From contig CANRPC010000001.1 of the NCBI GenBank assembly GCA_947632435.1, forward strand, positions 139,986 through 185,102: a stretch of DNA of 45,117 nt, in the 5' to 3' direction. Below, one piece after another: positions 1 to 45,117 of this stretch. The notes beneath the pieces are model-generated. The model was not told where the DNA came from. It worked only from the letters and a program-made list of their open reading frames with translations, and did not search any database. Position 1 is the stretch's first letter. Each line of letters opens with the position of its first letter. The stretch comes from an uncultured Bacilli bacterium. Lineage in GTDB: Bacteria; Bacillota_I; Bacilli_A; RFN20; CAG-449. A program made the translations under genes and the position numbers.

Positions 1-1
1 T

Positions 2-2398
2 GATGAAGTTAAAATTTATGTAGCTTTAGAAAAATATCAAAATTTTATTTCTTTTTTTGATGAATTGCATCATGAATATGCTAAACAGTTATTTGTTAAA
101 CCAGAAAGTGAAAATCAAGTTTCTGTAACTTTTCATACTAATGGGGGAAAATTTTTAAATAGTGATGTTAATATAGATTATAAAACATGTTTTGTTTCTA
201 AAAATAGTAAGATTGAAGACTTTAATAATTATTCTTTAAATAAAAACGGGTATGTTTTTTTAGGATGGTATGATTATAACGATAATCAAACTAAAATAGA
301 TTTAGAGGATTATTGTTTTGACAAAGATATAAAATTAGTTGCAAAATTTAGAAATTATAAATTTAAAATCAGATATTATTTACCTGATGTTGATAATGAT
401 ATATTACTTGATGAAGAAGAATATGAATTTAGTGATAAAGAGCAATTAGCACCATTATTTGAAAATAAAATAGACGCTAAATATGTATTTTTAGGTTGGT
501 CAAGAGATAGAAACAGTTTATTTGCTGATTATGAAGATGGATTTAAAGTAAATGAAAAATTATCCATTTATAATGATGGCGAAGAAATTAATTTATATGC
601 CATTTGTGCATATAAAAATTTTTCGATAGAATATTATCAAAATGGAAATAAAATATTTGAACAAAATGATGGACACTATCTTTTACCATTTACTCTATCA
701 TGCAATAAACCAACAGAATTTGGAAAAACATTTTTAGGTTGGTCAAAAAATAATGATTCAAAATTTGCCGAATTTCAGTTAAATGAAACAATAACAAATC
801 AAAGTAATTCACAAAGTCTATATGCAGTTGCATCAACAGCAAATGTTGTTAAACTACATGCAATTTTTGGTGTTGAAAAATATGATATAGTTTATTACGA
901 CATTAATGACAATGAAATAAGAAAAGAAAATAAAATTTTGGATAATGATTATAATATTTGGAATGGAAAAAATAATGTAGATAATAACTCTACAAAAGAA
1001 GATTATCATGATAGTTTAAAAGTTAAAGGATTACATTTTGTTGGTTGGCAATCAATTAATGAAATTTTTATATTTGAGCAATTTCAATCTCTTTATAATA
1101 TTAATTCAAATGTTACTATTATTGATGAAATGGGGACATTAAAAGGTGGTTTTAAAACAAATGGAACTGTAACATTAAGACCAATTTATGTTTATAATAA
1201 TTTTCAAATTAAAAATGATGATAATAATGTGACATTAAATGCAACATATGGCAAAGATTTACAACTTAATTATGAACCATCATTAATTGGAAATACTTTT
1301 ACAGGATTTAAAGGGTTAAATGCTTATAATCAAGTGATTGATATTGCATCAACAATGACTGTTGCAGGTAATCGTGTAATTCCTGCTCAAGAAATTAATA
1401 AAATATATGATATTATCTTAGAAAGAGAAGCAATAACTGATAATACTTTTGAAAAAGGTAATAATATTACATTCAATATTTCAAATAGTTTTTCACCTAA
1501 TTATTATAGCATTTATATTAATGTTTCAAATGCAACAGCATATATTAATGATTCTAAGGTATCTGGAACTTATAATGTAACATATAATACTTCATTTAAA
1601 ATAACATATTCAATTAATAATGGTTACGAATTAGTCTCTGCAACTTTTGATGGTGCATGGGTCAATAGTGGTGATACAAGAACTATGCCAGCAAGAAATG
1701 TAACATTAAAAATTGAAACTAAAGAGGAGCCAACATGTTTAATTGAAGATACAAAGCTTAATTTGAAAGATGGAACAAGTAAAAACATCCAAGATATTAA
1801 ATTAGGTGATGAGATAATGACCTATAATTTTGAAAATGGAGAAATCGTGGCATCAAAAATTGTATATCTTGAAGAAAATGCTAAAGATTTAAGAAATATA
1901 ATTTATCTTATTTTTGATGATGGTGAAGAAATTGGAGTCGATACAGAACATGGATTTTTTGATGTTGAATCTAAAAAATATGTGTATATAACCAAAGAAT
2001 CATATAGTGATTATATTGGTCATTTCTTTGCAAAAATTGATGAAGATAAGAAAATATCAGAACATAAATTAGTTAGTGCATCAATACGACAAATGTATGT
2101 AAGATCATATTCAATTGTTACAGCATTATATTATTCTCATTTAGCAAACGGATATTTAAGTATGCCAGGAGGAATAGCTCCTATAATGAATATATTTGAT
2201 GTTGGAGAAGACTATAAATATGTTAATTTTGATGAAGATATCAATCAATATGGATTATTGACATACGATGTATTTAAAGACTTTGCAACAGAAGAAGAAT
2301 TTAATGAATATAATGCAAAATATTTTGGCGTTGCTATTGGCAAAGGGTATTTAACTTTTGAAGGTATAATTGATTTAATTAATCAATTTCTTCGTTAA
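2..2398 (+). CDS. InlB-type repeat / Hint-domain protein, 5' partial
   Basis: The frame is open from base 2, so the start lies upstream of the window; the TTG at 65 has no ribosome binding site and is not a credible start. The visible 798 or so residues hold several InlB/Listeria-Bacteroides-type beta repeats, each with the FLGW signature (FLGWYDYN, FLGWSRDR, FLGWSKNN, FVGWQS). After these comes a Hint (hedgehog/intein) module starting at the Cys encoded at 1736-1738 (EEPTCLIEDTKLNLKDG, then KLGDEIMTYN) with the block-B motif DTEHGFF. No C-terminal HN splice junction is visible, so cleavage without splicing, or no cleavage, is more likely than protein splicing. Such repeats are usually found on cell-surface proteins, but the N-terminus needed to judge export is missing. 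The same beta repeat recurs in the TIR-LRR protein at 5072. A terminator separates this gene from the island. Confidence 0.75.
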   Translation, partial: DEVKIYVALEKYQNFISFFDELHHEYAKQLFVKPESENQVSVTFHTNGGKFLNSDVNIDYKTCFVSKNSKIEDFNNYSLNKNGYVFLGWYDYNDNQTKIDLEDYCFDKDIKLVAKFRNYKFKIRYYLPDVDNDILLDEEEYEFSDKEQLAPLFENKIDAKYVFLGWSRDRNSLFADYEDGFKVNEKLSIYNDGEEINLYAICAYKNFSIEYYQNGNKIFEQNDGHYLLPFTLSCNKPTEFGKTFLGWSKNNDSKFAEFQLNETITNQSNSQSLYAVASTANVVKLHAIFGVEKYDIVYYDINDNEIRKENKILDNDYNIWNGKNNVDNNSTKEDYHDSLKVKGLHFVGWQSINEIFIFEQFQSLYNINSNVTIIDEMGTLKGGFKTNGTVTLRPIYVYNNFQIKNDDNNVTLNATYGKDLQLNYEPSLIGNTFTGFKGLNAYNQVIDIASTMTVAGNRVIPAQEINKIYDIILEREAITDNTFEKGNNITFNISNSFSPNYYSIYINVSNATAYINDSKVSGTYNVTYNTSFKITYSINNGYELVSATFDGAWVNSGDTRTMPARNVTLKIETKEEPTCLIEDTKLNLKDGTSKNIQDIKLGDEIMTYNFENGEIVASKIVYLEENAKDLRNIIYLIFDDGEEIGVDTEHGFFDVESKKYVYITKESYSDYIGHFFAKIDEDKKISEHKLVSASIRQMYVRSYSIVTALYYSHLANGYLSMPGGIAPIMNIFDVGEDYKYVNFDEDINQYGLLTYDVFKDFATEEEFNEYNAKYFGVAIGKGYLTFEGIIDLINQFLR

Positions 2399-2399
2399 T

Positions 2400-2434
2400 T
2401 AAAAGTGGTGGATTTGTTCTGCCACTTTTATTTT
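2400..2434 (+). terminator. Rho-independent terminator after the Hint gene
   Basis: The arms AAAAGTGG (2401-2408) and CCACTTTT (2422-2429) form a stem, with a further T-G pair, followed by a T-rich tail. It directly follows the stop codon. Confidence 0.75.
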
Positions 2435-2495
2435 ATAGAGCAATAAAAAATATATTTGATAAAATTGTAAAATATTAAAAAAAATTGTAAATAAC

Positions 2496-2525
2496 TTTAC
2501 ATATTTAAGATAAATTGTTTATAAT
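2496..2525 (+). promoter_or_regulatory. Sigma-A-type promoter of the island operon
   Basis: TTTACA at 2496-2501 and TATAAT at 2520-2525 are separated by 18 bases. It lies between the upstream terminator and the first gene of the 16-kb same-strand run, and is the only strong promoter match I see for that run. Confidence 0.65.
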
Positions 2526-2575
2526 CAAATTGAAAGTAATTTAAGTTTTCAAACTTTAATCATTTATTAATCAAA

Positions 2576-2614
2576 AAGGAGGAAAGTATTTATTTTTAAT
2601 AAATACAAAAAATT
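2576..2614 (+). promoter_or_regulatory. Distant Shine-Dalgarno bridged by a hairpin
   Basis: A perfect AAGGAGG (2576-2582) sits 32 bases before the ATG at 2615, far beyond normal spacing. Between them GTATTTATT (2586-2594) and AATAAATAC (2598-2606) form a perfect 9-bp stem with a TTT loop. Folding it leaves about 11 unpaired bases between the binding site and the start codon. An in-frame stop at 2600-2602 rules out an upstream start in this frame. Confidence 0.7.
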
Positions 2615-3169
2615 ATGTTTAAAAAGAAAATAAGTAATGAAGAATTAACAGAAATTAGAGAAAAAAAATATCGTGAAACTTCTTATAAATTAAAAAATAT
2701 TATTGCTCATATGGATGATAAAAAAGATGATCTTCTATCAAAAGTTATTGAGGCACGAAGAAAAGGACTTGCTAAACAAGAAAAAGATGCTAGATCACTT
2801 TTAAAAAAATGTTTAGCAACAAAAAAACAAGTAGAGGGAATGTTGATGACTCTTGAACTTGCTGTTGAATCAAGAGATTTAGCTTCTACAAGTCAAAGTT
2901 TTATGGAAAGCATTGGTGATCTATCAAAAGAAATTCAAGTTTCGAATAAAAAAACAAATGTTAAAAAAACAAGAAAGCAATATCTCAAGGCTTTATATGC
3001 ATCTAAATTACAAACTAATAAAATTGATGAATTTTTATCTTTAGGTGATTATGATTCAGTTTTATCATTTGATGATAATAAAGGTATGGAATTTGATGAT
3101 GAAATAAATTCTATGATAGAAGATGCAGAGGCAAACGTTAATTTTCAAGGTATAAAAAATAAATTTTAA
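2615..3169 (+). CDS. ESCRT-III/Snf7-like helical coiled-coil protein
   Basis: A 184-residue, all-helical, highly charged protein with no signal peptide or membrane segment. Residues about 30-110 form a long basic amphipathic helical hairpin (ARRKGLAKQEKDARSLLKK, then KKQVEGMLMTLELAVESRD). This resembles the alpha1-alpha2 core of Snf7/CHMP proteins, where a basic ARxLLKxK-like stretch is followed by a QLxxLE-type helix. A short acidic C-terminal helix (DDEINSMIEDAEAN) lies where ESCRT-III proteins carry their regulatory or MIM-bearing helix. Residues about 30-150 are clearly paralogous to the N-terminus of the next gene, sharing the motif NVKK(T/S)xK and its spacing. It is the first gene of the island, 15 bases before the FtsK-like gene. 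PspA/Vipp1 belong to the same superfamily and are the main alternative. The fold assignment is by eye. Confidence 0.55.
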   Translation: MFKKKISNEELTEIREKKYRETSYKLKNIIAHMDDKKDDLLSKVIEARRKGLAKQEKDARSLLKKCLATKKQVEGMLMTLELAVESRDLASTSQSFMESIGDLSKEIQVSNKKTNVKKTRKQYLKALYASKLQTNKIDEFLSLGDYDSVLSFDDNKGMEFDDEINSMIEDAEANVNFQGIKNKF

Positions 3170-3184
3170 TCAGGGAGTTATAAA

Positions 3185-5056
3185 ATGTCATTTAAGAGTT
3201 TTCAAAAAGATTTAGAACGAAAAAAAGAAGAACAATCAATGATTGATTCATTAAATTCAATGATTCAAATACTATCTCAAAAGCGCGATGAATATGCTAA
3301 AAAAGCTAAAGAAGAATTAAAAAAAGATAATAAAAGTCAATATTTAGCTTATGTTTCATTATTAAAAAATTCAATGTTTAATTTAGCCCAAACTCAAGAT
3401 ATGCTTGCAAATTATACAATTGCTAAAGATTTAAGAGAAATGCAATCATTGAATAAAAATTTTGTCAAATCAATCGACAAAATTATGAAAAATGTTTATA
3501 AAACAAGTAAATCTGTAAATGTTAAAAAATCTCAAAAAACATTTAACAAAGCAATTTTTGCTCAAATGCAAACATCATCAAAATTAAAGACATTGTTAAA
3601 AGATAATAATTTCTCTTTTTCCAATAGTGTTAATACATTATCTGATATTAGCGATTTAGAAGTTCGTAAAATTCTTGAAGATGAAATTAAAAAAGATGAT
3701 TATGATTTTGAAAATACTCTTAAAAAACTTGAAGATTCACTTTCTATTGAAGATGAAAAAGAATTAGTAACTCCTCAGGCAATAACTATTTCGGGTAAAA
3801 ATGAAGATAATTTATTAAATTCAAATATTAATAATGAAAAGAATAAAAGTGCCGAAGATGAAAATAATAAAGATGATATAGTTAGTATAAATAAAAATAA
3901 TGAAATAAAATCTTTTACTAAAGAATATGTTTATCCTCCTCTATCATTATTAAATGATTATGAAGAAAATACGAAAATTCATGAAGAAAATGAAAAAGAA
4001 ATAAAAGAACTTAAAGAAATATTAGAAAATAAATTGAAAGAATTTCATATTTCAGCAAGTGTTGAACATTATGATGTTGGATCCACATTTTCAAGATTTG
4101 AATTACGCTTAGATAAAGAAACACGTGTTTCTCAAATTGCTGATGTAATTAATGATTTAGCAATTGCCCTAAAGAGAAAAGTTCGTTTGCAAACTTTAAT
4201 AGAGGGTAAAGATTTAATTGGAATTGAGGTTGGTAATTCTATGCGTGAAGTATTAACCTTAAAATCTATATTGGAAAATAATGATATCGCTAAAAACAAA
4301 GAGGATATTAATATATGTTTAGGAGTGGATGTTGATTATAAGACAATAATTAAATCTTTTGATGATTTTCCACATCTTTTAGTTGGTGGAAGTACAGGAA
4401 GTGGAAAAAGTATATTCTTACATTCACTTATAAGTAGTTTATTATTTAATTACAATCCTCAAGAAGTACAAATGGTTTTATTTGATTTTAAACGAGTAGA
4501 ATTTGGCATGTATAATGGTATACCACATTTATTAAATGGTAAAGTAATTGATGAAGTAGAAGATGCATCAAATATTTTAGAATTTTTAAATAATGAGATG
4601 GATAACCGTTATAATAAATTGCTAGATGCAGGAGTAAGAAATATAAAAGAATACAATCAAGAAAATAGCAATAACAAGCTATCAAGAATTATTGTTTTTG
4701 TTGATGAATATGCTGAATTATTGAATTCAAATAGACCTAAAGAAGATGCTGCTTTGTTATTAAGACTTGCTCAAAAAGCCCGCGCATGCGGTATCCATTT
4801 AGTTATATCAACACAGCGACCAGATGTAAAAATAATAAGTGGAAATATAAAAGTTAATTTCCCTACACGTGTTGCTTTTTCTGTTGCATCGCACATTGAT
4901 AGTATGAATATTTTAAATGCTTCTGGTGCAAATGATTTACTCGGTAAGGGTGATATGTTAACAAATGTAGATGGTAAAATAACTAGACTTCAAGCACCAT
5001 TTATTAGTATTAAAGAAATTAAATCAGTGGTTGATTTTATTAAACTTAATAAATAA
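3185..5056 (+). CDS. FtsK/SpoIIIE-type ATPase with an ESCRT-III-like N-terminal domain
   Basis: 623 residues. Residues about 1-170 are a charged helical region paralogous to the preceding 184-residue protein (SVNVKKSQKTFNKAIFAQMQ against TNVKKTRKQYLKALYASKLQ). An acidic, Asn/Lys-rich linker follows (about 180-240), then the FtsK alpha-like segment (YPPLSLLND) and the motor domain. Walker A is GGSTGSGKS (401-409) and Walker B is IIVFVDEYAEL with D507-E508; ISTQRPD and a conserved C-terminal motor region follow. The usual N-terminal membrane segments and the DNA-reading gamma winged helix are both absent, so this is not the chromosomal FtsK/SpoIIIE. It could be a soluble DNA or protein translocase tethered to an ESCRT-III-like polymer. 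The ribosome binding site GGGAG lies just before ATG. Confidence 0.8.
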   Translation: MSFKSFQKDLERKKEEQSMIDSLNSMIQILSQKRDEYAKKAKEELKKDNKSQYLAYVSLLKNSMFNLAQTQDMLANYTIAKDLREMQSLNKNFVKSIDKIMKNVYKTSKSVNVKKSQKTFNKAIFAQMQTSSKLKTLLKDNNFSFSNSVNTLSDISDLEVRKILEDEIKKDDYDFENTLKKLEDSLSIEDEKELVTPQAITISGKNEDNLLNSNINNEKNKSAEDENNKDDIVSINKNNEIKSFTKEYVYPPLSLLNDYEENTKIHEENEKEIKELKEILENKLKEFHISASVEHYDVGSTFSRFELRLDKETRVSQIADVINDLAIALKRKVRLQTLIEGKDLIGIEVGNSMREVLTLKSILENNDIAKNKEDINICLGVDVDYKTIIKSFDDFPHLLVGGSTGSGKSIFLHSLISSLLFNYNPQEVQMVLFDFKRVEFGMYNGIPHLLNGKVIDEVEDASNILEFLNNEMDNRYNKLLDAGVRNIKEYNQENSNNKLSRIIVFVDEYAELLNSNRPKEDAALLLRLAQKARACGIHLVISTQRPDVKIISGNIKVNFPTRVAFSVASHIDSMNILNASGANDLLGKGDMLTNVDGKITRLQAPFISIKEIKSVVDFIKLNK

Positions 5057-5071
5057 AGGAAAATTAAATCT

Positions 5072-5283
5072 ATGGAATTAAAAGAAATGATGAAATGTCC
5101 AAATTGTGGGCAAACATTAGAAATAAAAGACAAAGAATATCAATGTAATTATTGTAAATCAATATTTTATAATGAAGAAATAAATCAATATAATAAAACC
5201 CTAGAAGAAGTATTAGGGGAAACTTTTAATATCCAAAAAAATGAACAAATAGCAAATGCAAGATTTAATTTATATAATGAATT
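5072..5283 (+). repeat. Near-identical gene 5' end, copy 1 (with 9881-10092)
   Basis: About 212 bases starting exactly at the ATG match 9881-10092 with roughly five differences by eye. Similarity then falls abruptly. The ribosome binding regions upstream do not match. Confidence 0.9.
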
Positions 5284-8200
5284 ACATAAAAGATTTTTAA
5301 GCAGTGAAAAAATAATTTATTGGTGTAAAGAGATAAAGAAAAATATACCAAATGATTTCCAAGCAAATTTTTATGAAACAGTAAATGGTAATGATATAAA
5401 TGAAATTAATAATGCAATATTAAGTATAGATGTAAAAAAACATAAAGTATATATAGATGACATAATTGAATTTATGCTTGCATCATTAAATGAACAAAAT
5501 CATATATTAATAGAAGACTTAATTGAAAAATCCTATACAAAAAAAGAAGAAATAGAAAAAAAGGTAAGATATTTAGAAATATTACAAAATGAGATAGAAA
5601 AAATAAATAAAGATACATATGTAATAGATATACCAAGAGATGTATTTATAGCATATTCAAGCAAAGATATAAAAGAAGTAAATGAATTAGTAAATTATAT
5701 AGAAAAAGAAGGACTAACATGTTTTATAGCTCAAAGAAACTTAAGACATGGAAAAAAAGCAATAGAAAATTATGAAGAATATATCCATAAAGCCCTTAAA
5801 TTAGCAAAAAGTTTAGTATTTGTATCAACAGAAAACTCAAGAAGTTTTGAATGTGGAGCAATAGAAGAATTAACATATGTAAGAGATAATTTAAAAGAAA
5901 AAAAATGTTATGAATATAGATTAGATACAATAGAAACAAAATCTGGAATGAAAAAATTTTTATATGATAATGAAGGAATATTTAAGGGAAAAGAATGGAT
6001 ATGTGATAAAGAAGATTTATTAAACGAAATAATAAAAGGGATATATAATAAAAAAAATGATTATCAAATATGCAAAAAATGTGGTGCGGAAATTCCATTA
6101 AATGCAAATTTCTGTTTAAAATGTGGAGTAAATCTAAAACAAGAAATAAATGATATACAAGAAAAAAAGCCAAATGAAGAAAAACAAATAACACTAATAA
6201 ATTCAAATGAAAAAGCAGGAAATATATTAGGAAATGGAACATATAAAAATAAAGAAAATGTTACTATAAAAGCAACATCAAATAAACATTACAAATTTTT
6301 AGGATGGTATAATGAACAAGATTTATGTGTTTCAAATCAAGTTACATATACATTTATAATAGAAGAAAGTCAAACATTAATTGCAAAATGGGATTATGTA
6401 GGTCCATATATATATTATGTTGTTGATGGAGAAATCGTATATAAAGGAAATTATATAGAAAAAGATTTTTACCAACATAAAACAGATAAAAACTTTTATG
6501 GATGGTATGAAACTAAAACATTTAATTCATCTAATAAAAAAATTGATCCCTCAAAATTAACAATTACAGGTGATACTTATGTTTATGGTACAACATTAGA
6601 AACAAAATTTGAATTCGAATATAAAAATGATGGGTATGAAATTACAAAATATAATGATACAAAAGAAAATGTAATTATACCTTCAAAAATTAATAAAATT
6701 CCTGTAATTAGTATAGGAAGAATTACTTTTGCTTTTCACAATACTTTACGTAATATAACAATTCCAAATAATATAACAAAAATAGGAACTGATGCTTTTT
6801 CTTATTGTAAGTCCTTAAAATATAACGAATATGGTAATTGTTTATATTTAGGAAATGAAGAAAATCCATATTTAGTATTGGTAAAAGCAAAAGATGAATC
6901 AATAACAGAAGCAACAATATCAAATAATACAAAATTTATTATGAATAATGCATTCCGATATTGTAGATTTTTACAAAATATAGCAATTCCAAATAGTGTT
7001 ATAGCTATGGGTTATTCAGCATTTTATGGTTGTGCTTCATTACAAAGTATTTTTATTCCAAGCAATGTAAAAAACATTGGAGAACGTGTATTTTCTAGTT
7101 GTTATTCGTTGATTTCAATAAAAGTTGACGAAAATAATAGATATTATGATTCAAGAGACAATTGTAACGCAATAATAGAAACATCAACAAATAAACTAAT
7201 AAAAGGTTGTCAAACAACAATAATTCCAAATAGTGTTATAACTATAGATTATTCAGCATTTTATGGTTGTATTTTCTTACAAAGTATAACTATTCCAAGT
7301 AGTGTCTCAAGTATAGGAGAATGTGTATTCTCTAACTGTAGTTCCTTAACCACAATAATAGTAGATAAAAATAATAAATATTATGATTCAAGAGAAAATT
7401 GTAATGCAATAATAGAAACATCAACTAATAAGTTAATAAGTGGTTGTCAAACAACGGTAATTCCAAGTAGTGTCACAAGTATAGGAGATTATGCATTTAG
7501 TAGTTGCACTAATTTACACAGCATAATCATTCCAAATGACGTTACAAGTATAGGAGAAGGAGCATTCTCTAATTGTACTTATTTACAAAGTATAATAATA
7601 CCAAATAGCGTAACAAGTATTGGTGAACGCGCATTCTCTAATTGTACTTATTTGCAAAGTATAACCATTCCAAAAAGTGTCACAAGTATAGGTGAATACG
7701 CATTCTCTGAATGCAGTTCTTTAACAATTTTTTGTGAAACAAGTAATCAACCAAATGGATGGAATCAGTTTTGGAATTATGATAATTATCCAGTACATTG
7801 GAATTATAAAGAAAAATATGATGATGAAAAATTATTTATACAAGAAAAAAAACAGGTAATAAAACAAATAACACTAATAAATTCAAATGAAAAAGCAGGA
7901 AACATATTAGGAAATGGAACATATAAAAATAAAGAAAATGTTACTATAAAAGCAGCATCAAATAAACATTACAAATTTTTAGGATGGTATAATGAACAAG
8001 ATTTATGTGTTTCAAATCAAGCTACATATACATTTATAATAGAAGAAAGTCAAACATTAACCGCGAAATGGGATTATGTAGGTCCATATATATATTATGT
8101 TGTTGATGGAGAAATCGTATATAAAGGAAATTATATAGAAAAAGATTTTTACCAACATAAAACAGATAAAAACTTTTATGGATGGTATGAAACTAAAACA

Positions 8201-9868
8201 TTTAATTCATCTAATAAAAAAATTGATCTCTCAAAATTAACAATTACAGGTGATATTTATGTTTATGGTACAACATTAGAAACAAAATTTGAATTCAAAT
8301 ATAAAAATGGTGGGTATGAAATTACAAAATATAATGATGCAAAAGAAAATGTAATTATACCTTCAATAATTAATAAAATGCCTATCATTAGTATAGGAAG
8401 TTTTGCATTCTATCATTGTAATAAATTAATTTCGGTAGCATTTGAAACAAATAGTAAATTAAAAATTATAGATGGAATTGCTTTCGCTAATTGTAGCTCT
8501 TTGCAAAGTATAACCATTCCAAGTAGTGTAACAAATATAGGAGATAATGCATTCTCTCATTGCAGTTCTTTACAAAGTATTTCAATCCCAAATAGTATAA
8601 TGAGTATAGGAAATGATGCATTTTATGGTTGTAGTTCTTTGAATTATAAAGAAAGTGGTAATTGCTTATATTTAGGAAATGAAGAAAATCCATATTTAGT
8701 ATTAGTAAAAGCAAAAGATAAATCAATAACAGAAGCAACAATATCAAATAATACAAAATTTATTATGAATAATGCATTTCGATATTGTAAATCTTTACAA
8801 AATATAGCAATTCCAAATAGTGTTATAGCTATAGGTTATTCAGCATTTTATGGTTGTATTTTCTTACAAAGTATAACTATTCCAAGTAGTGTCACAAGTA
8901 TAGGAGAATGTGTATTCTCTAACTGTAGTTCCTTAACCACAATAATAGTAGATGAAAATAATAAATATTATGATTCAAGAGACAATTGTAACGCAATAAT
9001 AGAAACATCAACAAATAAATTAATAAGAGGTTGTCAAACAACAATAATCCCAAGTAGCGTTATAATTATTGGAGAAAATGCATTTAGAGATTGCACTTAT
9101 TTACAAAGTATAATAATACCAAATAGCGTAACAAGTATTGAAGAAGGGGCATTCTTTAGTTGTAGTATGTTGACCAAAATAACAGTAGATAAAAATAATA
9201 AATATTATGATTCAAGAGAAAATTGTAATGCAATAATAGAAACATCAACAAATAAGTTAATAAGAGGTTGTCAAACAACTATAATTCCATGTAGTGTCAC
9301 AAGTATTGGAGAAGGAGCATTTTGTGGTTGCAGTTCGTTAAAATGTATCATCATACCAAATAGCGTAACAAGTATTGAAAATAATGCATTCTTTTGTTGT
9401 AATCATTTACAAAGTATAACAATTCCAAATACTGTAACAAATATAGGAAAATTTGCATTCTCTTATTGCTGTTCTCTACAAAGTATTTCAATCCCAAATA
9501 GTATAATGAGTATAGGGAATGAAACATTCATTGGTTGTGATTCTTTGAATTATAACGAATATAGTAATTGCTTATATTTAGGTAATGAAGAAAATCCATA
9601 TTTAGTATTAGTAAATGCAAAAAATGAATTAATAACAGAAGCAACAATATCAAATAACACAAAATTTATTATGGATAATGCATTTTCCAAGTGTAATTCT
9701 TTACAAAGTATAATAATACCAAATAGTGTAACAAGTATTGGTGAATGCGCATTCTTTGAATGTAGTTCTTTAACAATTTTTTGTGAAACAAGTAATCAAC
9801 CAAATGGATGGAATTTGTTATGGAATTATGATAATTATCCAGTACATTGGAATTATAAAAAAAGATAA
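5072..9868 (+). CDS. Zinc ribbon-TIR-zinc ribbon protein with duplicated InlB/LRR_5 arrays
   Basis: 1598 residues, no signal peptide or membrane helix, so probably cytoplasmic. In order: zinc ribbon (C9, C12, C25, C28); helical segment to about 185; TIR domain about 188-330 (RDVFIAYSSKD, then LVFVSTENSRSFECGAIEEL); a second zinc ribbon (C334, C337, C348, C351); an InlB-type beta repeat from K371 (HYKFLGWYNEQ); then BspA-like LRR_5 repeats (SLQSITIPSSVTSIGECVFSNC type). A second InlB repeat starts near K931, with more LRR_5 repeats. Both LRR blocks end in the same cap (NGWN...NYDNYPVHWNYK). E265 or E266 fits the TIR NADase glutamate position. TIR plus LRR resembles plant and animal receptor layouts, with no NB-ARC; an AAA ATPase is encoded nearby instead. 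Sensing by LRRs and NAD cleavage by TIR are inferred from family knowledge. Confidence 0.85.
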   Translation: MELKEMMKCPNCGQTLEIKDKEYQCNYCKSIFYNEEINQYNKTLEEVLGETFNIQKNEQIANARFNLYNELHKRFLSSEKIIYWCKEIKKNIPNDFQANFYETVNGNDINEINNAILSIDVKKHKVYIDDIIEFMLASLNEQNHILIEDLIEKSYTKKEEIEKKVRYLEILQNEIEKINKDTYVIDIPRDVFIAYSSKDIKEVNELVNYIEKEGLTCFIAQRNLRHGKKAIENYEEYIHKALKLAKSLVFVSTENSRSFECGAIEELTYVRDNLKEKKCYEYRLDTIETKSGMKKFLYDNEGIFKGKEWICDKEDLLNEIIKGIYNKKNDYQICKKCGAEIPLNANFCLKCGVNLKQEINDIQEKKPNEEKQITLINSNEKAGNILGNGTYKNKENVTIKATSNKHYKFLGWYNEQDLCVSNQVTYTFIIEESQTLIAKWDYVGPYIYYVVDGEIVYKGNYIEKDFYQHKTDKNFYGWYETKTFNSSNKKIDPSKLTITGDTYVYGTTLETKFEFEYKNDGYEITKYNDTKENVIIPSKINKIPVISIGRITFAFHNTLRNITIPNNITKIGTDAFSYCKSLKYNEYGNCLYLGNEENPYLVLVKAKDESITEATISNNTKFIMNNAFRYCRFLQNIAIPNSVIAMGYSAFYGCASLQSIFIPSNVKNIGERVFSSCYSLISIKVDENNRYYDSRDNCNAIIETSTNKLIKGCQTTIIPNSVITIDYSAFYGCIFLQSITIPSSVSSIGECVFSNCSSLTTIIVDKNNKYYDSRENCNAIIETSTNKLISGCQTTVIPSSVTSIGDYAFSSCTNLHSIIIPNDVTSIGEGAFSNCTYLQSIIIPNSVTSIGERAFSNCTYLQSITIPKSVTSIGEYAFSECSSLTIFCETSNQPNGWNQFWNYDNYPVHWNYKEKYDDEKLFIQEKKQVIKQITLINSNEKAGNILGNGTYKNKENVTIKAASNKHYKFLGWYNEQDLCVSNQATYTFIIEESQTLTAKWDYVGPYIYYVVDGEIVYKGNYIEKDFYQHKTDKNFYGWYETKTFNSSNKKIDLSKLTITGDIYVYGTTLETKFEFKYKNGGYEITKYNDAKENVIIPSIINKMPIISIGSFAFYHCNKLISVAFETNSKLKIIDGIAFANCSSLQSITIPSSVTNIGDNAFSHCSSLQSISIPNSIMSIGNDAFYGCSSLNYKESGNCLYLGNEENPYLVLVKAKDKSITEATISNNTKFIMNNAFRYCKSLQNIAIPNSVIAIGYSAFYGCIFLQSITIPSSVTSIGECVFSNCSSLTTIIVDENNKYYDSRDNCNAIIETSTNKLIRGCQTTIIPSSVIIIGENAFRDCTYLQSIIIPNSVTSIEEGAFFSCSMLTKITVDKNNKYYDSRENCNAIIETSTNKLIRGCQTTIIPCSVTSIGEGAFCGCSSLKCIIIPNSVTSIENNAFFCCNHLQSITIPNTVTNIGKFAFSYCCSLQSISIPNSIMSIGNETFIGCDSLNYNEYSNCLYLGNEENPYLVLVNAKNELITEATISNNTKFIMDNAFSKCNSLQSIIIPNSVTSIGECAFFECSSLTIFCETSNQPNGWNLLWNYDNYPVHWNYKKR
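6182..6720 (+). repeat. Internal duplication, copy 1 (with 7862-8400)
   Basis: About 540 bases encoding the InlB-type repeat and the following linker recur exactly 1680 bases downstream with only around a dozen differences by eye. The offset is a whole number of codons (560). Confidence 0.9.
7862..8400 (+). repeat. Internal duplication, copy 2 (with 6182-6720)
   Basis: Second copy of the InlB-repeat unit. The flanking LRR sequence also contains shorter near-identical blocks (for example 7228-7369 and 8819-8955), so the gene is a mosaic of recombined modules. Confidence 0.9.
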
Positions 9869-9880
9869 GAGGTTTTATTC

Positions 9881-10092
9881 ATGGAATTAAAAGAAATGAT
9901 GAAATGTCCAAATTGTGGACAAACATTAGAAATAAAAGACAAAGAATATCAATGTAATTATTGTAAATCAATATTTTATAATGAAGAAATAAATCAATAT
10001 AATAAAACCCTAGAAGAAGTATTAGGGGAAACTTTTAATGCCCAAAAAAGCGAACAAATAGCAAATGCAAGATTTAATTTATATAATGAATT
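9881..10092 (+). repeat. Near-identical gene 5' end, copy 2 (with 5072-5283)
   Basis: Matches the first 212 bases of the upstream TIR-LRR gene, then diverges sharply in the helical region, as expected from gene conversion or a recent partial duplication. Confidence 0.9.
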
Positions 10093-11710
10093 GCGTGATG
10101 GTGATAATGATAAATGGATTTTTAAACAAAAAATTAATGGGGATAAAATTAAAGAGCATTGTAATGAAATTATAAGATATTTGCCAAATGATTTTCGTGC
10201 AAAATTTTATCCTTGTGTTGTAAATAATAATATAGATGAGATTTATAAATTAATAGATAGTAAAGAAGCAATAGATTATAAAAATGATATTGTATATTTT
10301 ATTCTTCATAATATGAAAAATCTTACTAGAAGTAAAAGCCTTATAATAAAATTAAAAGATTTTGTGAAAGATCAATATGCTTCAAATGATATAAAAAAAT
10401 GTTTATTAGAAAAAATAGAAAAAGAAGACAAGCTTATAGAAAATGGGTATTATGAACCAAAAGAAATTTTTATAATTTATGCTAATGAAGACGAAGATAA
10501 AGTGTCTAATTTAATGACAAAATATTTAGAAAAAAATAATGTTCAGTGTTTTTTTAAAAAAGAACATTTAGGTACTATTATAATTAATAATAATATTAAT
10601 GAAGATGAAATTTTAAAAAATATTTTATTAGAGTGCAAAAAAGTTTTATTTATTGCATCTGAAAATTCTAAATTAAATAATAGTCAATCTATAAAATTAT
10701 TAGAAGAAGCAAATAAGCAGAAAAAAATTGTTTTTGAATATAGAATAGATAAGTCAATATCACAAGAAAAAATACGTAAATTATGTAGTAAAAATATTAT
10801 TTGTAATTCAATAAATGAATTATTATTTAAATTAAATCCAAATTATACCCCTATTGTTAAACAAGAAGATGAAGATAAATACATACCTATTGAGAAGCAG
10901 GATATAATTTTTGATAAGTCTGAATTTGCAATTGAAGAAACAAAATTGGTAAAATATATTGGTAATAAAACTGATGTAATAATTCCTAATGGAATAACAG
11001 AAATATGTCCTGAAGCATTTAAAGGTAAAACAAATCTTTTGACCATTCTTTTTCCTCCAACAGTTTCAATTATAGGTGAAGAAGCTTTTGAAGATTGCAC
11101 ATCGCTAAGTTCAATCAACATACCTAATAAAGTTAAAAAAATTGAAATAGGTACGTTTAATGGTTGTACTTCCTTAAATTCAATTTATATTCACAAAAAT
11201 ATAGAAATTGTAAAACAAAAAGCATTTTACAATTGTTCTTCATTGTCAAATGTTATTATTGAAAATTGTGACACTATTTTAGAATATGAAGCTTTTGAAA
11301 GATGTGGATTAATTAATTATAAAAAATATGAACATTGTTTCTATCTTGGTAATAAATTTAATCCATTTATGATTTTGATAAAAGGTGATGTGTTTATTAA
11401 AAATGTCAATTTATATCCAGATACAAAAGTAATTGCGCCAAGAGCATTTTCAGGATGTGTTGATATTGAATCAGTAAATTTATCATTGAATTTGGAAAAA
11501 ATAAGTCATCATGCTTTTAAAGGATGCAAAAAACTAAAAAGTATTAATTTACCTTCATCAATAAAATCAATTGAAGAAAAAGCATTTGAAGAATGTAAAA
11601 AATTAAAAATTTACACGGAAATAGATAATGATACAATTAAAACATGGCCTACAAATTGGAAACATCGATCTGCAAAAGTTATTTATAATAAAAAAAAGGT
11701 TGCTAATTAA
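9881..11710 (+). CDS. Zinc ribbon-degenerate TIR-LRR_5 protein
   Basis: 609 residues, no export signal. The N-terminal zinc ribbon (C9, C12, C25, C28) and the next 40 residues are almost identical to the previous protein. A helical stretch follows, then a TIR-like domain at about 193-305 (PKEIFIIYANEDED, KKVLFIASENSKLN). Here the segment that should carry the catalytic Glu reads NNSQSIKLLEEANK, without the C-xxx-E arrangement seen in the larger protein, so the NADase site may be lost. Residues about 350-590 are LRR_5 repeats (SIIGEEAFEDCTSLSSINIP type). It has no second zinc ribbon and no InlB repeat. The gene starts 12 bases after its paralogue ends, with AAGAGGT as binding site. It may be an enzymatically inactive partner or regulator of the full TIR-LRR protein; that role is inference. 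Confidence 0.75.
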   Translation: MELKEMMKCPNCGQTLEIKDKEYQCNYCKSIFYNEEINQYNKTLEEVLGETFNAQKSEQIANARFNLYNELRDGDNDKWIFKQKINGDKIKEHCNEIIRYLPNDFRAKFYPCVVNNNIDEIYKLIDSKEAIDYKNDIVYFILHNMKNLTRSKSLIIKLKDFVKDQYASNDIKKCLLEKIEKEDKLIENGYYEPKEIFIIYANEDEDKVSNLMTKYLEKNNVQCFFKKEHLGTIIINNNINEDEILKNILLECKKVLFIASENSKLNNSQSIKLLEEANKQKKIVFEYRIDKSISQEKIRKLCSKNIICNSINELLFKLNPNYTPIVKQEDEDKYIPIEKQDIIFDKSEFAIEETKLVKYIGNKTDVIIPNGITEICPEAFKGKTNLLTILFPPTVSIIGEEAFEDCTSLSSINIPNKVKKIEIGTFNGCTSLNSIYIHKNIEIVKQKAFYNCSSLSNVIIENCDTILEYEAFERCGLINYKKYEHCFYLGNKFNPFMILIKGDVFIKNVNLYPDTKVIAPRAFSGCVDIESVNLSLNLEKISHHAFKGCKKLKSINLPSSIKSIEEKAFEECKKLKIYTEIDNDTIKTWPTNWKHRSAKVIYNKKKVAN

Positions 11711-11730
11711 TTTTAGAAAGTGGTGATTAT

Positions 11731-12834
11731 ATGAATTATTCAGAAGAATATTTAAATGATAAATTTAAAAAAAGTTACGATGATGCATTAAGAGCATATA
11801 AGTATAATAATTTACCTCTTGCTAAGGAAAAATTTATTGATGCTGCTTCGTATTTAGAGCAATTAGCAAATTGTTTTACAGGATCAAAAAAAGATGAATA
11901 TTTACAAAAATCAAAAAGAGTAAAAAAAGTTGCAGATGCAATTATACTTGCCCCAAGAAATGATTTTAACACTGTACAAACTAGCTATAATAATTCGCAA
12001 ATAATAAAAAATGATATTACTAAAAATTCAATGAGTGAATATATAACATTTTATACTGCTGAAGAATTAAACGAAGGTTTTGAAAGCGTTATTGGTTTAG
12101 AAGAAGTTAAAAAAACTATTATAAATTATGTTGTTAATCCAATTAAATTTCCAGAAGCATATAATTATAAATTTTTAAATAATAAAGCTGTTTTGTTAGA
12201 AGGACCACCTGGAACAGGTAAAACGACATTTGCTAAAGCTATCGCTAAAGAAATCAACCAACCATTTGCGTTGATCAATGTCGCATCACTTGTTAATTGC
12301 TATATTGGTGAAACAGGTAAAAATATTGATAAAGTTTTTCAATATTTACGCGACTATGTAGAAAAAAATAAATGTGGAATTACCGTATTCTTTGATGAAT
12401 TAGATGAAATTGCTAAAAAAAGAGGCGGAGATGACAAAACATCAGAATCAGCAGTCCCTGCATTATTAAGAAATTTAGATGGTGTAAGACAAAACAAAAA
12501 CTTCTTAATTATAGCAAATACAAATTTAAAAGATGCTTTAGATGAAGGTATTAAAGAACGATTTAGACAAAAAATACATATTCCTTTACCAAATAAAGAA
12601 GAAAGAAAACAATTATTTAAAATAAAGCTTTCAGATGTTGAAAGTAAATTTCTTAAACAAATTAATTTTGATAAAATTAGTGATTTATCTGATGGCTTAA
12701 GTGGTAGAGATATAACTTACATATGTGATGATTTAAAGTATGAGCTTTCAAGAATTAAAGCTTACAATATTGAAGATGTAAACATTCTAGAAGTATTAAC
12801 TGATATTATCAATAAAAAAATATCACAAAAATGA
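11731..12834 (+). CDS. Vps4-like AAA ATPase with MIT-like N-terminal domain
   Basis: 367 residues. Residues 1-75 form a three-helix bundle pattern (ALRAYKYNNLPLAKEKFIDA, then ASYLEQLANCF and a Lys-rich third helix) like the MIT domain of Vps4. The AAA domain matches the Vps4/katanin/spastin clade: GLEEVKKTIINYVVNPIKFP, Walker A GPPGTGKT (158-165), pore-loop aromatic Y191 (NCYIGETGK), Walker B VFFDELDE (D222, E223), Arg finger R277 in IKERFRQKIHIPLP, and LSGRDITYICDD in the small domain. The IHIPLP and VNPIKFP matches to Vps4 are striking. In known systems such ATPases pull ESCRT-III subunits apart, and an ESCRT-III-like protein is encoded at the head of this operon. Classic Vps4 has a beta domain and C-terminal helix, which I cannot confirm here. 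A generic Cdc48/FtsH-like AAA is less likely. Confidence 0.8.
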   Translation: MNYSEEYLNDKFKKSYDDALRAYKYNNLPLAKEKFIDAASYLEQLANCFTGSKKDEYLQKSKRVKKVADAIILAPRNDFNTVQTSYNNSQIIKNDITKNSMSEYITFYTAEELNEGFESVIGLEEVKKTIINYVVNPIKFPEAYNYKFLNNKAVLLEGPPGTGKTTFAKAIAKEINQPFALINVASLVNCYIGETGKNIDKVFQYLRDYVEKNKCGITVFFDELDEIAKKRGGDDKTSESAVPALLRNLDGVRQNKNFLIIANTNLKDALDEGIKERFRQKIHIPLPNKEERKQLFKIKLSDVESKFLKQINFDKISDLSDGLSGRDITYICDDLKYELSRIKAYNIEDVNILEVLTDIINKKISQK

Positions 12835-12844
12835 AAGGATAAAT

Positions 12845-13147
12845 ATGGAAACTAGTAAAAGTAATAATAATGTCGGTAAAAAATTAAAGATGTTACGTGC
12901 AGAATATGATTTTACACAAGAAGATATTGCAAAAAAATTAGGAATAACTCAACAAACTTATAGCAAATATGAACAAAATGGGAATTTGAGTGCAAAAGAT
13001 ATTAAAAAAATATGTGAAATATATGGAATTTCTTCTGATTATCTTTTAGGAATTGAACCTAAAAAGAGTTCAAAAAAAATCACTAAAACCAGTTATGATA
13101 TAGATTATATTGTTAATGAAGTAATTTCAAAACTAAATAAAGAATGA
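12845..13147 (+). CDS. XRE-family HTH regulator
   Basis: 100 residues. Residues about 13-68 form a Cro/C1-type helix-turn-helix (FTQEDIAKKLGITQQTYSKY, then ISSDYLLGI). A short Lys-rich tail follows. It starts 10 bases after the Vps4-like gene with AAAGGA as binding site, so it is made from the same message. It is a candidate autoregulator of the island; I do not see a clear operator. Ends in TGA, which supports the standard bacterial code. Confidence 0.85.
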   Translation: METSKSNNNVGKKLKMLRAEYDFTQEDIAKKLGITQQTYSKYEQNGNLSAKDIKKICEIYGISSDYLLGIEPKKSSKKITKTSYDIDYIVNEVISKLNKE

Positions 13148-13167
13148 TTACAATATAGGAGTTTAAT

Positions 13168-14241
13168 ATGATTGTATGTAAAAATTGTGGAGCAATATTT
13201 GATGATTTTCTTGGTAAATGTCCATATTGTAAATCGCCAAATAATAACAATGATGATAAAGATAAAAAAATAAATAAAAATTTTTCTAATTCGCAAAAAA
13301 ATGAATCTTTTATATATAAGTATAAAGATTTTATAAGTGATGAAAAATTATATCAAACTGCATTACTTGAATTAAATGTTAATAATCATTATGAAAATGC
13401 ATTAGAAATGTTTCGTGAATTAGCATATCGAGGACATCTTGATGGAATGTATATTTTTGCAGATTTACTTCTTAAACAAATGAATCCCGATAAGAATTCC
13501 GCTTTAAAATGGTTAAGATATGCGGCTAGCAATGGTCATCAAAAAAGCAAAATTAAACTTGAGATGTTAGATGATAATAACAATTTTATAAGCAATAATA
13601 TTGACGTTTCTAATTCTAATTTATCTACTTTAATCTATAAAGCTTTACCATTTGTTGTAAGTATACAAGTGGTTAAAAATAAATTAAATGGAGTAGAAAT
13701 AAGTCAAGGATCAGGTTTTGTGATAAAAGGTGGTTTTGTAGTAACTAATGCTCATGTTATTATAGGTAATATAAATGATTATGAAAATGGGATAAATCAA
13801 ATAAATAGTATTCAAGCATGCTATGAAACCAATATTTCTTCAATTCCTTACTTGCTTACACCTATTAAAATAATTCCTGAATTAGATATTGCTGTATTAA
13901 TTTTTACAGGAGAAAAAGCTAAAAAAGTAAAATATCAAGATTGTCTTTCATTTAGAATTGATAATCTCAAATATGGAGAGCAAGTTTACACAATAGGGAA
14001 TCCACTTGGTGTAGGTTTAAGTGTTTCTCAAGGAGTTATATCATCTCCTAATCGTGATTATGGTAATAAAGAATTTATTCAAGTAGATATGGCTATAAAT
14101 CATGGAAATTCAGGAGGAGCACTTCTTGACATGAATAATAATGTCATCGGTATGGTTTCAGCTACACCATCAAATCGGGAAGATGGTATGGCATTATGTG
14201 TTCCAGCAAAATATATTGTTCAAGTTTTAAATAAATTATAA
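13168..14241 (+). CDS. Zinc ribbon-Sel1-trypsin-like serine protease
   Basis: 357 residues with no signal peptide or membrane helix. An N-terminal zinc ribbon (C4, C7, C18, C21) is followed by a charged linker, a Sel1/TPR-like helical repeat region at about 55-125 (GHLDGMYIFADLLLK, ALKWLRYAASNGHQKSK), then an HtrA/DegP-like trypsin fold. The triad is complete: H196 (VVTNAHVI), D240 (ELDIAVLIF) and S315 (HGNSGGALLD). There is no PDZ domain, unlike normal HtrA. A cytoplasmic protease with a Zn ribbon and Sel1 repeats suggests processing of a partner in the island rather than envelope quality control. The ribosome binding site is TAGGAG. Trypsin-like peptidases occur as effectors or processors in bacterial conflict systems; the substrate here is unknown. 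Confidence 0.85.
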   Translation: MIVCKNCGAIFDDFLGKCPYCKSPNNNNDDKDKKINKNFSNSQKNESFIYKYKDFISDEKLYQTALLELNVNNHYENALEMFRELAYRGHLDGMYIFADLLLKQMNPDKNSALKWLRYAASNGHQKSKIKLEMLDDNNNFISNNIDVSNSNLSTLIYKALPFVVSIQVVKNKLNGVEISQGSGFVIKGGFVVTNAHVIIGNINDYENGINQINSIQACYETNISSIPYLLTPIKIIPELDIAVLIFTGEKAKKVKYQDCLSFRIDNLKYGEQVYTIGNPLGVGLSVSQGVISSPNRDYGNKEFIQVDMAINHGNSGGALLDMNNNVIGMVSATPSNREDGMALCVPAKYIVQVLNKL

Positions 14242-14255
14242 AGGAGATATTAAAG

Positions 14256-15068
14256 ATGTTATTTAAAAAAGAAAAACCTGTTATTGAAATTAACAATAAT
14301 AATGAATATTTACTATGGAAATTAAATATCAATGATATTCCATATGATACCAAACTTTGTGTTGGTGATGGATGTGAAGCAATATATATTGAAAATGGAG
14401 ATATTAAAAGGTTTAAAAGTGGCCAAGAGTATGTTATAAATCAAAAAAAGATTGGCAAGAACAAAAAGATGATACTTGTTGGATCAAAAGTAAATTATAG
14501 ATTTGTGCTAAGATGTGGTACAAAAGAAAAATTTTTATTAAAAGACCCAACAGATAGATCAAAAGCAGGAACTTATGTTGGTTCTTCCGCGGATATTAAT
14601 GTAAAATTAATAAATGCTAGACAACTTTATGACAATTTTAAAGATTTAGAACATCTAACTAATAATTTCTTTGATGATTATGTAAACGATACTTTAAACC
14701 ATTTATTAAGTTTAGAATGCGATTATTTAAAAAATAAACCAGTAATAGATACTGCAAAAAATATTAAAGAAGTAGAAAAAAAATTAAAACAAAGCGTTCA
14801 AGATTATCTTGAAAAATATGGCATAGAAGTAGAAAATTGTTTAATTCATATTGCCTATGATGAAGAATATCAAAAACATATTCGTGATGTCGATGCAAAT
14901 TATCAAAAAGAAAATGATCAATTTAGAAAAACGAGAAAAGAAATTGATTTAATGCAAAAAATTCAAGATGGAACAAACGAATCTAAAAAAAATACTAAAT
15001 GTTCATTTTGCGGAAATGAAATTGATTCAAATAATATGTTCTGTCCAGTTTGTGGAAGAAAAATTTAA
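14256..15068 (+). CDS. SPFH-like protein with C-terminal zinc ribbon
   Basis: 270 residues. The N-terminal half is a beta-rich region (LLWKLNINDIPYDTKLCVGD, EAIYIENGDIKRFKSGQEY) resembling the SPFH/virion-core-like family of YdjI type. Alpha-beta and helical segments follow (ARQLYDNFKDLEHLTNNFF; VQDYLEKYGIEVENCLIHIA), as in band-7 proteins where a C-terminal helix drives oligomerisation. The C-terminal zinc ribbon is CSFCGNEIDSNNMFCPVCG. There is no obvious membrane helix. SPFH proteins typically form membrane-associated rings or scaffolds, so it could be the platform for the island's other products. A strong AAGGAGA site precedes ATG, 14 bases after the protease gene. Confidence 0.6.
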   Translation: MLFKKEKPVIEINNNNEYLLWKLNINDIPYDTKLCVGDGCEAIYIENGDIKRFKSGQEYVINQKKIGKNKKMILVGSKVNYRFVLRCGTKEKFLLKDPTDRSKAGTYVGSSADINVKLINARQLYDNFKDLEHLTNNFFDDYVNDTLNHLLSLECDYLKNKPVIDTAKNIKEVEKKLKQSVQDYLEKYGIEVENCLIHIAYDEEYQKHIRDVDANYQKENDQFRKTRKEIDLMQKIQDGTNESKKNTKCSFCGNEIDSNNMFCPVCGRKI

Positions 15069-15085
15069 ATTGTTGGAGGTAAAAA

Positions 15086-16513
15086 ATGTTTTTTAAAAAA
15101 TATTTAAATGTTAAAGTGTTAAATCTTAATAATACTAATAAAAGGATTATAAAAGAAAAATTAGATGAACTTCTAAATGGAAATTATTCTAAAGAATTAA
15201 GATCCAAAATAAGAAATCTTTTTAATCGTGTTGATGAAACTGCATCAGATAACAAAAAATGTATTGAATTTGATTCTAAAATTATAAGTTTATTAAATGC
15301 TGCACTTGATAATAAAACATCTGAATCAAGTGTTGCATTATATGTAAACAAAGCAAGTGAATTGTTATTAAAAAGAAATAGCAGTGGAATTATGGAAAAT
15401 AGTGATTTTTTCAATAAACCAAAAAAAGTCATTAAACAAGAAAGAAAATTAAAATTAAAACAAACAAAAAATAATCTAAATGATTTATTAACTCCTGAAG
15501 ATTTGATTACAATTACACTTGATCAATTAAATGATAAAAAAGAAAAACTACTCACTGAATTGGATAATGCTAATAGTTCAGTAATGTATAATGCTATTAA
15601 AACAAAAATTACCACGATTGATAATCAATTAAAAATGTATGGTAACGAATTACTAAAAAATGTCTTGTATGAAAATTATAAATCTTTATCTGAAGAAGAA
15701 AAGAAAGCTAGAAATATTAATGGTTTTTCTGATGCTGACTTTGAAGATGCAGCAGATAAAATTAAAAATTTTGGTATTGAGATAACTGAGCAGACAGAAA
15801 AACTTGAAAATATTATTGATGAATATACTAATAATTCTTCTAATGGTAAAACAAATTCCGCATCTAAAAGTAAATATGAATCAACATCTAGTTTAAATGC
15901 AACAAAATCCTCTAATAATGGCGATATTGATGAATTTGAAATGCGTCAAATCTTTAAAAATTTAGATGAAAATATCGAAAAATTAGAACAAAGATTAGGT
16001 GAATTAAATAATGAACTCGATATTTTAAATAATGAAAGAGGTAATTTAGCAGAAGATTTGAAAGAATTATTATTAGAAAGAAAAGATGCTACTGCATCTG
16101 AATGCAAAATTTTAGATAGTAAAATAAATCAATTACAAAAGAAATATCAAATTAATGGCAGAAACATCGATGAGAAAATTAATGCAATCAGTACTTTGAA
16201 CGAATATCTAGATCATTCAAATATGCTTAAAAATGTACGTGATCGAAAAGAAAATGATGAAAAAATTATTTTTGGAAAATTTGGGATGTTTGATGACATG
16301 GAACGTACAGCACTTTATATCAAGAATTACATTGAAAAATGTAATGAAAAATTGGATAGTTCTTCTATGGCTAATAGTGTTGCATCCTCTTCATCGTGGA
16401 ATACTTCTTCAATTGCAAGTACAGATTTAAATAATACATATACTGGTGAAGTAAAAGATGATGATAAATTTAAAGATCTTGAAATTGAATTAGGAATTAG
16501 GCAAAAGAATTAA
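15086..16513 (+). CDS. Long coiled-coil protein of unknown function
   Basis: 475 residues, hydrophilic, largely helical, with no membrane segment. Heptad-rich stretches lie at about 130-190 (LTPEDLITITLDQLNDKKEK), 205-250 and 280-365 (LDENIEKLEQRLGELNNELD). A Ser/Asn-rich linker at about 250-280 and a Ser/Thr-rich C-terminus suggest flexible hinges. I do not recognise a family. In the island it lies between the SPFH-like protein and the CbxX-type ATPase, so a structural or polymer-forming role beside the ESCRT-III-like subunit is plausible. The binding site is TTGGAGG. Confidence 0.6.
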   Translation: MFFKKYLNVKVLNLNNTNKRIIKEKLDELLNGNYSKELRSKIRNLFNRVDETASDNKKCIEFDSKIISLLNAALDNKTSESSVALYVNKASELLLKRNSSGIMENSDFFNKPKKVIKQERKLKLKQTKNNLNDLLTPEDLITITLDQLNDKKEKLLTELDNANSSVMYNAIKTKITTIDNQLKMYGNELLKNVLYENYKSLSEEEKKARNINGFSDADFEDAADKIKNFGIEITEQTEKLENIIDEYTNNSSNGKTNSASKSKYESTSSLNATKSSNNGDIDEFEMRQIFKNLDENIEKLEQRLGELNNELDILNNERGNLAEDLKELLLERKDATASECKILDSKINQLQKKYQINGRNIDEKINAISTLNEYLDHSNMLKNVRDRKENDEKIIFGKFGMFDDMERTALYIKNYIEKCNEKLDSSSMANSVASSSSWNTSSIASTDLNNTYTGEVKDDDKFKDLEIELGIRQKN

Positions 16514-16600
16514 ATTTATTAGCGATAAAGTATTTTTAATTGCTCAAAAGATAATTAAGAATAGCTATTTATTACTTAATTAACTTAATAGGGAGGAAAA

Positions 16601-17725
16601 ATGGAAAGTTTTGAATATTTAGAAATTTCAATAGAAAATATGTTAACTAAATCGGAAAATGCTTTGCAAAAAGGAAATGTTTCACTTGCAAAGCAATTTA
16701 ATGATTTAGCAATAAAGCAAATCAAAAAAATAATTGAAATTTATCCTAATAATAGCAGTGAATATAAGAACAAATTAAATGAAATTCAAAATAAAGAATT
16801 TAAAAATGTTCCTCAGTTAAAAAATGAAACAATTAATAATATTGATAATAGAGAGCAATCTCCAAATAAAACTTATAATAATGATGATAAAAATAATCAA
16901 GAAATTAATATTTCAAGTTTACAAGAATCACTTAATAAATTAGATAGTTTGATTGGTTTAAATGCTGTAAAAAAGCAAGTTAAAAGTTGGATTAATACAG
17001 TTAATTTTTCACGTAGAAGGGAAGATATAAATTTAAAAAAAATTTCAAAATCATATCATTTAGTATTTTCAGGTAATCCTGGAACTGGAAAAACAACTGT
17101 AGCTAGAATTATTGCTGATATATGCAAATCCTTAGGAATTGTTTCAAAAGGCCATTTAATAGAAGTTTCTGCAGAAGATTTAGTTGCAGAATATGTTGGG
17201 CAAACCGCGATAAAAACAAAAAAAGTTATTGATAGTGCTTTAGGTGGAGTTTTATTTATTGATGAAGCATATTCATTAAATTCAAAGGGGAATACATTTG
17301 GTGAAGATGCTATTAATACATTACTTAGAGCAATGGAAAATAATCGTGAAGATTTTATCGTTATTGTTGCAGGATATAAAGATGAAATGAAAAACTTTAT
17401 TTCATCTAATCCTGGATTAAATTCTAGATTTCAGTATTTTATTGAATTTGAAGATTATAATGCTGAGGAATTATATAAAATTTTTGAAAAAATGTGTTCA
17501 GATGCTGATATGAAAATAGAATTAAAAGCTCAAGAAAAATTGAAAAACTATTTTATAAATTTATTTGCTAATCGTTCTGAAACGTTTGGTAATGGTAGAG
17601 ATGTGAGAAAGTTTTTTGAAAAGACTTTAGAAAATATGGCAAATCGCTTAGGTGAAAAACTCTACTCTAATGTTAATAAAGATGAATTATCAATTATTAC
17701 ATGTGATGATATTATAACAAGTTAA
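16601..17725 (+). CDS. CbxX/EccA/SpoVK-type AAA ATPase with MIT-like N-terminus
   Basis: 374 residues. Residues about 1-70 are a helical bundle (KSENALQKGNVSLAKQFNDL, then IKQIKKIIEIYP) with the same ALxxGNxxLAKxxF pattern as the Vps4-like protein at 11731. A linker follows, then a CbbX/CfqX-family AAA domain: LIGLNAVKKQVKSWI, Walker A GNPGTGKTT from G158, pore segment VAEYVGQTAIKT, Walker B GGVLFIDEAYSL (D221, E222) and sensor/Arg finger region NPGLNSRFQYFIEF. Relatives include Rubisco activase CbbX, SpoVK and EccA of type VII secretion. It starts 87 bases after the coiled-coil gene with a strong AGGGAGG site. Two different AAA motors with the same kind of N-terminal adaptor in one operon suggests both act on one helical polymer; this is inference. 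Confidence 0.8.
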   Translation: MESFEYLEISIENMLTKSENALQKGNVSLAKQFNDLAIKQIKKIIEIYPNNSSEYKNKLNEIQNKEFKNVPQLKNETINNIDNREQSPNKTYNNDDKNNQEINISSLQESLNKLDSLIGLNAVKKQVKSWINTVNFSRRREDINLKKISKSYHLVFSGNPGTGKTTVARIIADICKSLGIVSKGHLIEVSAEDLVAEYVGQTAIKTKKVIDSALGGVLFIDEAYSLNSKGNTFGEDAINTLLRAMENNREDFIVIVAGYKDEMKNFISSNPGLNSRFQYFIEFEDYNAEELYKIFEKMCSDADMKIELKAQEKLKNYFINLFANRSETFGNGRDVRKFFEKTLENMANRLGEKLYSNVNKDELSIITCDDIITS

Positions 17726-17761
17726 TTAGATTAAATTTTAAGCTTTAGGAGTATTTTAATA

Positions 17762-18652
17762 ATGGAAATAAAAGAAAATAAATGTCCAAGTTGTGGACAT
17801 ACAATTAAAATAAGAGGAAATAAATATGTTTGCAAATATTGTAAAACAATATTTTATGATGAAGAAATAAAAGATGAAAATAATGGACTATATGATGAAG
17901 AATTTTATAAAAATATAACAGTTCATAACTATGATACTGATGAGTTTGAAATTGAATATAATCAGCATTTAAAAAAATATAAAGGAAATAATGAGGTTGT
18001 ACTTATTCCTAATGGAATTACAGTTATAAGAGATAATGCCTTTGATGGATGTAGTTTTATAAAAGCAGTTATTTTTCCTAATGATTTTGTTGGTATATGC
18101 GATTATGCATTTAGAAATTGTAGTTCTTTACAGCAAGTTAATATTCCAAATGGCACTCTATATATACGTAATAATGCCTTTGAAGGGTGTAGTTCATTAA
18201 AAAGTATTAATATTCCAAAAAGTATCTATGAAATTGGTCGACATGCTTTCACTAATTGTTCATCTTTAACATCCATTAAAATTCTAGGTAATGTCAGTAA
18301 AATAAAGGATGGGACATTTGCACAATGTACTTCTTTAAAAAGCATTTATATTCCAAATTCAATTAGAAGTATAGAATGGAGTGCTTTTGAAGGATGTAGT
18401 TCATTAAAAAATATCAATATTCCATATGGAGTAATAAGTATAGATAGTTTGGCTTTTAAAGGTTGTACATCTTTACAAAATATCGTTATCCCTTATAGTG
18501 TAAAAACGCTTGGGAAAAATGTATTTGAAGGTTGCACTTCATTAAAAATTTATTGTGAAGCAATTTTACCACAAAATGATTGGGATAAAGATTGGAATAA
18601 AGGCTGGAAAACTATTTTAAAAAAAGTGCATTGGGATTATGGAAAAAAATAA
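17762..18652 (+). CDS. Zinc ribbon-LRR_5 protein without TIR
   Basis: 296 residues, no signal peptide. The N-terminal zinc ribbon (C8, C11, C24, C27; then KTIFYDEEIKD) is homologous to those of the two TIR proteins upstream. After a short linker there are about eight BspA-type LRR_5 repeats at about 75-265 (EGCSSLKSINIPKSIYEIGR type). The cap (DWDKDWNKGW...VHWDYG) resembles that of the large TIR-LRR protein. It carries the same head and sensor-like array but no TIR, so it may be a decoy, regulator or recognition subunit. It is the last gene of the island. I see no convincing terminator after it. Confidence 0.8.
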   Translation: MEIKENKCPSCGHTIKIRGNKYVCKYCKTIFYDEEIKDENNGLYDEEFYKNITVHNYDTDEFEIEYNQHLKKYKGNNEVVLIPNGITVIRDNAFDGCSFIKAVIFPNDFVGICDYAFRNCSSLQQVNIPNGTLYIRNNAFEGCSSLKSINIPKSIYEIGRHAFTNCSSLTSIKILGNVSKIKDGTFAQCTSLKSIYIPNSIRSIEWSAFEGCSSLKNINIPYGVISIDSLAFKGCTSLQNIVIPYSVKTLGKNVFEGCTSLKIYCEAILPQNDWDKDWNKGWKTILKKVHWDYGKK

Positions 18653-18695
18653 ATTTCTAAGGCCATAAATGCGTATTTAGTATATAGTTCTAACC

Positions 18696-18724
18696 TTGCT
18701 TTTCTTCTTAAAATATGCTATAAC
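18696..18724 (+). promoter_or_regulatory. Promoter of the AlbA_2 gene
   Basis: TTGCTT (18696-18701) and TATAAC (18719-18724) are 17 bases apart, placing initiation about 25 bases before the start codon at 18754. Confidence 0.6.
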
Positions 18725-18753
18725 ATAACCATTCTCATAAAGGACACATAGAT

Positions 18754-20094
18754 ATGGAAAACGCTTATACGGAGTACCAAAGAGAATTGTCAGACAGCTT
18801 AGAAAAAGAAGTTGTCGCTTTTTTAAATACACTTGGTGGAGAAATTTTTATTGGTGTAGATGATAATGGCAATATTGTGGGGGTTGATGATCCAGATGAT
18901 ATTAGTTTGAAAGTAGCAGACCGCTTGAAAAACAACATCAGCCCATCCGTTATTGGTTTATTCCAAATTAACATCTTGGGTGAACAGAAGAAATACATCA
19001 AAATCTCTGTTGCAGGCGGTTTGGAAAAACCTTATTATATCAAAAAATACGGCATGAGTCCTAAAGGTTGCTATTTGCGTATTGGAACACAAAGTGCACC
19101 GATGGAACAAGCACAGATTGAAAACTTATTTTCACATAGAGTTAATCGTACTTTAAGCACTATCATATCTCCTAGACAAGACTTGACATTTACTCAACTT
19201 CGTATTTTTTATGAAGAAAATGGCTTTGATACAAGTGGCGATCACTTTTTTCGCAATTTGGGAATGTATACATTGGATGGCAGATTTAATTATTTTGCTA
19301 TGCTCTTGTCAGATCAAAATGATGTTACGATGAAGGTTGCTCGTTTCAAAGGAATAGACAAAGTTGAAATCATCACCAATAAGGAATTTGGTTATTGCTG
19401 TATTCTTAAAAGTGTATACAATATTCTTGCTTATTTAGATAATTATAACTTGCCTTCTGTGGAAATTACTTATCCAAAGCGAGTAGAAAAGTTTTTGGTT
19501 GATAAAGTTTCTTTGCGCGAAGCCGTCATCAACGCAATTGTTCATAATGATTACATTAGTGGAGGCGCACCATTATTTGAAATTTACGATAATCGTATTA
19601 CTATTGTTTCTTATGGTGGACTTGTTGGCGGATTAACACAAGAAGAATTTTTCAGTGGGCGTTCTATGCCAAGAAATAGAGAATTGATGCGTGTTTTTCG
19701 TGATATGGAGCTTGTGGAAAACTTTGGCTCAGGAATACAACGTATTTTACGTGTCTATGACCGAAGCATTTTTCAAATTTCCGACAACTTTATCATTACC
19801 GAATTTAAATACGATCTTGAAGTTTTGAAAAAAGTTCGAAATGCAGTTGTTCATGGTGAGCCTGTAAATGTTCCTGTAAATGAGCCTGTAAATGTTCCTG
19901 TAAATTTAACCAAAACAGCACAAAAAGTATTAGAACTTATTACTGAACAAAACAATATTACTTTTGAATTTTTGACAGAAAAAATTGGCGTTTCAAGAGA
20001 AACTATTAAGCGTGCGATTAAACTATTAAAACAAAATGGTTACATTGAACGTGTTGGATCAGACAAAATTGGATATTGGAAAGTACTTAAATAA
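18754..20094 (+). CDS. AlbA_2 / GHKL-like ATP-binding regulator with C-terminal winged helix
   Basis: 446 residues. The N-terminal AlbA_2 (Schlafen-type) domain includes LEKEVVAFLNTLGGEIFIGV and KGCYLRIGTQSAPM. A RecG-like ATP-binding C-terminal domain follows (LREAVINAIVHNDY; ENFGSGIQRILRVY). A Pro-Val-Asn repeat linker at about 369-384 leads to a winged-helix DNA-binding domain (FEFLTEKIGVSRETIKRAIK). Such proteins are often annotated as ATP-binding or transcriptional regulators. The gene has its own promoter and a richer, more varied codon use than its neighbours (GGC, GCC and CGC codons appear), suggesting separate acquisition. It is next to, but probably not part of, the island operon. 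Confidence 0.8.
   Translation: MENAYTEYQRELSDSLEKEVVAFLNTLGGEIFIGVDDNGNIVGVDDPDDISLKVADRLKNNISPSVIGLFQINILGEQKKYIKISVAGGLEKPYYIKKYGMSPKGCYLRIGTQSAPMEQAQIENLFSHRVNRTLSTIISPRQDLTFTQLRIFYEENGFDTSGDHFFRNLGMYTLDGRFNYFAMLLSDQNDVTMKVARFKGIDKVEIITNKEFGYCCILKSVYNILAYLDNYNLPSVEITYPKRVEKFLVDKVSLREAVINAIVHNDYISGGAPLFEIYDNRITIVSYGGLVGGLTQEEFFSGRSMPRNRELMRVFRDMELVENFGSGIQRILRVYDRSIFQISDNFIITEFKYDLEVLKKVRNAVVHGEPVNVPVNEPVNVPVNLTKTAQKVLELITEQNNITFEFLTEKIGVSRETIKRAIKLLKQNGYIERVGSDKIGYWKVLK
19858..19905 (+). repeat. Tandem 24-base repeat coding for EPVNVPVN
   Basis: Two perfect 24-base copies (19858-19881, 19882-19905), each made of two 12-base subunits ending CCTGTAAAT, lie in the linker between the ATP-binding and winged-helix domains. 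Copy-number change would stay in frame. Confidence 0.9.
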
Positions 20095-20227
20095 GTAAAA
20101 CTTTACTTAATAGAAGCTAGGCTAGAAGAATTCTTTTTACTTTATCATCTTAGATAAAATGTGTTTTAATTTTTTTTTGATGTATTAGTTGAAATATACA
20201 AAAATATTTTTGATTAGAATTTTAATT

Positions 20228-20246
20228 AACTCTAAATTAGTTTACA
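20228..20246. repeat. Direct repeat, left copy
   Basis: AACTCTAAATTAGTTTACA; the right copy at 20870-20887 differs by one missing A. The pair bounds about 640 bases of degraded sequence. Confidence 0.6.
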
Positions 20247-20382
20247 CAAAAATTATTTTCGTTAAATGACAAAGTAAATTCAGTTTATATAAGACAAAAT
20301 GACTTTTGACAAAGAAAAGTCCAAAAAATAAATGATTTAATTAAATTTTCACTTTCAATAATTATTTTTTCGCATAAATGTA

Positions 20383-20411
20383 TTGTATTTTTAAAATTTA
20401 TTGCATATTAT
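20383..20411 (+). promoter_or_regulatory. Promoter of a very short transcript
   Basis: TTGTAT (20383-20388) and TATTAT (20406-20411) with a 17-base spacer. Initiation would fall at about 20418, at the foot of the terminator hairpin at 20420. Confidence 0.4.
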
Positions 20412-20419
20412 ACTTACAT

Positions 20420-20468
20420 AGGTAACCAATAATACGTTAATTCTCAGTTCGTTGGTTACCTTTTTTTT
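20420..20468 (+). terminator. Strong terminator hairpin, possible tiny RNA
   Basis: AGGTAACCAA (20420-20429) pairs perfectly with TTGGTTACCT (20452-20461) and is followed by an unbroken T run. No gene ends within 320 bases upstream, so either AlbA_2 has a long 3' tail or this is the body of a roughly 50-base RNA made from the promoter directly upstream. Confidence 0.7.
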
Positions 20469-20592
20469 ACTTATTTTTTTAAATTTATGTCTTTTTTGAA
20501 TATGCTTAACTTTTCTTTTGTCGTTTTTATTAAGTTTTCAATTCAATATTTAATTTTTAAATGATGATTTATGATCTAAATAACCATATTAA

Positions 20593-20797
20593 CTAAATAT
20601 GGCGTTTCACATTTTGTATTTTGATTAAGGTGTTTATTTGATTGTAAAATGGAACTTTTACACCTTGTCTTTTCAATAAATTATAAGTTTTGTAGTAATT
20701 AAAATATTTTTCTATAATCACCTTTATCTACATAAATATAACTATAATGTTTATTCTTAACATTATATCTAAATTCACTTCTTGCTATTTTCTTCAC
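20593..20797 (-). pseudogene. Degraded small reading frame, family unknown
   Basis: On the minus strand a 32-codon open stretch (20797-20699: KKIARSEFRYNVKNKHYSYI, then YVDKGDYRKIF) ends in a stop. The overlapping next frame stays open for 35 codons (20700-20593; YKTYNLLKRQGVKVPFYNQI). A single frameshift would join them. AAAGGTGG lies just upstream. It looks like the remnant of a small accessory gene, but I cannot name the family. Confidence 0.3.
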
Positions 20798-20817
20798 CAC
20801 CTTTTAATAAAACAAAA

Positions 20818-20853
20818 ATGTCCCTACAACTTACCATCATAGGAACATTTAAT
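20818..20853 (-). terminator. Inverted repeat upstream of the degraded frame
   Basis: AAATGTCCCTA and TAGGAACATTT pair with one mismatch. On the minus strand the stem is followed by TTTTTGTTTT, so it reads as a terminator or attenuator facing the degraded frame. Confidence 0.45.
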
Positions 20854-20869
20854 CAATATATAACAACAT

Positions 20870-20887
20870 AACTCTAATTAGTTTACA
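20870..20887. repeat. Direct repeat, right copy
   Basis: AACTCTAATTAGTTTACA, matching 20228-20246 apart from one base deletion. Confidence 0.6.
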
Positions 20888-20897
20888 TATATTTTAT

Positions 20898-20926
20898 TTG
20901 AATTTAGTGCTATTTGTTATTATAAT
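20898..20926 (+). promoter_or_regulatory. hisS promoter
   Basis: TTGAAT (20898-20903) and TATAAT (20921-20926) with a 17-base spacer. The leader to hisS would be about 75 bases, too short for a T-box. Confidence 0.65.
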
Positions 20927-21007
20927 AAATTTGTTCAAGAAGATAAATATTATAGAGCGTTTTAATTAACTTTAAGCGTGTCTTTTTTTGTGTTAAAGGA
21001 GGCAATA

Positions 21008-22300
21008 ATGGAATATCAAATTCAAAGAGGAACTTATGATGCATATGATGAAGAAGCATTGAATCTAAAAAAATTAGAAGAAATTTTTTCTTCCATTGCT
21101 TCAACTTATGGTTATAATTATATCAAAACACCAACCTATGAACAAACTGAATTATTTACGCGTTCAGTAGGTGAAAGTAGTGATATTGTCAATAAGGAAA
21201 TGTTTACATTTCTTGATAAAGGTGGAAGAAATATTTCATTACGTCCTGAACTTACTGCTGGTGTTATGAGAGCAATTGTAACAAATAAGCTTTATGCTCG
21301 AGATTTACCATTAAAAAACTTTTACTGCGGAAATGTTTTTCGTTATGAACGACCTCAGCAAGGTAGATATCGTGAGTTTTTACAATTCGGTGTTGAATGT
21401 GTTGGAATTAATAATTATTTTCATGATGTAGAAACAATTTCTCTTGGTTATAAATCTTTAAAATTTGTTGGTTTTTCTCATTTAATTTTAAAAATTAATA
21501 CCCTTGGTGATGAATCTAGTCGTGAAAATTATAAAATAGCATTAAGAGATTATTTTAAAGACAAAATTTCTTGTATGTGTCCTGATTGTCAAAGAAGATT
21601 TGAAACAAATGTTTTAAGAATTCTTGATTGTAAAGTAGAAGAAGATCAAAAAATAATTAAAGATGCACCAAAAATTAATTCTTATTTAAGTCAAGAAGCT
21701 AAAGATTATTTTCAAAATGTATTGGATTTACTTGATGAACAATCAATAGAATATGTTATTGATGATACATTAGTAAGAGGTTTAGATTATTATTCACAAG
21801 TTGTATTTGAATATCATTATATTGCAAGTGATGGTACAAATTTAGGAGCCATTGGTGCTGGGGGACATTATGATAATTTATTAAGCGATGTTGGAGGCCC
21901 AAAATTATCAAGTGTAGGCTTTGCTTTTGGTTTAGAAAGAATTAATGCTTTATTGAAAATTATTGAAGGTGAAAAATATGAAAAACCAAATATTGATTTA
22001 TATATTATTCATCTTGGAGAAGAAACAAAACAATATTCATTTTTATTAATGCAAGAATTAAGAGAGGCATTTTTTAAAGTTGATATGTGTCTTGAAGAAA
22101 AATCAATAAAGTCTCAATTAAAATTAGCAATTAGAAAAAATGCAAAATTCGCTTTAATTATAGGAAGTGAAGAAATGCAAAAAAATTGTTTTAATCTTAA
22201 AAACTTAAATACGCAAGAACAAATTGAAATTTCATATGAAAATTTAATTGACAAATTAGATGAAGTTATTGGATTAGGAGATTATGAAGATGAAAAGTAG
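21008..22300 (+). CDS. hisS: Histidyl-tRNA synthetase
   Basis: 430 residues from the ATG at 21008, chosen because AAAGGAGG (20995-21002) sits directly before it; an upstream in-frame ATG at 20978 lacks such a site. Class II signatures: RGTYDAYDEEA near the start, motif 2 (FRYERPQQGRYREFLQFGVE) and histidine-specific motifs LVRGLDYYSQVVFEY and GGHYDNLL. The C-terminal anticodon-binding domain begins near DLYIIHLGEE. Length is normal. It overlaps aspS by 11 bases, the usual Bacillota hisS-aspS pair. Confidence 0.97.
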   Translation: MEYQIQRGTYDAYDEEALNLKKLEEIFSSIASTYGYNYIKTPTYEQTELFTRSVGESSDIVNKEMFTFLDKGGRNISLRPELTAGVMRAIVTNKLYARDLPLKNFYCGNVFRYERPQQGRYREFLQFGVECVGINNYFHDVETISLGYKSLKFVGFSHLILKINTLGDESSRENYKIALRDYFKDKISCMCPDCQRRFETNVLRILDCKVEEDQKIIKDAPKINSYLSQEAKDYFQNVLDLLDEQSIEYVIDDTLVRGLDYYSQVVFEYHYIASDGTNLGAIGAGGHYDNLLSDVGGPKLSSVGFAFGLERINALLKIIEGEKYEKPNIDLYIIHLGEETKQYSFLLMQELREAFFKVDMCLEEKSIKSQLKLAIRKNAKFALIIGSEEMQKNCFNLKNLNTQEQIEISYENLIDKLDEVIGLGDYEDEK

Positions 22301-24020
22301 AACACATAATAATGGAGAATTAAGATTAAGTGATGTTGGAAAAAATGTTACATTAATTGGTTGGGTTTCAAAAAAACGTAATTTAGGATCTTTAGTTTTT
22401 ATTGATTTAAGAGATCGTTATGGCTATACCCAAATACTTGTAAAAGATGATGAATGTATTAAAAATATCAAAAATGAATATATTATTAAAGTTGATGGTA
22501 TTGTTTCTAAAAGAGAAAATCCAAATCATAATTTGAAAACTGGAGAAATAGAAATTATTGCTTCTAAAGTAGAACTAATAAATAGTGCAAAATTACCTCC
22601 ATTTTTAATCCAAGATAATACTGATGCTTTAGAGGAAACTCGTTTAAAATATCGTTATCTTGATTTAAGAAGACCAATAATGCAAAAATATTTATTTTTA
22701 AGAAGCAAAATTTGTAAAAGTGCCAGGGAATATCTAGATAATTTAGATTTTATTGAGGTTGAAACACCAATTTTGACTTTATCTTCACCTGAAGGTGCTC
22801 GTGATTATTTAGTACCTTCGAGAGTTAAAAAAGGTTCATTTTATGCTTTACCTCAAAGTCCTCAATTATTTAAACAGCTTTTAATGGTCGCAGGCTTAGA
22901 AAGATATTATCAAATCGCTCGTTGTTTCCGCGATGAAGATTTACGAGCTGATCGTCAACCTGATTTTACGCAAATTGATATTGAAACATCATTTCTTGAT
23001 CAAGATGAAATATTTGAAATTCTTGAAGGATTAATCAAAAAAATATTTAAAGATACTATTAATTATGATGTTGAAACTCCATTAAGAAGAATCCCTTATG
23101 TTGAAGCTATTGATAAATATGGCTCTGATAAACCAGATACACGATTTGAACTTTATTTAGTAGATTTAAAAGAATTAAATAAATTTGGTCCTGAAGCATT
23201 CCAAAAATCTGAATCTATTAAAGGAATATGTGTAAAAAATATTGCAAATAGCATGTCAAGAAAAAATTTAGATAATTTAAACTTGATTGCTAATAAATTT
23301 AATATTAAATCTTATATTGCTTTAAAATATATTAATAATAATCTTGAAGGAAGTTTTGTTAAATTCTTTGATGAAGAAACAAAATCATTAATTATCAAAA
23401 AAATGAATATGCAAGAAAATGATATATTATTTATCGCAAATGGTAGTTATAAAAATGTTACTTCAAGTTTAGGAGCTTTAAGAAGTCATTTTGGTAAAGA
23501 ATTGAAGTTGATTGATGAAAGTCATCATGATTTATTATGGATTGTGGATTTCCCACTTTTCCAAAAAGATAGTGAAACTGGGGCTTATTCTTCCGAACAC
23601 CATCCATTTACGCGACCTAGAGATTGTGATTTAAAATATCTTGATACTGATCCTTTAAAAGTATATGGTTCTTGCTATGATATGGTTATTGATGGTTATG
23701 AAACTCTTTCAGGTTCATTAAGAATTTACGATCAAAAAATTCAACATAGAATATTTGAAATTCTTGGATTAGATGAAAAGCAAATAAAAGATAAATTTGG
23801 CTATTTTATTGATGCATTACAATATGGTACACCTCCACATGGCGGAGGAGCTTTTGGTCTTGATCGCTTAACAATGATTTTGTCTAATACCGAGAATATT
23901 CGTGATGTTATTGCTTTCCCTAAAAATTTAGCAGCGACTTGCCCTATGACAAATGCACCTATGCCTGTTGACCAATCACAATTAGATGATTTAGGTATCG
24001 ACATTAAAAATAAGGGTTAA
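22290..24020 (+). CDS. aspS: Aspartyl-tRNA synthetase (bacterial type)
   Basis: 576 residues. The ATG at 22290 is preferred over 22284 because AGGAG (22276-22280) is then 9 bases away rather than 3. The N-terminal OB anticodon-binding domain (VTLIGWVSKKRNLGSLVFID) is followed by the class II core: LRYRYLDLRRP-like motif, FRDEDLRADRQPDFTQIDIE, the inserted GAD domain, and the C-terminal GGGAFGLDRLTMIL. It is cotranscribed and overlapping with hisS. Whether it also charges tRNA-Asn cannot be told here. Confidence 0.97.
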   Translation: MKSRTHNNGELRLSDVGKNVTLIGWVSKKRNLGSLVFIDLRDRYGYTQILVKDDECIKNIKNEYIIKVDGIVSKRENPNHNLKTGEIEIIASKVELINSAKLPPFLIQDNTDALEETRLKYRYLDLRRPIMQKYLFLRSKICKSAREYLDNLDFIEVETPILTLSSPEGARDYLVPSRVKKGSFYALPQSPQLFKQLLMVAGLERYYQIARCFRDEDLRADRQPDFTQIDIETSFLDQDEIFEILEGLIKKIFKDTINYDVETPLRRIPYVEAIDKYGSDKPDTRFELYLVDLKELNKFGPEAFQKSESIKGICVKNIANSMSRKNLDNLNLIANKFNIKSYIALKYINNNLEGSFVKFFDEETKSLIIKKMNMQENDILFIANGSYKNVTSSLGALRSHFGKELKLIDESHHDLLWIVDFPLFQKDSETGAYSSEHHPFTRPRDCDLKYLDTDPLKVYGSCYDMVIDGYETLSGSLRIYDQKIQHRIFEILGLDEKQIKDKFGYFIDALQYGTPPHGGGAFGLDRLTMILSNTENIRDVIAFPKNLAATCPMTNAPMPVDQSQLDDLGIDIKNKG

Positions 24021-24024
24021 AAAA

Positions 24025-25347
24025 ATGAAATTTTCTTCCTATAACTTAGATAAAAATCTTGTTAATTGTCTAAATAATTTAGGTTATTATGATTTAACAA
24101 ATATTCAAGAGTTATCTTTAAAAGATGCCTTAAAAGGAAAATCATTAATCTGTAAAAGTGCTACTGGAAGTGGGAAAACACATGCTTTTATAATTCCTAT
24201 TTTAGCTAATTTAAATTACACGGTATCTGTTCAAGATGTTATTATTGTTCCTACAATTGAATTAGCTTTGCAATGTGAAGATTTTCTTTTGCAAATTGAA
24301 AATCAATATGCAAATTTTAAATCTGTAGTGCTTACCTCAATTAGAAGTAGTTTAGAAACAATTAAGAAATTAAAAAATGCTAATAAACCAATTATTATTG
24401 TTGCCACACCTGGAAGAATGCTTGATTTATTAAAAAATTTAAAAAAAGGTATTGATTTTAATATTCGAACACTTGTTTTTGATGAGGCAGATATGCTTTT
24501 TGAAAAAACATATTTTGAAGAATCACTTGAAATATTTAAGCTTTTAAAACCATATCAAACTTTAGTGTATACTGCGACAATGAAAGAACACGAAATTAGT
24601 TCTTTAAAAAAGCTTTTAGGTATTGAAAAAATTATTGAAGGAGAACAAACTAGAACTTCTAAAACAGTTAGACATCAACTTATTAATATTAGACACTTAT
24701 CAAAAGAAGATGCTTTAGAAAAATATTTAAGTTTTGTTAAACCTTATTTTGCATTAATATTTTCATCCAAGAAAAAAGATATCGAAGAAATTTATAATTA
24801 TTTTATAAATAAAGGTGTAAAAGCCTATCTTTTAACAGGTGGTATGGAATCAAGAAATCGTAAAGCATTATTAAAAAAATTACTAAATGATGATATTCAT
24901 CTCCTTTTTGCTTCAGACTTAGCTTCTAGAGGTATTGATTTTCATGATGTTAGCCATGTAATTTCTTTAGATTTACCATATGATTTAGATTATTACTATC
25001 ATCGTGCTGGACGAAGTGGACGCATTAATAAAGAAGGAATAAGCGCTATATTTTATAACGAAGAAATGGAAAATAAAATTCAAAAATTAGAAAGAAATGT
25101 TAAGTTTGAAAAATATGTTTTAAAAGATGATGCTTTAAAACAAGTGATGGAAAGAAAAAAAGCCGCGAAAAAGAAAAATGAAAATCTTGAAAAAGAAATT
25201 CAAAGAGAAATGCGTAAAACAAAAAGCAAAATTAAACCTTGCTATAAGAAAAAAAGACGTACCGCGGTAATTATTGCTAAAAAGCGTCATAAGAAAAAAA
25301 TAATCCGCGAGAACATCTTAGCCAAAAAACGTAGTGAAACTACTTAA
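24025..25347 (+). CDS. DEAD-box RNA helicase (CshB-like)
   Basis: 440 residues. Motifs: Q motif (NIQELSLKDAL), I SATGSGKTHAF, Ib TPGRMLD, II DEADMLFE, III TATM, V SDLASRGIDF and VI HRAGRSGR. The C-terminal 60 or so residues are extremely Lys/Arg-rich (KKAAKKKNENLEKE, KKRRTAVIIAKKRHKKK), a likely RNA-binding tail. It starts 4 bases after aspS, so is in the same operon. The neighbouring ispG and a DUF2624-like gene recall the cshB region of Bacillus, supporting the CshB-like call. It overlaps the convergent small gene by 8 bases. Confidence 0.9.
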   Translation: MKFSSYNLDKNLVNCLNNLGYYDLTNIQELSLKDALKGKSLICKSATGSGKTHAFIIPILANLNYTVSVQDVIIVPTIELALQCEDFLLQIENQYANFKSVVLTSIRSSLETIKKLKNANKPIIIVATPGRMLDLLKNLKKGIDFNIRTLVFDEADMLFEKTYFEESLEIFKLLKPYQTLVYTATMKEHEISSLKKLLGIEKIIEGEQTRTSKTVRHQLINIRHLSKEDALEKYLSFVKPYFALIFSSKKKDIEEIYNYFINKGVKAYLLTGGMESRNRKALLKKLLNDDIHLLFASDLASRGIDFHDVSHVISLDLPYDLDYYYHRAGRSGRINKEGISAIFYNEEMENKIQKLERNVKFEKYVLKDDALKQVMERKKAAKKKNENLEKEIQREMRKTKSKIKPCYKKKRRTAVIIAKKRHKKKIIRENILAKKRSETT

Positions 25348-25585
25348 TTAACTTATCTAATAGTTTTAATACCTTTTCATATGTTTTTTGATCAATATCT
25401 TTTTTTATTATCGATAATAATCTTTGTTTATTTTCTTTATTTAAATAGTTTACATTTTTCTTTAAAAAGGGTACTAGATAATTTGCTTCATTCTTATTGA
25501 ATTCAATGTTATATTTTTTAGCAAAGGCAATACCACTTTCTAAAGTCATATTATTTATAAATTGTTTAATTAAAATATCGTTCAT
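25340..25585 (-). CDS. Small DUF2624/YqfT-like protein
   Basis: 81 residues from the ATG at 25585 (a GTG three codons further upstream is possible). Helical and charged (MNDILIKQFINNMTLESGIA; FAKKYNIEF). The pattern and location beside a CshB-like helicase and ispG resemble Bacillus YqfT (DUF2624), of unknown function. The only binding site candidate, GGGTG, lies inside the 3' arm of the hairpin at 25587-25619, so translation or transcription may depend on that hairpin. Confidence 0.6.
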   Translation of the reverse strand: MNDILIKQFINNMTLESGIAFAKKYNIEFNKNEANYLVPFLKKNVNYLNKENKQRLLSIIKKDIDQKTYEKVLKLLDKLIK

Positions 25586-25586
25586 T

Positions 25587-25624
25587 AAAAACACCCATAT
25601 AAATTATATGAGTGTTTTTGTTTT
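25587..25624 (-). terminator. Bidirectional terminator hairpin between ispG and the DUF2624-like gene
   Basis: AAAAACACCCATATAA (25587-25602) pairs with TTATATGAGTGTTTTT (25604-25619) with one mismatch. Both strands end in T-rich tails. It can end ispG transcripts on the minus strand and helicase transcripts on the plus strand. Confidence 0.7.
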
Positions 25625-26678
25625 AGTTGACCATTTTTAAAATTTCAGTTTTTAAAATATCTAATGCGTCTTCTTCTTTACATGTTAAATATGGTTTTCC
25701 TTTTTTAAAAAGAACAAATTTATTTTTTCCTCCAGCTAAACCAATATCTGCATGACTTGCTTCACCTGGACCATTAACAACACAACCCATAATAGCAACA
25801 GTTATTTTTTTATTTATGTTATTTATAAATGGCATTATTTCATCAACTATTTTAAAAAGATTAACCTCTGTTCTCCCACATGTTGGACAAGATATAAATG
25901 TTACCATATTTTCATATAGACCTAAATCATTTAAAAGATTTTTACAGGCAATAATTTCATCTTTAGGATCTGAACTTAAAGAAATTCTTATTGTGGAACC
26001 TATCCCTTTTATTAATAAAGGTGATAAACCTGCCGCGGAGCGAATTAAACCTGTTTCTTTACCTCCAGCTTCTGTTATTCCAAGATGCAAAGGGTATGGG
26101 AATATTTTGCTGGCTTTTTCATATGCTTCAATACTTAATAAAGGTGAAGAAGCTTTTAATGATAAAACTAATTGATTAAAATTTTCCTTTTCAAATATTG
26201 AAACATATTTTTTTAATAGTTCTATCATACCTTCCGCGGTTACTTTATTGTCATATTTTTTTAATGTTTCTTGATCTAAAGAACCTGAATTTACACCTAT
26301 ACGAATGGCTACATGTTTTTCTTTTGCTTTTTTAATAATTTCTTTAAGACTTGAAAGAGGAATATTTCCAGGATTTATTCTAATTTTATCAATACCTTCA
26401 TCCATAGCTTTAATTGCTAAAGATGGATCAAAATGGATATCACCCACAAGAGGAATATTAATTCTTTTTTTAATTTCTTTAATTGCTTTTATATCATCTT
26501 CATCTTTTATTGATACACGCATAAGTTTAGCGCCTAATAAAGCAAGTTCATTAATTTGTTTACTGACATTTATATAATCACTTGTTTTAATATTACACAT
26601 TGATTGAATAATTACATTATTATTTCCGCCAATTTCTAAATTACCAACTTTAACTTTTATTGTTTCAACTCGTTTCAT
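25623..26678 (-). CDS. ispG: 4-hydroxy-3-methylbut-2-en-1-yl diphosphate synthase (flavodoxin)
   Basis: 351 residues from the ATG at 26678, which has AGGTGAG six bases upstream; an upstream start at 26717 would add an unrelated hydrophobic tail. Penultimate step of the MEP isoprenoid pathway, converting MEcPP to HMBPP. Family features: IQSMCNIKTSDY near the N-terminus, TIM-barrel signatures VGDIHFDPSLA and RINPGNI, and the 4Fe-4S ligands in SCPTCGRTEV and MGCVVNGPGEA. Shows the cell makes isoprenoids by the MEP route, unlike many reduced Mollicutes. Confidence 0.95.
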   Translation of the reverse strand: MKRVETIKVKVGNLEIGGNNNVIIQSMCNIKTSDYINVSKQINELALLGAKLMRVSIKDEDDIKAIKEIKKRINIPLVGDIHFDPSLAIKAMDEGIDKIRINPGNIPLSSLKEIIKKAKEKHVAIRIGVNSGSLDQETLKKYDNKVTAEGMIELLKKYVSIFEKENFNQLVLSLKASSPLLSIEAYEKASKIFPYPLHLGITEAGGKETGLIRSAAGLSPLLIKGIGSTIRISLSSDPKDEIIACKNLLNDLGLYENMVTFISCPTCGRTEVNLFKIVDEIMPFINNINKKITVAIMGCVVNGPGEASHADIGLAGGKNKFVLFKKGKPYLTCKEEDALDILKTEILKMVN

Positions 26679-26773
26679 AAACTCACCTACTAAAATGATT
26701 ATAAAGAATTTACTCAAAATTTAAAATATTTGCTTAAAAAAATTTAAATGACACAAACTAAATTTGAAAGAAT

Positions 26774-27301
26774 ATGAAACAAAAATTATTTAGAACTTCA
26801 CATTATTTTGGATTTTTTATTACCAATTTCTTAATAATATATTCTTCATTATTAGATGGTAAATCTTCTTCAAGACAATCACAAAAATTAGCTTCTTTTA
26901 TTGAAAAAATTTTTCGAAAAAAGAATGATATAACATTTAAATTAGCAAATAAAAAGTTTGACATTTATTTAATCAATAATTCGAATTTTGAATATTTTAT
27001 AAGAAAATCTATTGGTCATTTTTTAATTTTTTTTATTTTAAGTTATTTTACTACGGTATGTCTTTTTTTTAAAAAGAAAAAAGATGAAGTACTTTATGTA
27101 TTGTCATTACTTTATGGATTATTTATCGCACTTTTAAGTGAATTATTACAATTTATCCCATTAAATCGTGGGCCAAGAATTTCTGATGTTTTTATCGATT
27201 TTACAGGTTATTTTCTTTTTCTTATTATTTTTTATGTTTTACGTTTATTTTATTTATTATTTTTTAAAGATAAAAATAAAAGCAATTATTTAAATCAATA
27301 A
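26774..27301 (+). CDS. VanZ-like membrane protein
   Basis: 175 residues with about four membrane helices (FGFFITNFLIIYSSLL; FLIFFILSYFTTVCLF; a helix near VLSLLYGLFIALL; YFLFLIIFYVLRLFYL). The VanZ signature is SELLQFIPLNRGPRISDVFI. The role of most VanZ-like proteins is unknown; VanZ itself gives low-level teicoplanin resistance. Divergent from ispG across a 95-base region. Confidence 0.85.
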   Translation: MKQKLFRTSHYFGFFITNFLIIYSSLLDGKSSSRQSQKLASFIEKIFRKKNDITFKLANKKFDIYLINNSNFEYFIRKSIGHFLIFFILSYFTTVCLFFKKKKDEVLYVLSLLYGLFIALLSELLQFIPLNRGPRISDVFIDFTGYFLFLIIFYVLRLFYLLFFKDKNKSNYLNQ

Positions 27302-27305
27302 TAAA

Positions 27306-27321
27306 TGTTGATTAATCAACA
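27306..27321. promoter_or_regulatory. Perfect 16-base palindrome before degV
   Basis: TGTTGATTAATCAACA. It follows the vanZ-like stop and overlaps a possible TTGATT -35 (27308-27313). It could be an operator or a short terminator stem. Confidence 0.35.
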
Positions 27322-27357
27322 ACTTTTATGTTAATATCACATAGAGGTGAATAATTA

Positions 27358-28209
27358 ATGATAAAAATTATTGTTGATAGTGCTTCTGATTTTACAATTG
27401 ATGAAGCCGAAAAATTAGGAATTTATGTAATTCCAATTGAAATAAATATCGAAGGAAAAATTTATCAAGATGGTATTGATTTAAAAAAGGATGAGTTTTT
27501 TAACATGTTAAAACATTGTCAAAATTTACCAAAGACAAGTCAAATCAATGAATATAGGTATCAAGAAATATTTTCAAAATTTATTGATGATTACGATAAT
27601 TTATTAGTAATAACTCTATCATCGAAATTATCGGGAACATATTTTGAAGCTAAAAAAGCAAGTTCTTTTAGTGATAAAATATATGTCTTAGATTCTTCAA
27701 CGGCATCTATTGGCGAACGATTTCTTTGTGAATACGCGCTAAAATTGATTAAGGAAGGGAAAACATTTAAAGAAATAATAAATATTTTAGAAACCAAAAA
27801 GAAAAAAATTTATATTGTCGCTTTATTAAATGATTTAGAAAATTTAAAAAAAGGTGGCAGAATCTCTCCATTAATTGCGTTTGCTGGTGAAATGTTTAAA
27901 GTAAAACCTCTTATTTTAGTTAATAATGGAAAAATTAAACTTGCTTCTAAAGCATTAGGGCATAAAAAAGGATTTTTTGTTTTAAACCAACTCATTAATA
28001 AGATGGGAGGAATTGATTATTCTTTACCTTATGCATTTTTATATTCGGGATGTGATAAAACTTTATTAATAAGATTTTTAAATGATAGTAAAGAGATTTA
28101 TAAAAAAGAAATAGATGATATTAATAAAATTCCTACTTATTTAATAGGAGCAACCATTGGTACCCATATTGGTTCAGACGCTATTGGAGTATGTTTTTTT
28201 GCTAAATAA
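27358..28209 (+). CDS. DegV-family fatty-acid-binding protein
   Basis: 283 residues. DegV/FakB fold: KIIVDSASDFTIDEAEKLGI at the start, PKTSQINEYRYQEIF (TSQ motif), LDSSTASIGERFLCEYAL and LKKGGRISPL. The C-terminus has GATIGTHIGSDAIGVCFF. These proteins bind a fatty acid for phosphorylation by FakA. The binding site GAGGTGA precedes ATG. Confidence 0.93.
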   Translation: MIKIIVDSASDFTIDEAEKLGIYVIPIEINIEGKIYQDGIDLKKDEFFNMLKHCQNLPKTSQINEYRYQEIFSKFIDDYDNLLVITLSSKLSGTYFEAKKASSFSDKIYVLDSSTASIGERFLCEYALKLIKEGKTFKEIINILETKKKKIYIVALLNDLENLKKGGRISPLIAFAGEMFKVKPLILVNNGKIKLASKALGHKKGFFVLNQLINKMGGIDYSLPYAFLYSGCDKTLLIRFLNDSKEIYKKEIDDINKIPTYLIGATIGTHIGSDAIGVCFFAK

Positions 28210-28257
28210 AATAATTTTAACTTGAATTAGCACTTAAAAATAAACAATATCTTTAAT

Positions 28258-28288
28258 TTGCTTTTATTTTTCTTGATTTTATGCTAAT
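28258..28288 (+). promoter_or_regulatory. Possible rpmG promoter
   Basis: TTGCTT (28258-28263) followed by the TATGCTAAT segment (28280-28288); the exact -10 is ambiguous. Confidence 0.4.
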
Positions 28289-28317
28289 CTAAATAAGAAA
28301 TTACGGAGGTGTATTTA

Positions 28318-28470
28318 ATGGCACGTGATAACATTATTTTACGTTGTACAGCATGTGGCGATGAAAATTATATAACCACAAAAAATAAACGTAAACATCC
28401 AGATAAGATGGAAATTCAAAAATATTGTCCAAAATGTAACAAAAAAACTGTACATAAGGAAAAGAAATAA
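28318..28470 (+). CDS. rpmG: 50S ribosomal protein L33, zinc-binding form
   Basis: 50 residues. The sequence begins [17 protein letters not shown] and has [20 protein letters not shown], a clear L33. Both Cys pairs (CTAC and CPKC) are present, so it is the zinc-binding type. A strong ACGGAGGT site lies 9 bases before ATG. It is short and easily missed. Confidence 0.95.
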
Positions 28471-28495
28471 GAGCGGTTTATCTTGCTCTTTTTTT
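28469..28495 (+). terminator. rpmG terminator
   Basis: AAGAGC (28469-28474) and GCTCTT (28485-28490) with a following T run; it overlaps the rpmG stop codon and ends 5 bases before the next gene. Confidence 0.8.
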
Positions 28496-28500
28496 AAATT

Positions 28501-29112
28501 ATGGTTAAAGAATTTATTTCAGACAACGATTTTGCAGGAAATGTTTTTCTTGTAAAAAATAATCATGAAGCCTTATTAATTGATGCAGGTTCATATTCAC
28601 ATAAATTAAAAAATGAATTAGAAAATTATTCTTTATTAGCCATTTTATTAACGCATGGACATTTTGATCATATTAAAAAAGTTGATGAAATACTCTCTGA
28701 ACACAAAAATGTTATTTTTTATTGCGGTGAAGAAAAAGATTTTTTATTAAATCCTAAAAAAAATGGTTCTCAAGATTTTAATTGTCCTATCTCTATTAAG
28801 CATGAATTTATTGAACTTGAAGAAAAAATTTTAAATATTTCTTCATTTACTATATATTGCTATCATTTAAAAGGGCATACTGAAGGAAGTTTTGTTTTTT
28901 ATATACCTCAAGAAAAAGCAATATTTTTTGGCGATACTATTTTAGGTTCATCAATTGGTAGATATGATTTATATTCTGGTTCTTATTTTAAATTAAAAGA
29001 ATCTTTAAAACGCATTAAGTTTCTACCTTTTAAAGATGATGATATTTGTTATTTTGGTCATAGTGAAATGATGACATTTAAAAAATTAAAAGAATGTAAT
29101 ATGTATATTTAA
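28501..29112 (+). CDS. Metallo-beta-lactamase-fold hydrolase (glyoxalase II-like)
   Basis: 203 residues. Metal motifs: LLTHGHFDHI (HxHxDH variant HGHFDH), HLKGHTEGSF, FFGDTIL and a final FGHSEMM. Close to the YqgX/glyoxalase II group, which hydrolyses thioesters such as S-lactoylglutathione or bacillithiol analogues. The start fits the family, but there is no Shine-Dalgarno and the ATG lies just after the rpmG terminator. Confidence 0.85.
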   Translation: MVKEFISDNDFAGNVFLVKNNHEALLIDAGSYSHKLKNELENYSLLAILLTHGHFDHIKKVDEILSEHKNVIFYCGEEKDFLLNPKKNGSQDFNCPISIKHEFIELEEKILNISSFTIYCYHLKGHTEGSFVFYIPQEKAIFFGDTILGSSIGRYDLYSGSYFKLKESLKRIKFLPFKDDDICYFGHSEMMTFKKLKECNMYI

Positions 29113-29136
29113 TAAATATTTTTAAATAATAAATAT

Positions 29137-29541
29137 ATGAGAAAAAAACATCTTGTCTATTTATCATTATTAGTAACATTTGTTTATGTTATTTTAAATG
29201 AAATTTTGTATTTATTTAATGTATCTTATATAACTATATATAACTATTTTAAATTTTTTGATTTAATATTTTTACGTTATTTAACTTTTTATTTATTAAC
29301 ATTTATTTTTCTATTTGTTTTATCACTTCTTGTCAATAAATTTTCTTCTTATTTTAAACACATAAGAAGTTATGTAGTAATTAGTTTGTCTTTGCTTTTT
29401 TTAAAAAATATAATGATTTTGATATTTTTTAATGGAAGTAAAATCTTTTCATTTCAAGGAGAATTAAGTTCATTTTTAGTAATTTTTTTTACAACGACAT
29501 TATTTTTTTATTCCATATATCATGCAAATTTGCTAAAATAA
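29137..29541 (+). CDS. Small four-helix membrane protein, unknown
   Basis: 134 residues, about four membrane helices (LVYLSLLVTFVYVILNEIL; YLTFYLLTFIFLFVLSLL; YVVISLSLLFLKNIMILIFF; FLVIFFTTTLFFYSIY). No family recognised. It lies 24 bases after the MBL gene and 21 before efp; no good binding site precedes it. A membrane gene before efp is also seen in Bacillus (YqhR), but the similarity is not clear. Confidence 0.65.
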   Translation: MRKKHLVYLSLLVTFVYVILNEILYLFNVSYITIYNYFKFFDLIFLRYLTFYLLTFIFLFVLSLLVNKFSSYFKHIRSYVVISLSLLFLKNIMILIFFNGSKIFSFQGELSSFLVIFFTTTLFFYSIYHANLLK

Positions 29542-29562
29542 ATTCATGTGAGGGGAAAATAA

Positions 29563-30120
29563 ATGATTATAGTTAATGATTTTAAACCAGGTAATACTTT
29601 TTATTATGAAAATGGTATTTACGCAGTAATTGATATTCAACATAACAAAACTGCAATGCGCCAAATGATTGTTAAAGTTAAAGCTAAGAATTTACGTACA
29701 GGTGCTATTACTGATATTTCATTTACAGGTGGCGATAAAGTTGAATTAGCAACCATGAACAAAAAGAAAATGTCATATTTATACGATGAAGGAACTTCAA
29801 TTTGTTTTATGGACCAACAAACTTATGAACAAATTTCTATTCCAAAATCACGTTTAGAATGGGAATTAAAATTTCTTAAAGAAGGTATTGAAGTAGAAAT
29901 AATTGAACATGAAGGTGAAATATTAGGTATTAATTTACCAGCAAAAGTTGCCTTAAAAATTGTAAGCTGTGAGCCTGCTGTTCGTGGCGATACAGTAAAT
30001 AAAGCAATGAAGGATGCAATCCTTGAAACTGGATTAAAAATTCGCGTTCCTTTATTTGTTAACCAAGATGAAGATGTTTTAGTCTTTACCGCGGACGGAA
30101 CTTACGATTCACGAGCCTAA
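29563..30120 (+). CDS. efp: Translation elongation factor P
   Basis: 185 residues, three-domain EF-P. It starts IIVNDFKPGNTFYYENGIYA; the central OB domain and C-terminal GDTVNKAMKDAILETGLKIR are typical. EF-P relieves ribosome stalling at polyproline. The domain I loop tip reads HNKTAMRQM, giving Met32 where Bacillus EF-P has Lys in KPGKG. The site GAGGGG precedes ATG. Confidence 0.95.
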   Translation: MIIVNDFKPGNTFYYENGIYAVIDIQHNKTAMRQMIVKVKAKNLRTGAITDISFTGGDKVELATMNKKKMSYLYDEGTSICFMDQQTYEQISIPKSRLEWELKFLKEGIEVEIIEHEGEILGINLPAKVALKIVSCEPAVRGDTVNKAMKDAILETGLKIRVPLFVNQDEDVLVFTADGTYDSRA

Positions 30121-30125
30121 AAATT

Positions 30126-30171
30126 ATGTCGAAACAATTTGTTTTATCTAAGCTTTGTTTCGACATTTTTA
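30126..30171 (+). terminator. efp terminator
   Basis: ATGTCGAAACAA (30126-30137) pairs perfectly with TTGTTTCGACAT (30155-30166), followed by TTTTATTTT. Confidence 0.85.
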
Positions 30172-30247
30172 TTTTATAAAATATTCTACTATTTAATTAG
30201 TTCTTTTTTAAATTTAAAGAGAATACATTTTAAAGGGGGAATATTTT

Positions 30248-30769
30248 ATGAATCGTCAAGTTGTTGGTTTCTTATCACTTTTTTCTTTAGTATTAGTTTT
30301 ATCAATTTATTATGTCGCGTCACCTTTTGATAAGGCAGATAGCAAAGAAGTAAATAATGAAATAAAAGAAGATTTAAAAGTGGAAAATGATGACTATTAT
30401 TTCTTATCTTACTCTTTGATTCGCGATGAAAATCATCGTCAAACTATTGAAGATCAAGTTGCTATTATTTCTTCAAGTGAATCAGAATCTTCGGAAGTTG
30501 TATCCGCAAGGGAAAGAATTGATCTAGAAGAAAAAATTATGGAAACAGAGTCTATTTTACAAGATGTAATTAATCAAATTCCATTCAGTGCATCTTATGT
30601 AGAAATTACACCTACTGACTTTATTATGAAAGCTTATAAACAAGGTGCAACTGCCGATGAAGAATTAGATTTAGTTTTATCAATTTTTGAAACAACTGAT
30701 AAATATATTACTAATAATAATTTAGATTTTATTAATTTAGAAAATGCTCAAGTAGAAATCGTTTATTAA
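30248..30769 (+). CDS. SpoIIIAH-like protein
   Basis: 173 residues. The N-terminus NRQVVGFLSLFSLVLVLSIY with one membrane helix followed by YYVASPFDK matches SpoIIIAH, where the domain beyond the helix forms the ring/channel between mother cell and forespore. The C-terminal EscJ/FliF-like ring-building region (LQDVINQIPFSASYVEITPT) is plausible. SpoIIIAH normally ends an eight-gene operon (spoIIIAA-AH); here it stands alone behind efp, which is next to that operon in Bacillus. Binding site AAAGGGGG. Confidence 0.75.
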   Translation: MNRQVVGFLSLFSLVLVLSIYYVASPFDKADSKEVNNEIKEDLKVENDDYYFLSYSLIRDENHRQTIEDQVAIISSSESESSEVVSARERIDLEEKIMETESILQDVINQIPFSASYVEITPTDFIMKAYKQGATADEELDLVLSIFETTDKYITNNNLDFINLENAQVEIVY

Positions 30770-30772
30770 AAG

Positions 30773-30807
30773 AAAAAGCAGATTAGTTTTCTAGTTTGCT
30801 TTTTTTC
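30773..30807 (+). terminator. Terminator after the SpoIIIAH-like gene
   Basis: AAAAAGCA (30773-30780) and TGCTTTTT (30797-30804) form a stem followed by more T. Confidence 0.75.
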
Positions 30808-30826
30808 TATAAAAACATCTATAAAA

Positions 30827-30854
30827 TTTGTATTATTTTTTAAAATTTTATAAT
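30827..30854 (+). promoter_or_regulatory. Promoter of the LemA pair
   Basis: TTTGTA (30827-30832) and TATAAT (30849-30854), 16-base spacer. Confidence 0.5.
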
Positions 30855-30886
30855 AAAATATATATACAATTTGTAGAGGTTTAAAA

Positions 30887-32638
30887 ATGGATGCAAATGA
30901 TTTATTAGAGCCTATAAGTGCATTTGAAAATATTGCTAATTTACATAAAGAAAATACTATTAAATTCTTTGATGAATTAGTAAAAAATTCCTCAATTAAT
31001 GTGGAAGAAAATTTAAAGACAGTTAAAGAATACAAATTACTTTTAGATAAATATCAATTTGAAAATAAAGAAAATAAAAAAATGGTAACTCTAAAAGGAT
31101 TTGTTATATTCTTAATTATCGTATTTTTTGTAGTGTTTCTCATTTTGCTTTTATTTTCTTTTTCTAAAGAAGATGTTGATTTTATTAAACTTATTGTTTC
31201 CGCTTTATTTTTAACTTTAGGAATTACTTTAATTCTTATTTTAAATAATAAAATTTTAAAAGTTATTGCCAAACAAAAACAAAAATTAAAAAATTTAGAT
31301 AATCAATTAAAGAAATTAAAAAATTTAGGTTATAAACAACTTAATAATTTAAATAATTTATATGATTGGAACATGCACACTAAAATTATTAATAAAACTG
31401 TTCCTTTAGTAAAACTTGATGATAATTTTAATATTGAACGTTACCAATTTATGAAAGATAAATTTGGATTAACTGATAATAATAATATTCATAGTTCTAC
31501 TTTATTTGTTCAATCAGGATCCATTTTAGGTAATCCATTTTTAATTCAAGAAAATTATATTCAAGATATGAAAGATGTTACTTACACAGGTAGTATTCAT
31601 ATTTCTTGGTATGAAACTAGATATATTAATCATAAGGCAGAAAGAGTAAGAAGAAGTGAAACATTATATGCCTCTATTTCTCGACCTGCTCCATATTATT
31701 ATAAAGATACATGGATTATATATGGAAATGAAGCCGCGCCTAATTTATCATTTTCCCGTTTTCCTTCCAAAGCTAATTCTATGGATGAAAAAGATATCGA
31801 AAAGTATGTAAAATCTTTTGATAAAGAATTAGATAAAATGGTAGAAAAAGATATTAATGATGCGCCTTCAAAACAATTTACCCGTCTTGCAAATACAAAA
31901 TTTGAAGCCTTATTTCATGCTTTAAATCGTGATAATGAAGTAGAATTTAGATTGTTATTTACTCCATTAGCTCAAAGAAATTTAATTGATTTAATAACTA
32001 CAAAGAAACCTTTTGGTGATGATTTTATCTTTTATAAAAAGAAAAAATTAAATTTTATTAAAACAAACCATTCTCAGGGCAAAGATTTCAGCGGAAATCC
32101 TTATCAATTTGTTAATTTTAGTTATGAAGATGCTAGAACAAAATTTATTGATTACAATGTCGAATATTTTAAAAATTTATTTTTTGATTTAGCCCCATTG
32201 ATGTCAATACCTTTATATCAGCAAACAAAAACTCACGAATACATTTATGAAAAAGAATACGAAAGTAATGTTTCAAGTTATGAACATGAAGTTCTTGCTA
32301 ATTCTTTTGATAAAAAATTATTTAAACCTGATGGAAGTATTAATGAAATTATTTTAAAAACTGCATTTACGAACAAAGAAAATGAATGTGACAATGTTAA
32401 AGTTGTTGCCCATTCATTTAAAAAAGTTTCTCGCGTTGAAAATGTTCCTGTTCATGGAGGAGATGGAAGAATACATAGTGTCCCTGTTCATTATTATGAA
32501 TACATTCCTATTGAAAAAGAAAGTTACATTGTTGTAAAAAATAATGATGTAAATTTAAATCAAGAAAAATCTTCACAAACATTGAATAATAATGCTAAAA
32601 TATTAGAAAGAGGATTATTAGCTTATTTTGTCAAATAA
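30887..32638 (+). CDS. LemA-associated membrane protein, unknown
   Basis: 583 residues. An N-terminal coiled coil (1-65) leads to two membrane helices (about 67-92 GFVIFLIIVFFVVFLILLLF; about 98-122 IKLIVSALFLTLGITLILIL), a second coiled coil (KQKLKNLDNQLKKLKNLGYK) and a large soluble domain with Trp/Tyr-rich beta segments (YTGSIHISWYETRYINH; VPVHYYEYIPIEKE). I do not recognise the domain; DUF3137-type proteins also pair with LemA and could be distant relatives. It shares an operon with lemA (29-base gap). Binding site GTAGAGG. Confidence 0.7.
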   Translation: MDANDLLEPISAFENIANLHKENTIKFFDELVKNSSINVEENLKTVKEYKLLLDKYQFENKENKKMVTLKGFVIFLIIVFFVVFLILLLFSFSKEDVDFIKLIVSALFLTLGITLILILNNKILKVIAKQKQKLKNLDNQLKKLKNLGYKQLNNLNNLYDWNMHTKIINKTVPLVKLDDNFNIERYQFMKDKFGLTDNNNIHSSTLFVQSGSILGNPFLIQENYIQDMKDVTYTGSIHISWYETRYINHKAERVRRSETLYASISRPAPYYYKDTWIIYGNEAAPNLSFSRFPSKANSMDEKDIEKYVKSFDKELDKMVEKDINDAPSKQFTRLANTKFEALFHALNRDNEVEFRLLFTPLAQRNLIDLITTKKPFGDDFIFYKKKKLNFIKTNHSQGKDFSGNPYQFVNFSYEDARTKFIDYNVEYFKNLFFDLAPLMSIPLYQQTKTHEYIYEKEYESNVSSYEHEVLANSFDKKLFKPDGSINEIILKTAFTNKENECDNVKVVAHSFKKVSRVENVPVHGGDGRIHSVPVHYYEYIPIEKESYIVVKNNDVNLNQEKSSQTLNNNAKILERGLLAYFVK

Positions 32639-32667
32639 GTATTTATATGGAGGTAATAAAGAATAAT

Positions 32668-33327
32668 ATGGCAAATGAATTAGATGAAATGAATCCTGTT
32701 ATTAATGAACAAGGTAGAGATATCAATGTCATTGAAAAACAAATTCCAGTCAAAGTTGGAAAAGGATCATTAGTATTTGAAATTATCTTATGGGTTCTTG
32801 GAATTATTCCAGGTGTTATCTTTATGTTTATGAAGATAAATGCAGGTAATTATTTAAGTAAATTGCAACAAAAAATTCAACATGATGCTTCACAAATTGA
32901 TAATTATTTAGAACAACGGGTAGTAATTCTAGAAAATGTTGCTAAATTACTTGATAAAGCTATTGATTTAGATAAATCAACATTTTCAGAAATTTCAGCA
33001 TTACGTTCAGGAAATTCTCTTAATTCTTTAAATAACGTTGCTAGTAAAGTTGAAGATATAAATAATAAAATCAATTTTGCAGTGGAAAATTATCCTGAAT
33101 TAAAATCGCATCAAGAAATTGCTGATGCTATGCAACAAAATGCATATTTGCAAAAAGAAATAACCGCGGCAAGAGAAACATATAATGATACGGTTCAACA
33201 ATGGAATAGCGATATCTTTTCTTGGCCAACAAAGATGATTGTCGCAGCAAAAAGAGGTTATACAACTAGAATTCCTTTTACAACCTCAACAGAAATTAAA
33301 AATAGATCTCGCGAAGTATTTTTCTAA
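32668..33327 (+). CDS. lemA: LemA family protein
   Basis: 219 residues from the ATG at 32668, because the GGAGGT at 32649-32654 would lie inside the longer version that starts at 32647. One N-terminal membrane helix (LVFEIILWVLGIIPGVIFMF) and a long helical bundle with the LemA pattern (DNYLEQRVVILENVAKLLDK; TYNDTVQQWNSDIFSWPTKM). LemA is widespread and membrane-anchored, with an unclear function. Confidence 0.9.
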   Translation: MANELDEMNPVINEQGRDINVIEKQIPVKVGKGSLVFEIILWVLGIIPGVIFMFMKINAGNYLSKLQQKIQHDASQIDNYLEQRVVILENVAKLLDKAIDLDKSTFSEISALRSGNSLNSLNNVASKVEDINNKINFAVENYPELKSHQEIADAMQQNAYLQKEITAARETYNDTVQQWNSDIFSWPTKMIVAAKRGYTTRIPFTTSTEIKNRSREVFF

Positions 33328-33348
33328 AACTTATTAAAATGTGTACTT

Positions 33349-33400
33349 AAGGCTATAAAAATATTAAAACCAAATTAATATTCTTATAGTCTTTTTATTT
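33349..33400 (+). terminator. lemA terminator
   Basis: AAGGCTATAA (33349-33358) pairs with TTATAGTCTT (33384-33393) with one G-T pair; the inner AATATTAA/TTAATATT extends the stem; TTTATTTT follows. Confidence 0.8.
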
Positions 33401-33573
33401 TACAAAAAACAACTAAAAAAATAATATATAATAAAATTTGTTAAATATTTTTTTAATTTAATTATAAATTTATACAATTTATGATGTTGATAACATAGTT
33501 GAAAAATATGTTTATGATAATCTAAAATTATTAAATAAAATAATTACATATATTTATAGATTTAATGGTAATA

Positions 33574-33582
33574 TGTTATTAT
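33574..33582 (+). promoter_or_regulatory. Extended -10 promoter of the lipoprotein pair
   Basis: TGTTATTAT is an extended -10 (TGnTATTAT); the -35 is weak. Confidence 0.45.
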
Positions 33583-33609
33583 GGTAAAACATAAAAGAGG
33601 TTTATATTT

Positions 33610-34260
33610 ATGAAAAAGAAAATATTTATTATTCCAATTATTTTATCAATTACACTTTTATCTTCATGTTCTACTCCTCATCAAAAAGATTGGCACATTG
33701 CAACTATTGATCTTGCAGATAAATATTTTCCAAAATACTTTGATGCGATTGAAAGTTCTTTAAAAAGAAATAATTTTATATATGAAAAAGAATATAACGA
33801 AAATTATTATTTTGAATTGTTCAAAGAGTATTGTTATACTTATTATATTTCTGATTTAATATTTTTCAGTGTAAAATTTCAATATGAAATAACTGATACT
33901 TATTACAGCAGAATATATTTCTTATTAAATTATGAATCTACAAATGCTGATGATATATTAAATATTTCATTAAACTACATAAATGTAATGGAAGATACAA
34001 TTAAATTCTGTTCTAACTATTTTAAAGACTCTAATCAAAAATATAAAATTTTTTATGATAATTTAGTAGAAAAATGCAAAAAAAAGGGGATTCCAAAAAA
34101 TGATTTTTTTACTAAAGAGGAAACAGAATTTACAATTTTAAAGCCTCTTATACTTCGGTCAGTTTACATTGGCTCTTCTAGCTCTTCTAAAAACTATTAT
34201 GTGCAAATGGGATTAAGAGATTATTTAAATGACGCAAATATTTGGGACAATAATTTTTGA
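33610..34260 (+). CDS. Lipoprotein of unknown function, copy A
   Basis: 216 residues. A lipoprotein signal peptide (KKKIFIIPIILSITLLSSCS) has the lipobox LSSC with Cys20. The mature part is rich in Tyr and Phe (HQKDWHIATIDLADKYFPKY) and matches the next gene along its length. Family not recognised. Binding site AGAGGT. Confidence 0.8.
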   Translation: MKKKIFIIPIILSITLLSSCSTPHQKDWHIATIDLADKYFPKYFDAIESSLKRNNFIYEKEYNENYYFELFKEYCYTYYISDLIFFSVKFQYEITDTYYSRIYFLLNYESTNADDILNISLNYINVMEDTIKFCSNYFKDSNQKYKIFYDNLVEKCKKKGIPKNDFFTKEETEFTILKPLILRSVYIGSSSSSKNYYVQMGLRDYLNDANIWDNNF

Positions 34261-34270
34261 GGAATTTATT

Positions 34271-34924
34271 ATGAAAAGCAAATTATGCATTATTCCATTT
34301 TTATTATCTTTTACACTTATGTGTTCGTGCTCTTATTATCCACCACATCAAAAAGATTGGCATATTACAACTTTCGAACTTGCTGATAAATATTTTCCTA
34401 AGTATTTTGATACAATAGAAAATTTTTTTATTGAATATGAAATTACTTTTGAAAAAGAATGTTATGAACAAGTTATAGATTCAAAAAAGAAATATGAAAA
34501 TATATATTATTTTTCCGATTTAATGTCTTTAGATTGTATTTTTAATTATCGTGGTGATGCACATTTAGGTAGTTATTTTATTCTCACTTTTAATTATAAA
34601 TCAAATAATTTGAATGAAATTTTAAGCTTTTCGCAAAATTATATAAATGTATTTTCTGACATAATAAATTTTTGCTCATACGAATTTTACGAATCGAATA
34701 TTGACTCAAAAACGTTTTATGAAAAATCTTATGATCTAATGAAAAAAAGAATGAAAATAATGAATTTCCAAAAAATATATCATTTCGTTATCAATATGTT
34801 TCTTCAATAAATATTTTTGAAGAAATGATTTTTAATTATGATAAAGAAACTGAATTATATGAATAATGAAATGTTTGTAAATGATTTATTAATTGATATA
34901 AATATTTGGGATTATAATAATTAA
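34271..34924 (+). pseudogene. Lipoprotein copy B, frameshifted
   Basis: Starts at the ATG at 34271 (GAGGAA overlaps copy A's stop) with signal peptide KSKLCIIPFLLSFTLMCSCS, then HQKDWHITTFELADKYFPKY as in copy A. The frame drifts near 34756, in an A run, and stops at 34810. Homology goes on in the -1 frame (EFPKNISFRYQYVSSINIF), then returns to the original frame at 34859 (NDLLIDINIWDYNN against copy A NDANIWDNNF) and stops at 34922-34924. The rebuilt length, 217 residues, matches copy A's 216. As given it would make a 180-residue protein with an altered tail. Confidence 0.7.
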
Positions 34925-34960
34925 CATTTAACTAAAATATCAAAATTATTAATTTAAAAA

Positions 34961-34989
34961 AATGTTTTCTTGCATTAAGAAAAAACATT
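34961..34989 (+). terminator. Weak hairpin before yneF
   Basis: AATGTTTTCTT (34961-34971) pairs with AAGAAAAAACATT (34977-34989) with a two-base bulge; only a short T tail follows. Confidence 0.4.
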
Positions 34990-35019
34990 CTTTAAAATAA
35001 CCATTGAGGTGATTTATTT

Positions 35020-35241
35020 ATGTGGTCAACTATATGGCAAAATATCATGTACATATTACTTGGTTTAATCGCAGGTGGAGCAGCAGGATTTTTTATTGCG
35101 CGTTATGTTTTTAAAAAGCAATTAAAAGAGAATCCACCTATTAATGAAAAACAGATACGTGTAATGTTTCGCATGATGGGTCAAAAGCCATCTGAAGCTA
35201 GAATTAAACAAATTATGAAAGCAATGGAAGAGAATCGCTAG
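35020..35241 (+). CDS. yneF: YneF family (UPF0154) membrane protein
   Basis: 73 residues. One membrane helix (IMYILLGLIAGGAAGFFIAR) then the family signature NPPINEKQIRVMFRMMGQKP and SEARIKQIMKAM. Function unknown; conserved in Bacilli and Mollicutes. Binding site TGAGGTGA. Confidence 0.93.
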   Translation: MWSTIWQNIMYILLGLIAGGAAGFFIARYVFKKQLKENPPINEKQIRVMFRMMGQKPSEARIKQIMKAMEENR

Positions 35242-35254
35242 TCGATTCTTTTTT
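35231..35254 (+). terminator. yneF terminator
   Basis: AGAATCG (35231-35237) and CGATTCT (35243-35249) then T run; overlaps the stop codon. Confidence 0.8.
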
Positions 35255-35320
35255 CATAATAAATTATATTTTGAATTTTATAAAATTTAAAAACAATTTT
35301 TTTGTAAAAAGAAATAATAT

Positions 35321-36691
35321 TTAAATATTTTGATTTTCTATTGGCTTAAGAAAATCATTCGCAGTAAATATTAATAAATAAGGCACTGTATACATCATAG
35401 AAAAAAAGGTATTATCAACTAAACCATGAATTAAGCCAAATAATAAGAGGTAAATTATAGGGTATTTAACATTATCTTTTAATTTACATGTTTTATTAAA
35501 TGCTTCATATATATGATAAATAAATAACAATAAAAAGATAATGCCCCCAGAAGCAAGTAAAGTCAAAATTAAATTATGACTCAATGTGTAATAGGTTCCA
35601 CTTACAGGACGATATAAAATAGAATAATTTTGATCGATTTGAAAAAATATTGACATACCATTTCCAATTAATGGACTTTTCTTAAATCCCTCTATAGACA
35701 TATTCCAAATAATATCACGACCATTAAAAAATATTTTGCCACGAAATATGTCATTAATTTTTTGAAATATTTTGTTTGTTTTATCTTTAAATATTAAAGC
35801 AAAGATTATTAATATAACGCCTAATATAAGTATAGTGAATAAATATTTCTTGTTTTTCTTCTTCATGTTTAAAAAACAAATATAAATTAAAAACGGTAAT
35901 AGTAAAATTGAAGTTAATAATGCTCCTCTAGATGCAGAAAAATAAATAAGAATTAAGTTTACTAAAGTTAATATTAAACAATCGATACGCTTTTTATTTA
36001 AACAGAAATTATATAAAGTAAAAGGTAAAAATACTTCTAGACCAATTGCCGTAATATTTTTCGCATAAGCATAACCTAAAACAAAAGGATTATTATGTTT
36101 TAAAAATAACGTTAAAATTTGTAAAACCATGAGTAAATTTAAACTATATAAATAAGGTAAAAAATCTTTTAGATTACTTTTGTTATTTATTATAGAAAAG
36201 AAAAAATAAAATAATATGATGATATCAAATACTAAACTTACTCCAATTGAAATTAAAGAAAACTTATTATAATTAATAAAGAAATTTAAGATATTTACAA
36301 AAGTAAAATAAAAAATAAAAATTGAAAAAATCATTAAAAAATTAATGTTTTTTATTTGTTTTAAATTATTTTTCTTTTTTTCTTTAATAAAAAATAAAAT
36401 TAATATTATGCCATATATTAAAAAATCAATTATCAAAAAAATATTTATTTTATCCGTTGTTAATGATTTTGATAACGAAAAGATAATAAAAAGTAATAAG
36501 AATGTTAATAAATCAGCTTTATCTGTGAAAATTAAAGTTGGAATAGCAACAATTAAAATTAAAAATGGTGTTAAATAAAATAAATTAAATAACCAAATAA
36601 TATAAAATGATATTACTAAAAAGGCATTTACATAAATGTTTTTAAAATATTTTAGATATTTTTCATTTTCAAATTTAATTAGTAAATCCAT
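35321..36691 (-). CDS. O-antigen ligase/polymerase-like membrane protein
   Basis: 456 residues with about ten to twelve membrane helices. Wzy/WaaL-type features: NITAIGLEVFLPFTLYNF, SASRGALLTSILLLPFLIYI, and the large outer loop RDIIWNMSIEGFKKSPLIGN leading to SHNLILTLLASGGIIFLLLF. Likely joins or polymerises a surface glycan on the outer side of the membrane. The substrate is unknown; a lone gene rather than a cluster. It ends up 1 base after plsY in the same operon. Confidence 0.85.
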   Translation of the reverse strand: MDLLIKFENEKYLKYFKNIYVNAFLVISFYIIWLFNLFYLTPFLILIVAIPTLIFTDKADLLTFLLLFIIFSLSKSLTTDKINIFLIIDFLIYGIILILFFIKEKKKNNLKQIKNINFLMIFSIFIFYFTFVNILNFFINYNKFSLISIGVSLVFDIIILFYFFFSIINNKSNLKDFLPYLYSLNLLMVLQILTLFLKHNNPFVLGYAYAKNITAIGLEVFLPFTLYNFCLNKKRIDCLILTLVNLILIYFSASRGALLTSILLLPFLIYICFLNMKKKNKKYLFTILILGVILIIFALIFKDKTNKIFQKINDIFRGKIFFNGRDIIWNMSIEGFKKSPLIGNGMSIFFQIDQNYSILYRPVSGTYYTLSHNLILTLLASGGIIFLLLFIYHIYEAFNKTCKLKDNVKYPIIYLLLFGLIHGLVDNTFFSMMYTVPYLLIFTANDFLKPIENQNI

Positions 36692-36692
36692 T

Positions 36693-37367
36693 TTAATGCA
36701 TCCAAGTTATTTTCTTTTCTTCGTGATTTTTTAATCTTATGATGTTGTCTTTATGTCTTATTAAAATAAAAAGAGATAGAGCCACTAAATATAGTCCCAT
36801 ATAAAAATCATATTTAAGGGAAAAATCCATTGTATATTTAAAAATAGGAATAAAACCTAAAATTGCTACGGATAAAGTTATGATAATAGAGGTTAAAGAA
36901 ACATATTTTGTTATTTTTAAAACAATGAAATAAGAAATAAAACCAATTATAGCAAGTCCCCAATTTAAAGAAATAATTAATCCTGTATAACACGCGACGG
37001 CTTTACCACCTTTAAAGGAAGCAAAAATCGGAAATGTATGTCCTAAACAAGCACCTAATCCTGCAATATAACTGTAATATGTTGGATCCATTAAAAGATA
37101 ATTGCTTTTGATAAAATATTTAAGTGAGAAAAATATTAACCAAACCGCGCATAAACATTTAAGAGCATCTAAAACAATAACTAAGAAACCATATTTTTTT
37201 CCAAGTACTCTCCCTGCATTAGTTCCTCCAGAACTTTTTGAACCTTCAGTTCTTATATCTACATGTTTAGTTAATTTACCAACGATAATGCCAAAAGGTA
37301 TACTACCTAATAGATAACCAATTAATAAACTGGCAAGAATTAAAAGAATTGCTATTAGAAGTTCCAT
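36693..37367 (-). CDS. plsY: Acyl-phosphate glycerol-3-phosphate acyltransferase
   Basis: 224 residues, about five membrane helices. PlsY motifs: LLGSIPFGIIVGKL, EGSKSSGGTNAGRVLGKKYG (motif 1 GS-x-GTN), and HTFPIFASFKGGKAVACYTG (motif 2/3). First acylation of phospholipid synthesis, using acyl-phosphate. AAGGAGC precedes ATG. plsY is divergent from parE, as in Bacillus. Confidence 0.95.
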   Translation of the reverse strand: MELLIAILLILASLLIGYLLGSIPFGIIVGKLTKHVDIRTEGSKSSGGTNAGRVLGKKYGFLVIVLDALKCLCAVWLIFFSLKYFIKSNYLLMDPTYYSYIAGLGACLGHTFPIFASFKGGKAVACYTGLIISLNWGLAIIGFISYFIVLKITKYVSLTSIIITLSVAILGFIPIFKYTMDFSLKYDFYMGLYLVALSLFILIRHKDNIIRLKNHEEKKITWMH

Positions 37368-37401
37368 AAATCTGCTCCTTCATTTTCCTAAAATAATATA
37401 C

Positions 37402-37421
37402 TATAAATCACTAGATTTATA
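37402..37421. promoter_or_regulatory. Inverted repeat between plsY and parE
   Basis: TATAAATC (37402-37409) and GATTTATA (37414-37421) with a four-base spacer, in the divergent promoter region. Possible operator. Confidence 0.35.
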
Positions 37422-37478
37422 AAGCAATATTTGTTAAAATAACAATTGTATTTGTAAAAATGAAATTGGAGAAGTGCA

Positions 37479-39431
37479 ATGTCGACATTAGATAATTATC
37501 AAGCTTCATCGCTTAAAATATTAAAAGGATTGGAACCTGTTAGAAAAAGACCAGGAATGTATATAGGCTCCACAGATTTTCGTGGTACTCATCATTTAGT
37601 TTGGGAAATAGTTGATAATTCTATTGATGAAGCAATAGCAGGTTTTGGCAAAAAAATTGTTGTTACTATTCATAAAGATGGATCTTTATCTGTTTTAGAT
37701 GAAGGAAGAGGTATTCCTTGTGATTATAACGAAAAAGAGAAAATGAATGGTTTAGATATTGTTTTTTGTACTTTACATGGCGGGGGAAAATTTGGCGGAA
37801 ATGCTTATAAATCCGCGGCAGGATTACATGGAGTTGGTGCAGCTTGTGCTAATGCACTTTCTTCATGGCTTGAAGTTAGAGTCTATAAAAATGGAAAAGA
37901 GTATTATTGCAAATACGAAAATGGCGGAAGAAAAAATACAGGAACAATTGAAGTTGGTTCAAGTAATAAACATGGTTCACTAGTTCGCTTTTTACCTTCA
38001 AAAGAAGTGCTTGAAGATATTAATTTTCAATTTGATTTAATCGCAGACCATTTAAATAATTCAGCATGTCAATGTGCTGGTGTGCGTTTTATATTAATCG
38101 ATGAAAGAGATAATAATAAAAAAGAATTCTATTATGAAAAAGGTATCCAAGAATATTTACAAGCAAAAAATCAAAAATTTAAGGCTATTAATCCAGTTAC
38201 TTATTTTGCAAATTTAGATGGTGAAATTAAAGTTGAATTTTGCTTTCAATTTTTAATAGATAATTATGAAGAAAGAATTTTTTCCTTTGCTAATTCAGTT
38301 TTTACAAGTCTTGAAGGAAGCCACGTTCGTGGTTTAAAAAGTGGTATTACTAAAGCGTTTAATGACTATGCTTTGAAAAGTGGATTTTTAAAAGGAAAAG
38401 AAAAACTTGATGGAAATGATGTTAGAGAGGGACTTTCTGTTGTTGTAAGTGTAAGAATTCCTGAAGATAAAATTCAATTTGAAGGACAAACAAAAGAAAA
38501 ACTTGGAACACCTGAAGCTGCTCAAGCTGTAGAAAATCTTGTTTATGAAAAATTATTCTATTATCTTGTAGAAAATAAAGAGATAACAAAACAAATAATG
38601 CAAAAAATCATGGATGCTAAAAAAGCTCGTGAAGCTGCAAGAAACGCTCGTGATGATATTCGTGGCAAAGCAAGAATTAACAGCGAAAAGACAACTCTAT
38701 TATTATCTGGTAAATTAGTTCCACCTCAATCTAAAGAATATAATCGTTGTGAATTATTTATTGTCGAAGGTGACTCCGCTGGTGGTTCCGCAAAAAAATG
38801 TCGTGATAGACGTTATCAAGGGTTACTACCATTACGTGGCAAACCAAAAAATATTTCTAACGATTCCGAAAATGCCTTTATGAAAAATGAAGAATTATCT
38901 ACTCTAGCTTATACTATTGGAACAGGAACTGGTAAAGACTTTAATATTAAAGATTTAAGATATGATAAAGTTATTATAATGACCGATGCTGATACAGATG
39001 GTGCTCATATTCAAAATTTATTAATTAATTTTTTCTTTATTAAAATGCGTCCATTAATTGAACAGGGTCATCTTTATATTGCTTGTCCTCCTTTATATCG
39101 AGTTTCCAAAATGGTTGGTCGAAAAACAAGTGAAGAATTTTGTTGGACTGATCAAGATGTTATAAATGCTAAAGCTAAACTAGGTGCAAATTGTGAAGTA
39201 TCACGTTATAAAGGTTTAGGAGAAATGGATGCTGACCAATTATGGAAAACAACTATGGATCCAAATACAAGAAAATTAATTCGCGTTAGATTATTTGATT
39301 TAAATGCTGCTAGCGATAAGATTGAAACATTCATGGGTAAAGATGCTTCATTGAGAGCAAAATGGATTAATGAAAATATTGATTTTTCCGATAAATCAGA
39401 TTTTTTATCCTTGAAGGGAGAAAATAGATAA
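37479..39431 (+). CDS. parE: DNA topoisomerase IV subunit B
   Basis: 650 residues. GHKL ATPase: KRPGMYIGSTDFRGTHHLVW, EIVDNSIDEA, DEGRGIP and AAGLHGVGAACANALS. TOPRIM: VEGDSAGGSAKKCRDRRYQG and MTDADTDGAHIQNLL. ParE rather than GyrB is called from the plsY-parE-parC order known in Bacillota; the subunits are hard to tell apart by eye. Start set by GGAGAAG before ATG; the next gene overlaps its stop by 1 base. Confidence 0.92.
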   Translation: MSTLDNYQASSLKILKGLEPVRKRPGMYIGSTDFRGTHHLVWEIVDNSIDEAIAGFGKKIVVTIHKDGSLSVLDEGRGIPCDYNEKEKMNGLDIVFCTLHGGGKFGGNAYKSAAGLHGVGAACANALSSWLEVRVYKNGKEYYCKYENGGRKNTGTIEVGSSNKHGSLVRFLPSKEVLEDINFQFDLIADHLNNSACQCAGVRFILIDERDNNKKEFYYEKGIQEYLQAKNQKFKAINPVTYFANLDGEIKVEFCFQFLIDNYEERIFSFANSVFTSLEGSHVRGLKSGITKAFNDYALKSGFLKGKEKLDGNDVREGLSVVVSVRIPEDKIQFEGQTKEKLGTPEAAQAVENLVYEKLFYYLVENKEITKQIMQKIMDAKKAREAARNARDDIRGKARINSEKTTLLLSGKLVPPQSKEYNRCELFIVEGDSAGGSAKKCRDRRYQGLLPLRGKPKNISNDSENAFMKNEELSTLAYTIGTGTGKDFNIKDLRYDKVIIMTDADTDGAHIQNLLINFFFIKMRPLIEQGHLYIACPPLYRVSKMVGRKTSEEFCWTDQDVINAKAKLGANCEVSRYKGLGEMDADQLWKTTMDPNTRKLIRVRLFDLNAASDKIETFMGKDASLRAKWINENIDFSDKSDFLSLKGENR

Positions 39432-42001
39432 TGGCTAAGAAAAAACAAGAAGAAATTAAATATCAAGAAACTATTATCGAAAATTCATTAGAGGAAATAA
39501 TGTCACAAGGATTTGGACGTTATTCAAAATATGTTTTACAAGAACGTGCTGTTCCTGATGTTCGTGATGGTTTAAAACCAGTTCAAAGAAGAATTATTTA
39601 TACTATGTATTTAGAAAATAATGTTTCTACAAAACCAACAAGAAAATGTGCAAGAACTGTAGGCGCGGTTATAGGTCGTTTTCATCCTCATGGTGATACT
39701 TCAGTTTATGAAGCAATGGTAAGACTTTCTCAAGATTGGAAAATGCGCGTTCCTCTTATTGATTTTCAAGGAAATAATGGCTCAATAGATGGTGATGGAC
39801 CAGCAGCTTATCGATATACAGAAGCAAGATTATCTGAAATTTGTGATCAAATGATTCTTGATTTGAATAAAGATACTGTTGATATGGAATTAAATTTTGA
39901 TGATCAAGAATTAGAACCTGTTGTTTTACCTTCACGTTTTCCAAATTTATTAGTTAATGGCTCACAAGGTATTGCAATGGGCGCGGCTACTGATATTCCT
40001 CCACATAATTTAGAAGAAGTAATTGATGCCACGATTTATCGCATTAATCATAAAAAAGCTACAACAAGTGATTTAATGCAATTTATTAAAGGACCTGATT
40101 TTCCTACAGGTGGTATTATTTTAAATACTGATGAATTAAAAGATATATATGAAAAAGGAAAAGGCTTAATAAAATTATTAGCAAGAACAAGTACAAGAGA
40201 AAGTAAAGATTGTAATCAAATTGTAATTTCTGAAATTCCTTTTGGCGTAAATAAATCGGAACTTGTTAGTTCTATTGATCGTTTCCGTTTTCAAAATTCT
40301 TTAACTTCAATTATTGAAGTACGTGATGAAACTGATAAAGATGGATTAGCTATAGTTATCGATGTAAAAAAAGATGCTGATATTGATAATCTTTTAAAAT
40401 TTATTATTTCTAAAGGTGTTTTAACTCAATCAATTAAATTCAACATGCTTGTTATTGATCATAATCGCCCAAGAACACTTTCATTACTTGAAGTTATCGA
40501 TTGTTATATAATGCATCAAAAAGATGTGATAACAAGAAGAAGTCAATATGATTTAAAACGTTATAAATTACGTTTACATATTGTTGAAGGTTTAATTAAA
40601 GCAATATCGATGCTTGATAAAGTAATTTCTTTAATTCGTTCTTCAAAAGATAAAGCTGATGCTAAAAATAATTTAATAAAAGAATGTGAATTTACAGAAG
40701 CTCAAGCAGATGCCTTATTAAATTTACAATTATATCGTTTATCAAATACTGATGTTACAACTTTAATTAAAGAAGCAGAAGATTTACGTAATAAAATTGC
40801 TTCTTTAGAGGAGATATTAAATTCCGAAAATGTTTTAAATCGCCTTATTTGTAAAGACTTGCAAGAAATAAAAAATAAATTTAAAGATGCAAGAAGAACA
40901 ACATTCCAAAGTGAAGATTTAAATCTTGACATTGATAAAAGAGCTTTGATTACTAAAGAAGATACAGTTGTAGTCTTTACTCGTGATGGATATTTTAAAA
41001 GATGTCAAATGCGTTCTTATTTATCAAGTAATGGGCAAACTCCTGGTATAAAAGATGGAGATTGTATTAAAGGAATTGTTAAATGTACTACGCTTGATTA
41101 CATTTTAGCATTTACAAATTTAGGTAACTATTTATTTATTCCTATCTATCGTTTATTTGATAATAAATGGAAAGAAGAAGGAAAACACATTAATGAAATT
41201 GGTTCTCTTTCTGGAGATGAAAAAATTATTAAAGGTCTTGCTGTTTCCACCTTCAAAGAAGGTATTAATATTGTCATGATATCAAAACTTGGGCAAATTA
41301 AACGTTCACCTTTAAAAGAATTTGAAGTTTCGCGTTTTTCTAAACCTATTAAATGCTTTAAATTAAATGGTGATGATACTTTAGTTGATGTCTGTTTTAC
41401 TACGGGTAACAATAATTTATTTATCGTCAATTCATTAGGTCAAGCTTCATTATTTAATGAAAATGAAATTACTTTAGTTTCTTTACGCGCAGGAGGAGTT
41501 AAAGCTTTAGCTTCATCTAAAGAAAAATCATATGTTGTTGGTATGATATCTTATTTAAATAACGAAACAAGTAAAGTCGTTTTATTAACAAATAACCATG
41601 CTGCAAGAATTATCGATGAGAAAAATATTGTTAAAACAGCACGTTTAGGAATGAAAACAAGTTTATATAAGACATTTAAAAGCGATCCGCAAGAATGCGT
41701 TTTTATTTATAAATTAAATAAGGATGTTAAAAACATTAAGTTTACTGCTTTATTGAAAAATAATTCTCCGATTAATATTGAATTTACGGATTTAAAACCA
41801 TCTAATTTCGATTCATACTTAAAGAAAAATCTAAATTTTGATATGCCTTTCCCAATTTATGATGTATACAATGAATATGTGCCTTTAATTGATGATTCTA
41901 TCGAAATTGTTAAAGTTTATCAAAAACCAATTAATGTAAAACCTGAGAAAAAAGAAGTTGAGCAATTATCATTATTTGAATATATTGATGATGATGATTA
42001 A
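39431..42001 (+). CDS. parC: DNA topoisomerase IV subunit A
   Basis: 856 residues. RAVPDVRDGLKPVQRRIIYT, GRFHPHGDTSVYEAMVRLSQ and the breakage site AAYRYTEARL with catalytic Y129. The C-terminal beta-propeller is present (SLRAGGVKALASS), and the acidic tail is EYIDDDD. No clear GyrA box (QRRGGKG-type), in keeping with ParC. Its ATG overlaps the stop of parE (ATAATGG), so translational coupling is likely. The stop shares bases with that of the convergent sigma gene. Confidence 0.93.
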   Translation: MAKKKQEEIKYQETIIENSLEEIMSQGFGRYSKYVLQERAVPDVRDGLKPVQRRIIYTMYLENNVSTKPTRKCARTVGAVIGRFHPHGDTSVYEAMVRLSQDWKMRVPLIDFQGNNGSIDGDGPAAYRYTEARLSEICDQMILDLNKDTVDMELNFDDQELEPVVLPSRFPNLLVNGSQGIAMGAATDIPPHNLEEVIDATIYRINHKKATTSDLMQFIKGPDFPTGGIILNTDELKDIYEKGKGLIKLLARTSTRESKDCNQIVISEIPFGVNKSELVSSIDRFRFQNSLTSIIEVRDETDKDGLAIVIDVKKDADIDNLLKFIISKGVLTQSIKFNMLVIDHNRPRTLSLLEVIDCYIMHQKDVITRRSQYDLKRYKLRLHIVEGLIKAISMLDKVISLIRSSKDKADAKNNLIKECEFTEAQADALLNLQLYRLSNTDVTTLIKEAEDLRNKIASLEEILNSENVLNRLICKDLQEIKNKFKDARRTTFQSEDLNLDIDKRALITKEDTVVVFTRDGYFKRCQMRSYLSSNGQTPGIKDGDCIKGIVKCTTLDYILAFTNLGNYLFIPIYRLFDNKWKEEGKHINEIGSLSGDEKIIKGLAVSTFKEGINIVMISKLGQIKRSPLKEFEVSRFSKPIKCFKLNGDDTLVDVCFTTGNNNLFIVNSLGQASLFNENEITLVSLRAGGVKALASSKEKSYVVGMISYLNNETSKVVLLTNNHAARIIDEKNIVKTARLGMKTSLYKTFKSDPQECVFIYKLNKDVKNIKFTALLKNNSPINIEFTDLKPSNFDSYLKKNLNFDMPFPIYDVYNEYVPLIDDSIEIVKVYQKPINVKPEKKEVEQLSLFEYIDDDD

Positions 42002-42690
42002 ATTTTCTGATTTTTCTTAAATTCTAAAAGGAGCTTGCTTAAAGCTCTTTTTTCTATGCGGGAAACATAGCTTCTAGAAATATTAAATTCTTCGGCAATT
42101 TCTTTTTGTGTTTTTTCTTCATTATTATCTAAGCCATATCTTAAAGCAATTATTTGATATTCCCTTTCATCAAGAATATTAATATATTTTCTTAATTCCT
42201 CTAAATGTTGATTTCTAATAATTGTTTCTTCAATTGGTTCTTCATCATTTGCTAAAACTTCACTTAATTCAGTTTCTGTTCCGTCTTTATCTTTGCATAT
42301 AGTATCAGAAAATGAGACATTTTTAGCGTATTTTTTATTACTTCTTAATGCCATTAAAATTTCATTTTCAATACAACGTGAAGCATATGTTGCTAATTTA
42401 ACATTCTTATCTAAAGAATATGTATCTATTGCTTTAATTAATCCAATGCTTCCAATGGAAATTAAATCATCGTTATCATCATCTTTAGAAGTATATTTTG
42501 AAGCAATATGTGCGACTAATCTTAAATTATGTAATATCAATTTATTACGAGCATCTTTTGCTTTTTCTTTGTTAAATAAATCTTCAATTGCTTGTTTTTC
42601 TTCTTCTTCACTTAGCTTTGTTAAAAAAACATTATTTTTTAAATAACCAAGCATTATTTTAATTTGAAAAATTTGTAAAAAGTTAAACAT
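41998..42690 (-). CDS. SigK-like sporulation-type RNA polymerase sigma factor
   Basis: 231 residues from the ATG at 42690, which has AAAGGTGAG upstream. A short hydrophobic N-terminus (MFNFLQIFQIKIMLGYLKNN) followed by LSEEEEKQAIEDL resembles the pro-sequence region of SigK/SigE. Region 2: NLRLVAHIASKY, DDLISIGSIGLIKAIDTYSL and KLATYASRCIENEILMALRS, typical of SigK. Region 4 HTH: TQKEIAEEFNISRSYVSRIE. In Bacillus SigK drives late mother-cell genes. Here it could be a spore or general alternative sigma. A terminator hairpin lies in its leader. Confidence 0.85.
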   Translation of the reverse strand: MFNFLQIFQIKIMLGYLKNNVFLTKLSEEEEKQAIEDLFNKEKAKDARNKLILHNLRLVAHIASKYTSKDDDNDDLISIGSIGLIKAIDTYSLDKNVKLATYASRCIENEILMALRSNKKYAKNVSFSDTICKDKDGTETELSEVLANDEEPIEETIIRNQHLEELRKYINILDEREYQIIALRYGLDNNEEKTQKEIAEEFNISRSYVSRIEKRALSKLLLEFKKNQKI

Positions 42691-42743
42691 AATCTCACCT
42701 TTTAATTTTATGTAAAAAAATTGGTGAATATGTTTTTTTATAG

Positions 42744-42800
42744 AAAAAAAGGGCAATTAATAGGAAATCTTTATTAACTAAAAATTTCCTGGTGCCCTTT
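42744..42800 (-). terminator. Terminator hairpin in the sigma-gene leader
   Basis: AAAGGGCA (42748-42755) pairs with TGCCCTTT (42793-42800); inside, GGAAAT (42763-42768) pairs with ATTTCC (42784-42789), with an asymmetric internal loop. On the minus strand the stem ends in a run of T (42744-42750), so it terminates transcripts coming toward the sigma gene. The plus strand has no T run. Confidence 0.75.
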
Positions 42801-42823
42801 AGTTACATAGCTATTAACATAAC

Positions 42824-42852
42824 TTAATAACTACACTAATATTATGAATCAA
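42824..42852 (-). promoter_or_regulatory. Promoter of the sigma-gene leader
   Basis: On the minus strand TTGATT (42852-42847) and TATTAA (42829-42824), 17-base spacer. Initiation near 42817 would give a leader of about 70 bases ending in the terminator. Confidence 0.5.
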
Positions 42853-42942
42853 TAATTTTTTTCTATACATATTTAATAAAAAAATATTTTAAAATGTAAA
42901 AATAAAAAGATATTAATCATAAGATAATAACTGAGGTTAAAT

Positions 42943-44970
42943 ATGGAAAAATTATTTCAAGAATTTAAAAAAAATGTTTTTGATTTAAAAACATTAAAAA
43001 CTTTGCTACCTGAAACAAATTATCAAGAATTTGAAACTTTTTTAAAAACGCATAATAAATTGAACGAAAATACATGTTCTTTAATTGCATCTAGTATTAA
43101 AAATTGGGCATTAGAGCATTCTTGTTTTCATTTTTCACATTGGTTTTTTCCATTAAGTAGAACAAGCGCTCAAAAATTTAATTCCATGATCGGAAAAGAA
43201 AATAATAATGACATTGTTGATTTTAATTTTGCTTCACTTTTTAAAGATGAATCTGATGCATCTTCTTTTCCAAATGGAGGATTAAGAAGTACTTTTGAAG
43301 CAAGAGGTTATACTTTTTGGGATGTTACATCACCATTATTTATTATCGATAATGTTTTATATATACCCACGATATTTTTATCGTATAATCATCAAGCTTT
43401 AGATAATAAACTTCCTTTATTAAAATCAATTGATTTATTAAATGATGAAGGAACAAAATTAATGAATTTATTAGGTTATGAAAAAGTGAAATCCTTAAAA
43501 CCTTATATTGGATTAGAACAAGAATTTTTTTTAATAGATAAAGAGTATTATTTAAAGCGTAAAGATTTATTTTTAACAAATAAAACTTTATATGGTAATA
43601 CACCACTTAAAAATCAAGAAATTATCAATCATTACTTTGGTAAATTTCCAATTCGTGTGCAAAATTTTTTTGAAGAATTAGAAACTGAATTATTAAAACT
43701 TGGTATCAACATTAAAACAAAGCATAATGAAGTTGCACCAAGTCAATTTGAAATTGCAACTTTATTTGAAGAAACAAATTTAGCTATTGATCATAATATT
43801 TTACTCATGTCGATGCTTGAAAAAATAGCTTTAAAGCATAATTTAGTATGTATTCTTCATGAAAAACCATTTCAAGGAATAAATGGTTCTGGTAAACATA
43901 ACAATTTTTCTTTAATAACTAATAATAATATAAATGTATTTGATTATACTAAATTCAAAAATAACAAATTAACTTTTATGATTTTTATTACTTCACTTAT
44001 GAAAGCAATCGATAATTATAATGATTTATTCTTTTTATTTTCAAGTTGCGAAGGAAATGATTATCGTCTAGGTGCTTTAGAAGCTCCACCTAGTATCATA
44101 ACTTTATATTTAGGAAAAGAAATTGAAAATTTATTTTTTAATAAGAAAAAGAAAAATTCTCAAGATGAATTAGATAGAAATAGGACTTCACCTATTGCTT
44201 TTACGGGTAATAAATTTGAATTTCGAATTTTAGGTTCTTCAATGAATGCAAGCGAATTAAATTTATTAATAAATCTTTCTTTAAAAGAAAGTTTTGCATA
44301 CTACAATAAAGAAATTAATAAATTAAAGATTAATAATAAATTTAATGATGAAAATTTACAAAAACTAGTAATGAAAAACTATCGAAAACATAAAAGAGTT
44401 ATCTATCAAAATGATTGTTATAGTAATGATTATAAAGAATTTGCTAAAACGTTTAATCTTGATTTTCATGAATCATATTTTTCATCGATTAAATATTTAA
44501 GTTATAAGAATAATAAAAATTTATTTATAAAAAATAAGATCTTTAGCGAAATTGAAATTAATTCACGTATTAATATCAAATATCAATCATTTTTTAATAT
44601 TCGCTTATTAGAAGTAAAAACATTATGTGATATTGCAAATAAAATAATTATTGCTAATTTACAAAATGAATTAAAACAAATAAGCTTAATTGAAGAAAAG
44701 TATTTAACAAATGCTCTAGAAACAAAAATTATAAGAATTAAAAATAGTATTGATGAAATTTCTTTCTTAAGCTTATTAATACTAAGTGAAATAGAAGATT
44801 TAACTTATTTTATTAATAATGAAAAACAAGCAAAGCAATTGCAAGAAAGAATAATACCACTTCAAGAAAAGTTAAGAAGTGCGATTGATTATAGTGAAAA
44901 TTTAATTACTAAGCAATATATTTCTTATCCACTTTACGATGAAATTTTATCTTCAGAATATTTTTCTTAA
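42943..44970 (+). CDS. glnN: Glutamine synthetase type III
   Basis: 675 residues, near the usual 700 of GSIII. GSIII signatures: FHFSHWFFPLSRTSAQKFNS, FPNGGLRSTFEARGYTFWD, IGLEQEFFLID, NEVAPSQFEIA, INGSGKHNNFSL and the C-terminal NRTSPIAFTGNKFEFR. Makes glutamine from glutamate and ammonia with ATP. Divergent from the sigma gene. Binding site CTGAGGT. Confidence 0.93.
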   Translation: MEKLFQEFKKNVFDLKTLKTLLPETNYQEFETFLKTHNKLNENTCSLIASSIKNWALEHSCFHFSHWFFPLSRTSAQKFNSMIGKENNNDIVDFNFASLFKDESDASSFPNGGLRSTFEARGYTFWDVTSPLFIIDNVLYIPTIFLSYNHQALDNKLPLLKSIDLLNDEGTKLMNLLGYEKVKSLKPYIGLEQEFFLIDKEYYLKRKDLFLTNKTLYGNTPLKNQEIINHYFGKFPIRVQNFFEELETELLKLGINIKTKHNEVAPSQFEIATLFEETNLAIDHNILLMSMLEKIALKHNLVCILHEKPFQGINGSGKHNNFSLITNNNINVFDYTKFKNNKLTFMIFITSLMKAIDNYNDLFFLFSSCEGNDYRLGALEAPPSIITLYLGKEIENLFFNKKKKNSQDELDRNRTSPIAFTGNKFEFRILGSSMNASELNLLINLSLKESFAYYNKEINKLKINNKFNDENLQKLVMKNYRKHKRVIYQNDCYSNDYKEFAKTFNLDFHESYFSSIKYLSYKNNKNLFIKNKIFSEIEINSRINIKYQSFFNIRLLEVKTLCDIANKIIIANLQNELKQISLIEEKYLTNALETKIIRIKNSIDEISFLSLLILSEIEDLTYFINNEKQAKQLQERIIPLQEKLRSAIDYSENLITKQYISYPLYDEILSSEYFS

Positions 44971-45001
44971 TGTAGAAGATTTTAAAATGACTTCAATTTT
45001 G

Positions 45002-45029
45002 TTGTTAAAAATGTCTTTTGGCGTATAAT
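45002..45029 (+). promoter_or_regulatory. Promoter near the window end
   Basis: TTGTTA (45002-45007) and TATAAT (45024-45029), 16-base spacer. The 80 bases that follow contain no start codon with a binding site, so they are a leader or an RNA gene running out of the window. Confidence 0.5.
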
Positions 45030-45117
45030 GAGAAATGTAACCTGTATTCCGTAGATGATCATAAAATTCACATTTTAATCTAAAAGATTAACTAGAAAAT
45101 TTTTTCGTGCGTTGTAA

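Follow-up and report, generated by a model that had tools for sequence, protein, structure and literature searches.

An FtsK-type motor module joined to an ESCRT-III-like domain in a bacterial operon

Bacteria are not known to encode pairs of the ESCRT-III/Vps4 type. Systems that come close have nevertheless been described on several sides. Some archaeal ESCRT systems also have SPFH genes nearby (PMC10936438), and PspA/Snf7 proteins occur with AAA ATPases in some bacteria (PMC11237479). Defence systems that capture FtsK-type motors have also been described (PMC10853773). Here, we describe an operon of an uncultured Bacilli bacterium in which an FtsK motor module is fused to a helical domain resembling ESCRT-III. 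Neither an ESCRT-III–FtsK fusion nor an operon of the SPFH/MIT-AAA/TIR type was described in the open-access literature that we searched (preprints excluded), which is as far as the claim of a new architecture, made in an earlier note on this DNA, can be followed.

The operon and its FtsK fusion

The operon lies in a 45,117-nt stretch of contig CANRPC010000001.1 (assembly GCA_947632435.1), here called the window, and all coordinates are positions within it. The genome is a draft of 42 contigs, and the contig carrying the fusion is 185 kb long. Nine genes with the same orientation form an operon-like run from 2615 to 16513, spaced by 10–20 bp and mostly preceded by a recognisable ribosome-binding site (all features given below are on the plus strand). 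The run opens with a 184-aa ESCRT-III-like protein (2615..3169; B-type, the upstream partner, whose tail is not clearly MIM1-like), followed by the 623-aa fusion (3185..5056). Two zinc-ribbon/LRR proteins come next: one of 1598 aa (5072..9868), built as zinc ribbon, TIR, zinc ribbon, InlB/Flg_new and BspA-type LRR, and one of 609 aa (9881..11710), with a zinc ribbon, a weak TIR match below the cut-off and a BspA-type LRR. These are followed by a 367-aa protein combining a MIT-like domain with a Vps4/CdvC-like AAA ATPase (11731..12834), an Xre-type helix-turn-helix regulator (12845..13147), a zinc ribbon joined to a trypsin/HtrA-like protease (13168..14241), an SPFH (band 7) and zinc-ribbon protein (14256..15068) and a 475-aa coiled-coil protein (15086..16513). 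A CbbX/SpoVK-type AAA ATPase (16601..17725), set off by an 87-bp gap, is a looser member. Six TIR domains could be aligned, including that of the 1598-aa protein, and a single glutamate is common to all of them. Among the operon genes that were scanned, Pfam recognised no nuclease domain. Immediately before the operon, positions 65–2398 encode a large protein that carries Flg_new repeats and, at its C-terminus, a Hint-like match below the cut-off; Hint-like domains are of the self-splicing or self-cleaving type.

The fusion starts with its ESCRT-III-like domain (residues 1–187; 3185..3745), predicted to contain helices at residues 2–46, 50–108, 111–140, 157–169 and 175–186. This domain is closed by a MIM1-like motif, DYDFENTLKKL (residues 172–182; 3698..3730). 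A polar, low-complexity linker, assigned from its sequence (residues 188–250; 3746..3934), leads into an FtsK alpha domain (residues 251–351; 3935..4237; PF17854, E 4.6e-20) and an FtsK/SpoIIIE motor (residues 359–547; 4259..4825; PF01580, E 1.2e-43). The Walker A (GSTGSGKS), Walker B (IIVFVDE) and STQRP motifs of the motor are all intact. The chain stops right after the motor, with no gamma domain (PF09397), and it has no transmembrane helices: its highest 19-residue hydropathy is 1.15, versus 2.92 in the chromosomal FtsK, a separate full-length protein with membrane helices encoded in the same genome. A plasmid search returned FtsK motors only, the best at about 41% identity, and none covered 80% of the query.

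The N-terminal domain of the fusion is homologous to the 184-aa protein encoded directly upstream. Residues 15–170 of the latter align with residues 12–166 of the fusion at 26% identity without long gaps. In BLASTP, the pair scores 63 bits (E 2e-17) without composition correction and 43.5 bits (E 1e-9) when composition-adjusted, and in a whole-genome search the match has an E-value of 3e-8. Because both proteins are charged and helical, we used coiled-coil nulls. The score of the pair was reached by none of 1000 plain shuffles (z 13), by none of 1000 shuffles that kept the hydrophobic/charge pattern with a shifted register, and by three of 1000 that kept both pattern and register. Among 34 real, unrelated, charged helical ORFs, scores reached at most 76, versus 155 for the pair. 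A profile built only from relatives outside the window recovers both the 184-aa protein (E 3.5e-22) and residues 6–185 of the fusion (E 1.8e-18). A complete FtsK alpha and motor module is thus joined to a homologue of the adjoining ESCRT-III-like protein.

The observation made on this pair in the earlier note is confirmed. Both ORFs are where it had placed them (2615–3169, 184 aa; 3185–5056, 623 aa), its alignment of the first 170 residues of the FtsK-like protein with the 184-aa protein is borne out by BLASTP, the shuffles and the relatives-only profile, and the absence of membrane helices and of the gamma domain is confirmed by hydropathy, the end of the chain and the lack of PF09397. It had also held that a similarity no better than that of random coiled coils would refute the idea, and the comparison with unrelated helical ORFs does not show this. 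The shared helix spacing it had reported is found in predicted models, where separate AF2 runs give the same helix series. The NVKK(T/S)xK motif that it had pointed to is present (NVKKTRK and NVKKSQK), but it is peculiar to the pair in the window and is not a motif of the family. What the note had missed is the operon, the spread of the family in Clostridia and Bacilli, and an alternative fusion of FtsK to a Vps4-like ATPase in a relative.

Probable ESCRT-III and Vps4 kinship

Whether the helical domains belong to the ESCRT-III family rests on lines of evidence that are each weak or moderate. In the AF2 model of the 184-aa protein (pLDDT 80), helices span residues 8–49, 53–110, 114–142 and 157–183, and the model of fusion residues 1–187 (pLDDT 75) has the same series. 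Both domains thus show, in predicted models only, a long alpha1–alpha2 hairpin followed by alpha3–alpha5 within about 200 residues. In Foldseek, the first eight PDB matches of the 184-aa model are all ESCRT-III proteins (CdvB, CdvB2 and CHMP2A), the best with a non-significant E-value of 0.03. For the fusion domain, designed proteins take the first two places and Asgard ESCRT-IIIB the third, none of them significant. The lack of an ESCRT-III match that is significant by E-value excludes nothing. In the VIA fold comparison, the fusion domain is best matched by Asgard ESCRT-IIIB (Z 11.2, 2.0 A over 112 residues), with CHMP1B structures next and bMERB domains close behind ESCRT-III (Z 9.9). For the 184-aa model, BAR domains come first and ESCRT-III lower; helical folds inflate Z in this comparison.

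Sequence profiles give a signal at the level of the family. Snf7 is the commonest Pfam family among the relatives (9 of 27, best E 6e-6; the next family is matched by 4), and neither window domain matches it directly. Whole-genome searches placed no member of the B family above the Pfam Snf7 cut-off, and control genomes also gave weak signals. The three best Snf7 places in 25 Clostridia and Bacilli genomes are the B genes themselves, below the cut-off, as found by matching positions to loci. Searching PDB sequences with profiles from the ESCRT-like alignments yielded nothing significant, and a profile comparison of helical partner A with ESCRT-III (E 0.085) does not show homology. The PspA_IM30 profile has no match above its cut-off in this genome, its best place (E 0.14) being outside the operon.

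The tails of these proteins add a further line. The ESCRT-III family has a known MIM1 consensus, and a relaxed pattern of it finds MIM1-like tails in 11 of 20 members, where 1.3 would be expected from shuffles, and almost none inside the chains. Such tails also end 9 of 12 further non-redundant members from the GTDB scan, typically as DxxIEKELxxLKK. In the window, the fusion has kept the motif, while the 184-aa protein lacks a MIM1-like tail.

The ATPase partner gives another line of evidence. MIT is the commonest Pfam match among the N-termini of the family ATPases (8 of 33, best E 3.4e-5), and these N-termini also match an archaeal Vps4-type MIT structure (E 5e-5). TPR consensus proteins outscore this structure, through repeated short matches. 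For the window ATPase, the MIT-like domain (11731..11970) rests on this family-level evidence: the copy has no Pfam MIT match of its own and is counted as MIT-like by alignment only. Its AAA part is clear, but its match to the CdvC model (E 1e-38) is outscored by that to the proteasome-activating nucleotidase (3e-41). In the PDB, Cdc48 scores highest for the AAA part, and Vps4_C is matched only at E 0.003, in G010, a genome from the same family as that of the window.

As the fold, the Snf7 matches of the family, the MIM1-like tails and the linkage to a MIT-like AAA ATPase agree, the ESCRT-III label is supported, and we consider kinship of the system with ESCRT-III/Vps4 likely, in the absence of data on polymerisation or membrane binding. 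The reading of the earlier note, an FtsK-type motor fused to an ESCRT-III-like domain, is to that extent upheld, its ESCRT-III part by individually weak lines that agree.

Relatives and variants of the system

The helical family is patchily distributed. It occurs in 14 of the 279 genomes of the order, in a few more of the class, and in 5 of the 58 nearest relatives. A scan of GTDB genomes gave 96 relatives, mostly from uncultured Clostridia, Christensenella-like and Bacilli genomes, of which 80 loci were kept (L097–L176). In total, the family is found in about 90 Bacilli and Clostridia loci, most commonly in the order SPFH-zinc ribbon, A, B and MIT-AAA. Every one of the 80 loci has a MIT-like ORF (76 with an AAA domain), helical partner A lies directly upstream of B in 75, and SPFH is present in 70. 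TIR genes lie near the core in 43, trypsin-like genes in 27 and BrxL in 8. The wider helical family was absent from the viral contigs searched.

The fusion itself is rare, being confined to a single draft genome among those searched. No FtsK was found in the 80 loci of the GTDB scan, and in the roughly 90 other loci no FtsK is fused to an ESCRT-like gene. Searches of genome and viral collections with the fusion domain found no close relative. The search for the same fusion in other genomes, suggested by the earlier note as a check, thus found it nowhere else.

A different FtsK fusion is present in G010, where a 799-aa protein joins the MIT-like AAA ATPase to FtsK alpha and motor domains. Fusion of the FtsK motor has thus involved the ESCRT-like part in one lineage and the Vps4-like part in another. 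One tree groups the two fused motors as sisters (86/76 support), another leaves them unresolved, and branches are long in both.

Several further arrangements were seen in relatives. The G010 fusion (L042:2293-4692) adjoins an ESCRT-III-like gene. In G014, also of the same family, L046:686-2764 encodes a weak but recognisable TIR domain fused to FtsK alpha, motor and gamma domains, with a degenerate Walker A; no ESCRT-like gene was detected in that genome. An operon of the same type in G034 (L044:7390-9462) unites a MIT-like domain, a CbbX-type AAA and a Vps4-like AAA in a single 690-aa protein. In a divergent version of the operon in G179 (L081:6158-7792), a MIT-like N-terminus is apparently joined to a RuvB-like AAA ATPase, and this ORF is followed by a second AAA and a trypsin-like protease. 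BrxL (BREX Lon-like ATPase) sits between the MIT-AAA and TIR genes at L043:7527-8951 and L045:6351-7790.

Proposed function, alternatives and known systems

The explanation that we favour, with moderate confidence, is an ESCRT-type bacterial machine, probably serving defence, that has captured a DNA translocase; its polymerisation, membrane binding, DNA pumping and role in defence are all inferred. As part of this explanation, and with the same moderate confidence, we regard the 623-aa protein as a captured FtsK DNA translocase with an ESCRT-III-type domain in place of its membrane anchor. In such a machine, the SPFH protein would mark a membrane platform for the ESCRT-III-like polymer, which the 184-aa protein may form together with the N-terminal fusion domain at the inner membrane face. 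The polymer would then hold an FtsK alpha/motor hexamer at the membrane, in place of the FtsK anchor, where it may pump or strip DNA. The MIT-like AAA ATPase is predicted to grip the MIM1-like tail that closes the ESCRT-III-like domain and to remodel or dismantle the polymer. The TIR and protease proteins would be the effectors of a response to incoming DNA, most likely of a defence or envelope-damage type. In G010, with its FtsK motor on the MIT-AAA ATPase, the same two machines would be coupled through the other partner. We read the system as defensive because of its TIR, trypsin-like and BrxL neighbours, its patchy distribution and the known theme of FtsK capture (PMC10853773). A bolder reading, which we would at present sooner doubt than adopt, is that Clostridia and Bacilli own a true membrane-remodelling immune machine of the ESCRT-III/Vps4 type, in which a DNA translocase has become a polymer subunit in this lineage. 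If so, a single assembly would carry out both membrane remodelling and DNA movement where invasion occurs.

The main functional rival is a role in division or DNA clearance. Here, an ESCRT-III-type polymer would constrict or seal membrane at the closing septum while the FtsK motor attached to it clears DNA, which would give the cell a second segregation machine, a soluble one. In other cells, ESCRT-III as well as FtsK acts late in division, and the fusion motor retains the alpha domain of the DNA translocase. Against this, the system is patchy (even among nearest relatives and within the order, as counted above), its companions are TIR, trypsin-like and BrxL genes and not division genes, and the full-length chromosomal FtsK is a separate gene. 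We consider this role unlikely.

It is likewise unlikely that the helical domains are no kin of ESCRT-III but generic coiled coils for membrane binding or scaffolding (PspA-, bMERB- or BAR-like), which resemble it only through their long helical hairpins. In favour of this are the lack of a significant Foldseek E-value, the similar Z reached by bMERB and BAR domains, and the missing direct Snf7 match of the window proteins. However, ESCRT-III tops the Foldseek list of the 184-aa model and the VIA list of the fusion domain, the relatives match Snf7 more often than any other Pfam family, the domains come with MIM1-like tails and a MIT-like ATPase, and no PspA profile match exceeds the cut-off in the genome.

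A system resembling type VII secretion, with the 184-aa protein as WXG100-like substrate and the FtsK-like protein as EssC-like engine, is very unlikely. FtsK/SpoIIIE ATPases do drive type VII secretion, and the neighbouring 475-aa coiled-coil protein has a weak WXG100 match (E 0.018). The genome also holds a separate EssC/WXG100-looking cluster (L050; G000 C2:38000-52000) with genes of WXG100 size and a 1174-aa ATPase resembling FtsK/EssC. We set this reading aside, as the fusion motor is nearer to the DNA translocase FtsK (E 1e-74) than to EssC (7e-29), and the fusion keeps the FtsK alpha domain, has a single ATPase domain and lacks a TM helix. Moreover, the 184-aa protein is modelled as a four-helix ESCRT-like chain and not as a 100-aa hairpin. 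Least likely of all is an assembly or annotation artefact in which two genes were wrongly joined. For it speaks only that the exact fusion was seen once, in a 42-contig draft; against it, the ORF is unbroken, has a ribosome-binding site and lies on a 185-kb contig, and G010 has another FtsK fusion to this system.

Returning to the preferred reading of an ESCRT-type machine with a captured translocase, what is new here is an ESCRT-type system in bacteria that carries a DNA motor, its ESCRT kinship being likely. The recurrent SPFH/A/B/MIT-AAA operon is a larger finding than the fusion set within it. The fusion would physically tie a membrane polymer to a DNA pump, both functions being inferred. 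With an operon this compact, co-assembly, binding of the ATPase to the tail and DNA translocation can be tested directly, and many natural variants are available among the Clostridia relatives.

Compared with canonical FtsK/SpoIIIE, the fusion shares the alpha and motor domains, intact Walker and STQRP motifs and about 40% identity in the core, but lacks the transmembrane N-terminus and the gamma domain, and coexists with a separate full-length FtsK. With PspA/Vipp1 and the PspA–Snf7–AAA neighbourhoods (PMC11237479), the system has in common the ESCRT-III superfamily fold, here from predicted models, and the AAA or SPFH partners found in some bacteria, whereas the absence of a PspA_IM30 match above the cut-off, the MIT-like ATPase and the MIM1-like tails point to the Snf7/Vps4 side. 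The archaeal and eukaryotic ESCRT-III and Vps4 (Cdv) systems share the ESCRT-III-like helix series, MIM1-like tails, a MIT-like domain on an AAA ATPase and paralogues in one operon. Unlike them, the present system belongs to Bacilli and Clostridia, comes with zinc-ribbon SPFH, TIR, trypsin-like or BrxL genes, and in the window carries an FtsK motor on one of its ESCRT-III-like subunits. Finally, like the HerA/FtsK capture systems (DndFGH and relatives; PMC10853773), it has an FtsK-type motor with its alpha domain in a conflict-type cluster, fused to foreign domains, as seen in the window and in G010 with TIR and protease neighbours. Restriction nucleases are the partners in those systems; in the present one, the motor is paired with an ESCRT-III-like or MIT-AAA module, and TIR and protease proteins are the likely effectors.

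Follow-up and report, generated by a model that had tools for sequence, protein, structure and literature searches.

The window, i.e. the whole 45,117-nucleotide stretch of DNA from an uncultured, gut-type Bacilli bacterium that was analysed, holds a co-directional run of eleven genes (2615-18652) whose intergenic gaps are mostly shorter than 40 bases. Within this run, an intact open reading frame lies exactly at 11731-12834 on the forward strand and encodes a protein of 367 residues (P0001) with a predicted MIT-like domain and a Vps4-like AAA ATPase. The positions of the genes and sites are collected in Table 1, in which the letters A and B stand for two families of helical proteins that recur beside such ATPases in other Bacilli. 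Upstream of the run, at 2-2398, lies the gene for a large protein with Listeria-Bacteroides repeats and, near its C-terminus, a match to a Hint module (Pfam, 1.4e-4).

Table 1. Genes, domains and candidate signals of the cluster, in window coordinates
Feature	Position	Strand	Evidence
Terminator-like hairpin, ends the upstream gene	2400..2430	+	13-pair stem and T tract; consensus match only
Promoter-like site TTTACA-18-TATAAT, before the cluster's first gene	2496..2525	+	11/12 matches; consensus only, such sites being equally common in shuffled sequence
184-aa ESCRT-III-like protein, family B	2615..3169	+	Leave-one-out profile E 1.6e-23
Acidic C-terminal tail of the 184-aa protein, candidate MIT ligand	approx. 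3092-3166	+	
B domain (approx. residues 1-189) fused to FtsK/SpoIIIE-like motor	3185..5056	+	B profile 1e-63 on residues 1-189 (leave-one-out 1.5e-19); Pfam FtsK_SpoIIIE 1.2e-43
Zinc ribbon-TIR-zinc ribbon-LRR protein, 1598 aa	5072..9868	+	Pfam TIR_2 1.9e-7 within first 443 aa; NCBIfam LRR adhesin and repeat matches
Second TIR-like/LRR protein, 609 aa	9881..11710	+	LRR_5 1.4e-40; TIR_2 weak, 0.008
MIT-like domain (residues 5-70, nt 11743-11940) and Vps4-like AAA ATPase	11731..12834	+	
Pfam AAA domain of P0001, residues 154-286	12190-12588		
HTH_3 regulator, 100 aa	12845..13147	+	Pfam 1.7e-15
Zinc-ribbon trypsin-like protease, 357 aa	13168..14241	+	Trypsin_2 4.1e-21
SPFH/Band 7 protein with C-terminal zinc ribbon	14256..15068	+	Band_7 6.9e-9; Zn_Ribbon_1 2.2e-6
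Helical protein, 475 aa	15086..16513	+	In the place of the small protein and A elsewhere; next to SPFH
CbbX/SpoVK-type AAA protein, helical N-terminus	16601..17725	+	SpoVK 2e-81
Zinc ribbon-LRR protein, last of the co-directional run	17762..18652	+	LRR_5 1.8e-52

The two TIR-LRR genes have near-identical N-termini, and the first carries internally duplicated blocks; this resemblance suggests a recent duplication or recombination. Homologues of the protease are present in two of the related clusters described below (L020 and L039), and at other loci homologues of the SPFH protein sit upstream of A and B. The 475-residue helical protein gave no match in a profile search for A or B, so it is assigned by synteny only. 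Likewise, the N-terminus of the CbbX-type protein was not recognised as MIT when it was left out of the profile (E 3.1), and its assignment follows from position only.

What kind of AAA ATPase is P0001? The first-pass annotation had quoted a set of motifs as matching the Vps4/katanin/spastin clade, and every one of them can be located in the 367-residue product: GLEEVKK at residue 122, VNPIKFP at 135, IHIPLP at 282 and LSGRDI at 323. The product also has the Walker A motif GPPGTGKT at 158, the Walker B motif FFDELDE at 220 and an aromatic pore loop, Tyr-Ile-Gly (YIG), at residues 191-193. The domain is a classical AAA domain (Pfam AAA, 3.5e-30), and its first single-AAA-domain match in the PDB is yeast Vps4 at 117 bits, with one p97 domain at 109. 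In a tree whose yeast Vps4, spastin and katanin references were sequences identical to PDB chains, the Bacilli proteins, P0001 included, form one clade (96/94), which groups with Vps4, katanin and spastin as opposed to Cdc48 and FtsH (98/96). When two archaeal Vps4 sequences and a Chloroflexota protein were added, both additions fell in the meiotic group (99/97), and the Bacilli proteins stayed outside this archaeal/meiotic group with weaker support (85/84), their monophyly not being firm. P0001 sits on a long branch in every tree, and no other member of its group has a longer one (2.5 changes per site). The annotated affinity is supported: P0001 does fall on the Vps4/katanin/spastin side of the split from Cdc48 and FtsH, but the Bacilli group appears in these trees as a sister clade to that radiation and not as a branch nested within it.

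The Vps4_C helix was not matched by Pfam in P0001, and weak matches under the Pfam cut-off occur in the related proteins of L040 (9e-4), L036 (0.0023) and L011. The MIT-AAA protein of L009 (7793-9262) carries an extra C-terminal domain at residues 418-477 (Pfam DUF7862, 3.4e-5), and a similar extension is found on the MIT-AAA proteins of L010 and L043. Elsewhere, the genome of the window encodes another AAA ATPase (L003 1252-2391, G000 contig C17), which is similar in size but very divergent; it was excluded from the main AAA trees as a long branch.

The N-terminal region of P0001 had been proposed to follow the three-helix pattern of MIT domains, and structure prediction agrees: an AlphaFold model of the window's own 82 residues has helices at 5-24, 28-48 and 52-70 with a mean pLDDT of 84. 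In a Foldseek search of the PDB with this domain, the first three ranks are MIT domains of archaeal Vps4/CdvC, and seven of the eight top matches are MIT; the E-values are weak (0.03 and up), so it is the ranking that serves as evidence, here as for family B. A direct Pfam scan of P0001 alone did not match MIT. Scored against a profile of its relatives alone, the domain is detected at E = 1.6e-4 (Z = 100,000); this value and the 1.6e-23 of the 184-residue protein rule out chance resemblance. Pfam MIT matches 6 of the 14 family members, the best at 3.8e-5. The family profile, built from 14 N-terminal domains of relatives, finds as its top natural PDB sequences the Vps4-like MIT domains of Sulfolobus (2v6y, 1.6e-5; 2w2u, 4e-5), next to which come the MIT domain of Calpain-7 (6e-5) and CdvC. 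TPR repeats also match the profile, and consensus TPR proteins outrank the natural MIT hits, but they do so only because many individually insignificant repeats add up. In P0001, then, the putative MIT domain is recognised only via its relatives and a structure model. Of the two results that the first-pass annotation had named as refuting it, a place outside the Vps4/meiotic clade and the lack of a predicted MIT-like fold, neither was obtained, the place in the tree being that of a sister clade.

The first gene of the run offers the ATPase a possible substrate. Its 184-residue product shares homology with residues 1-189 of the adjacent FtsK-like protein and with the B proteins of other Bacilli. 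A direct Pfam scan of the product did not match Snf7; in a relative, L038:2856-3461, Snf7 matches residues 11-155, nearly the whole model, at 6.1e-6 (26.4 bits, with the curated cut-off at 27.3), and another B member matches at 0.0085. The 184-residue protein is linked to Snf7 only through its family. That best-matching relative is one of two B paralogues (L038 2853-3461 and 4723-5277) that lie around a single MIT-AAA gene. An AlphaFold model of the B protein of L041 (pLDDT 81; helices 7-48, 52-109, 113-148 and 158-194) follows the ESCRT-III helix plan, with an alpha1-alpha2 hairpin, a core and C-terminal helices. Compared with 350,542 PDB chains, this model retrieves ESCRT-III at all of ranks 1-4 (filaments of Asgard archaea and of human CHMP2A-CHMP3), with a weak E-value of 0.15, and Vipp1 first at rank 31. 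The B profile did not match ESCRT-III among PDB sequences, Pfam PspA_IM30 is not among the matches of B, and an hhalign comparison of the B and A profiles gave no significant alignment.

Could the tail of B be the ligand of the MIT-like domain? The acidic C-terminal end that the first-pass annotation had pointed to is indeed present in the 184-residue product. When K is accepted in place of R, 4 of 15 B tails contain the MIM1 motif as published, where 0.07 would be expected; the window's own tail has a degenerate, loose MIM1-like core only, and the loose pattern was defined after the tails had been viewed. The 184-residue protein is a candidate MIT ligand, a guess strengthened by the Pfam Snf7 matches and fold ranking of its family and by gene adjacency.

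Similar, strongly diverged clusters are found at 14 other loci of uncultured Bacilli (13 genomes and one contig), and in 14 of 14 B adjoins the MIT-AAA gene. At most of these loci, genes for an SPFH/zinc-ribbon protein, a small helical protein and helical protein A precede B and the MIT-AAA. Strong matches to the MIT domain within the class fall in genomes that also carry B. The distribution is patchy, at 10 of 395 genomes of the class, and most relatives in the window's own family are without the cluster. Gene fusions join the same parts in other ways: B is fused to FtsK in the window, MIT-AAA is fused to FtsK in L011, and a single protein of L020 combines MIT, CbbX-AAA and Vps4-AAA, thereby joining the window's two AAA types. 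The companions differ among loci; for example, L036 and L037 have PP2C, kinases and vWA proteins, and TIR proteins are found near the window's gene order. A BrxL-like gene stands directly downstream of the MIT-AAA gene in L009 (6352-7791; PADLOC BrxL, 2.7e-174), as does a homologue in L010 (7028-8452), and no other BREX genes were recognised in the stretches of these two loci that were read. Searches for B on plasmids or phages and for MIT-AAA in viral contigs found none.

Counterparts exist outside Bacilli. On Thermococcus and Halarchaeum plasmids, a Vps4-like gene lies near genes for two helical proteins of ~200 residues, a kinase and PP2C, and the Candidatus Chlorohelix plasmid NZ_CP128401.1 (L057 1-2455) encodes two helical ~200-residue proteins followed by a MIT-AAA protein and a kinase. 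This Chloroflexota MIT-AAA groups with archaeal Vps4, and the plasmid set represents a second bacterial lineage, perhaps derived by transfer from archaea. Profile comparison pairs the Bacilli A family with the two helical proteins encoded next to Vps4 in archaea and Chloroflexota at 88% (p 2.9e-6), and B aligns with them less strongly, at 47% (p 1.9e-4). Against the PDB, the A profile gave only a weak CdvB match (E 1.5-2).

Taking these lines together, we consider it likely that the cluster at 2615-18652 is a bacterial membrane-remodelling system of the ESCRT-III/Vps4 type. The case is made because individually weak but independent lines, among them the Foldseek rankings and the evidence on A and B, agree with one another. 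Other readings of the same genes must be weighed against it. The cluster might be a defence or signalling complex that has borrowed ESCRT-like parts, with P0001 as an IetA-like remodeller of a TIR anti-phage assembly and the helical proteins as soluble coiled-coil scaffolds. PADLOC IetA does match P0001 at 6e-44, TIR-LRR, protease and BrxL-like genes occur within the clusters, and the distribution is patchy; however, the IetA match is generic for AAA proteins and no subtilisin partner was recognised. Furthermore, no TIR genes were seen in L036-L040, whose clusters have kinases or other genes in that place, and what stays constant is a core of A, B, the MIT-AAA and SPFH, the last being a family of membrane scaffolds. 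We regard this alternative as unlikely, although it is the strongest of those considered.

The cluster could also be read as a divergent PspA/Vipp1 system whose AAA ATPase is an ordinary, recruited one bearing a TPR-like domain, for PspA is the known relative of ESCRT-III in bacteria, the one they normally have, and can neighbour AAA and SPFH genes (PMC11237479, PMC10936438). TPR repeats do match the N-terminal profile, but the single TPR matches are insignificant and the natural top matches are MIT structures. Pfam PspA_IM30 has no match in any of the 14 genomes that carry the system, nor in B, the family in which Snf7 does find matches, and in the fold search Vipp1 stands far below ESCRT-III. 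PspA is not known to carry a MIM-type helix motif. Because PspA is uncommon throughout the class (8/247), its absence alone is weak evidence, and for the same reason we rejected this absence as a hallmark of the system. On balance, this reading seems to us quite improbable. Finally, could archaeal DNA have been misbinned into a bacterial genome? ESCRT has been described as archaeal and eukaryotic, and several of the genomes with the system are uncultured assemblies; nevertheless, the cluster is embedded in a contig of 185 kb and shares the window with a bacterial-type tRNA synthetase gene, a gyrase-like gene and other housekeeping genes, the contamination of the genome is 0.22%, and diverged counterparts are present at the 14 other Bacilli loci. 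Misbinning was already disfavoured on these grounds, and we give it next to no credence.

How might a membrane-remodelling system of the ESCRT-III/Vps4 type work with these parts? Computation has provided the homology of the parts, their predicted folds, their conserved adjacency and the gene fusions, and from these we infer the following sequence of events. B proteins, i.e. the 184-residue protein and the N-terminal part of the FtsK-fused protein, would form polymers at the cytoplasmic membrane, probably together with an SPFH scaffold and the A-type helical protein. The acidic, amphipathic C-terminal helices of B would dock on the MIT-like domain of P0001, and the AAA hexamer, driven by ATP, would draw B subunits through its pore by means of the Tyr-Ile-Gly loop. 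Such extraction would turn over the filament, by which the membrane may be constricted, cut or resealed. The TIR-LRR proteins, the protease and the second AAA protein could form a sensing or response arm, which kinases, PP2C phosphatase and vWA proteins would replace in other lineages. The FtsK fusion suggests that the work site may be one where DNA or protein moves across or away from the membrane, and the neighbouring TIR, kinase, protease and BrxL genes hint at a machine that would respond to envelope damage or phage attack. Within the family, the window's copy is the most derived member: it has no Vps4_C match, a putative MIT domain outside the reach of Pfam and a degenerate tail.

A bacterial version, if true, would alter our view of when the MIT-ESCRT-III partnership originated. 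Filament remodelling could then be studied in a small model that is separable genetically, and a single cluster would connect ESCRT-type membrane work with a DNA-translocase-like motor and with stress or immune genes of the TIR type. A more far-reaching form of the proposal, to which we give even chances, is that a complete ESCRT-III and MIT-Vps4 system exists in at least two bacterial phyla (that of the Bacilli and, on one plasmid, Chloroflexota), with the Bacilli forming a deep sister lineage to the entire Vps4/katanin/spastin group, as opposed to a recent transfer, that is wired to TIR or kinase signalling and directly to an FtsK motor.

Recent surveys state that the membrane-cutting ESCRT machinery known from archaea and eukaryotes is missing from bacteria, and our search of open-access journal papers found no description of the Bacilli system. 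Among its closest parallels are the Main and Meth_adaptin clades of archaeal ESCRT (Makarova et al. 2024, PMC10936438), which share with it MIT-Vps4 and the placement of ESCRT-III-type helical proteins, usually upstream of Vps4. The Meth_adaptin clade also has the SPFH protein with a zinc ribbon, and the Main clade has a Ser/Thr kinase and phosphatase, the form seen at the Thermococcus and Halarchaeum plasmid loci. In contrast to these archaeal clades, the host of the present clusters is bacterial, their AAA proteins fall outside the archaeal/meiotic group, and their FtsK fusions, TIR-LRR proteins, CbbX-type AAA and BrxL-like companions are not described for either clade. The crenarchaeal Cdv system supplies the best natural match of the Bacilli N-terminal domain in both sequence and fold (the CdvC-type MIT), and CdvB shows up weakly in the A and B searches; however, no CdvA gene was recognised in the Bacilli cluster, and there is no sign of a division role, most relatives in the family living without the cluster. 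PspA/Vipp1 systems belong to the same superfamily of helical membrane-remodelling proteins as ESCRT-III and have known SPFH partners, but no MIT-Vps4 partner is described for them, and B differs from them in its Pfam matches and in its fold ranking. IetAS has in common with P0001 the match to a classical AAA ATPase; the two differ in that the P0001 locus has no recognised subtilisin-like IetS, its neighbours are different and its ATPase carries a MIT-like N-terminus. For the transferred VPS4-like ATPases that Ravi et al. 2024 (PMC11237479) describe in bacteria, an unrelated gene is reported to have taken the place of Snf7, whereas the Bacilli clusters have ESCRT-III-like genes beside the ATPase.
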